From the NCBI GenBank assembly GCA_009909005.1, contig JAAAOG010000191.1, positions 1 to 39,582 of the forward strand: a stretch of 39,582 nt of DNA, given 5' to 3'. Positions 1-39,582 of this stretch are shown in pieces (positions within the stretch are counted from its first letter, which is position 1; each line of letters starts with the position of its first letter). Both the position numbers and the translations under genes were made by a program. Source of the stretch: Alphaproteobacteria bacterium (GTDB lineage Bacteria > Pseudomonadota > Alphaproteobacteria > DSM-16000 > Inquilinaceae). Below the pieces are notes generated by a model. It had not been told where the DNA came from, did no database searches, and saw only the letters and a program-made list of their open reading frames with translations.

Positions 1-165
1 GTCCACAGCTTTCGCAGCCTGCTGGCCGACCTGGCCACCCTGACCCGCAACACCGTCGTCGCCGCAATCAACCCGGACCACCCGTTCACCATCACCGCGA
101 GGCCCACACCGCTTCAGCAAAAAGCCTTCGACCTCCTCGGCGTTACCCCCGAATGTACCCAGTAA
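1..165 (+). CDS. IS transposase, C-terminal end (partial)
   Basis: An open frame enters from the left edge and stops with TAA at 163-165, giving 54 residues. The run starting VHSFRSLLADLATLTRN and the later segment with TARPTPLQQKAFDLLGV resemble the C-terminal end of IS1634/IS4-type DDE transposases. The catalytic core and the left end of the element lie outside the window. I could not find a convincing right terminal inverted repeat just after the stop. Family assignment is from resemblance only and could be wrong at family level; that it is a transposase tail is fairly likely. Confidence 0.55.
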   Translation, partial: VHSFRSLLADLATLTRNTVVAAINPDHPFTITARPTPLQQKAFDLLGVTPECTQ

Positions 166-208
166 ACCATCCCCCTTCGCATGCACCAGGCAGCGAAATC
201 AATGCCTT

Positions 209-643
209 ATGCTCTCCAACAGCAAAAAGTTCCGTCTAAGTGATACGGATGTCGAGCTGGAGGACATTTTGAATTCGGTCAATGGAAGACTCACCACCTC
301 AGTGATTCCCTTCGGGCAAGGAAGGGTCCAATTTCACTGGGGCGGCAAACCTGTTGTGCCAACGCGGGCGCATTTTCTCGTCAATTGGAATTGGAGTCCG
401 GAACGTGGCGGCCGTCTAATGAATACTCGCTGTAATCGCCAAGGTGAGCCGGGCGCAGACTTCAGTTGGGAAGACTATCTTGATGCGGTCATGACGTATA
501 ACCACATGCACGGTCTTTCTAACAATTGGGAAAAGCTGAACAACTTCCCGCCGGAAATTGCAGCATACGGCAATGGCCCGGCAAGAGCCGCGGCAATCGA
601 AGCGTTCGCCCATGTCTTGCGGGGGCGTCCCGCAAGACGGTGA
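209..643 (+). CDS. Hypothetical protein, 144 aa
   Basis: I do not recognise this protein. It is soluble in appearance, with no signal peptide or membrane segment, and has a Trp-rich middle (NWNWSPERGG near residues 74-83) and a helical C-terminal half. Base and codon use is clearly richer in A/T than the genes to the right, and it sits beside transposase debris, which suggests recent acquisition. There is no strong Shine-Dalgarno before the ATG at 209, so the start is uncertain. The last codons, reading RGRPARR, fall inside a perfect 10-bp palindrome, so the original C-terminus may have been replaced by that sequence. No function can be assigned. Confidence 0.5.
   Translation: MLSNSKKFRLSDTDVELEDILNSVNGRLTTSVIPFGQGRVQFHWGGKPVVPTRAHFLVNWNWSPERGGRLMNTRCNRQGEPGADFSWEDYLDAVMTYNHMHGLSNNWEKLNNFPPEIAAYGNGPARAAAIEAFAHVLRGRPARR
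614..638. repeat. Strong palindrome spanning the 3' end of the orphan gene
   Basis: GTCTTGCGGG (614-623) and CCCGCAAGAC (629-638) form a perfect 10-bp stem with a 5-nt loop. The palindrome ends 2 nt before the stop codon at 641-643. No T-run follows, so it is not a classical intrinsic terminator; it could be an IS end remnant or an RNA-stabilising hairpin. Confidence 0.6.
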
Positions 644-796
644 GGGGTGATGGGGCCGGTTAGGAGACGGCGGCGCAAGCGCAGGTCATGTCGCAGGACG
701 TGGTGTCGGAGCTGTGGGTAACCGGCTGGCTGACGGGATCACCAACGAGTCATGCGGCAGCGGGCCGGTTCTCCGCGGCGGCAGCCATCGTGACTC

Positions 797-829
797 TTCG
801 GTAGGGTGTGGTTGCCACACCCTACCGAA
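797..829. repeat. Perfect 15-bp inverted repeat upstream of the IS256 fossil
   Basis: TTCGGTAGGGTGTGG (797-811) and CCACACCCTACCGAA (815-829) are exact reverse complements separated by TTG. It lies 14 bp before the ATG of the decayed IS256-type transposase at 844, so it may be part of that element's left end or leader. It could equally be an independent palindromic element. Confidence 0.65.
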
Positions 830-843
830 CCGAGGACCCGACG

Positions 844-984
844 ATGACCGACAAATGGTGGCCCTTCGCTCCCTGTCTGAGAGGGAACGGACGCCGATGT
901 GCTGCGGGAAATGATCGACTTTGCCGCTCACCGGCTGATGGAGCCGGAAGCTCAGCAGCGGACCGGCGCTGGCCACGGCGGGCG
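844..984 (+). pseudogene. IS256-family transposase, N-terminal fossil with frameshifts
   Basis: The usual N-terminus of IS256-family transposases (MTDDRMAL..., then ...DADVLREMIGFAAERLM...) is recognisable here but broken over three frames. MTD reads from 844, a segment like RQMVALRSL continues in a second frame, and DADVLREMIDFAAHRLM reads in a third frame from about 889. Similarity ends near 980 and nothing of the DDE catalytic domain follows. This is a dead remnant of a mutator-type transposase (normally about 400 residues). Confidence 0.6.
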
Positions 985-1254
985 CGCGGGCTGCTCGACC
1001 GTCTGCGCCCTTATGCGCGCAACGCTCGGACCCACAGCGCCGACCAAGTCGCCCCACTCGCCGCCCGCATGGCCGAGTTCGGCTGGACCGTGTCGGTCAT
1101 GGTGTCGGGCGAGGGCGAACTGATCGCCGGCCATGTTCGGTTGCTGACGGCGGACCTTGACGGCGATGCTGGCGACCGGGCTCAGGGGCCGGGCGCCGGT
1201 TATCGTTCCCGAGCCGCCACGCAACCCGGTCGCGGCGGAGCCCGGGGAGGCTGA
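985..1254 (+). pseudogene. ParB-like / phage DNA-modification protein fragment
   Basis: Directly after the IS256 remnant the frame reads LRPYARNARTHSADQV, then EFGWT and ELIAGHVRLL. This is the start of the ParB/Srx-like domain of phage-type ParB-nuclease or DNA methylase proteins (usual pattern: PYxxNARTHS, EFGW, IIAGHGR). The expected continuation after the GH-x-R motif is lost and the frame drifts into Gly/Arg-rich sequence until the stop at 1252-1254. There is no start codon of its own, so it is a truncated fragment joined to transposon debris. Confidence 0.5.
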
Positions 1255-1260
1255 CGCGTC

Positions 1261-1593
1261 TCAGGCCGCGTAGGGGCGGACGGTTGCGGCGATTTCGGGG
1301 CCGCGGGTCTGCTCGATCAGGGCCAGGTCGTAGCTCTGCTGAAGGTTGAGCCAGAACCGGGCGGACATGCCGAAATAATACGACAGGCGCAGCGCCGTAT
1401 CCGCGGAGATGTCCCGCTTTCCGTCGAGGAGTTCCGTGATCCGGTCGGACGGAATAGCGATCGCATGGGCGAGTGCGTCCGCCGACATGGTGATCCCGGC
1501 CAGTTCGTCCCGGAGGATTTCTCCAGGATGGACCGGCGGCAGGCCGGAGAGAAGCGAAGCGCCGTCAGTCATGATCGTCGACGATTTCGACAT
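1261..1593 (-). CDS. higA: HigA-family antitoxin (XRE-type HTH)
   Basis: The protein starts MSKSSTIMTDG and soon carries LPPVHPGEILRDEL, the hallmark of HigA antitoxins. It continues through a Cro/C1-type helix-turn-helix (SADALAHAIAIPSDRITELL) and ends with the ALRLSYYFGMSARFWLNLQ block typical of the family. I prefer the ATG at 1593 (110 aa) because GGAGAGG lies about 7 nt upstream; an ATG at 1572 or a longer start at 1635 are alternatives. It binds and neutralises HigB and normally autoregulates the operon. The gene is downstream of higB and overlaps its 3' end by about 25 nt, the usual toxin-first order. It appears complete, in contrast to the toxin. Confidence 0.85.
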   Translation of the reverse strand: MSKSSTIMTDGASLLSGLPPVHPGEILRDELAGITMSADALAHAIAIPSDRITELLDGKRDISADTALRLSYYFGMSARFWLNLQQSYDLALIEQTRGPEIAATVRPYAA

Positions 1594-1847
1594 CGTGGGC
1601 CTCTCCATACGTCGAAGCGGCAGCATATCCGCCATTGCCGGTTGATCCGAATACTGAATTGGCCCTTTCGATCGCCGGCCAAGGCTTCAAACCGGTTGGA
1701 CGGCAGGGCCATCAGGGTGGCGATGTCGTCGGCGCTGTCGCGGATGCGGAGGCGTTTGACCGCCTGGTGCTCGAAGCCCTGAAAGGGCCCCACCCGCTTG
1801 CCGGCCGCGAAGTCCGCGGTCCTCTTCTCGCCGAACGATCGGATCAT
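1569..1847 (-). CDS. higB: HigB-type RelE-superfamily toxin, 3' end apparently frameshifted
   Basis: HigB toxins are ribosome-dependent mRNA endonucleases. The first 81 residues fit the family well: MIRSFGEKRT at the start, then LRIRDSADDIATLMALPSN, LAGDRKGQFSIRIN and QWRICCRF. After Trp81 the frame reads RGPRCRNRRRS and stops at 1569. The +1 frame from the same point reads EAHDVEIVDDHD and stops at 1565, which is the conserved HigB end. The catalytic Asp-Tyr/Asp-His tail known from Proteus HigB is therefore absent from this frame. One extra base near 1602-1607 would explain it. The toxin may be dead, may use +1 frameshifting, or may reflect a sequence error. Start at 1847 (ATG) has only a weak ribosome site. 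Confidence 0.75.
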   Translation of the reverse strand: MIRSFGEKRTADFAAGKRVGPFQGFEHQAVKRLRIRDSADDIATLMALPSNRFEALAGDRKGQFSIRINRQWRICCRFDVWRGPRCRNRRRS

Positions 1848-1864
1848 GGACCAAATCTAGTCCA
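1847..1864. promoter_or_regulatory. Candidate HigA operator overlapping the higB start
   Basis: TGGAC (1847-1851) and GTCCA (1860-1864) are inverted arms separated by 8 bases, with a TAGATT that could serve as a -10 element on the minus strand. HigA antitoxins bind such palindromes around the toxin start. The arms are short, so this is only a candidate. Confidence 0.3.
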
Positions 1865-1989
1865 CTTCCCGTGAGTGCGGAAGTCCGGCCCGCCATTCCG
1901 GGTGCTTGCGAGGCGGCGGTCGCTGTGGTCAGCCGGCGATCCGGGAGACGCGGCCGCGGCTTTTGGACGTGGGAGCTTGCTGGGAGCCG

Positions 1990-2499
1990 TTACGCCGCTG
2001 TTGAGCGTTCGTAGGTGTCGTCGCTGGTTTCGAACATTGGCCAGAAATCCTTGAAGATCGCCTCGCGCGCTTTTTGGCCCAGGCGGCTGCCCAGGCCGTC
2101 GGACGGGTTGGTGCTGGGGTGGTAGCGCTTGGCGAATTCGCGCTTCACCGCCTGGAAGCGGGCATCCTCCCGTCTGCGGGGGGCGGCGGCCTGGCGTTCG
2201 GCGGCCTTCAGCTTGGCCTCCAGCCAGCGCACCTCGGCCTGGGCGCTGCGCAGGTCGTGCTTCAGCCCGGCGATGGTCTTCCGCGCCTCGGCGAGTTCGG
2301 CGCGATAGTCCGGCTCCGGCGGGGCATAGACGGCCGGCAGGGTCTCGCCGCGGGCCTTGCCATAGGTCAGGCTGGCCGGTGCCGGGGCCGCTTCGGCCGC
2401 GTCCTCCTCGCCGCCGGCGCCGGCATTCGCCGCTTCCGCCTGTTCGGCCCGGTTGCGCCAGAACTTCACGAGATAGTAGAGGCTTTCCTGATCGAGCAT
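1990..2499 (-). CDS. Hypothetical coiled-coil protein with a J-like C-terminus
   Basis: 169 aa, soluble. Residues 1-20 are a Tyr/Trp-containing helix (LYYLVKFWRNRAEQAE) and 22-45 a low-complexity Ala/Glu segment. About 65-107 forms a charged coiled coil. At 115-153 the pattern VKREFAKRYHPSTNP...F resembles a DnaJ J-domain helix II-loop-helix III, but the canonical HPD is HPS (His127-Pro-Ser129). Loss of that Asp would be expected to abolish ordinary Hsp70 stimulation. It may act as a degenerate J-like adaptor or be unrelated. It is a single gene between a higBA locus and a membrane protein gene on the same strand. No function is assigned. Confidence 0.65.
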   Translation of the reverse strand: MLDQESLYYLVKFWRNRAEQAEAANAGAGGEEDAAEAAPAPASLTYGKARGETLPAVYAPPEPDYRAELAEARKTIAGLKHDLRSAQAEVRWLEAKLKAAERQAAAPRRREDARFQAVKREFAKRYHPSTNPSDGLGSRLGQKAREAIFKDFWPMFETSDDTYERSTAA

Positions 2500-2643
2500 G
2501 GTGCGCCAACCGTCTTGCCGGGTCCCTGAACCGCGCCGGGCCGGCGATCACCGCCATGATCGCCTTTGCGGAAACTGGCCCATCGCGAGTCTAGGCAGAG
2601 TTCGTATACGGACCGTTAAGAGTAAAGACTTTGTAAGTCATGA

Positions 2644-2673
2644 CGAATACGCGGCAAAGTCGATCCGTATTCG
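2644..2673. repeat. Hairpin in the intergenic region downstream of the membrane protein gene
   Basis: CGAATACG (2644-2651) and CGTATTCG (2666-2673) are perfect 8-bp arms with a 14-nt loop. On the minus strand it lies 11 nt after the stop of the membrane protein gene. It could act as a terminator or RNA-stabilising structure, but no clear T-run follows. The surrounding 2500-2684 region is AT-richer and presumably also carries the promoter of the J-like gene. Confidence 0.45.
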
Positions 2674-2684
2674 GAGGTCGACCG

Positions 2685-3665
2685 TCATTCTGCCGCGTAC
2701 CGTTCGGTCATATTGTGCAGTTCCGCCTCCCGGCGCAGCTGGTCCAGGACCACCAGCGCATGGAGATCGAAGTCCCGCATCTGCTTGGGCAGGTCTTCGT
2801 CGCGGGCCGCGGCGTGAATGAACTCCTGGGCCGTTTCCCAGCCGACCGAGAGGATATAGGCGCTGGCCAGCGAGACGGCGCCGTCGGTGCTCGACGGCGG
2901 CAGGTCGCGAATGCCGGCGATGTCGAACATGCGGCGCGCCTCGTCGCTGGTATAGGCGATGGGCCGACGATAATAGGGCAGGGCCTTGACCGGCTGGTGC
3001 CGCGCCGGGGTCCCGCCCGGGTGCCGCTCGGCGCCGGTCTCGGCCGGCGCCGGCCCGGAGCCGAAGCCCTGCCGTCCCGCGGCATGGCCGCCGCCGTCGA
3101 GGAAGTCATCCCCGTACAGGAAGACGCGCGGGTCGAATTCAAAATAGTCGCTGGAAAAACCGGCCGAATCGACCGTGTCCGGGCCCGGCGCGCGGTTTCG
3201 GCGGCCGGCGGGATCCTGTTCGGCCTTTTTGCGGTCGACATAATGGGCAAGCCCGGCAAAGGCGCCGGCGATCCCGACCGCGAAGGCGGCAGAGAGGCTG
3301 ATCGTCGCGACGAACTGCACGAAATCGCCATCGACGGCGCGGGCGTTCAGGGTTTCGAGCAGAAAGCGTCCACCACAGTAAAGCCCGACGACATAACCGC
3401 AAATATCGACGTAATTGCTCTTCACCCGGGTCTGGACACGCAGCAAGGCGAAGGGCGAGAACAGTCCGGCAAGGATCAGGGCCCATTGCGGCGAGCTGAA
3501 GAAGTTCTTTGTCGCAAAGGTCACGAAATCGGCCGAGCCGCTGGCCTGAAAACTCCGGAACAGCCAGTGTGCGGCCACCAGGGCAATGACCACGCCGGTC
3601 ACGACCACCCAGGGCTCGTTGATCTTCAGCCCCTGTCCGGGATCATCCCGACGGGATCGGTCCAT
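2685..3665 (-). CDS. Hypothetical inner-membrane protein, four predicted helices plus soluble tail
   Basis: I start at the ATG at 3665 (MDRSRRDDPGQG, 326 aa), preceded by GGGA at about 6 nt; a longer frame reaches 3791 but its extra residues look non-coding. Hydrophobic segments at about 19-37, 59-76, 85-105 and 115-143 predict four membrane helices, followed by Arg/Lys (HYVDRKK) and a cytoplasmic tail of about 180 residues. The tail contains a Gly-rich linker around 190-225 and a helical domain (SDEARRMFDIAGI..., QEFIHAAARDEDLPKQM). I do not recognise a family. It appears to be transcribed alone. Confidence 0.7.
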   Translation of the reverse strand: MDRSRRDDPGQGLKINEPWVVVTGVVIALVAAHWLFRSFQASGSADFVTFATKNFFSSPQWALILAGLFSPFALLRVQTRVKSNYVDICGYVVGLYCGGRFLLETLNARAVDGDFVQFVATISLSAAFAVGIAGAFAGLAHYVDRKKAEQDPAGRRNRAPGPDTVDSAGFSSDYFEFDPRVFLYGDDFLDGGGHAAGRQGFGSGPAPAETGAERHPGGTPARHQPVKALPYYRRPIAYTSDEARRMFDIAGIRDLPPSSTDGAVSLASAYILSVGWETAQEFIHAAARDEDLPKQMRDFDLHALVVLDQLRREAELHNMTERYAAE

Positions 3666-4216
3666 CTCGTCCCGCCTGATCGCAAATCCGCTCACGGTCC
3701 GGCCTCCATCAAAGTCGCTTGCCCGCTGATCGCCGCTGCCATAAGAGCAGCTGAAGACTAATAAATGATTGACCGTCTTTATTTGCAGCATGTTGCCGGC
3801 ATTTCCCGAAGCTTTTATTCAAACAGTGAGGAGTCGGGGGCTGCCGGGTGCAATTCAGGTCACACGGGGTTTTCGGGATCCGGCCGGAAGATCGGGGCAT
3901 CATGAACGGCCGGTCGAACACGGCGAAGGGTCCCGAGGCGGTTTGAGCATGATTGCGCGCCGTTGACGGTGTCGCGCGTAAGCGGGAAGCGGTTTGACGC
4001 AAGTCAACGCCGTCTGTAGCGTTAAGGAGGAGAGTACCGCTCGTGGCGCAGGCCGCCGCGCCGGGCCGCCGGCATGGCCGGCCCGTCCGATCACCGGCAA
4101 TATGGGCGCTGCGATGCTACCACGGGACCGCACAGGCGGGGCCTGTGGTTTTGCCTGCCTGACCCGGCGCTGCGCCGGGCGGGGCGGGGTGCCGTGCCTG
4201 CGAGAGGAGGCCTTTC
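3666..4216. other. 551-bp non-coding divergent region
   Basis: The left part (about 3755-3790) is AT-rich and may hold the promoter of the leftward membrane gene. The right part is the leader of the DUF4914 gene. It contains the TTGAC-N4-GTCAA dyad at 3994-4007, and a second TTGACG at 3963 that could be a -35 element. A hairpin CCCGGCG/CGCCGGG lies at 4163-4179. A strong AAGGAGG at 4024-4030 is followed, after 12 nt, by a GTG that opens a 39-codon frame (4043-4162); I do not consider that frame supported. No RNA gene is recognised. Confidence 0.5.
3994..4007. promoter_or_regulatory. FNR/FixK-type dyad upstream of the DUF4914 gene
   Basis: TTGAC-GCAA-GTCAA is a perfect dyad matching the TTGA(T/C)-N4-(A/G)TCAA pattern bound by FNR, FnrL and FixK-type CRP-family regulators in alphaproteobacteria. 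It is 209 nt before the start at 4217. Its first half also reads as a -35 hexamer (TTGACG) with a weak TAGCGT 18 nt later, so it could be an activator site further upstream or a repressor site over a promoter. Binding is inferred from the motif alone. Confidence 0.45.
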
Positions 4217-6106
4217 ATGAAGATGGACACCGGCCGGACGATTCTGCCCTACCGGCTGCCCGACGAGTTCCAGCGGGTCGTCAATTCGGCACCCGGCCTG
4301 ATCGTCCCGGAAACCCGGGCACAGCTGGTCGATCTGGCCCTTGGCGGGCCGGAAAACGATCGCTTCGAGGTCGGCTATGACGTGCCGGGGAAGGGCTATG
4401 TGGCGGAAGCGGAGGTGGTCCGGGCCGCCAACGGCGTCGCCGTGAACTATTTCGAGACCTATATGCGCCGGCGCGATCCGGACAGCATGGTCATTGCCGA
4501 CGCCATGCCCACCGATCAGATGCGGTTTGACGACCGTTTCGGTCAGCCTTTCGCCCCGGTGCGCGAGCAGATTCTCGACTGGTTGGGGCAGCAGCACCTG
4601 ATCCTGGTGCCCTTCAAGTCCGGACATGCGGACTATGGCTATGACTCGCTGCTGATCGCCCCGGCCAATGCCGGCTTCTTCGCCGCCGCCCTGGCCGATC
4701 TGCAAGGCAGCATCGCCGCCAGTGCCACCCCCGACACCTTCAAGCCGCGCGCCTATGTCCTCCTCGCCCCGCCCTTCCGCCACACGGTCTGCGACGGGCG
4801 CCAGGTGGTCGTCCACCGCCGTGCCGGGGATACGCACGAGGTGTTCTCCCTCAACCTGTATCCCGGGCCAAGCGCCAAGAAGGGGATCTACGGGGTCCTG
4901 CTCAACATCGGCGAGACCGAGGGCTGGGTGACCACGCACTCATCGACGGTCCAGGTGGTCACGCCCTATGACAACACCTTCACCATCATGCACGAGGGGG
5001 CCTCGGGCGGCGGCAAGAGCGAGATGCTCGAATATCCGCACCGCGAGCATGACGGCCGGTTGCTGCTGGGCACCAACCTGATCAATGGCGCCAAGCGGCA
5101 TCTGGTGCTGCCGCAGGCCTGCGAGCTGCACCCGGTCACCGACGATATGGCCCAGTGCCAGCCGGCGCTTCAGAACAGCAGCCAGAAGCTGGTGGCGACG
5201 GATGCCGAGAATGCCTGGTTTGTCCGGGTCAACCATATCGACAAATACGGCATCGACCCGCACCTGGAGCGGGTCTGCGTGCAGCCGAAGGAACCGGTTC
5301 TGTTCCTGAACCTGAAGGCGGTGCCCGGCGCCACCTGCCTGATCTGGGAGCATACCGAAGACGCGCCCGGCCAGCCCTGCCCCAATCCCCGCGTCGTCCT
5401 GCGGCGGGACGAGGTGCCGAATATCGTCAACAATCCGGTCGAGGTCGACATCCGGACCCTCGGCATCCGGACCCCGCCCTGCACGAAGGAAAAGCCGACC
5501 TACGGTATTGTCGGCATGATCCACATCCTGCCGCCGCCGCTGGGCTGGCTATGGCGGCTGGCGGCGCCGCGCGGCCATGCGAACCCCAGTATCGTCGACA
5601 CCGAAGGCCTGCAGAGCGAGGGCGTCGGCTCCTTCTGGCCCTTCGCAACCGGACGGCGGGTCGAGTTCGCCAACATTCTGCTCAACCAGATCCGCGAGAC
5701 TCCGGAAACCGACTTCGCCCTGATCCCCAACAGCCATATCGGCTGCTGGAAGGTCGGCTTCATGCCGCAATGGATCGCGCGGGAATATCTCGCCCGGCGT
5801 GGCGGGGCGCGGTTCCGGCGCGGCCAGCTGCAGCGGGCTCGCCTGCCGCTGCTCGGCTATTGCCTGAACCAGATGCGGGTCGAGGGCGTGGTGATCCCCG
5901 AATTCTTCCTGCGCGCCGACCTGCAGCTGGAAGTCGGCGATGAGGCCTATGACAGCGGCGGCGAGCAGTTGATGTCCTATTTCCGGCGCGAGCTCGAAGA
6001 CATCCGCTCTGACCCGGCGCTCGATCCGCTGGGCAAAAAGGTGCTCGACGTGTTCTTCGATCGTGGCGATCAGGGAGAGTACAAGAGCGTCTGGGGCATT
6101 GCCTGA
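4217..6106 (+). CDS. DUF4914-type PEPCK-like P-loop protein
   Basis: 629 aa, soluble, with GAGAGGAGG about 7 nt before the ATG. The central motif EGASGGGKSEM (260-270) is a P-loop that closely resembles the kinase-1a loop of phosphoenolpyruvate carboxykinases (G-x-SGTGKT). The segments before it (IYGVLLNIGETEGWVTTHSS, 224-243) and after it, such as SFWPFATGRRVEFANILLNQ, also suggest a PEPCK-like fold. The overall layout and length match the uncharacterised DUF4914 family as I remember it. The chemistry is unknown; nucleotide-dependent phosphoryl transfer or decarboxylation is an inference. The gene stands alone, convergent with mlaF, behind a long leader with an FNR-type dyad. Confidence 0.65.
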   Translation: MKMDTGRTILPYRLPDEFQRVVNSAPGLIVPETRAQLVDLALGGPENDRFEVGYDVPGKGYVAEAEVVRAANGVAVNYFETYMRRRDPDSMVIADAMPTDQMRFDDRFGQPFAPVREQILDWLGQQHLILVPFKSGHADYGYDSLLIAPANAGFFAAALADLQGSIAASATPDTFKPRAYVLLAPPFRHTVCDGRQVVVHRRAGDTHEVFSLNLYPGPSAKKGIYGVLLNIGETEGWVTTHSSTVQVVTPYDNTFTIMHEGASGGGKSEMLEYPHREHDGRLLLGTNLINGAKRHLVLPQACELHPVTDDMAQCQPALQNSSQKLVATDAENAWFVRVNHIDKYGIDPHLERVCVQPKEPVLFLNLKAVPGATCLIWEHTEDAPGQPCPNPRVVLRRDEVPNIVNNPVEVDIRTLGIRTPPCTKEKPTYGIVGMIHILPPPLGWLWRLAAPRGHANPSIVDTEGLQSEGVGSFWPFATGRRVEFANILLNQIRETPETDFALIPNSHIGCWKVGFMPQWIAREYLARRGGARFRRGQLQRARLPLLGYCLNQMRVEGVVIPEFFLRADLQLEVGDEAYDSGGEQLMSYFRRELEDIRSDPALDPLGKKVLDVFFDRGDQGEYKSVWGIA

Positions 6107-6119
6107 GCTCGGCCGGGCG

Positions 6120-6154
6120 GGCGCGCTCTTGGCCGGAAAGGGCTCCGGCGCGCC
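6120..6154. terminator. Possible bidirectional terminator hairpin between convergent genes
   Basis: GGCGCG (6120-6125) pairs with CGCGCC (6149-6154), enclosing CCGGA/TCCGG (6133-6137/6144-6148). It lies between the stops of the DUF4914 gene and mlaF, which converge 47 nt apart. There is no poly-T tract, so termination is only suggested. Confidence 0.35.
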
Positions 6155-6930
6155 TAAAGGGCCTTCACCTGCATGGTGATCGGGCCCTCGCCGCGGCCAT
6201 GAATGAACTGGTCGACATAGGGATTGTCGGAGCGGTCGATCTCCGACACCGGGCCGACCCAGACGATTTCTCCCTCATGGATCATGGCGATGCGGTCGGC
6301 AATCTTGCGGGCGCTCGCCATGTCATGGGTAATCGACAGCGCCGTCGCGCCGAGTTCTTTCGTGCACTTGACGATCAGCTCGTTGATGACGTCGCTCATG
6401 ATCGGGTCGAGCCCGGTCGTCGGCTCGTCGAAGAAGATCATTTCCGGCTCGCTGGCGATGGCGCGGGCCAGGCCGACGCGCTTCTGCATGCCACCCGACA
6501 GTTCGGCCGGGACCAGGTCGGCAACCTGCGCGCCGAGGCCGACCGCCGCCAGTTTCTCCAGGGCGATCTGTTTCGCCTTTCGGCGGTCGACACGGTGTCC
6601 CTGGATCAGTCCGAAGGCGACATTCTGCCAGACCGGCAGGCTGTCGAACAGCGCGCCGCCCTGGAAGAGCATGCCGATCCGGGCCATCAGCGCGTCATGG
6701 GCCCGGCCGGTCAGGCCGACGACGCTCTCGCCGTCGATCGCAATGTCGCCGGCATCGGGGCGCATCAGGCCAAGAATGCACTTGACCATCACAGATTTGC
6801 CGGTGCCCGAGCCGCCGATCACCACCAGCGATTCCGCCCGGCCGATCTCCAGGTCGATGCCGCGCAGGACGTGCTTGTCGCCAAAGCGCTTGTGCACGCC
6901 GGTCAGGCGGATTTTTGACGGTTCGGTCAT
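6154..6930 (-). CDS. mlaF: Mla-type phospholipid ABC transporter ATPase
   Basis: 258 aa ABC ATPase with Walker A GGSGTGKS (about 39-46), a Q-loop GMLFQGGALFDSL, the signature ELSGGMQKRVGLARA and Walker B MIFFDEPTTGLDP, followed by the H-loop ITHDM. The FQGGALFDSLPVWQNV stretch and the MQKR signature are typical of MlaF/Ttg2A. In the MlaFEDB complex it powers lipid transfer between the inner and outer membranes and helps keep outer-membrane asymmetry. Its start overlaps the mlaE stop by 4 nt (ATGA). It is the last gene of the leftward operon; the substrate-binding MlaD and the other Mla parts are not in this window. Confidence 0.93.
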   Translation of the reverse strand: MTEPSKIRLTGVHKRFGDKHVLRGIDLEIGRAESLVVIGGSGTGKSVMVKCILGLMRPDAGDIAIDGESVVGLTGRAHDALMARIGMLFQGGALFDSLPVWQNVAFGLIQGHRVDRRKAKQIALEKLAAVGLGAQVADLVPAELSGGMQKRVGLARAIASEPEMIFFDEPTTGLDPIMSDVINELIVKCTKELGATALSITHDMASARKIADRIAMIHEGEIVWVGPVSEIDRSDNPYVDQFIHGRGEGPITMQVKAL

Positions 6931-7703
6931 CGCGAGAAGAACAACTCGGTGATTCCGTAGTTGAAGACGAGAATCAGGATGGAGGCGGAGACCACGGCAT
7001 TGGTCGTGGCGGTGCCGACACCCTGGGCGCCCCCGCGCGAATAATAGCCCTGGAAACAGCCCATCAAGGCAATCAAAAAGCCGAAAGCGGCCGCCTTGGC
7101 GAGGCCGGAGACCACGTCCATCACCGTGAGGATATCCCAGGAGGAACTGAGATAGCTCGCCGGGTTGAAGCCCAGCTTATAGACCGCGATCAGAAAGCCG
7201 CCGAAGATTCCGATAACGTCGCCGACCAGCACCAGCAGCGGCAGCATCAGCAGCCCGGCGATCAGCCGCGGCGCCACCAGGTACTTCATCGGATTGGTCG
7301 ACAGGGTGGTCAGCGCGTCGATCTGCTCGGTCACGCGCATTGTGCCGATCTCCGCGGCCATGGACGCGCCGATGCGCCCGGCGACCATCAGCCCAGCCAG
7401 CACCGGCGCCAGCTCCCGCGTGATCGAGAGCGTGACGATGCTGGCGATCTGGCTTTCGGCATTGAAGCGGGCGAAGCCGGTATAGCTCTGCAGGGCCAGC
7501 ACCATGCCGGTGAACAGGGTGGTCAGGCCGACCACCGGCAGCGAGTAATAGCCGATATCGATGAGCTGGCGCAGGATCTGCCGAAAGTGGAAGGGCGGGC
7601 GGACACAATGGCTGAGCGCGCTCAGGGTAAACAGCGCCAACCGTCCCGTCATTTCGAGCAGGTGCAGCAAGGCCTGGCCGGTCAGGCGCACAAAACTCAG
7701 CAC
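6927..7703 (-). CDS. mlaE: Mla-type phospholipid transporter permease
   Basis: 258 aa MlaE permease with about five to six membrane segments. The family core is visible: GLTTLFTGMVLALQ, SITRELAPVLAGLMVAGRIGASMAAEIGTMRVTEQIDAL (in two adjoining conserved blocks) and a C-terminal VFNYGITELFF. The start is GTG at 7703 with GGGGAT a few bases upstream; it overlaps the end of alr by 7 nt, and mlaF follows with a 4-nt overlap. Together with MlaF it forms the inner-membrane part of a lipid transporter. Location directly after dnaB-alr is common in alphaproteobacteria. Confidence 0.93.
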   Translation of the reverse strand: MLSFVRLTGQALLHLLEMTGRLALFTLSALSHCVRPPFHFRQILRQLIDIGYYSLPVVGLTTLFTGMVLALQSYTGFARFNAESQIASIVTLSITRELAPVLAGLMVAGRIGASMAAEIGTMRVTEQIDALTTLSTNPMKYLVAPRLIAGLLMLPLLVLVGDVIGIFGGFLIAVYKLGFNPASYLSSSWDILTVMDVVSGLAKAAAFGFLIALMGCFQGYYSRGGAQGVGTATTNAVVSASILILVFNYGITELFFSR

Positions 7704-8815
7704 GGATCCCCATCCCCGCCGACATAGCGCCGGGCGTAGCGCGGTCCGAGGCCGGTCAGGATCTCATAGCCCACGGTGCCGGCGTCGCGGGCCACCTCGT
7801 CCACGGGAAGTTGCGGCCCGATGAGATCGACCGGCGTGCCCGGCGCCGCTGCGTCGTCGGCGAGATGGGAGACGTCCACCGTGATCAGGTCCATGGATAC
7901 GCGGCCGACGATGCGGGCCGGACCACCGGCGATCCACACCTTGCCGCGATTGCTCAGGGCGCGGAGATAGCCGTCGGCATAACCGACCGGAATCGTTGCG
8001 ATTTTGGCCTTGCCTCGGAATCGGTGAGTGGCACCGTAGCCGACGGTCTGGGGGCTGTCAACGTGACGCAACTGTATCACGTGACTGGAAAGCCGGACCG
8101 TATGCCGCATCGGATTGGCCGCTTCCGGGGTGGGATTGCCGCCATAGAGCGCTATGCCGGGCCGGACCATGTCGAGATGATAGGCGCGGCCGCGAAAAAT
8201 GCCGGCCGAATTGGCGAGGCTGGCGGGACGCCGGGGGAGGCGGGCCAGGGCATTGCGGAAAGTGGCGGCCTGGGCGGCCGTCATCGGGTTGCTGCCTTCG
8301 TCGGCGCAGGCGAGATGGCTGAGGATCGCCTGCACGTCGATGCTCTTGAACGGCGCAGGATCGGCGGCGAGGTCGATGAGTTCGGAGGGCGTCAGGCCCA
8401 GCCGGTTCATCCCGGTATCCAGGTGCAGAAAGGCCGGCAGGACCTTCTGATGCTGCCGGCAGAGCGTCACCCAGTCGGCGATCTCGCCCGGATGGTTGAG
8501 GACCGGCAGCAATGCGGCGGCGACATAATCCTCGCCGCAATCGGCGGCGAAGCCGTTGAAGATGCCGATGCGTGCCTGCGGCAGGCGCCGCCGCAGAGCC
8601 AGACCTTCCTGCAGATGGGCGACGAAGAATGTGCGGGCGCCGGCAGCGGCCAGCACCGCGGCGACGATGTCGGCGCCCAGCCCGTAGGCGTCGGCTTTTA
8701 CGACGGCGGCGCATTCGGCCGGGGCTACGCGCTCGGCCAGATACCGGTAATTCGCGGCAATCGCCGCCAGGTCGATGGTCAGGAGCGCGCCCGTGCGGCG
8801 CGGATCAGAAGTCAC
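7697..8815 (-). CDS. alr: Alanine racemase
   Basis: Interconverts L- and D-alanine with PLP, supplying D-Ala for peptidoglycan. From the GTG at 8815 (372 aa, normal length) the PLP lysine is Lys40 in AVVKADAYGLG. The barrel motifs HLDTGMNRLG (131-140) and ILSHLACAD, the DMVRPGIALYG block and the catalytic Tyr260 in VGYGATH are all present. A longer frame extends into dnaB up to 8962 but lacks family similarity there. The chosen start overlaps the dnaB stop by 11 nt, consistent with translational coupling. GGAG lies very close to it, so an ATG at 8860 is an alternative. Confidence 0.93.
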   Translation of the reverse strand: MTSDPRRTGALLTIDLAAIAANYRYLAERVAPAECAAVVKADAYGLGADIVAAVLAAAGARTFFVAHLQEGLALRRRLPQARIGIFNGFAADCGEDYVAAALLPVLNHPGEIADWVTLCRQHQKVLPAFLHLDTGMNRLGLTPSELIDLAADPAPFKSIDVQAILSHLACADEGSNPMTAAQAATFRNALARLPRRPASLANSAGIFRGRAYHLDMVRPGIALYGGNPTPEAANPMRHTVRLSSHVIQLRHVDSPQTVGYGATHRFRGKAKIATIPVGYADGYLRALSNRGKVWIAGGPARIVGRVSMDLITVDVSHLADDAAAPGTPVDLIGPQLPVDEVARDAGTVGYEILTGLGPRYARRYVGGDGDPC

Positions 8816-10298
8816 GCTCCGGCTGCCGGGCGATGTTGGAGAAGCGGGTGTAGAGGCCATCGAAGTGGAGGTCGACCTTCCCGGTGGGTCCATGGCGCTG
8901 TTTTGCAACGATGACTTCGGCAAGATTGTGAACGCTGTCCATTTCCGTCTGCCAGGCGACATGTTCGGGCGTGCCCGGTTTCGGCTGCCGTTTCTCGACG
9001 TAATAGGCGTCGCGGAACACGAACATCACAACATCGGCGTCCTGCTCGATCGAGCCCGATTCGCGCAGGTCGGAGAGCTGCGGGCGCTTGTCTTCCCGCT
9101 GCTCGACTTGCCGGGAAAGCTGCGACAGGGCCAGGACCGGAACATCCAGGTCCTTGGCGACCATTTTCAGGCCGCGCGTGATCTCGGAGACTTCCTGTAC
9201 CCGGTTGTCGGACCGCTGCACGCCGCTCGGTTGCATCAGTTGCAGGTAGTCGATGACCAGCATGCCGAGATTGTGCTGCCGTTTCAGCCGCAACGCCCGG
9301 GACCTCAGGGCGGTGATGCTGAGCGCCGCCGTGTCGTCGACAAAGAAGGGAATCGTGGCGATTTCATTGCTGGCCTCGACGATCTTGGGAAACTCGGTCT
9401 TGGTGCTGAGATCGCCCTTGCGAATCTTTTCCGACGGTATGCTGGCGGTGTCGGCAATGATCCGCGTGGCCAGCTGTTCAGCCGACATTTCCAGGGAGAA
9501 GAAGCCGACCACCGCGCCATCGACGCCATCGCTGTCCCGAAAGGCGCGCGCGGCGTTCACGGCGACATTCGTGGCCAGGGCGGTTTTTCCCATGGAAGGC
9601 CGGCCGGCCAGGATCACCAGATCGGATCGCTGCAGGCCGCCGAGCATGCGGTCGAGATCAATGAAGCCCGTGGTGATCCCGGTGAGCTGCGAGTTCCGCT
9701 GCTGGGCACGTCCCGCCGCGTCCACGGCGCCGCGCACGAGATCCCGGAAGGGCCGGAAGCCGCCGCGCAGATCGCCCACCTGGGCCAGGCGATAGAGCTT
9801 GTCCTCGGCCTGGCGAATCTGCTCGCCGGCATTCACGTCCAGCCCGCCGTCGAACGCCTCGTTGACGACCTCTTCGCCCAGCGTGATCAGCGCGCGCCGC
9901 AGATACAGGTCATAAATGGTGCGGCCATAATCCGCGGCGTTGAGGACGGAGACGACGCTTCCGGCCAGAGCGGTCAGATAATCGGCCCCGCCGACCTTCT
10001 GCAGGTCGCCGTCCCGCTCGAAAAGGTGCCGCAGCGTCACCGGGTCGGCCACCTGGTCGAGGTCGCGGAGCTTCTCGCAGGCGGCATAGATGCGGCCATG
10101 CGCCGGATAAAAGAAATGGTCCGGCCGCAAAAACTCGGAAACCCGTTCCAGTGCGCGATTATCGATCAGAATGGCGCCGAGCAGCGCCTGCTCGGCTTGT
10201 TCGTTGGCCGGCATCGACCGGTAAGGGGGAGAGGCTGCATCCGCGCCGGCCGGGAAGAGTGCCAGGGCGCCGTCCGCCTCGATCGTCTGCGTGCTCAT
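8805..10298 (-). CDS. dnaB: Replicative DNA helicase DnaB
   Basis: 497 aa, full length for the family. The N-terminal primase-interacting domain (ANEQAEQALLGAILID, 31-46) is followed by the RecA-like motor with Walker A GRPSMGKTALA (232-242), the H1a motif GFFSLEMS, Walker B LVIDYLQLM and the QLSRQVEQR arginine segment. It unwinds DNA at the replication fork as a hexamer. It follows rplI in the common rpsF-rpsR-rplI-dnaB order, except that cfa intervenes. The ATG at 10298 has no strong Shine-Dalgarno. The 178-bp gap upstream contains two CCACAG segments weakly like DnaA-box halves, not enough to call. Confidence 0.97.
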   Translation of the reverse strand: MSTQTIEADGALALFPAGADAASPPYRSMPANEQAEQALLGAILIDNRALERVSEFLRPDHFFYPAHGRIYAACEKLRDLDQVADPVTLRHLFERDGDLQKVGGADYLTALAGSVVSVLNAADYGRTIYDLYLRRALITLGEEVVNEAFDGGLDVNAGEQIRQAEDKLYRLAQVGDLRGGFRPFRDLVRGAVDAAGRAQQRNSQLTGITTGFIDLDRMLGGLQRSDLVILAGRPSMGKTALATNVAVNAARAFRDSDGVDGAVVGFFSLEMSAEQLATRIIADTASIPSEKIRKGDLSTKTEFPKIVEASNEIATIPFFVDDTAALSITALRSRALRLKRQHNLGMLVIDYLQLMQPSGVQRSDNRVQEVSEITRGLKMVAKDLDVPVLALSQLSRQVEQREDKRPQLSDLRESGSIEQDADVVMFVFRDAYYVEKRQPKPGTPEHVAWQTEMDSVHNLAEVIVAKQRHGPTGKVDLHFDGLYTRFSNIARQPERDF

Positions 10299-10476
10299 GG
10301 CCCAATTTTAACAGAGAATGGCGCGGCCGGGGCATTGGAATCTCCGGGCAGGCCTGTGGAACCCTGGGGAAATGCGGGGACGAATCTGTGGAGGAATCCG
10401 AAAACTCAATACAGATCAAATGCTTGCGATGTGAGCGAAACGGCCGGGAAAGGGACTCGGGCCGGGGTCCCGCGCG

Positions 10477-11703
10477 TCAGGCGGCCATCTCGCCATGCCG
10501 CTGCTGGCGCCGCGGTTCGTACAGATAATCGCGGGTGATGGGCACGGTGTCGACGCGTTTGGCCAGCTGCATCTGGAAGACCATCTGGCCGGCATAGCGG
10601 AAAGACAGCTCGCAAGCCGCGAGATAGAACTCCCACATCCGGCAAAAGCGGTCGTCGTACGGGGCGGCCGCCCGGTTCCAGTTCTCGAGGAAGCGCCGGC
10701 GCCAATGCCGCAACGTCTCGGCATAGTGCAGACGGAGGATCTCGATATCGGTGATCCACAGCGCTGCCCTCTCGGCGACCGGGGTGACTTCCGACAGGGC
10801 CGGCGAATAGCCGCCGGGAAAAATGTATTTGCGCAGCCAGGGATTCGTGACGCCGGGACCTTCCATCCGGCCGATGGAATGCACCAGGGCGATGCCGTCC
10901 GCGTTCAGAAGGGTCGCGATCTTGTTGAAGAAGGCGGCATAGTGCGGAACACCGACATGCTCGAACATGCCGACGGAGACAATGCGGTCGAAGCGGCCGT
11001 CGAGAGTGCGATAATCCATCAATTCGAAGGTGACCCGGTCGCTCAGGCCGGCCTCGGCGGCGCGCCGCCGGCTGACCTCCAGCTGCTCGTGCGACAGGGT
11101 GATCCCGGTCACCGAGACCGGTGCCGCCTTGGCCAGGCTGATCGCCAGCCCGCCCCAGCCCGAGCCGATATCCAGGATGCGCTGGCCCGGTTGCAACAGC
11201 AGCTTGGCGGCGATATGGCGTTTCTTGGCAGCCTGCGCCTCCTCCAGGCTGACCGCGGAATTTGGAAAATAGGCGCAGGAATACTGCCAGTCCTCGTCGA
11301 GGAACAAGCCGAACAACTCGTCCGATAAATCGTAATGATGGCTTACACGGCGCCGGGAGAGCGCCCCGGGATTGTACTGCTCGATGAAGCGGCGCAGCGG
11401 GATGAGGGCGGCGCGCAATCGGGCGAAGGGCTGGCCATCTGCCGGACCGAGATCCTGAAGCAGCAACTCCAGCAATTCGTAAACGGTCCCACCCTCGACC
11501 GTCACCCGGCCATCCATAAAAGCTTCGCCAATCTCCAGACGGGGTCGAAGATAGAGACGACGGGCCGTCTTCCGGTCGTGAACCCGTAAGGTCAACCGCG
11601 GCGTCCGGTCCTGCGCTCCGGCCTGATGGCGCCTGCCGGCAGGGTCGACCACGGCAAGCGATCCGGTCTTCATCACGCGGTTCAGCAGGGTAACCAGGAG
11701 CAT
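10477..11703 (-). CDS. cfa: Cyclopropane-fatty-acyl-phospholipid synthase
   Basis: Methylates the double bond of membrane lipid acyl chains with S-adenosylmethionine. I choose the ATG at 11703 (408 aa) because GGGGAG lies about 8 nt upstream; starts at 11709 and 11718 are also possible. The N-terminal domain (about 1-110, with the RPRLEIGEAFMDG block) is followed by HHYDLSDELFGLFLD, then YSCAYF with the conserved Cys143. The SAM-binding loop ILDIGSGWGGLA (176-187), the MFEHVG block and a C-terminal YLAACELSFRYAGQMVFQMQL segment complete it. It sits between rplI and dnaB on the same strand, an unusual insertion, and has about 150 nt upstream that could hold its own promoter. Confidence 0.93.
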   Translation of the reverse strand: MLLVTLLNRVMKTGSLAVVDPAGRRHQAGAQDRTPRLTLRVHDRKTARRLYLRPRLEIGEAFMDGRVTVEGGTVYELLELLLQDLGPADGQPFARLRAALIPLRRFIEQYNPGALSRRRVSHHYDLSDELFGLFLDEDWQYSCAYFPNSAVSLEEAQAAKKRHIAAKLLLQPGQRILDIGSGWGGLAISLAKAAPVSVTGITLSHEQLEVSRRRAAEAGLSDRVTFELMDYRTLDGRFDRIVSVGMFEHVGVPHYAAFFNKIATLLNADGIALVHSIGRMEGPGVTNPWLRKYIFPGGYSPALSEVTPVAERAALWITDIEILRLHYAETLRHWRRRFLENWNRAAAPYDDRFCRMWEFYLAACELSFRYAGQMVFQMQLAKRVDTVPITRDYLYEPRRQQRHGEMAA

Positions 11704-11850
11704 GGTCATTCTCCCCATTGCCGTCTCGGTGATTGCGCCATGCGGTGTTCGACCGGTGCTTCGGTCAGGGCCACCGCGCTGCAATCAGAAAAGAATCATC
11801 CCACGCTCCACAATGCAAGTCAGGCGACGCCGGAGGAACGACAATCCGCC

Positions 11851-12456
11851 TCAGGCGGGGCTGGCCTCCTCCCCAAAGACGTCTCCGGCCGGCGTTTCGG
11901 CGCCGATCTCGGAGAGATCGGGCCCGCCCGCCTCCTGTTCGGCCTCCCGGGCGGCTTCCAGGTCCTCGGAAGTCACCAGTCCGCCGCGTTCCGCCTGCAG
12001 ATCGGCTTCTTCGGTCGAGCGGGCGACGTTGACCACGATCCGGCAGGAGACTTCCGGGTGGAGGTTGACCCGCACGTCGAACAGGCCGATCGACTTGATG
12101 GGACGGTCGATCGCCACCTGGGACCGATCAACCTTGAAACCTTCCTCGGCCAGGGCATCCGTGATGTCGCGCGCCGAGACGGAGCCGTAGAGCTGCCCGC
12201 TTTCTCCGGCCTGACGGATGATCGACACCACGGTGCCCTCGACCCGCTCGGAGACTTTCTCGGCCTCCTGGCGCCGGTGCAGGTTCACCGCTTCAAGCTC
12301 GACCCGCTGGCGTTCGAAACGCGCCAGGTTCTCCTTGGTGGCCCGCAAAGCCTTTTTCTGCGGCAGCAGGTAATTGCGGGCAAACCCGGTGCGGACTTTG
12401 ACAACATCGCCCATCTGCCCGAGATTCTGCACGCGTTCCAACAGAATGACGTCCAT
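11851..12456 (-). CDS. rplI: 50S ribosomal protein L9
   Basis: Starts MDVILLERVQNLGQMGDVV with AGGAGA upstream of the ATG at 12456, and contains the signature GFARNYLLPQKKALRAT. Globular N-domain (1-50), long connecting helix (about 45-80) and C-domain (SGQLYGSVSARDI to RIVVNVARS, about 85-150) are all present. The protein is 201 aa, longer than the usual 150 or so, through an acidic C-terminal tail (about 155-201) rich in Glu and Ala, as seen in many alphaproteobacteria. L9 binds 23S rRNA near the L1 stalk base. Gap to the DUF2232 gene is 11 nt. Confidence 0.96.
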   Translation of the reverse strand: MDVILLERVQNLGQMGDVVKVRTGFARNYLLPQKKALRATKENLARFERQRVELEAVNLHRRQEAEKVSERVEGTVVSIIRQAGESGQLYGSVSARDITDALAEEGFKVDRSQVAIDRPIKSIGLFDVRVNLHPEVSCRIVVNVARSTEEADLQAERGGLVTSEDLEAAREAEQEAGGPDLSEIGAETPAGDVFGEEASPA

Positions 12457-12467
12457 GACCCGATCTC

Positions 12468-13391
12468 CTAATGCGGGGAAGCGACCCGCCGGCGCAGGTC
12501 GATCCATTGTTCGACAAGGCCGAGCGCCGCTACGATCAGAGCCGGCCAGCTCAGCACCAGGGATACATAAAGCGCCGTCAGAACCAGCGGGCGACCGCGC
12601 AATATTGCGTGAAGCACGCCGAGGCCGACGAAAAAGAACCCGATGCCGCACATGAGCGCCATTCCGAGAGCGATCGCCGCCACCGGTGCCGGGCTGACCA
12701 CGGCGACGAGTGCCGCCAGGGAGAAGGCCAGCACTGCCCAGGACGGCAGATGCATCTCGCTAAGGCGCATCCCGGGCCGAAGGTTCCGGCCAAAGGAGCG
12801 CACCAGCAGCTGGGCCAGGGCGCCATTGACGACCATCATCAACAGCCATGACACGCCGGTGATCCCCGGCAGCCAGAGGGCCAGCCGATCGGCGCCCATC
12901 TTTTCGAAGGGACCGCTCAGCGCCACCGGCATCGTTCCGGAAAACGACTCGACGGCCCGCGTGACGACTCCGTGAAGGCCGCCGGCGGCACCGGAGGTCA
13001 GGAGCGCGGCAGCCGCCAATGCAACAAGACTGTAACCAATCAGCCATAAAAGCGTTGGCCCAGGCGGATACCATTCGATTTCTCCGTTGGTGTTACGTCT
13101 CGACAACAGGGCCTGACGCAAGACCAGAACGACCGGCAGGGCGTACGCCCCGAGGAACAGCAGCCCGGTCTGTACGTTTCCCGCCACGAGGCCGGTGACC
13201 AGGCTGGCCACCAGACCCGCCATGACGGCACCGCGGACATTAAGGGCGAGACCGGCGGAAAACAGCGGCAGAGGCGCCAGATACAGCAGGGGCAGGGCGA
13301 GCGGGGCGCCCGACGCGGGGTAGACGAGAAAAAGCAGAGCGGCCAGCAGGCCGGCCGCCGCGCTCTTGAGGTCCGATGTGCCGTGCCCCAT
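12468..13391 (-). CDS. DUF2232 polytopic membrane protein
   Basis: 307 aa, highly hydrophobic, with about eight predicted membrane helices (first at roughly 10-32). No charged catalytic motif is evident. Its position between rpsR and rplI and its composition fit the DUF2232 family of alphaproteobacteria, whose function is unknown; a link to the YbbC/YybS-type membrane proteins is sometimes proposed. The ATG at 13391 lies 42 nt after rpsR and the stop 11 nt before rplI, so it is co-transcribed with the ribosomal protein genes. Confidence 0.8.
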   Translation of the reverse strand: MGHGTSDLKSAAAGLLAALLFLVYPASGAPLALPLLYLAPLPLFSAGLALNVRGAVMAGLVASLVTGLVAGNVQTGLLFLGAYALPVVLVLRQALLSRRNTNGEIEWYPPGPTLLWLIGYSLVALAAAALLTSGAAGGLHGVVTRAVESFSGTMPVALSGPFEKMGADRLALWLPGITGVSWLLMMVVNGALAQLLVRSFGRNLRPGMRLSEMHLPSWAVLAFSLAALVAVVSPAPVAAIALGMALMCGIGFFFVGLGVLHAILRGRPLVLTALYVSLVLSWPALIVAALGLVEQWIDLRRRVASPH

Positions 13392-13433
13392 CAGCCGCTC
13401 CTGCTGCGGGTCGCGCGTACAGCCGTACGCTTA

Positions 13434-13673
13434 TCAGGACACGATATAGGGCAGGAGCGCCAGATACCGGGCGCGCTTGATCGCCCGCGCCAGCTCCCGC
13501 TGTTTCTTGCTGGATACGGCGGTGATCCGGCTGGGCACGATCTTGCCGCGCTCGGATACGAACCGACTCAGAAGCTTGATGTTCTTGTAGTCGATCTTGG
13601 GCGCATTGGCGCCGGAGAACGGGCAGGTTTTCCGCCGGCGGAAGAACGGCCGGCGTGCCGGGGCTGCGCTCAT
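13434..13673 (-). CDS. rpsR: 30S ribosomal protein S18
   Basis: 79 aa with the classic features: Arg-rich N-terminus [64 protein letters not shown] in the family order. S18 binds S6 on the 30S platform. Its ATG overlaps the rpsF stop (13670-13673), giving translational coupling of the S6-S18 pair. Confidence 0.98.
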
Positions 13674-14206
13674 GCGGTCACTCCTTCATCCTCGCTGACG
13701 GATTCGTCGGTCCGGGGCGCGGCCGGTGCCCGGTCCCGCTGACGCTCGCCACGCTCGCGATCGCCACGATCCCGGTCGCCGCGCTCGCCGCGCTCGCCCC
13801 GATCGCGGTCGCCACGATCACCGCGATCACCGCGCTCCCGGTCGCCCCTGTCGCCGCGTTCGCGCCGCGGTCCGTCGCGAGTGGATTTCGCCAGCATCAT
13901 GATCGACGGCCCTTCCTCCAGTTCCTCGGCCCGTATGGTCAAGTGGCGGATGACGTCGTCATGCAGGCGCATCAGTCGCTCCATCTCGGCAACCGCCGCC
14001 CAGGGCGCGTCGATATTGAGCATGATATAGTGGCCCTTGCGATTCTTCTTGATCTTGTAGGCCAGCGCCTTGAGACCCCAATACTCCGACTTCGCAATAC
14101 GGCCGCCATTTTCGGTCAGCACATCGGCAAAGTAGGAGGTCAGCCCTTCGATCTGGGCAGTCGGAACGTCCTGGCGCGCGATGAACACGCACTCATAGTA
14201 CGGCAT
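13670..14206 (-). CDS. rpsF: 30S ribosomal protein S6 with a charged repeat tail
   Basis: The start [14 protein letters not shown] at 14206 has GGGGAG upstream; the frame is open further upstream but without family similarity. The S6 fold covers residues 1-103, including [23 protein letters not shown] (in two adjoining blocks) and [13 protein letters not shown]. Residues 111-159 are then almost wholly Arg, Gly, Asp and Glu, made of GDR, GER and RDR units, and the end is acidic (SVSEDEG). Total 178 aa against about 100-135 for compact S6. E. coli S6 carries poly-Glu added by RimK; this tail is instead genome-encoded and mixed-charge. First gene of the leftward operon. Confidence 0.96.
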
Positions 14207-14361
14207 GAAAGCCAAACTCCCCACGGCTCTTCCCGGCACGGCGCTGTGTTTGCGGGTTTCATTGGGCAGGGGGAAGGTCAATCTTACCCCTGCGAACCGC
14301 CAGCCGCCCGTGCCTAGCCGCCTGCAGGCGCAGACGGCAAGGAGTTGAAAAGATGCCGATC

Positions 14362-14389
14362 GATATAACAAACGGTGACCGCGAATCAA
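14362..14389 (-). promoter_or_regulatory. Promoter of the rpsF operon
   Basis: On the minus strand TTGATT (complement of 14384-14389), a 16-nt spacer and TATATC (complement of 14362-14367) match a sigma-70 promoter. It leaves a leader of about 150 nt before the rpsF ATG at 14206. Confidence 0.55.
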
Positions 14390-14557
14390 GCGCGCCGGCG
14401 GACTTCCCGGCCGGATGACGGGACAAGGGGCAGAGAATCGGTTGCTTTGCGCCCGGAAGTACACACGCGGGGAGAGGCGTACGGCGGGCTTTGGAGCCAA
14501 CAGGCATACGGGCGTCGGCGTCGGGTCAGGGTGTTCGTGTGAGCATGCGCGGAAAGC

Positions 14558-14585
14558 TTGACTTGGCTGCGCGAGTCTTTATCAC
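14558..14585 (+). promoter_or_regulatory. Candidate promoter of fabD
   Basis: TTGACT at 14558-14563 and TATCAC at 14580-14585 are 16 nt apart, which would place transcription start about 30-35 nt before the fabD ATG at 14626. Confidence 0.45.
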
Positions 14586-14625
14586 TGAGCGCCGTTTCTC
14601 GGAACTGAAACATAAGGGACGCGGA

Positions 14626-15570
14626 ATGAGTCGAGCGTTCATATTTCCGGGGCAGGGAAGCCAGGCGGTCGGCATGGGGCGCGATCTCTATGACGCCTCG
14701 CCGATTGCCCGGGCCGTGTTCGAAGAGGTCGACGATGCGCTCGGCGAGCGGCTGTCGGCGCTGATGTTCGAAGGCGATCCGGATCGGCTGACGCTGACGG
14801 AAAATGCCCAGCCGGCCTTGATGGCCGTATCGATCGCAGCCTTGCGCGTCCTGCTCGCGCGGACGGGGAAGACCCTGCCGGAACTGTCGAGCTTCGTCGC
14901 CGGCCACAGCCTCGGGGAGTATACCGCGCTGGCTGCGGCGGAGTCGTTCAGCCTGACCGACGCGGCGCGGCTGCTCCGCCAGCGCGGCCAGGCCATGCAG
15001 AAGGCGGTGCCGGTCGGAGATGGCGCGATGGCGGCGCTGATGGGTCTCGATATCGATGCCGTGCAGGAACTGGCACGGGAGGCCGCCCAGGCGGGCGTCT
15101 GCACGGCCGCCAACGACAACGCCCCCGGCCAGGTGGTGGTCAGCGGCCACCGCGCGGCGGTGGAAGGGGCGCTGGCGCTGGCTGCCGAGCGCGGGGCGAA
15201 GCGCAGCGTCATGCTGCCGGTCAGCGCGCCGTTCCATTGCCCGCTGATGAGCCCGGCGGCCGAGACTATGCGGGAGGCGCTCGACGCCATTGCGATTCGT
15301 CCGCCTATCGTGCCGGTCATCGCGAATGTCACCGCCCGGGCGGTCCTGGACCCCGAACGCATCCGGCAGCTGCTGGTCGACCAGGTCACCGGTGCGGTCC
15401 GTTGGCGGGAAAGCATTCTCCATTTGCGCGATCAGGGCGTGCGCGAGGTGTTCGAGGTCGGAGTCGGCAAGGTACTCAGCGGTCTGGCGCGCCGCATTGA
15501 CAAAGGGCTGAAGGCAATCTCGATCCATACCCCCGCCGATGTCGACGGCGCGGCGGCAGCCCTGGCCTGA
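14626..15570 (+). CDS. fabD: Malonyl-CoA:ACP transacylase
   Basis: Transfers malonate from CoA to acyl carrier protein to start fatty acid elongation. From the ATG at 14626 (AAGGGA upstream) the protein is 314 aa, normal length. It opens MSRAFIFPGQGSQAVGMG. The nucleophile is Ser95 in AGHSLGEY and the partner His204 lies in SAPFHCPLM; the ENAQPALMA and NDNAPGQVVVSG blocks are also typical. First gene of the rightward cluster; fabG follows after 15 nt. Confidence 0.97.
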   Translation: MSRAFIFPGQGSQAVGMGRDLYDASPIARAVFEEVDDALGERLSALMFEGDPDRLTLTENAQPALMAVSIAALRVLLARTGKTLPELSSFVAGHSLGEYTALAAAESFSLTDAARLLRQRGQAMQKAVPVGDGAMAALMGLDIDAVQELAREAAQAGVCTAANDNAPGQVVVSGHRAAVEGALALAAERGAKRSVMLPVSAPFHCPLMSPAAETMREALDAIAIRPPIVPVIANVTARAVLDPERIRQLLVDQVTGAVRWRESILHLRDQGVREVFEVGVGKVLSGLARRIDKGLKAISIHTPADVDGAAAALA

Positions 15571-15585
15571 TCGCGACTGGTCTCC

Positions 15586-16323
15586 ATGTTCGATCTTTCC
15601 GGGAAATGCGCCCTGGTGACCGGGGCCTCGGGCGATATCGGCGCGGCAATTGCCGCGGCGCTATACGGCCGGGGCGCCAAGGTCGTGCTGTCGGGAACCC
15701 GGCGCGAGCGGCTCGAGGCGCTTGCCGGACGGCTGGGGGAGGGGGCTTTTGTGGTGCCCGGCGACCTCGCCGAGCCGGGCGCGGCCGAGGGCATCGCCGC
15801 CAAGGCCGCGGAAGCCGCCGGCAGCGTCGACATCCTCGTGAACAATGCCGGCATGACCCGGGACAACCTCGCCCTGCGCCTGAAGGACGAGGATTTCGAG
15901 AGCGTGCTGTCGGTCAATCTGACGGCCGGCTTCCGTCTCGCCCGGGCCGTCCTCAAGGGCATGATGAAACGCCGCTGGGGCCGCATTGTCGGGATTTCCT
16001 CGATCGTCGCCTTCACCGGCAATGCCGGGCAGGCCAATTATGCCGCGGCCAAGGCCGGGATGATCGGGTTGAGCAAGTCGCTGGCGGCGGAGGCCGCCGG
16101 CCGGGGCATTACGGTGAACTGCGTGGCCCCCGGTTTCATCGAAAGTCCGATGACCGAGGCGCTGTCGGCGGATCTCAGGGCGAAAATCATCGAGCGCATT
16201 CCGCTGTCGCGGATCGGTGCGCCGGATGACGTCGCCGCAGCCGTCGTCTATCTCGCCAGTCCGGAGGCGGCGTATGTGACCGGACAAACATTGCATGTGA
16301 ATGGTGGAATGGCCATGGTCTAG
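15586..16323 (+). CDS. fabG: 3-oxoacyl-ACP reductase
   Basis: 245 aa SDR enzyme that uses NADPH to reduce 3-oxoacyl-ACP. The cofactor loop is TGASGDIG (12-19), then NNAG (86-89), the catalytic Asn111, the Ser at 138-139, Tyr152 and Lys156 in NYAAAKAG. The C-terminal GQTLHVNGGMAMV matches FabG. Its position between fabD and acpP fixes the role better than the fold alone. Confidence 0.96.
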   Translation: MFDLSGKCALVTGASGDIGAAIAAALYGRGAKVVLSGTRRERLEALAGRLGEGAFVVPGDLAEPGAAEGIAAKAAEAAGSVDILVNNAGMTRDNLALRLKDEDFESVLSVNLTAGFRLARAVLKGMMKRRWGRIVGISSIVAFTGNAGQANYAAAKAGMIGLSKSLAAEAAGRGITVNCVAPGFIESPMTEALSADLRAKIIERIPLSRIGAPDDVAAAVVYLASPEAAYVTGQTLHVNGGMAMV

Positions 16324-16383
16324 GCGTCGTGACGGGACCGGCACCCGGGCGGGTGGCATCGCCGCGCCGGCTATGCTATGGGA

Positions 16384-16402
16384 CCCCGGGTTATGCCCGG
16401 GG
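16384..16402. repeat. GC-rich hairpin upstream of acpP
   Basis: CCCCGGG (16384-16390) and CCCGGGG (16396-16402) form a 7-bp stem with loop TTATG. It lies 71 nt before the acpP ATG in a 149-nt gap. Without a T-run it is more likely a processing, attenuation or stability element that lets acpP be expressed more strongly than fabG. Confidence 0.4.
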
Positions 16403-16472
16403 GAACAGGGCCGGTCTCTCCAGCCGCACGACCATCCCTTAGCAACCAGACCCTACTGAAAGGCTGAAACCA

Positions 16473-16715
16473 ATGAGCGACATCGCTGCGCGCGTCAAGA
16501 AGATCGTCGTGGAGCACCTTGGCGTCGAGGAATCGAAGGTCACCGAGGGGGCGAGCTTCATCGAGGATCTCGGGGCCGACAGTCTCGACACGGTCGAGCT
16601 GGTCATGGCTTTTGAAGAGGAATTCGGCTGCGAGATTCCGGATGACGCAGCGGAGAAGATCCTCACCGTGAAAGACGCCATCGAGTTTATCGAGCAGCAC
16701 ACCGGTGCCAGCTGA
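16473..16715 (+). CDS. acpP: Acyl carrier protein
   Basis: 80 aa acidic protein. Ser37 in [12 protein letters not shown] is the site for the 4'-phosphopantetheine arm that carries growing acyl chains. The four-helix pattern is complete, from [15 protein letters not shown] to [10 protein letters not shown]. The 149-nt gap before it and the 84-nt gap after it suggest independent or processed expression, as usual for this abundant protein. Confidence 0.98.
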
Positions 16716-16799
16716 GACCGGGCCGGGCCTGCCGATCGCGCGGCACCCCCGGCGGCGGCTGAACGCCGCGACCAGCGCATCATTTGTTCGGGGAAGAGT

Positions 16800-18065
16800 A
16801 TGCGACGTGTCGTAGTCACCGGCCTGGGCCTTCTTACGCCGCTCGGCTTCGGTGTGAAGATCAACTGGGAGCGGCTGATCCGGGGCGAGTCCGGCATCCA
16901 GGCGATTTCCCGTTTCGATGTTTCCGACCTGCCGTCGAAGGTTGCCGGCGTTCTGCCGAGCGGCAATCGTGCCGAGGGCGGCTACAATCCCGACGAAATC
17001 GTTCCCCCGAAGGATCAGCGGAAGAACGACGATTTTATCCTCTATGCCCTGGCGGCGGCGCAGGAAGCTGTGGAGGACGCCGGCTGGCTGCCGACCGGCG
17101 AAGAGGACCTCGAGCGGACGGGCGTGCTGATCGGCTCCGGCATCGGCGGCCTGCGGGGCATCCACGACGGCGGCATGACCATGGTGGAAAAGGGCGCGCG
17201 GCGGCTGTCGCCCTTCTTCATTCCGGCAGCGCTGATCAATCTCGCGGCGGGTCAGGTGGCCATCCGATTCGGCTTCAAGGGCCCCAACCACGCCGTGGTC
17301 ACCGCCTGCGCCACCGGTGCGCATGCGATCGGCGATGCGGCGCGGATGATCGCGCTCGACGACGCGGACGTCATGGTGGCCGGCGGCACGGAAGGCGCCG
17401 TCACACGGCTCGGCGTGGCTGGCTTCTGCGCCGCCCGCGCGCTGTCCACAGGCTATAACGACCGCCCGGCGGAAGCCTCGCGCCCCTATGACCGGGGCCG
17501 GGACGGCTTCGTCATGAGCGAGGGCGCCGGCATCATCGTGCTCGAGGAACTGGAGCACGCCCGCAAGCGGGGGGCCAGGATCTACGGCGAGGTCGTCGGC
17601 TATGGCCTGTCGGGCGATGCCTATCACGTCACCGCCCCGGCCGAAGACGGCAGTGGCGGCTACCGGTCGATGCGCGCCGCCTTCAAGCGCGCGCAGATGG
17701 ACCCGTCGGACGTCGATTACGTCAATGCCCATGGAACGTCGACCCCGCTCGGCGACGAGATCGAACTCGGCGCGGTCAAGCGGCTGTTCGGGCCGGCGAT
17801 CGAGACGGTGTCGATGTCCTCCACCAAATCGTCGATCGGCCATCTCCTGGGGGCGGCCGGTGCGGCCGAGGCGATCTATTGCCTGCTGGCCATGACCCAC
17901 GGCGTGGTGCCGCCAACGCTGAACCTGACCGACCCGTCGGACGCCTGTGCCGGCGTCGACCTCGTGCCGCTGCAGGCGAAGGAGAAACCGGTGCGGGCCG
18001 CCCTCAGCAACAGCTTCGGGTTCGGCGGCACCAATGCGTCGCTGATCATGCGCGCGCTGTCCTGA
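16800..18065 (+). CDS. fabF: 3-oxoacyl-ACP synthase II
   Basis: 421 aa condensing enzyme that extends acyl-ACP with malonyl-ACP. The catalytic Cys170 lies in VVTACATGAHAIGDA, the two histidines are His311 (NAHGTSTP) and His348 (SSIGHLLGAAG), and the C-terminal NSFGFGGTNAS loop is present. The acpP-fabF pairing is standard. The stop is followed 16 nt later by mltG. Confidence 0.97.
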   Translation: MRRVVVTGLGLLTPLGFGVKINWERLIRGESGIQAISRFDVSDLPSKVAGVLPSGNRAEGGYNPDEIVPPKDQRKNDDFILYALAAAQEAVEDAGWLPTGEEDLERTGVLIGSGIGGLRGIHDGGMTMVEKGARRLSPFFIPAALINLAAGQVAIRFGFKGPNHAVVTACATGAHAIGDAARMIALDDADVMVAGGTEGAVTRLGVAGFCAARALSTGYNDRPAEASRPYDRGRDGFVMSEGAGIIVLEELEHARKRGARIYGEVVGYGLSGDAYHVTAPAEDGSGGYRSMRAAFKRAQMDPSDVDYVNAHGTSTPLGDEIELGAVKRLFGPAIETVSMSSTKSSIGHLLGAAGAAEAIYCLLAMTHGVVPPTLNLTDPSDACAGVDLVPLQAKEKPVRAALSNSFGFGGTNASLIMRALS

Positions 18066-18081
18066 GCCCGGCGGGGGATCG

Positions 18082-19074
18082 ATGCGACGGGCCCTGGCCC
18101 GCTTTTTCCTTGTCCTGTCCGGCATCGCCATCGCCGGCCTGATCGGCCTCCTGGCGCTGATTCTGGCTTTTGTCGCGCCGGGCCCGTCCACGTCGCCGAC
18201 CACCCTGGTGATCGCACCGGGCTCGGGAGTCAACGCGATCGCCGGGCAGCTGGAATCGCAGGGCGTCATCGCCGATTCGCGGCTGTTCCATCTGGGGGTT
18301 CGGGTCTTCGGACGCGCCGGCCGGCTCCGGGCCGGCGAGTTCACGTTCCCGGCCGGCGCCAGCCCGCACCGGGCGATGACCGTCCTGGCGCGCGGCGCCG
18401 CCGTCTCTCATGCGCTGACCATTCCGGAAGGCCTGACCTCGGCGGAGATCGTCGCGCTGCTCCGGGACGATGCGCGGCTTGCCGGCGCCGTCGGGGCGGT
18501 GCCGGCGGAAGGCACCCTGCTGCCCGAGACCTACCATGTCCGGCGCGGCGACACCCGGGCCGCGGTGCTGGCCCGCATGCAGGCGGCAATGCAGGCGGCG
18601 CTCGACCGGCTCTGGCCTGGGCGGGCGGAGGGGCTGCCTCTGGCCGGCCCGGAAGAGGCCGTGACGCTCGCCTCGATCATCGAAAAAGAGACCGGAGTCG
18701 CGGGCGAGCGCCGGCTTGTGGCCGGCGTCTTCGTCAACCGCCTCCACCGCGGCATGCGTCTGCAGTCCGATCCGACGGTGATCTATGCCATGACGCAGGG
18801 GCGGGCTCCGCTGGACCGGCCTCTCACCCGGGCCGATATCGACGGCACCGACTCGCCCTACAACACCTACCGGATCGCCGGGCTGCCGCCGGGGCCCATC
18901 GCCAATCCCGGACTTGCCGCCCTGGAAGCGGCGCTTAACCCGGCGGAGACCGAGTATCTCTATTTCGTTGCCGACGGCAGCGGCGGGCACGCCTTTGCCC
19001 GCACCCTGGCCGAGCACAACCGCAATGTCGCCGCCTGGCGCCGGCTGCGGGACGCCGGGTCCCCCTCACCCTGA
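18082..19074 (+). CDS. mltG: Endolytic murein transglycosylase
   Basis: 330 aa. A short cytoplasmic N-terminus is followed by one membrane helix (about 8-32), a LysM-like region (LVIAPGSGVNAIAGQL, LTIPEGLTSAEIVALL) and the YceG catalytic domain. Catalytic Glu201 lies in LASIIEKETG, with the conserved QSDPTVIYA and SPYNTYRIAGLPPGPIANPG blocks. It cuts nascent glycan strands at the inner membrane and limits strand length. It ends the fab cluster and converges with msrA 13 nt away. Confidence 0.95.
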   Translation: MRRALARFFLVLSGIAIAGLIGLLALILAFVAPGPSTSPTTLVIAPGSGVNAIAGQLESQGVIADSRLFHLGVRVFGRAGRLRAGEFTFPAGASPHRAMTVLARGAAVSHALTIPEGLTSAEIVALLRDDARLAGAVGAVPAEGTLLPETYHVRRGDTRAAVLARMQAAMQAALDRLWPGRAEGLPLAGPEEAVTLASIIEKETGVAGERRLVAGVFVNRLHRGMRLQSDPTVIYAMTQGRAPLDRPLTRADIDGTDSPYNTYRIAGLPPGPIANPGLAALEAALNPAETEYLYFVADGSGGHAFARTLAEHNRNVAAWRRLRDAGSPSP

Positions 19075-19087
19075 GAGCAGTGCGTCG

Positions 19088-19570
19088 TCAAAGCAGTCCG
19101 AAGAGGCCGCGAGCAGAGCCCCGACGCTTTTCCTCATATTGCTGGTGATAATCCTCGGCCCGGTAGAAGGGAGCGGCCGGAACGATTTCCGTGACGATCG
19201 CGCCACGGTGATTCCCTGCGCGGCCCTGGGTCTCTTTCGAGATGCGCGCCGCTTCCTCCTGCCCGGCATCATGATAGAAAATCGCCGAGCGGTACTGGTG
19301 GCCGACATCCGGCCCCTGGCGATCCTTCTGGGTCGGATCGTGGATCGTCCAGAACAGCGCCAGAAGGTCGTCATAGGACACGCGGGCGGGGTCATACTCG
19401 ACCTGCACCGCCTCGGCATGGCCGGTATCGCCGCGGCAGACCATCTCATAGGTCGGGTCGGGGACGTGCCCGCCGGTATAGCCGACCGTGGTTGCGGTTA
19501 CGCCATCGACCCGGCGGAATGCCGCCTCGATGCCCCAGAAGCACCCGGCGGCGAATGTCGCGACTGCCAT
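19088..19570 (-). CDS. msrA: Peptide methionine sulfoxide reductase A
   Basis: Reduces methionine-S-sulfoxide in proteins. I start at the ATG at 19570 ([13 protein letters not shown], 160 aa) with GAGAGGA upstream. Catalytic Cys10 lies in the GCFWGIE motif. [26 protein letters not shown] (read in two blocks) and HQYRSAIFY are all conserved. There is no further Cys near the C-terminus for the usual resolving step, so Cys10 may pair with Cys54 in MVCRG or rely on an external reductant. It follows two small unknown genes downstream of moaDE on the same strand. Confidence 0.94.
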
Positions 19571-19676
19571 TCCTCTCTCCTCGCCCTCAAAAGGGACATG
19601 CGGTCCTGTGAGCCAGGAAAGTGGGCGCTGCGGCCGCGACATCCAGCCCCCGAGAACGGTGCAGCGAAGCGAGAAC

Positions 19677-19856
19677 TCAGGTCAGCCCCTCGCCCTCGAC
19701 CCGGCGGACATATTCGACGTTGTACTTGCCGAAGGTGCTGTTGCACTGCTTGACGAGTTCGTCGACCAGATCTTCCGGCGGAACGCCGTTATTGATGTGC
19801 TTTTCGATCAGCGCATGCAGGTCTTGCGCGAACTCCGTAAGATAGACTTCCGACAT
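19677..19856 (-). CDS. Small hypothetical protein, 59 aa
   Basis: ATG at 19856 has AGGAGA about 7 nt upstream. The product [14 protein letters not shown]... is acidic in its first half, helical, and ends [10 protein letters not shown] do not recognise a family. The clean ribosome site and in-operon position between the moaE-linked gene and msrA support it being real. A longer start at 19910 adds an Arg-rich stretch and is less likely. Confidence 0.6.
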
Positions 19857-20001
19857 TGAGGTCTCCTGTTCCTGCCGGGCCGCCGGCTCACGCCGCCACG
19901 CCCTGTGCAACGCATCAACGTCCTGAGGCTAGCGGCTGGCAGCCTGCGCGGCAATTCATCCTGCCCGCAATGCGGCGGTTTTTCCCGCAGGGCGCTGACC
20001 C

Positions 20002-20451
20002 TCAGTTGACCTCGTGCGGATGCGACGGCTTCTGCTGTTCCGCACAGTTGCGGGCGCCCCGCACCAGACCCTCCGCCAGCTCGCGCGCCATTTCGGGCGT
20101 CAGCTTCAGCATCAACTCCAGCCCCTGGTTGGTGGTCAGAGCGACGGAGACGCTCCGCCCAAGGACATCGGTATCGACGCGGACTTTGCGGATCGGCGGG
20201 ATCTCCGAGAGATCGCGCAATTGCGGCTTGGGCAGCTTGGCGTGAGCCCGCTGCGTGGCGCGGATTGCCGTGAGGATGGACGTCGTCAGGTTGGAGGGAA
20301 AGGCCAACGATACCTTGCCGCCGTCGTTTTCAGCGAATGTCAAAAAGAACCGGTCGCCTTTCAGGATCCCGGCCTCGGTCACTTTCACAACGTCGGTGCG
20401 CTTGCCGCCGTCTGCCGCCGTCGTGTCCTTGCTGTGATCGGTCTCAGCCAT
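20002..20451 (-). CDS. Hypothetical soluble protein, 149 aa
   Basis: The start overlaps the moaE stop by 8 nt, so translation is coupled. The N-terminal 20 residues are polar, followed by alternating strands (GDRFFLTFAENDGGKVSLAFPS read in two parts), a basic helix (TAIRATQRAHAKLPKPQ) and a C-terminal helix (TPEMARELAEGLVRGARN). The strand-rich core with the LTPEMARELAEGL end resembles small regulatory proteins, but no family is recognised. No membrane segment. Confidence 0.65.
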   Translation of the reverse strand: MAETDHSKDTTAADGGKRTDVVKVTEAGILKGDRFFLTFAENDGGKVSLAFPSNLTTSILTAIRATQRAHAKLPKPQLRDLSEIPPIRKVRVDTDVLGRSVSVALTTNQGLELMLKLTPEMARELAEGLVRGARNCAEQQKPSHPHEVN

Positions 20452-20965
20452 TGGAGTCCTGTCCCTTGTCCATCCGTTCGGTGTCGTCCGGGCCGCCGGC
20501 CGAGCCGGTCTCGCCCTCCGAGGCCTGTCGCCGCCGGATGGCGTCGCTTTCCCGGTTCGAAACCCATTGCGCGCCGCCGGGCCCCTCTTCGAGTTTCCAG
20601 AAGGGTGCGTCGGTTTTCAACCAGTCCATCAGAAAGGCGCAGGCCGCGAAAGCGGCGTCCCGATGCGCGGCGGCAGTCGCAACCAGGACGATTCGCGATC
20701 CCGGTTCCAGGCGGCCGAAGCGATGGACGATCCGCACGGCGGCGAGCGGCCAGCGGGCGCGCGCCTCGGCCTCCGCCTCGGCCAGCTTGCGCTCGGTCAT
20801 GCCGGGGTAGTGTTCCAGGGTGAGGGCGGAGATCGGCCCGGCCTCTCCCTCGCCGCGCACAAGACCGACAAAGGAAGCGACGGCGCCGATTCCCAGGGCG
20901 TCGGCGCTCATCGCCGCGATCTCGGCGCCAACGTCGAAATCCTCCCGCTGGACCCGCGCGGCCAT
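20444..20965 (-). CDS. moaE: Molybdopterin synthase large subunit
   Basis: With MoaD it converts precursor Z (cPMP) to molybdopterin. From the ATG at 20965 the protein is 173 aa and shows AVASFVGLVRG, LTLEHYPGMTERKLAEAE, AVRIVHRFGRLEPGS and DAAFAACAFLMDWLKTDAPFWKLEEG, the last holding the active-site lysine. The C-terminal 35 residues (after RRQASEGETG) are a low-complexity charged tail beyond the fold. It lies 10 nt after moaD. Confidence 0.94.
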   Translation of the reverse strand: MAARVQREDFDVGAEIAAMSADALGIGAVASFVGLVRGEGEAGPISALTLEHYPGMTERKLAEAEAEARARWPLAAVRIVHRFGRLEPGSRIVLVATAAAHRDAAFAACAFLMDWLKTDAPFWKLEEGPGGAQWVSNRESDAIRRRQASEGETGSAGGPDDTERMDKGQDSNG

Positions 20966-20975
20966 GCTCCGATCC

Positions 20976-21227
20976 TCAGCCGCCGGTGACCGGCGGGAAC
21001 AGGGCGACTTCGTCGTCCGGACCGACCCGATCGCCCGGCCGGGCATAGTCCTGATTGACCGCCGCCTTGACGATGCTGCGCTGTGCCAGCGCTGCGGCAT
21101 GAGCGGGACTGCGCGCCGCCAGCCAGTCGACCAGCCCGGCCACATCCTGCACCTCGGGCGGCGGCGAGACCTCTTCCTCGGCCAGCCCGATACGGCTGCG
21201 CAGCCAGGCGAAATACAGAATCTTCAT
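20976..21227 (-). CDS. moaD: Molybdopterin synthase small (sulfur carrier) subunit
   Basis: 83 aa ubiquitin-like protein starting MKILYFAWLRSRIGLAEE and ending FPPVTGG. The terminal Gly-Gly is the site of thiocarboxylation and is required for sulfur transfer in MoaE. ATG at 21227. It is divergent from the aminotransferase gene with a 108-nt gap that must hold both promoters. Confidence 0.95.
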   Translation of the reverse strand: MKILYFAWLRSRIGLAEEEVSPPPEVQDVAGLVDWLAARSPAHAAALAQRSIVKAAVNQDYARPGDRVGPDDEVALFPPVTGG

Positions 21228-21335
21228 CCCGTCATCCGTCCGCGTTTTGCCGGGGCGGGCCGCCCTCGGCTCTTGCCCGGCCTGTGGCATTGGGAGACTC
21301 TGCCTGCCAAACCGGTTTGCAACAAGGCCCGATCC

Positions 21336-22490
21336 ATGCCTGCCGATCCCACCTTCGCCGGCCTTGGCACCACGATCTTCGAGGTGGTGTCGCGTCTCGC
21401 CCGCACCCATGATGCCGTCAACCTGGGTCAGGGCTTTCCTGACGATCCAGGTCCGCAGGACGTGCGTCAGGTCGCCGCCGAGGCTGCGCTTGAGGGCTCC
21501 AACCAGTACCCGCCGATGCTGGGCCTTCCCACGCTCCGCCAGGCCGTGGCCGCGCATGACCGGCGCTTCTACGGCCTGGCGTTGGACTGGGAGACGGAAG
21601 TGGTGGTCACCACCGGGGCCACCGAGGCCCTGGCCGCCTGCCTCTTGGCGTTGATCGAGCCGGGCGACGAAGTCGTCCTGTTTCAGCCGCTCTACGATTC
21701 CTATGTGCCCATGGTCCGCCGGGCGGGCGGCGTGCCGCGCTTCGTTACCCTCAAGCCGCCCGACTGGCGGCTCGACCGATCGGCGCTGGAGGCGGTCGTC
21801 GGCCCGCAGACCCGGCTGATCCTTCTCAACACGCCGCTCAATCCCGCCGCAAAGGTCTTCGGCGCCGAAGAGCTGGACCTCATCGAAGAGATCGCCCGGT
21901 GCCGGAACGCGGTGGTGATCTGCGATGAGGTCTACGAGCATATTGTCTTCGACGGGCAGGTTCACCAGCCTCTGATGGCCCGTCCGGCCATGCGCGATCG
22001 TTGTTTGCGTATCGGCTCGGCCGGCAAGGTGTTCTCGCTGACCGGCTGGAAGGTCGGCTATGTCATGGGCAATCCGGCACTGCTCGCCCCGGTGATCAAG
22101 GCCCATCAGTTCCTGGTGTTCACCGTGCCGCCGAACCTGCAGGCGGCCGTCGCCTATGGCCTTGGCAAGGAGGACGCGTATTTTGCCGGCCTGGCCTCAG
22201 GACTGCAGGTCAAGCGCGACCGCTTCGCCGCGGCGCTCGCCGGGTCCGGCCTCAGGCCTTTGCCGTGCGCCGGCACCTATTTCCTGAATGCCGACATTTC
22301 TGAAACACGAATAAGCTGTGGCGATGTCGCCTTTTGCGAGCGCGCCGTTGCCGAAGCCGGAGTCGCGGCGATCCCCGTCAGCGCATTCTATGAGGAGGCG
22401 GCCGCGACACACCTTGTCCGCTTTTGTTTCGCCAAGGATGACGCGGTGCTCGACGAGGCCGCGGTGCGGCTGGCCCGCTGGCTCGGCTGA
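21336..22490 (+). CDS. PLP-dependent class I/II aminotransferase
   Basis: 384 aa from the ATG at 21336 (AAGG upstream). The N-terminal block NLGQGFPDDPGP and GSNQYPPMLGLPTLRQAV are typical of the subgroup with methionine aminotransferase YbdL and kynurenine aminotransferase. Cofactor residues are Asp197 and Tyr200 (ICDEVYEH) and the PLP lysine Lys231 in GSAGKVFSLTGWKVGY. It probably transfers amino groups from methionine, glutamine or aromatic amino acids to a 2-oxo acid; exact substrate cannot be read. Converges with the following gene 11 nt away. Confidence 0.9.
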   Translation: MPADPTFAGLGTTIFEVVSRLARTHDAVNLGQGFPDDPGPQDVRQVAAEAALEGSNQYPPMLGLPTLRQAVAAHDRRFYGLALDWETEVVVTTGATEALAACLLALIEPGDEVVLFQPLYDSYVPMVRRAGGVPRFVTLKPPDWRLDRSALEAVVGPQTRLILLNTPLNPAAKVFGAEELDLIEEIARCRNAVVICDEVYEHIVFDGQVHQPLMARPAMRDRCLRIGSAGKVFSLTGWKVGYVMGNPALLAPVIKAHQFLVFTVPPNLQAAVAYGLGKEDAYFAGLASGLQVKRDRFAAALAGSGLRPLPCAGTYFLNADISETRISCGDVAFCERAVAEAGVAAIPVSAFYEEAAATHLVRFCFAKDDAVLDEAAVRLARWLG

Positions 22491-22501
22491 TCGGGCGCCC
22501 G

Positions 22502-23071
22502 TCAGGCTCTGGTGATGGTCTGGACCGCGAGGCCGTTCAGGGTGATGCCCAGGATAAAGTCGAGAATCACCATCCCGGCCGCTTCAAACCCGCCGATTCG
22601 CAGCGCGGTCCGGATGACGTAGCCCTCGTAGAGCAGCAGCAGCAAGTGCACGACCAGAATCAGCAGTTCCGCCACCTGCGGGCTCAGGGCCCCGCTGGCG
22701 GTGAGCAACACGGTCGGGAAGGCCAGTGCCATCTGGACGACCATGGACCAATTGTAGGCCGAAACGAAGGCGAAGTAATGCTCGCTCCGATTCAGCAGGC
22801 GAACGATCGGAATGGCCAGCACCAGAAACGCCGTCCAACTGATCACGTAGAAAATCGCTTCGACGACAAGGACCGTAAATGGTGACACGTCTTCGCCGCC
22901 CCAGCGCAGGGTCAGGAAGACGATGTGAAAGGGCAGCAGCAGCAGGGCGACGAAGAAGCTGTTGACCGCGCCCTCCCGGCTGCTGTCGAACAGGGCCATG
23001 CCGTTCGGGTCGAGCCGCGCCAGGCGCCAGGCGCCGAAGACGGACCGGGCGACTTCGTTCATCGTGACCAT
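22502..23071 (-). CDS. Yip1-like integral membrane protein
   Basis: 189 aa with about five hydrophobic helices (roughly 36-54, 66-88, 102-126, 131-150 and 160-184). The N-terminal part FGAWRLARLDPNGMALFD followed by membrane helices resembles bacterial Yip1-domain proteins, which are of unknown function. ATG at 23071; an ATG at 23062 is an alternative. It follows dapE by 22 nt and is presumably co-transcribed. Confidence 0.65.
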   Translation of the reverse strand: MVTMNEVARSVFGAWRLARLDPNGMALFDSSREGAVNSFFVALLLLPFHIVFLTLRWGGEDVSPFTVLVVEAIFYVISWTAFLVLAIPIVRLLNRSEHYFAFVSAYNWSMVVQMALAFPTVLLTASGALSPQVAELLILVVHLLLLLYEGYVIRTALRIGGFEAAGMVILDFILGITLNGLAVQTITRA

Positions 23072-23093
23072 TGGGTGCCCTGCCTTGGTCGCG

Positions 23094-24251
23094 TCAGCGC
23101 GCCGCCGTGAAAAAGGCCTTCAGGATCGCACCGTAAATATCCGTCAGACGGGACAGGTCGTCCAGAGTCACCTGTTCGTCGATCTTGTGCGCCGTGCGGT
23201 TCACAAGGCCGCACTCGACGACCGGGCAGTAGTCCTTGATGAAGCGGGCGTCGGAGGTGCCGCCGCCGGTATCCAGTGCCGGCGCGGCGCCGGTGACGTT
23301 TGCGACGGCCGCGGCGACGAGCTCGGTGAAGGGACCGGGCGGACTGAGAAAGGCTTCGCCCGACACTGCCACGTCCAGGTCGTAGCGGCCGCCAAGGCGA
23401 TCCAGTGTCGCCGCGATCCGGCGCTTCAGGCTCGCCCCGCTGTGACGGTCATTGAAGCGGATATTGAAGAGGGCCCGAGCCTGCGCCGGAATGACATTGG
23501 TCGCCGGATTGCCGACATCGATGGTCGAGACCTGCAGGGAGGAGGGTGCAAAATAGGCCGTTCCCTCGTCGAGCGTCTCCGCCAGCAAGGCGGCCAGCAT
23601 TTGCGCGATGCGGTTGGCCGGATTGTCCGCCGCCTGGGGGTAGGCGATGTGCCCCTGTACGCCATGCACCGTCAGCGCGGCGTTGAGGCTGCCGCGTCGC
23701 CCGATCTTCACCGTGTCACCGACGGCTTCGGCCCCGGTCGGTTCGCCCACAAGACAGGCATCGAGGTGCTCGCCGCGCTCCGCAAGCCAGGGGAGAACCC
23801 GGGCCGTGCCGTGAACGGCCGGGCCTTCTTCGTCGCCCGTGATCAAGAGGCTGATCGAGCCCTCCGGCGGACCATGGCGGCGGTCGAGCAGCCGGGCGAC
23901 GGCAGCGACAAATGCGCCGATCGCTCCCTTCATATCGACGGCGCCGCGGCCGATCAGCCGCCCGTCCCGGACCTCCGCCGCGAAGGGCGAGACCGACCAG
24001 GCGGCCGCGTCGCCCGGCGGCACCACATCGGTATGTCCGGCAAAGCAGAGATTAGGGCCCGCCTTGCCCAGCCGGGCATAGAGGTTGTCGACCGGCGTCT
24101 CGCCGGGGTCGGCGAATCGGAAGCGCATGCACGCGAAACCCAGCGGCTTCAGCGCCGCGGCCAGCGTGTCGATCGCGCCTTCGTCGGCCGGGGTGACGCT
24201 GGGGCAGCGGATGAGGGCGCGGGTCAGCGCGACGGGATCGCTCGGCGTCAA
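23094..24251 (-). CDS. dapE: Succinyl-diaminopimelate desuccinylase
   Basis: 385 aa M20 metallopeptidase-fold enzyme that hydrolyses N-succinyl-LL-diaminopimelate in lysine and peptidoglycan precursor synthesis. Zinc ligands and catalytic residues appear in [21 protein letters not shown] and [11 protein letters not shown], and the dimerisation domain has [20 protein letters not shown] at the start is also typical. Preceded 31 nt upstream by a truncated SDR gene; dapE often clusters with truA, here 5 kb away. Confidence 0.95.
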
Positions 24252-24282
24252 GATCGGGAGGCTCCAGCAGGTATCGAAATCG

Positions 24283-24708
24283 TCAGCCCGTGCGGCAGGA
24301 GGTGATCATCACCACCGCGCCGCTTCCCTGAGCCTTGAATCGTGGAATGGCCGCCTTGAGCAACGCGAAGGGATCGATGACCAGCCGTTCCAGCGTCTCG
24401 CGGAACAGCTCTAAAGAGGCATTTTCGCTCGGTCCGTGAACGGCGGGGAAATGGTCGTTGCTGACGATCACGTCGATCGGACCGGCCTCATCCCAACTGC
24501 GGCCGATGAGTTCTGCCGGATCCCTTGCATGAAGCGGTTCGGCATGAGGGTGAGCGGCTTGGAAGGCCGACAGCGTCGCCGCGTCCGAAAAGGTCCGGTC
24601 AGAAGCCAGAACGCGAAAACCGATCTCTCCCAGGGCGTCGACCGCTGGGGGGACCGCGAAATCGCAGACATTGGTATCGCAGACATTGGTGATGAGAGCG
24701 ACCGGCAT
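24283..24708 (-). pseudogene. Truncated SDR / halohydrin-dehalogenase-like gene
   Basis: 141 aa. It begins MPVALITNV and follows a short-chain dehydrogenase fold: a strand, GEIGFRVLASDRTF, then IDVIVSNDHFPAVHG and a helix up to [12 protein letters not shown]. In SDR proteins of about 250 residues this ITS marks the catalytic Ser, and Tyr-x3-Lys/Arg should follow, but a stop comes immediately at 24283. Neither alternate frame before dapE resumes the fold. The lack of a Gly-rich cofactor loop and the SNDHFPA segment recall halohydrin dehalogenases. Catalysis is not possible as encoded. A perfect 15-bp tandem duplication near the start adds five residues. Confidence 0.6.
24661..24690. repeat. 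Perfect 15-bp tandem duplication in the SDR fragment
   Basis: ATCGCAGACATTGGT occurs twice in tandem (24661-24675 and 24676-24690), duplicating the residues T-N-V-C-D near the N-terminus of the truncated SDR. In-frame slippage is the simple explanation. Confidence 0.85.
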
Positions 24709-24762
24709 AGCGGGATCGTTTATCGCGCAGCGGTCTCGTGATTCGCAATGAAGATCACTGTC

Positions 24763-24783
24763 CGGCCCGGATGGTCCGGGCCG
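24763..24783 (-). terminator. Likely terminator downstream of the cold-shock gene
   Basis: A perfect 9-bp GC-rich stem (CGGCCCGGA at 24763-24771, TCCGGGCCG at 24775-24783, loop TGG) lies 50 nt past the csp stop on the minus strand. It is followed by a moderately T-rich stretch. This fits an intrinsic terminator of csp, although the T-tract is interrupted. Confidence 0.5.
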
Positions 24784-24832
24784 TCCAGCGTTTCTCCGGT
24801 CGAAGGCCGGGGGACCCGGCTGACTTTCCGGG

Positions 24833-25042
24833 CTATTCCAGACGCAGATTGGCGGCCGCCGATTTCCCCTTCTTCGGATCGCGCTGCAGATCGAAGCCGA
24901 TACGCTGCCCCTCGTTCAGGCCGCGCAGCCCGGCGCGTTCGACCGCGCTGATATGCACGAAGACGTCCGCGCCACCTTCATCCGGCTGGATGAAGCCGTA
25001 GCCTTTGACAGAATTGAACCACTTGACCGTACCCGTCGGCAT
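24833..25042 (-). CDS. cspA: Cold-shock domain protein
   Basis: 69 aa. Single OB-fold RNA-binding protein with RNP1 KGYGFIQ (13-19) and RNP2 VFVHIS (27-32), starting [16 protein letters not shown]. It melts RNA secondary structure and assists translation, often under stress. GGAGAGA lies about 8 nt before the ATG. It stands alone with a long upstream region and its own terminator. The symbol is generic for the family; alphaproteobacteria carry several paralogues. Confidence 0.95.
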
Positions 25043-25514
25043 TTTTCGTCTCTCCGTAGTCTCGGCTCATGCGATCGACCCGACGTTCCGGAACCGCCGG
25101 AACGGCGGGAAACATTCGGCGCCACGCGCCGCTCTCCGCTGCGCGATCGGGCACTGCCTCGTCTAAACGCGGGAGCGTCAGGAGACTGCACCGCGTCAGC
25201 GATATCTCACCGGTTTGCCGGGACGTTCGCACGCCACGGCGGTGGCCGGCGGACCGATGCTGTCAAAGGAAGCCTGCGCAGAGGAGCGACCTGTATCTCG
25301 TGCCTTTCGGCCGGGGACGGGGGCGGCAATGACCCCGGTCGTCAGCCCCTCATCCATGATAAGCCGCCGATGATGATAGCCATCACCCCGTCTACGCGCG
25401 ACCCTCACAATCCCAACCACGGCATAAGTAGGGGAGGATAGCAAGAGAATTCTTTTTTCGCCGAGGCGGAACCAAAAGCTACTTCGGCCGAAAGAGAAAG
25501 AGACGGGCGCCGAT
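25043..25514. other. 472-bp non-coding region upstream of cspA
   Basis: No convincing gene. It should hold the cspA promoter and 5' leader, and the end of the cyclase transcript. The right part (25440-25510) is richer in A/T and includes a self-complementary TTCGGCCGAA. I find no clear -35/-10 pair or known riboswitch by eye; a cold-shock leader RNA is possible given the length. Confidence 0.4.
25084..25104 (-). promoter_or_regulatory. Hairpin in the cspA leader
   Basis: CGTTCCGG (25084-25091) and CCGGAACG (25097-25104) form a perfect 8-bp stem with a 5-nt loop, 42 nt before the cspA ATG. Cold-shock leaders often refold with temperature; whether this one does is inference. Confidence 0.4.
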
Positions 25515-27176
25515 CTAAAAATCATCGGACAGGGCCGCGGCGTCGTAAACTAGCCGGACTTTCTGTTTTTCGCTTTTTCCGCGTACCGTGATGGTCTCGG
25601 TCGGGTAATCGCGGAGGTCGATCAGGGCCTCGCGGGCGAGCGCCTCCGACACCACCAATTGGACCCCGAATTCCTTGGTCAGGCCCTCCAACCGGCTGGC
25701 GGTATTCACCGTATCGCCGATCGCGGTCAGGCTCTTGACCGCGCCATAGCCCATCTCGCCGACGATGGCGGGCCCGAGATGGATGCCGATTCCCATCCGC
25801 AGCGGCGCCGGCAGGTCGGCGGCCAGCCCGTCATTCAACTGCTTCAGGGCCCGGGCCATCCGTCGGGCCGCTCGCAGGGACGCCTGTCCGGCCTCTTGCG
25901 GGCTCCGGCCCAGACCGAAAAGAGCCATGATGCCGTCGCCGACGAACTTGTCGACGCGGCCCCCTGCGGCCTCGATCTCCCGGCCCATGGCCTCGAAATA
26001 GCGATTGAGCAGAAAGACCGTGTCATAGGGCAGCTTGGCCTCCGACAGCCGGGTGAAGCCGCGCAGGTCGGCGAACAGCACGGCGATCTCCATCTCTTTT
26101 CCTTGCGACTGGGCAAGGCGCCCGGGGAAGCCGTCGCGCGGGCTGGCATCCGGCGGGAGCAGGGGCGTCACGTCGAGATCGGCGGTGGGCCTTATCTGGC
26201 AGGCCAGCCGCACGCCCGGACCGGCGCCGATTCGCGCCAGGACCCGGCTCTCGCCGGCATCCGGCGGCGGCAGCGCCTCGGCCCCGCTTCCGACCCGGAC
26301 CCGGCAGGTTGAGCAGCGGCCGCGGCCGCCGCAAACCGAGGCGTGGGGAATACCGGCAGCGCGGCTGGTTTCGAGCACCGTGCTGCCGGGGACGACCTCC
26401 ACCCGCCGCCCGTCGGGATAGCAGAGCCGCGGCAGCCGGGTGCGCCTTTGCCAGGCGTGCCGCGCGATGCGGGCGGCAAAGGGCAGAGCAATCAACCCCA
26501 GCAGGGCGAAGCGGCTCGTCTCGGTCGCCGCGCCGATGAAGGTGGCGGCCTCGACCGTGATCCGCGCGTCGTCGACCATGCGGTTCACCCAGGATGGGTC
26601 TTGCGCCAGGGCTCGGACGTTCATGCCGCCCGCAATATAGCCGGCCAGCGACAAAGCCGGCACCAGCGTTGCAATCGAGAGCAATATCGGCGCCAGGGCC
26701 AAATAGTTTCGTTTTGTGCGCAGCCAATAATGAAGGCCGAGACAGCCATGCACCCAGGCCACCAGCAGCAGCAGGGCCTGGAGCGCGCCTTTCACCGGCG
26801 AATCGACCCAATAGACGAACATGACCAGCCGGTAGTCCGGATCGGTGCCGAAGGCCGTCGTGGCACCGCGCGTTGCCAGGACATGCTCGGCAAGCAGCAG
26901 CGGGATGGCGAGACCGAGCCCCAGCTGGGCCCATTCCCACGGCTGCAGGCGGAGGCTGTGGCGACGCCAGACCGACCAAAGCGCGATCCCGAAATGCACG
27001 GCCAGCGCAGCATAAAGCGCAATCAGGACAGGAACATTCGACCAGACTGCCTGGAAGATGGGGAGCCCGGCGTCCATTGCCTCAAGCGAGACGACGCCGA
27101 GCGCATGATTGGCAAAATGGCTGAGGACATAGGCGAAGAGGACGAGGCCGCTGGTCAGGCGCAGGCGGTTCAGCAT
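25515..27176 (-). CDS. Membrane adenylate cyclase with diheme-type anchor and [2Fe-2S] domain
   Basis: 553 aa from the ATG at 27176 (GGAGA upstream). About six membrane helices (8-27, 48-70, 84-104, 131-152, 158-183, 222-240). The first four each carry a histidine (His20 or 24, His61, His98, His143 or 149), like the diheme-B anchors of succinate:quinone oxidoreductases and of S. meliloti CyaC. Residues 255-335 are a plant-type ferredoxin domain with Cys282, Cys288, Cys291 and Cys326. The class III cyclase domain (about 361-545) has metal ligands Asp370 and Asp414, Lys409 and Asp488 for ATP, and Asn491 and Arg495. It probably makes cAMP in response to quinone or redox state. ZIP transporter gene immediately upstream. 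Confidence 0.9.
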   Translation of the reverse strand: MLNRLRLTSGLVLFAYVLSHFANHALGVVSLEAMDAGLPIFQAVWSNVPVLIALYAALAVHFGIALWSVWRRHSLRLQPWEWAQLGLGLAIPLLLAEHVLATRGATTAFGTDPDYRLVMFVYWVDSPVKGALQALLLLVAWVHGCLGLHYWLRTKRNYLALAPILLSIATLVPALSLAGYIAGGMNVRALAQDPSWVNRMVDDARITVEAATFIGAATETSRFALLGLIALPFAARIARHAWQRRTRLPRLCYPDGRRVEVVPGSTVLETSRAAGIPHASVCGGRGRCSTCRVRVGSGAEALPPPDAGESRVLARIGAGPGVRLACQIRPTADLDVTPLLPPDASPRDGFPGRLAQSQGKEMEIAVLFADLRGFTRLSEAKLPYDTVFLLNRYFEAMGREIEAAGGRVDKFVGDGIMALFGLGRSPQEAGQASLRAARRMARALKQLNDGLAADLPAPLRMGIGIHLGPAIVGEMGYGAVKSLTAIGDTVNTASRLEGLTKEFGVQLVVSEALAREALIDLRDYPTETITVRGKSEKQKVRLVYDAAALSDDF

Positions 27177-27196
27177 TTTTGGGCATCTCCTGCCCC

Positions 27197-27925
27197 TCAG
27201 TTGCCGATGACGGCATGGCAGAGGATGCCGGCTCCGAAACCGCCGACCGCGGCCAGCGGTGGTGCCCAGGCCTGGGCCAGCGGGGTTTGCGGGGCGATGT
27301 CCTGGAAGGTCAGATACAGGATGCCGCCGGCACCGAAGAGCATGAAGGCGCCCAGCCATGGCGGATGGTCGGCAAAGACGAAATAGCCGGTTAATCCCGC
27401 GATCGGGCCGAGTGGCACCAGCGCGACGAGAAGCAACATGGTGGCCGACGCGGCCAGCCCGTTCTGGGTCACCTCGCGATAGGCGTTGAAGCCCTCAGGC
27501 AGATTCTGCAGAGCGATCAAGAGAGCCAGAACCAGCCCCAGCCCTGGCTCGGCGGTCAGAGTTGCGCCGAGCGCCACGGCCTCGGGCAGGAAATCCGCCA
27601 GCATCGCCATCAGCTGGCCGCCGGAACCCCTGACCCTGGCGATCAAAATATCGAGGCCCATGAATGCCGCGCCGCCGGCCAGCAGGGCGGCGATTGCCGG
27701 CGCGGTTGACAGGCGGGCCTGGCCTTCCGGTACGAGCACCAGGGCCACGGCCGCGAGCAGCACGCCACCCCCGAAGGCGATCACCGAGTGCCGGAACTCG
27801 CTCTCCAGCCAGTCCGGGCGGATCTTCTCGAAGCGTGCCAACAGGCCGCCCAGCGGAATCGCCACGCCGGCCAAGGCGCCATAGGCGATGATGGTCGGGA
27901 CGGGTCCCCAGTCGAGCATCGGCAT
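27197..27925 (-). CDS. ZIP-family divalent metal transporter
   Basis: 242 aa polytopic membrane protein with about seven helices. The family metal-site motifs are present as FLPEAVALGATL and IALQNLPEGFNAYREV, though the usual His-Asn-x-Pro-Glu-Gly reads Gln-Asn-Leu-Pro-Glu-Gly here and the first site has Phe-Leu-Pro-Glu rather than His. No His-rich loop. Likely moves Zn, Fe or another divalent metal, direction unknown. The cyclase starts 20 nt after its stop, so the two form an operon, linking metal transport to redox or cAMP signalling by context only. Confidence 0.82.
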   Translation of the reverse strand: MPMLDWGPVPTIIAYGALAGVAIPLGGLLARFEKIRPDWLESEFRHSVIAFGGGVLLAAVALVLVPEGQARLSTAPAIAALLAGGAAFMGLDILIARVRGSGGQLMAMLADFLPEAVALGATLTAEPGLGLVLALLIALQNLPEGFNAYREVTQNGLAASATMLLLVALVPLGPIAGLTGYFVFADHPPWLGAFMLFGAGGILYLTFQDIAPQTPLAQAWAPPLAAVGGFGAGILCHAVIGN

Positions 27926-28036
27926 CGGGCCTCGGCCATGGCGCAGACATCCGGTCGACGGCCGGAAGAGGCTCTTCCTAGCAGGCTTCTGAGCAATTAG
28001 AAACGCGTGAAGGCCCGACTCGCCGATCCGACCGGA

Positions 28037-29092
28037 TCACTGTTTGAAAACGGATTCTATGGTTTCGGCATCGATGGCCCGATCAGTCCAGTGATCGAGG
28101 GTGTCGAGATCGGCCACAACGACACGGTCCTTGAGTTCCTCCGATACAGGGCCAAAGCGCCGCTCCAGCAGCCGAAGCACGAAGCCGACCCGCTCCTCAC
28201 GGCGCGCCTCTTCCCGGCCTTCTTCCCGGCCTTCTTCCCGGCCTTCTTCCCGGCCTTCTTTCCGGCCTTCTTCCAGGCCTAGACGCAGGCCTTCAGCCCG
28301 TCCTTCCTTAAGGCCTTCAGCCTTCCATTGCTCCTTCCAATACTCCCCCAACGTCGCCAGCATGGTTCTCATCTCCGTCAAATCGGCAGGTATAACCTTC
28401 TGGATCCCGACACCCTTGATGGCCTGCTCGACCAGGGCCGTAAACAGGCGTCTCAGGTCGGCGTAATCCGGATGCCGACGAAACCAGCGGATCACCTCGT
28501 CGACAAGCGGCGCAAGCTTTGCCGGCTCCTGACGCCGTTCCAGGCGGACCAGCAGTGCCGTCAGGCTTTCAAGCCGTTCCAGTTCACCGGAGGAAAACCC
28601 ACCCATGTCAATGAGATGGTATTGGGCGCGCGGCTGCCAATCCCAAAGCGGAGACCCCGGGGGAAGGGCGATCAGGCCGGCCAGATCGGTTGGCGCCGTC
28701 CAACGCGATCCGCCATTGTACAAGACGATAAGGATCACCGGTGGCAGCTTGTCTCCGGCCTTCAGCGATTGTTCGGATATGATCTGCTGCCACAACAGGC
28801 CCTGATAGACCTGGGTCCGCAGGGGCATCCACCAGTCGCTCTGCGACTGAAACTCGATCAGCAGATAGAGGTAGACGTCACTGCCATAAGTCGTCGGCAG
28901 ACGCCAGATAACATCGCCTTCGCGCCGTTCGCCAAGCGGGCCATGGAATTTTGCCGAGACCTTTTCCATCGCCGCGAAGTCGAGGCCGGCAGCCATGGCA
29001 TCAGGCACGAATTCGCGCACCAGCCCCTCCACCATCACCGGGTGGGAAAAAAGACGATGATAAAGAGAATCGGCATTCATCGCGCGGCTCAT
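28037..29092 (-). CDS. Rpn-family PD-(D/E)XK nuclease / putative transposase
   Basis: 351 aa from an ATG at 29092 (29080 is an alternative; neither has a strong ribosome site). It starts like Rpn/YhgA proteins (SLYHRLFSHPVMVEGLVREFVP). The nuclease core has Asp60 (REGDVIWRL) and the Glu80-x-Gln82 motif (LLIEFQSQ), as in the family formerly called transposase_31. Rpn enzymes promote RecA-independent recombination and some act in phage defence. The C-terminal region has EG-rich repeats made by a 12-bp tandem array, then a helical end. It lies between truA and the ZIP-cyclase pair in an apparent insertion. Confidence 0.85.
   Translation of the reverse strand: MSRAMNADSLYHRLFSHPVMVEGLVREFVPDAMAAGLDFAAMEKVSAKFHGPLGERREGDVIWRLPTTYGSDVYLYLLIEFQSQSDWWMPLRTQVYQGLLWQQIISEQSLKAGDKLPPVILIVLYNGGSRWTAPTDLAGLIALPPGSPLWDWQPRAQYHLIDMGGFSSGELERLESLTALLVRLERRQEPAKLAPLVDEVIRWFRRHPDYADLRRLFTALVEQAIKGVGIQKVIPADLTEMRTMLATLGEYWKEQWKAEGLKEGRAEGLRLGLEEGRKEGREEGREEGREEGREEARREERVGFVLRLLERRFGPVSEELKDRVVVADLDTLDHWTDRAIDAETIESVFKQ
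28210..28281. repeat. Six-unit 12-bp tandem repeat inside the Rpn gene
   Basis: The unit CTTCCCGGCCTT occurs four times exactly and then twice with one or two changes (28258-28269 and 28270-28281). On the coding strand it adds in-frame four-residue units of Glu, Gly and Arg, so copy number can change the linker length without breaking the frame. Confidence 0.9.
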
Positions 29093-29162
29093 ATGGCTTT
29101 GGCCGCCGGCAATCAAGCGAATTTCTGACGAAAACGGTTTCGGGGCTATGCACCGGACGGTT

Positions 29163-29192
29163 TGCTGCATTGCACTATGCTGCACTGCACTC
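29163..29192. repeat. Imperfect 15-bp direct repeat between divergent genes
   Basis: TGCTGCATTGCACTA (29163-29177) and TGCTGCACTGCACTC (29178-29192) match at 13 of 15 positions. They lie in the 188-bp gap between the Rpn gene and the small orphan gene, so a regulator site is possible; no known motif is recognised. Confidence 0.5.
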
Positions 29193-29280
29193 AACATTTC
29201 GGCAAGGTTTCGTCCTGTATTCTCCAAGCAATGACGGCGCGCGGTCCTGTCCAGGGTCGCCGGAGACAGGAGATGATGAC

Positions 29281-29478
29281 ATGACGACGATTGCGACGGA
29301 CATCCTTCGCGACTATGAGCAGGAGGTTGCCAATTTGCCGAAGGCGAAAGGAGCCGAAACGTCCGACATGGCCACGACGCCTTACCTGCTCATGCTGCGC
29401 CTGTGCGAGCAGGCCCATGGCACGCGCATCGGCTATCACGAATGGGTGTTCCCGGACGGCTCACAGCTGCTGATGTGA
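29281..29478 (+). CDS. Small orphan protein, 65 aa
   Basis: ATG at 29281 with AGGAG about 8 nt upstream. The product starts [19 protein letters not shown], is helical and acidic at first, and ends with a [15 protein letters not shown] strand region. I do not recognise a family. Its last 43 nt overlap the 3' end of truA on the opposite strand. It is divergent from the Rpn gene. The strong ribosome site supports it being translated. Confidence 0.5.
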
Positions 29479-30218
29479 GGCGGATAGCGGACCGCCATCA
29501 GATAGAGGCCCTGCGGCGGGGCGGTCGGGCCGGCGGCGGCGCGGTTGCACGCTGCCAGTGCCCGGCGGACATCGGCCGCCGTCCATCTGCCGCGGCCGAC
29601 CAGGGCGAGGGTGCCGACCATGTTGCGCACCTGGTGGTGCAGGAAGGAGCGGGCCTCGGCGATAATCGCAATCTCCTCGCCGGCCCGGCGCACGTCGAGC
29701 CGGTCGAGGGTCTTGACCGGGGAGGCGGCCTGGCATTCTGCGGCCCGGAAGCTGGTGAAATCGTGCCGACCCACCAGGATTTGCGCGGCCGCATGCATGG
29801 CCTCGTTGTCGAGTGATTGGATGATATGCCAGGCGCGGCCGCGCTCCAGAGCCAGCGGCGCGCGGCGATTGACCAGCCGGTAGAGATAGGCCCGACCAAT
29901 CGCCGACCGGCGGGCATCGAAGTCGTCCGGAACGCGCCCGGCGACCAGCACTGTCACCGGGTGCGGCTTCAGGTAGAAATTTACCGCATCGCGCAGCGTT
30001 CCCGCCGGCCGGTCCTGCGCCAGGTCGAGATGCGCGACTTGCCCCCGCGCATGGACGCCGGCATCGGTCCGCCCGGCGCAATGCACCCGCACGGCCTCCC
30101 CGCAAAAGCGCTCGACGGCCGTCTCGATCGCCTCCTGCACAGACGGTCCGTTGGTCTGGCGCTGCCAGCCGACGAACGGCCCGCCGTCATATTCGATCGT
30201 CAGCGCATAGCGCGGCAT
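29436..30218 (-). CDS. truA: tRNA pseudouridine synthase A
   Basis: 260 aa. Makes pseudouridine at positions 38-40 of tRNA anticodon stems. Catalytic Asp52 lies in [15 protein letters not shown] (48-62); [34 protein letters not shown] (two blocks) and [13 protein letters not shown] are conserved. The C-terminus runs about 15 residues past the usual [12 protein letters not shown] ending and overlaps the convergent small gene. It usually follows fmt and precedes dapE in related genomes; here both neighbours differ. Confidence 0.95.
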
Positions 30219-30287
30219 GCCGCGTCACCGCTTTTCTCGGTCATTCAGTAGCGCTCGCAAGTTTTTTCGCCGCCTTCCCGGCGCTTC

Positions 30288-30316
30288 TTGACGCTTCCGG
30301 CCGGCTGTCATAGCGT
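30288..30316 (+). promoter_or_regulatory. Candidate promoter of the mut operon
   Basis: TTGACG (30288-30293) with CATAGC (30309-30314) or TAGCGT (30311-30316) downstream at spacings of 15-17 nt. It would give a leader of about 120 nt before the mutA ATG at 30441. The -10 match is weak. Confidence 0.3.
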
Positions 30317-30440
30317 CCAGGATCACGTGCCTCCAGGGGGCGGGAAGGGCGCGCGCAGACCGCAGCACCTTGTGAAGGTGCGCGCAAGCGGAGCACGAGT
30401 GCCGCGCCGGTGCACGACAAGACAACGGGCCGGGGACGCC

Positions 30441-32558
30441 ATGAGCGACACCTTTACACTCGCCAGCGACTTTCAGGCACCCAGTTATGACGACTGGGTC
30501 GCCGAGGTTGAAAAGGGCCTGAAGGGCGCGCCCTTCGACAAGAAGATGTACACCAAGACCTATGAGGGAATCACCCTGCAGCCGGTGTACACCCGCGCCG
30601 ACTGGCCCGGCGAGGGCGATCCCTCGGGCTTCCCCGGCGCCATGCCCTTTACCCGCGGCAGCCAGCCCTTCGGTCACGCCATGGCCGGCTGGGACATCCG
30701 CCAGATGCACATGTATCCGGATGTCGCCGCAGCCAATGCCCAGATCCTCAGCGACCTGCAGCGCGGCGTCACCTCGCTGCTGGTCCGGTTCGACCAGGCG
30801 GGCCAGGCCGGCCTCGACGGCGACGCGCCGGACAGCGAGATGCTGGCAGGCCGCGACGGCGTCATGGTCTACAGCGTCGACGATCTGGAGGCACTGCTGC
30901 GCGAGGTCGACCTGACCATCGCCCCGGTGGCGATCGAGGCCGGACCGCAGTTCATGGCCGGGGCGGCGCTGCTGGCCGGGCTGTGGGAGCGGCGCGGCAT
31001 TGCCGCTGGCGAGGCCAAGGGCGCCTTCAATGCCGACCCCCTCGCGGCGCTGGCCGCTGGCGGCAGCCTGCCGGTGCCGGTGGCCACGGCGCTGGCCCGG
31101 CTCGGCGACCTGGCGGCCCATACGGCGGCGACCTACCCGACCGTGACATCGGTCCGGGTCGACACCACGCCCTATCACGACGCGGGGGCAAGCGAGACCC
31201 AGGACCTCGGGATCTCCATGGCCACGGCGGTGGCCTATTTGAGGGCGATGAGCGAGGCCGGGGTCGATATCGACCGGGCCTGCCGGCAGATCACCTTCAG
31301 CTATGCGCTCGGCAGCGAGTTCTTCATGGGCATCGCCAAGCTGCGCGCCGCCCGCAAGCTGTGGGCCCGCATCGCCGAGTCCTGCGGTGCGTCCGAGCCG
31401 GCGCGGGCGATGAACCTGCACGGCGTCACGGCGCTGCGCTCGCTGACCCAGCGCGACCCCTGGGTGAACATGCTGCGCGGCACGATCTCCGGCTTCGCCG
31501 CCGCTGTCGGCGGGGCGGAGCATGTCACGGTCCGGCCCTTCGACGGCGCCATTCGGGCAGCGGACGATCTGTCCCGCCGCGTCGCCCGCAACACCCAGGT
31601 CATCCTGCAGGAGGAGTCCTATCTCACCAAGGTGGTCGATCCGGCCGGCGGGTCCTGGTACATCGAGACCTTGACCGACCATCTCGCGAAGACGGCCTGG
31701 GCGAATTTCCAGGACATCGAAAAGGCCGGCGGCATTGTCGCGGCGCTGGAGAGCGGGCTGATCCGCGGCAAAATCGACGAGACCTGGCAGGAGCGGCTGA
31801 AAAACCTGTCGACCCGCAAGGACCCGATCACCGGCGTCAGCGAGTTCCCGAACATCCACGAAAAGCCGGTCGAGCGTCTGCAGGCCGATTACGGCGCCCT
31901 GCAGGCCAAGGCGGCCGAACGCCTGACCGCCACCCGGCAGGGGACCGGCAAGGTCGACCTCGGCCCGGCGCTGTCAGCGGGCACGCCGGGTGTGCTGACC
32001 GCCTCCTGCATCGACGCCGCCACCAAGGGCGCGACGCTTGGAGCGCTGGCCGCGGCACTGAAGGACGGCGCGGGCGCGACGCTCGAGCCGCTGCCGCAGC
32101 GCCGGCTCGCCCAGCCCTTCGAGGAACTGCGCGATGCCAGCGACGCCCATAAGGAGAAGACCGGAGACTGGCCGGCGATCTTCCTGGCCAATCTCGGCCG
32201 CATCGCCCAGCACACCGCCCGGGCCACCTATGCCAAGAACTTCTTCGAGGTCGGCGGCATCCAGGCCTTGTCGAACGAGGGCTTCCACGATCCGGAGAGC
32301 TGCGCCAAGGCGCTCGCGGGCAGCGGCGCCCGGCTGGCCATCATCTGCGGCACCGATGGCCAGTATGAAGAGATGGTCGCAAGCTTCGCCCCGGCGCTGA
32401 AGCAGGCCGGTGCCACCCGGGTCTTCCTGGCCGGCAATCCGGGCGACAAGAAGCAAAGCTATATGGACGCCGGCGTCGACGGCTTCATCTTCATGGGATG
32501 CAACGTGCTGGAGACGTTGCGCGGTACCCTGGCCCATCTGGGAGTGATCGAATCATGA
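30441..32558 (+). CDS. mutA: Methylmalonyl-CoA mutase small subunit
   Basis: 705 aa from the ATG at 30441. It follows the mutase barrel ([14 protein letters not shown], then [13 protein letters not shown], later [26 protein letters not shown] in consecutive blocks). The C-terminal Rossmann-like domain (about 540-705) lacks the Asp-x-His-x-x-Gly cobalamin motif, as expected for the non-catalytic MutA subunit. With MutB it interconverts methylmalonyl-CoA and succinyl-CoA for propionate, odd-chain fatty acid and branched amino acid breakdown. It overlaps mutB by 4 nt (ATGA). Confidence 0.95.
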
Positions 32559-34762
32559 GCGCGATTCCTGATTTCACCACGATCCACCTGGAGCCCGGCA
32601 ACGCTCCGCCGTCCGGCAGCAATGGCGCCGAATGGGCGGCCCGGTTCACCGAGGCGACCGGCACGGCGCCCGACCAGATGCTCTGGCATACGCCGGAGAG
32701 GGTCGATGTGAAGCCGCTCTACGCCAGTGCCGATCTCGAGGGGCTCGACCATCTCAACACCATGCCGGGCCTGCCGCCCTATCTCCGCGGCCCCTATCCC
32801 AGCATGTACGTCACCCAGCCCTGGACGATCCGGCAATATGCCGGCTTCTCGACGGCCCAGGCGAGTAACGCCTTCTATCGCCGCAACCTTGCGGCCGGGC
32901 AGAAGGGCCTGTCGGTCGCCTTCGACCTTGCCACGCACCGCGGCTATGACAGCGACCATCCGCGCGTGCCGGGCGATGTCGGCATGGCCGGCGTCTGCAT
33001 CGATTCGATCATGGACATGCGGACGCTGTTCGACGGCATCCCGCTCGACAAGATGAGCGTGTCGATGACCATGAACGGCGCGGTGCTGCCGGTTATGGCC
33101 CTCTACATCGTCGCGGCGGAAGAGCAGGGCGTGAAGCCCGAACAGCTGGCCGGAACCATTCAGAACGATATTCTGAAGGAGTTCATGGTCCGCAACACCT
33201 ACATCTACCCGCCGCTGCCGTCGATGCGGATCATTTCGGACATCTTCGCCTTCACCTCGAAGAAGATGCCGAAGTTCAATTCGATCAGCATTTCCGGCTA
33301 CCATATGCAGGAGGCCGGGGCGACCGCCGACCTGGAACTCGCCTACACTCTTGCCGACGGCGTGGAATATGCCCGCGCCGGGCTGAATGCCGGGCTGGGC
33401 ATCGACCAGTTCGCGCCGCGCCTGTCCTTCTTCTGGGCGATCGGCATGAACTTCTTCATGGAGATCGCCAAGATGCGCGCCGCCCGGCTGCTCTGGGCGA
33501 AGCTCATCAAGCAGTTCGATCCGAAGAATCCGAAGTCGATGAGCCTGCGCACCCACAGTCAGACCTCCGGCTGGAGCCTGACGGCGCAGGACGTCTACAA
33601 CAATGTCGTGCGCACCTGCATCGAGGCCATGGCCTCGACCCAGGGCCACACCCAGTCGCTGCATACCAACGCCCTGGACGAGGCGCTGGCGCTGCCGACC
33701 GATTTCTCCGCCCGTATCGCCCGCAACACCCAGCTGTTCCTGCAGCAGGAGAGTGCCACCACCCGCGTCGTCGACCCCTGGGGCGGCAGCTATTACGTCG
33801 AGCGGCTGACCTATGAGCTGGCGAAGCGCGCCTGGGAGCACATCGAGGAGGTCGAGGGCACCGGCGGCATGGCCAAGGCGATCGAGGCCGGCATCCCGAA
33901 AATGCGCATCGAGGAAGCGGCGGCGCGCGCCCAGGCCCGGATCGACAGCGGCACCCAGACCGTCGTCGGCGTCAACAAGTTCCGCCTTGACGAGGAGGAA
34001 CAGGTCGACGTTCTGAAGGTTGACAACACGGCAGTCCGCGCTCAGCAGATCGAGCAGCTGAAGGAGCTGCGGGCCAACCGCGACTCCAAGTCGGTCGAGG
34101 AGAAGCTGGCGGCGCTCACCAAATCGGCCGAGATCGGCGAGGGCAACCTCCTCGAACTGGCGGTCGACGCGGCCCGCCACAAGGCGACGGTCGGCGAGAT
34201 CAGCGAGGCGCTGGAAAAGGTCTGGGGCCGCCACAAGGCGGAGATCAAGGCGATCTCCGGCGTCTATGGCAGCGAGGTCGGCAAGGCGACGGATACCATG
34301 GAGCGCATCCACAAGCTGGTAGACGAGTTCGAGCAGCATGAGGGCCGTCGGCCCCGCATCCTCATCGCCAAGATGGGACAGGACGGGCATGACCGCGGGC
34401 AGAAGGTGATCGCCAGCGCCTTCGCCGATCTCGGCTTCGACGTCGATATCGGGCCGCTGTTCCAGACCCCGGCGGAAAGCGCCCAGCAGGCGGTGGAGAA
34501 CGACGTTCATATCATCGGGGTCAGCTCCCTCGCGGCGGGCCATTTGACCCTGGTGCCGGCACTGCGCGAAGAACTCGCCAAGCTGGGTCGGCAAGACATC
34601 ATGGTGGTGGTCGGGGGCGTCGTGCCGCCGCAGGACTATGACGCGCTGTATGAAGCCGGTGCGGCGGCGATCTTCGGGCCGGGCACGGTCATCGGCGATG
34701 CCGCGGCCGACCTGCTCGAAAAGCTCAACAACTCGCTGGGGCATCCGCCCCTGGCCGCATAA
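32555..34762 (+). CDS. mutB: Methylmalonyl-CoA mutase large (catalytic) subunit
   Basis: 735 aa. The barrel holds [33 protein letters not shown] and [13 protein letters not shown]. The C-terminal B12 domain carries the cobalt-ligating motif Asp610-x-His612-x-x-Gly615 ([11 protein letters not shown]), followed by [15 protein letters not shown] and [12 protein letters not shown]. It catalyses the radical rearrangement of methylmalonyl-CoA to succinyl-CoA with adenosylcobalamin. Its gene is coupled to mutA and followed 15 nt later by meaB, whose product protects and reloads the enzyme. Confidence 0.98.
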
Positions 34763-34777
34763 GGTGGCAACGTCTTC

Positions 34778-35854
34778 GTGTCGGGACAGAAAGAAGAAAG
34801 CCTCGCCGACCTGGATCACCTCAGCGTCGATCCGGGTCGGCCAACCTCGCAGATGGCGCGCCGCGGCAGCGCCCGTCCCCAATGGTCCGTCGACGACTAC
34901 GCCGAAGGCGTGCTGGAAGGCAACCGCACGGCGCTGGGACGGACGATCACGCTGATCGAGAGCCGCAATCAGCAGCACCAGCAGACGGCGCAGGAAGTTC
35001 TCCTGCGTGTCTTGCCGTCGACCGGCCGCTCGCACCGCGTCGGCATTACCGGCGTGCCCGGCGTCGGTAAGAGCACCTTCATCGAATCCTTCGGCAAGTT
35101 TCTGACCGAACGCGGGCACCGCGTCGCGGTGCTGGCGGTCGACCCCTCCAGCGGGCGGAGCGGCGGCAGCATTCTCGGCGACAAGACGCGGATGAACGAG
35201 CTGGCAATCGATCCGAATGCCTTCATCCGGCCTTCGCCCTCTTCCGGCACGCTGGGCGGCGTCACCCGCACCACCCGCGAGACGATGCTGCTCTGCGAGG
35301 CGGCCGGTTTCGACGTCATTCTCATCGAAACGGTCGGGGCCGGTCAGTCGGAATACGTCGTCTCCGAAATGGTCGACTTCTTCCTGGTGCTGATGCTGCC
35401 CGGAGCCGGCGACGAGTTGCAGGGCATCAAGAAGGGCATTCTTGAGATTGCCGACATGATCGCCGTCAACAAGTCCGACGGTGACAATGAAATGCGGGCC
35501 AAGGCGGCCAAGCGCGACTATGAGAACGCCTTGCACATCATGAAGCCGGCCAGCCCCAACTGGATCCCGCCGGTGGTGCTGTGCAGCGGCTTGAAGCGGC
35601 TCGGCCTCGACGAGCTTTGGAACAATATCGAGGCGCACCGCGAGGCCCTGGCAGCCAGCGGCGAAATGCAGGAAAAGCGGCGGCAGCAGCAGTTGAAATG
35701 GATGTGGTCGATGATCAACGACCAGATGCAGTTCGCGCTGAAGCATCATCCCAAGGTCAAGGAAATCCTGCCGCGGGTGAAGGAGGATGTTATCGAGGAA
35801 CGGCTGACCGCCACTCTGGCGGCCCAGGAAATCCTCGCCGCGTTTCGGTCTTAG
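34778..35854 (+). CDS. meaB: G-protein chaperone MeaB for methylmalonyl-CoA mutase
   Basis: 358 aa from the GTG at 34778 with AAGGTGG upstream. A SIMIBI-class GTPase: P-loop GVPGVGKST (92-100), VLAVDPSSGRSGGSILGDKTRM, the switch segment ILIETVGAGQSE and the base-recognition NKSDGD. A C-terminal dimerisation helix (MQEKRRQQQLKWMWSMINDQ) follows. MeaB (formerly ArgK) gates cobalamin loading and protects MutAB from inactivation. The N-terminal 35 residues are longer and more polar than usual. Confidence 0.96.
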   Translation: MSGQKEESLADLDHLSVDPGRPTSQMARRGSARPQWSVDDYAEGVLEGNRTALGRTITLIESRNQQHQQTAQEVLLRVLPSTGRSHRVGITGVPGVGKSTFIESFGKFLTERGHRVAVLAVDPSSGRSGGSILGDKTRMNELAIDPNAFIRPSPSSGTLGGVTRTTRETMLLCEAAGFDVILIETVGAGQSEYVVSEMVDFFLVLMLPGAGDELQGIKKGILEIADMIAVNKSDGDNEMRAKAAKRDYENALHIMKPASPNWIPPVVLCSGLKRLGLDELWNNIEAHREALAASGEMQEKRRQQQLKWMWSMINDQMQFALKHHPKVKEILPRVKEDVIEERLTATLAAQEILAAFRS

Positions 35855-35860
35855 GAGTAA

Positions 35861-35907
35861 GGAGCGGCGGCGTCCCGCCGCCGTCGTCGGCCGGAGGCCG
35901 ACGCTCC
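35861..35907. repeat. 47-nt cloverleaf-like palindrome (REP-like)
   Basis: GGAG (35861-35864) pairs with CTCC (35904-35907). Inside are two perfect 8-bp hairpins: CGGCGGCG/CGCCGCCG (35865-35872/35876-35883, loop TCC) and CGTCGGCC/GGCCGACG (35885-35892/35896-35903, loop GGA), with a single T between them. Every base outside the loops and junction is paired. It follows the meaB stop by 6 nt, in the 68-nt gap before the kinase gene. It looks like a mobile extragenic palindrome rather than a terminator, since no T-run follows. Confidence 0.7.
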
Positions 35908-35922
35908 AGGTGATGTGCGCCC

Positions 35923-36792
35923 ATGCCCGATTATTTCCTCGGAGTCGATGGCGGCGGCTCCGGCTGCCGCGCCCGGCTGACGGACCGGGCCGGGATCGTC
36001 CTGGGCGAAGGCCGGGGCGGGCCGGCCAATCCACGGATCGATCTCAACGGCGCCATGGCGGCCATCATCGAAGCCGCCGACGCAGCCCTGGCAGCGGCCG
36101 GCCTGCCTGGAACGACGCGCGCCCGCGTTCATGCCGGGCTGGGCCTTGCCGGGGTCGGGCAGCAGCGCGAGTTCGAGCGGCTGCTGGCCCGCCCTCATCC
36201 CTTCGCCGGCCGCGCACTCGCAACCGACGCGCATGTTGCCTGCCTGGGCGCGCATGGCGGCGGGGACGGTGCGGTGCTGGTTGTCGGCACCGGCTCGTGC
36301 GGCCACGCCCTGACCGGCGGCCGCAGGGTGCGCATCGGCGGCTGGGGCTTCCCTGTCTCCGACCAGGGCAGCGGCGCCTGGCTGGGGCTGGAGGCGCTGC
36401 GGGCTGCGCTGCAGGCGCATGACGGGCTGATCGACATGCCGCCGCTGACCGCGGCGGTGATGGCCCGGTTCGACGACGACCCCGAACAGGTGGTGGCCTG
36501 GCTCGACGAGGCCCGGCCGCGCGACTATGCCGGTCTGGCACCGCTCGTCATCGATCATGCGGCGGCCGGAGACCCGCTGGCCGTCGGCCTGATGCGACAG
36601 GCGGCAGCGGATGTCGCCGGCATGGCGGGGCGCCTGCTCGGTCTCGGCGTGCCGCGGCTCTGCCTGCTCGGCGGCCTGGCACCGGCGCTGGCGCCCTGGC
36701 TGCCGCGCGATCTGCGGGACCGGCTCTCCGAGCCGTTGGGCGATGCGCTGGACGGTGCCCTGATGCTCGCCCGGCAGAGTCGGGAGCGCTAG
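35923..36792 (+). CDS. BadF/BadG-type ATPase, probable N-acetylglucosamine kinase
   Basis: 289 aa ASKHA-fold kinase. Phosphate-1 loop VDGGGSGCRARLTD (8-21), GEGRGGPANPR, the DAHVACLGAHGG segment with the likely catalytic Asp, phosphate-2 loop VVGTGSCGHAL and the adenosine loop LCLLGGLAPAL. The RGGPAN and GGWGFPVSDQGSGAWLG blocks (read in parts) are shared with GlcNAc and glucosamine kinases. It likely makes GlcNAc-6-phosphate from free amino sugar or recycled wall material. nagA follows after 3 nt, which supports the role. Confidence 0.85.
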   Translation: MPDYFLGVDGGGSGCRARLTDRAGIVLGEGRGGPANPRIDLNGAMAAIIEAADAALAAAGLPGTTRARVHAGLGLAGVGQQREFERLLARPHPFAGRALATDAHVACLGAHGGGDGAVLVVGTGSCGHALTGGRRVRIGGWGFPVSDQGSGAWLGLEALRAALQAHDGLIDMPPLTAAVMARFDDDPEQVVAWLDEARPRDYAGLAPLVIDHAAAGDPLAVGLMRQAAADVAGMAGRLLGLGVPRLCLLGGLAPALAPWLPRDLRDRLSEPLGDALDGALMLARQSRER

Positions 36793-36795
36793 GGC

Positions 36796-37962
36796 ATGCT
36801 CGCCCTGACCGGTGCCCGAATCTTCGACAGCCGTTGCTTTTACGACGGCGAGGCGCTGCTGATCGAGGACGGGCGTATCGAAGCGAAGGTGCCGGAGGCG
36901 GAGATCCCGGCCAAGGCCGAGATCACCCGGCTCGACGGAGGGCTGCTGGCACCGGGGTTCGTCGACCTGCAGGTCAATGGTGGCGGCGGGGTCCTGTTCA
37001 ACAACGACCTCAGTGCCGGGGCCCTGCATCGCATCGCCGCCGCCCATCGCCGCTTCGGGACCACCAGCTTCTTCCCGACCCTGATCAGCGACCGCCCGGG
37101 CACCATGCTCCGCGCCCGTCATGCGGTCTGGGACGCGGGCGGCGAGGACGCGACGCCGGATCGGGCCCGCATACTGGGTGTCCATTATGAAGGGCCGTTC
37201 CTCAATCCGGCGCGCTGCGGCGTCCATGATCCGGCGTATATCCGGCCGATCACCGAGGACGACATCGCCGAGATCACCGCCCTGACCGGCTATTTCAACC
37301 GCACGCTGCTGACCGTGGCGCCGGAATGTCTGCCGCCCGGGACGATCCACCGTCTGAGTGAGGGCGGCGTGGTCGTCTTCGCGGGCCACACGGAGGCGAC
37401 GCCGGCCGAGATCGCCGCAGCCCGGGCCGAGGGGCTGCTGGGCTTCACCCACCTCTTCAATGCCATGCCGCCGCTCACCGGGCGGGCGCCCGGACCGGTC
37501 GGTGGCTGCCTCGCCGACCGCCGCGCCTTTTGCACCGTCATTGCCGACGGCGTGCATGTCGACCCGGTGTGCCTGAAGATCGCGCTCAGGACGCAATTGA
37601 CGGGCGCGGTCATCCTGGTGACCGATGCCATGCCGCCGGTCGGCGCGGACGACCCAAGCTTTGCCCTCTACGGCAAAACCATCACCGCGGCCGACGGCCG
37701 CTGCGCCACCGCCGACGGGACGCTGGCCGGCTCCACCCTCGACATGGCGACGGCGGTGCGCAATGCGGTATCGCTGCTCGGGGTCGACCTGGCCGACGCG
37801 CTCTGCATGGCTTCACTCGACCCGTGCCTGGTGTTCGGCATGGACCATTTATTCGGGCGCCTCGACCCGATGAACCATGCCGACATTGTCTGGCTCGACG
37901 ACGACCTCCAGGTCCGCGCCACCTGGGTCGGGGGTCTCCAGAGCCCCCTCAATCCAGCTTGA
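36796..37962 (+). CDS. nagA: N-acetylglucosamine-6-phosphate deacetylase
   Basis: 388 aa amidohydrolase that yields glucosamine-6-phosphate and acetate. The signature LAPGFVDLQVNGGGGVLFN (51-69) carries Gln-Val-Asn-Gly as usual for the family. Further metal and substrate residues lie in GVHYEGPFLNP (Glu), VFAGHTEATPAEI, FTHLFNAMPPL (His) and ILVTDAMPP (catalytic Asp). Forms an operon with the kinase; NagB is not in the window. Its end overlaps the leftward DUF2442 gene by 14 nt. Confidence 0.95.
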   Translation: MLALTGARIFDSRCFYDGEALLIEDGRIEAKVPEAEIPAKAEITRLDGGLLAPGFVDLQVNGGGGVLFNNDLSAGALHRIAAAHRRFGTTSFFPTLISDRPGTMLRARHAVWDAGGEDATPDRARILGVHYEGPFLNPARCGVHDPAYIRPITEDDIAEITALTGYFNRTLLTVAPECLPPGTIHRLSEGGVVVFAGHTEATPAEIAAARAEGLLGFTHLFNAMPPLTGRAPGPVGGCLADRRAFCTVIADGVHVDPVCLKIALRTQLTGAVILVTDAMPPVGADDPSFALYGKTITAADGRCATADGTLAGSTLDMATAVRNAVSLLGVDLADALCMASLDPCLVFGMDHLFGRLDPMNHADIVWLDDDLQVRATWVGGLQSPLNPA

Positions 37963-38245
37963 ACGCGCCATGCGGCGGCGGGGTCCACGCGGCTGATCCT
38001 TCCGGTGCCCGGTTGCCGCGGAGGACGCCACTGATCTCCAAATCCTCGTCGATCTCCGGCCAATGGATGTAGCGGCCATTGCCGGCCAGTCTGTAGGCTT
38101 GGCGCTGCTCCGGCGTCGCCCCGGCAAGCCGAGGGTACCAGTCTAGTGGAACAGTAAGCACGCGCCCATCGACCAGGGCGAAACTAATGTCCTTATCCGA
38201 GAAGGTAATATGATCGACAGCATCTCTAGTATCCAAAATAGTCAC
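37949..38245 (-). CDS. DUF2442 protein, possible antitoxin-like partner
   Basis: 98 aa from a GTG at 38245 with GGAGG about 6 nt upstream. The family pattern is clear: FALVDGRVLTVPLDWYPRL, ATPEQRQAYRL and GRYIHWPEIDEDLEISGVL. DUF2442 proteins are small and of unproven function, commonly paired with DUF4160 as here. The start overlaps the end of the DUF4160 gene by 20 nt. A C-terminal Pro-rich tail of about 20 residues follows the domain. Confidence 0.85.
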   Translation of the reverse strand: MTILDTRDAVDHITFSDKDISFALVDGRVLTVPLDWYPRLAGATPEQRQAYRLAGNGRYIHWPEIDEDLEISGVLRGNRAPEGSAAWTPPPHGAFKLD

Positions 38246-38462
38246 ACCAAGCCTCCATCAGCAGTTTTTGGTTGTCTTCGACAATTCTTAGTATGCGTTT
38301 TACCTCGTGGGGCGGCACTTCGCGGGTCTCGATGACACGAAGGTCGTCAAGCTGAATTTTCACCATGCGGTCATCCCGCCACGCATGGATATGGGGCGGT
38401 TCCCCACGATCGGAACTATAGAACCGAAATCGATAAGGTCCGGCTGTGAGGACAGTGGGCAT
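38226..38462 (-). CDS. DUF4160 protein, possible toxin-like partner
   Basis: 78 aa from the ATG at 38462. It starts MPTVLTAGPYRFRFYSSDRG and continues PPHIHAWRDDRMVKI, the hallmark of DUF4160, ending with a helix (PHEVKRILRIVEDNQKLLMEAW in two parts). No Shine-Dalgarno is evident, so it may be leaderless or start upstream at 38495. DUF4160-DUF2442 pairs have the size, order and overlap of type II toxin-antitoxin modules, but activity is unproven. It is divergent from otsA. Confidence 0.85.
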   Translation of the reverse strand: MPTVLTAGPYRFRFYSSDRGEPPHIHAWRDDRMVKIQLDDLRVIETREVPPHEVKRILRIVEDNQKLLMEAWCDYFGY

Positions 38463-38547
38463 GGGAGCAGGCGCTGGCCGACAGATCCGCGACATTCTTT
38501 TGTTTAGCGTGTTTCCCATACAGGCAGTGTCGCGGGGGAGCAAGGCG

Positions 38548-39582
38548 ATGGCGCGCATCGTGGCCGTGTCGAACCGGATAGCGCTGGGCAAGAGTGCCGG
38601 CGGCTTGGCGCTGGGCGTGAAATCGGCGCTGGATGCGGCCGGGGGCCTGTGGTTCGGCTGGAGCGGCGAGACGGGGGAGGAGACCGGAAACCTGCAGACC
38701 CTCGACCAGGGGGCCTATCAGGTCGCCACCATCGATTTGTCCGAGTCCGACTATCACCGCTACTACGAAGGCTATGCCAATCGCGGGCTCTGGCCGGCCC
38801 TGCACAACCGGCTCGACCTGGCGACCTTCGACCCGGAGGACGAGGCGGCCTATCGCCGGGTGAACGAGACTTTCGCCGAGCACCTGGTGCCGCTGCTCGA
38901 GCCGGGCGACCTGGTCTGGGTGCATGATTACCATCTGCTGCTGCTCGGTCGCGAACTGCGCCGGCGCGGCGTCGCCCAGCCGATCGGCTTTTTCCTGCAC
39001 ACGCCCTTTCCGCCGGCGGAAGTGATGACCGCCATTCCGCATGCTGGCGATATGCTGGCGGCGCTGGCGCAATTCGACCTGCTTGGGTTCCAGAGCCGGC
39101 GCGATCTCATCAACTTTCGCGATCTGGTGGTCAATGAGGAGGGGGGCGCGGCCGAAGACGGAAGGCTGCGGCTCGGCGACCGGCGTTTTGCGGCCGATGT
39201 TTTCGCGATCGGCATCGATACCGGGCAGGTTGCGGACATGGCCCGCTCTGAAGAGAGCCTCGCCGAAGGCCGCGAACTGACACAGCATCTTGGCGACCGG
39301 CGCATTCTGATCGGCGCCGATCGGCTGGACTACACCAAGGGCCTGCCGGAGCGCTTCCGCGCCTTCGAGCGGCTGCTGGACGATCACCCCGACCTGCACC
39401 GCCACGTGACGCTGCTGCAACTGGCCGCGCCCTCGCGGGAGGGCGTGCCGGAATACCAGCAAATGCGCGAGCAGATCGAGACGCTGGAGGGCCATGTGAA
39501 CGGCCGCTTCTCCGACGTCGACTGGATCCCCATCCACTACACCTATCGCACGGTGGAACGGCCGCGGCTGCTGGCACTGTTC
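38548..39582 (+). CDS. otsA: Trehalose-6-phosphate synthase (partial, runs off the end)
   Basis: 345 codons are visible before the edge; full OtsA is about 460-490 aa. The GT20 glycosyltransferase features are present: VSNRIALGKSAGGLALGV, LWFGWSGETG, DLVWVHDYHLLLLG, FFLHTPFPPAEV, IGADRLDYTKGLPERF and WIPIHYTYRTVERP. It makes trehalose-6-phosphate from UDP-glucose and glucose-6-phosphate for osmotic and desiccation tolerance. GGGGGAG lies 8 nt before the ATG at 38548. The phosphatase OtsB is not seen here. Confidence 0.95.
   Translation, partial: MARIVAVSNRIALGKSAGGLALGVKSALDAAGGLWFGWSGETGEETGNLQTLDQGAYQVATIDLSESDYHRYYEGYANRGLWPALHNRLDLATFDPEDEAAYRRVNETFAEHLVPLLEPGDLVWVHDYHLLLLGRELRRRGVAQPIGFFLHTPFPPAEVMTAIPHAGDMLAALAQFDLLGFQSRRDLINFRDLVVNEEGGAAEDGRLRLGDRRFAADVFAIGIDTGQVADMARSEESLAEGRELTQHLGDRRILIGADRLDYTKGLPERFRAFERLLDDHPDLHRHVTLLQLAAPSREGVPEYQQMREQIETLEGHVNGRFSDVDWIPIHYTYRTVERPRLLALF

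Follow-up and report, generated by a model that had tools for sequence, protein, structure and literature searches.

A CyaC-type adenylate cyclase with a predicted diheme-B anchor and a [2Fe-2S] domain, and its divergent ZIP-like neighbour, in an alphaproteobacterium

Background

The closest described system is the adenylate cyclase CyaC of S. meliloti (SMc01818). According to PMC10463352, which draws on Wissig 2019 (Mol Microbiol), it combines a six-helix anchor that binds two hemes B with a [2Fe-2S] cluster and a class III cyclase domain, and its activity is quinone-responsive, activation following oxidation. The gene context given there includes a TetR-type regulator, CycR. In 2016 a survey grouped 30 class IIIb cyclases in one cluster, the members of which carry a ferredoxin domain after a FrdC/SdhC-like anchor with four histidines and before the catalytic domain; two hemes were predicted for them (PMC4821796).

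The cyclase described here is encoded in a window of 39,582 nucleotides, the whole stretch of DNA that was analysed. It shares the parts described for S. meliloti CyaC but is preceded by a ZIP-like gene instead of standing in the CycR context. CyaC of S. meliloti was compared by description, and named rhizobial homologues were used for alignment instead. The preliminary description of the locus had cited S. meliloti CyaC for its histidines only; PMC10463352 gives it a [2Fe-2S] cluster as well. The same anchor, ferredoxin and cyclase parts are found in the cluster (1) class IIIb cyclases of PMC4821796, for example R. palustris Q132R4. No feature difference from this group was found, and the protein appears to be one more member of it. 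The combination of diheme anchor, [2Fe-2S] domain and cyclase is not new, as S. meliloti CyaC and the PMC4821796 group have already been described.

Gene and domain organization

The cyclase gene occupies positions 25515-27176 of the minus strand and encodes 553 amino acids, an assignment based on the open reading frame, its translation and 63 full-length homologues. An AGGAG motif precedes the ATG. The AF2 model of the protein has a mean pLDDT of 91.6. Six predicted membrane helices (residues 2-28, 48-71, 79-109, 127-152, 158-190 and 208-244) form an anchor of residues 1-245 (26442-27176, minus strand). The anchor is followed by a plant-type [2Fe-2S] ferredoxin domain with Cys282, Cys288, Cys291 and Cys326 (residues 255-331; 26184-26414, minus strand), which sits between it and a class III cyclase domain (residues 362-535; 25572-26093, minus strand). 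Both soluble domains exceed the Pfam cut-offs, with E-values of 1.4e-10 for Fer2 and 1.3e-16 for Guanylate_cyc. The class III positions for metal (D370 and D414), adenine (K410 and T484) and catalysis (N491 and R495) are all present in the cyclase domain, the roles being those established for class III cyclases. The Pfam match and conservation agree that the catalytic residues are intact. No Rfam or tRNA features were found within the window.

Conservation among relatives

The alignment contained 64 sequences, the query and 63 full-length homologues; the sources of the homologues were named genome contigs and whole alphaproteobacterial genomes. Each of the four histidines of the anchor (H20, H61, H98 and H143) and each of the four cysteines (C282, C288, C291 and C326) is invariant (64/64), which far exceeds chance. 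The homologous anchors share just 28-48% identity with the query anchor, yet keep the four histidines. All eight residues are kept in the named relatives from Rhizobium etli, Phyllobacterium, a Sinorhizobium and Azospirillum. One of the Rhizobium etli relatives carries the annotation cyaCa. In the Azospirillum copy, Ala and Gln occupy the two adenine positions.

H24 (62 of 64 sequences) and H149 (51 of 64) are not invariant, which leaves H20 and H143 as the likely ligands. The preliminary description had offered His20/24 and His143/149 as alternatives, of which H20 and H143 stand and H24 and H149 drop out; its choice of His61 and His98 agrees with their invariance. Its complete ferredoxin domain and intact cyclase domain are likewise borne out, the former by the Fer2 match and the conserved cysteines, the latter by the Guanylate_cyc match and the key residues present.

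Homologues of the anchor region occur in 106 of the 372 sampled alphaproteobacterial genomes, which illustrates the wide occurrence of the CyaC design. The residues that never vary offer a clear mutational test of how the redox state of quinone reaches the cyclase.

Fold of the anchor and predicted heme ligands

The anchor part of the model has a pLDDT of 96.9. When it was compared with solved structures by VIA-align, the top six matches were b subunits of diheme QFR/SQR, with Z-scores of 11.4-13.8 (13.5-13.8 for W. succinogenes, 12.9 for D. gigas and 11.4 for Chloroflexus), and the next match was cytochrome b561 at Z 6.9; helical bundles can, however, reach Z of about 13 without kinship, and sequence evidence was therefore sought. 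Foldseek returned nothing with an E-value below 0.001 for the anchor and gave W. succinogenes FrdC chains at a probability of 0.98-0.99.

The sequence likeness of the anchor to FrdC/SdhC is weak. In the Pfam search the query anchor itself had no match, and the NCBIfam family sdhC_b558_fam matched 18 of 53 anchors weakly, with a best E-value of 0.00064. A direct search of the anchor profile against PDB sequences found nothing relevant, so that the link to FrdC rests on the fold, on profile alignment by hhalign and on the weak NCBIfam match. Three FrdC-type proteins, fetched through the NCBIfam sdhC_b558 family as hhalign partners, match solved diheme FrdC chains with E-values of 4e-60 to 4e-51. 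The anchor profile aligned to such diheme FrdC-type proteins with an E-value of 0.00016, at an HHsuite probability of only 50%. This alignment pairs H20, H61, H98 and H143 with H46, H97, H147 and H185 of the FrdC-type proteins, which phmmer in turn matches to H44, H93, H143 and H182 of W. succinogenes FrdC.

In W. succinogenes FrdC, H44 and H143 are the ligands of the distal heme, and H93 and H182 those of the proximal heme. From this correspondence the ligand pairs of the anchor are predicted to be H20 with H98 and H61 with H143. The members of each pair also match in depth. A count along the predicted helices puts H20 and H98 at a distance of about 27-28 Å from their cytoplasmic ends, against about 14-15 Å for H61 and H143. 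The likeness to W. succinogenes FrdC thus consists of the QFR-like fold (Z 13.8) and four histidines at corresponding places. The query anchor differs in being fused to ferredoxin and cyclase domains and shares only about 15% identity; FrdC is part of a respiratory enzyme, whereas the query protein is a putative sensor. The preliminary picture of a diheme-type anchor followed by ferredoxin and cyclase is backed by the conservation, the profile alignment to diheme FrdC and the fold match.

Proposed mechanism and the role of the anchor

The protein is very probably a CyaC-type redox-regulated adenylate cyclase linking quinone, hemes, [2Fe-2S] cluster and cyclase domain, with the ZIP-like gene a lineage-specific neighbour. 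Two hemes B in the anchor would trade electrons with the quinone pool; H20 and H98 are predicted to hold the distal heme, and H61 and H143 the proximal one, which lies nearer to the cytoplasm. Electrons would then move from the hemes to the cytoplasmic [2Fe-2S] cluster, and the redox state may alter the dimerized class III cyclase domain, which oxidation by quinone could activate if the protein behaves as S. meliloti CyaC does. The order of quinone, heme pair, [2Fe-2S] cluster and cyclase is most likely the same as in CyaC. We infer that the cofactors are bound, which way the electrons flow, that oxidation activates the enzyme and that cAMP is its product.

The anchor might instead be a mere membrane tether or a lipid receptor, the [2Fe-2S] domain alone sensing a soluble redox partner. 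Ferredoxin-cyclases without such an anchor do exist. One, from Polyangium (L018, 6025-6933), lacks the diheme anchor and has AAMGGAVDFACR at the place of the motif TAIGDxVNxASR of the alphaproteobacterial group; because of this departure its cyclase activity is uncertain. Another, from a metagenome-assembled genome of Leptospiraceae (L017, 5965-7623), is soluble and joins Fer2 and a class III cyclase domain to a C-terminal NAD_binding_1 reductase domain, a domain composition by which it is possibly wired to NAD(P)H and not to quinol. This single metagenome-derived case points to a ferredoxin-cyclase unit that can be coupled to differing electron sources, and it fits a role of the [2Fe-2S] cluster as the switch. 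The tether reading is nevertheless very unlikely, as the four histidines do not vary across such divergent anchors and align with heme ligands, and as S. meliloti CyaC, a diheme protein, responds to quinone (PMC10463352). The preliminary description had named ferredoxin-cyclases lacking the histidines as evidence against its proposal; these were found only among distant proteins that have no such anchor.

The ZIP-like gene and its relation to the cyclase

The gene upstream of the cyclase (27197-27925, minus strand) encodes a membrane protein of 242 amino acids, P0002, a divergent relative of ZIP transporters with a predicted altered metal site. Its Pfam Zip score of 28.1 bits is under the gathering score of 35.1, and its relative L061 passes at 51.0 bits. 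It matches a BbZIP-type structure over the motifs of helices 4 and 5 (E 0.0019). These motifs are like those of ZIP transporters (PF02535; BbZIP), except that Asp111 aligns with, and replaces, the metal-binding histidine of helix 4. The earlier designation 'ZIP' therefore holds as ZIP-like only, given the score below the cut-off and the absent helix-4 histidine. An Asp stands at this position in all six members of the subfamily. In the subfamily (the window protein, L057 and L061-L064) the conserved Asp forms part of a motif D[FY][LIV]PE, and QN[LM]PEG occurs in helix 5. The organism carries three further Zip-domain matches above the Pfam cut-off.

According to the preliminary description the ZIP gene lies 20 nt upstream of the cyclase and suggests coupling to iron or zinc supply. 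The spacing is exact. Both genes are on the minus strand and no terminator-like site was seen between them, so that, with the short gap and a likely ribosome-binding site, co-transcription is plausible from the arrangement of the sequence. The adjacency is not conserved, an outcome that the preliminary description had itself named as counting against its proposal. Among the 63 homologous cyclase loci, some with flanks of 1.5 kb or less, no convincing ZIP-like match was found, the short ones having E-values of at least 0.75, and Pfam Zip matches in relatives lie away from the cyclase. Relatives of the ZIP-like protein are themselves rare (6 of 385 genomes of the class), and full-length matches among 61 related genomes were confined to the organism's own genome and one other, G037. 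None of the five other carriers has the two genes adjacent; only G037 also encodes a CyaC-type cyclase, on the same contig at a distance of about 230 kb from the ZIP-like gene. Nearly all cyclase-bearing genomes lack the ZIP-like gene. A conserved ZIP-cyclase pair was accordingly rejected on the neighbour and whole-genome searches.

The idea that some other gene is the conserved partner upstream was also rejected, the upstream families being diverse. In a survey that took two open reading frames per locus for most loci, the commonest family, ABC_tran, accounted for 8 of 112 candidates, and the neighbours of CyaC relatives, besides ABC transporters, included PfkB kinases, MobA-like proteins and TetR; no single neighbour is general among CyaC-type loci. 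DUF1289 genes lie upstream at the Kiloniella-type loci L002, L003, L005, L007, L011 and L015.

The two gene products could still form a functional pair in this lineage, metal supply and quinone redox state being read jointly through cAMP. The arrangement of the two genes speaks for this, as do the Fur-family genes (L027, L029 and L033) or NifU_N-like genes (L001, L012 and L100) found upstream of some CyaC-type genes. Set against these are the rarity of the ZIP-like relatives compared with the cyclase anchor, the distance in the only other genome that carries both, the cyclase loci lacking a ZIP-like match and the variety of the other neighbours, which make such a pair very improbable. A metal-sensing partnership of the ZIP-like protein and the cyclase is not supported. 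A related possibility, that within this lineage a divergent ZIP-like transporter with an altered metal site shares a transcript with the diheme/[2Fe-2S] cyclase and ties the uptake of metal to cAMP signalling by quinone redox state, is, if anything, less probable still. A literature search for a link between bacterial cyclases and ZIP proteins found nothing, and such a metal link, if true, would be new. The ZIP-like gene is taken here as a lineage-specific neighbour, perhaps co-transcribed with the CyaC-type cyclase.

Other features of the window

Downstream of the cyclase gene, a short open reading frame of 141 amino acids (24286-24708, minus strand) resembles short-chain dehydrogenases, under the Pfam cut-off, and is possibly a remnant or a truncated gene. 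On the other side of the ZIP-like gene, positions 28037-29227 (minus strand) encode a YhgA-like/Rpn-type protein (PF04754, DUF4351) that contains a tandem REEG-rich stretch, and fall in a local G+C dip of about 60%.
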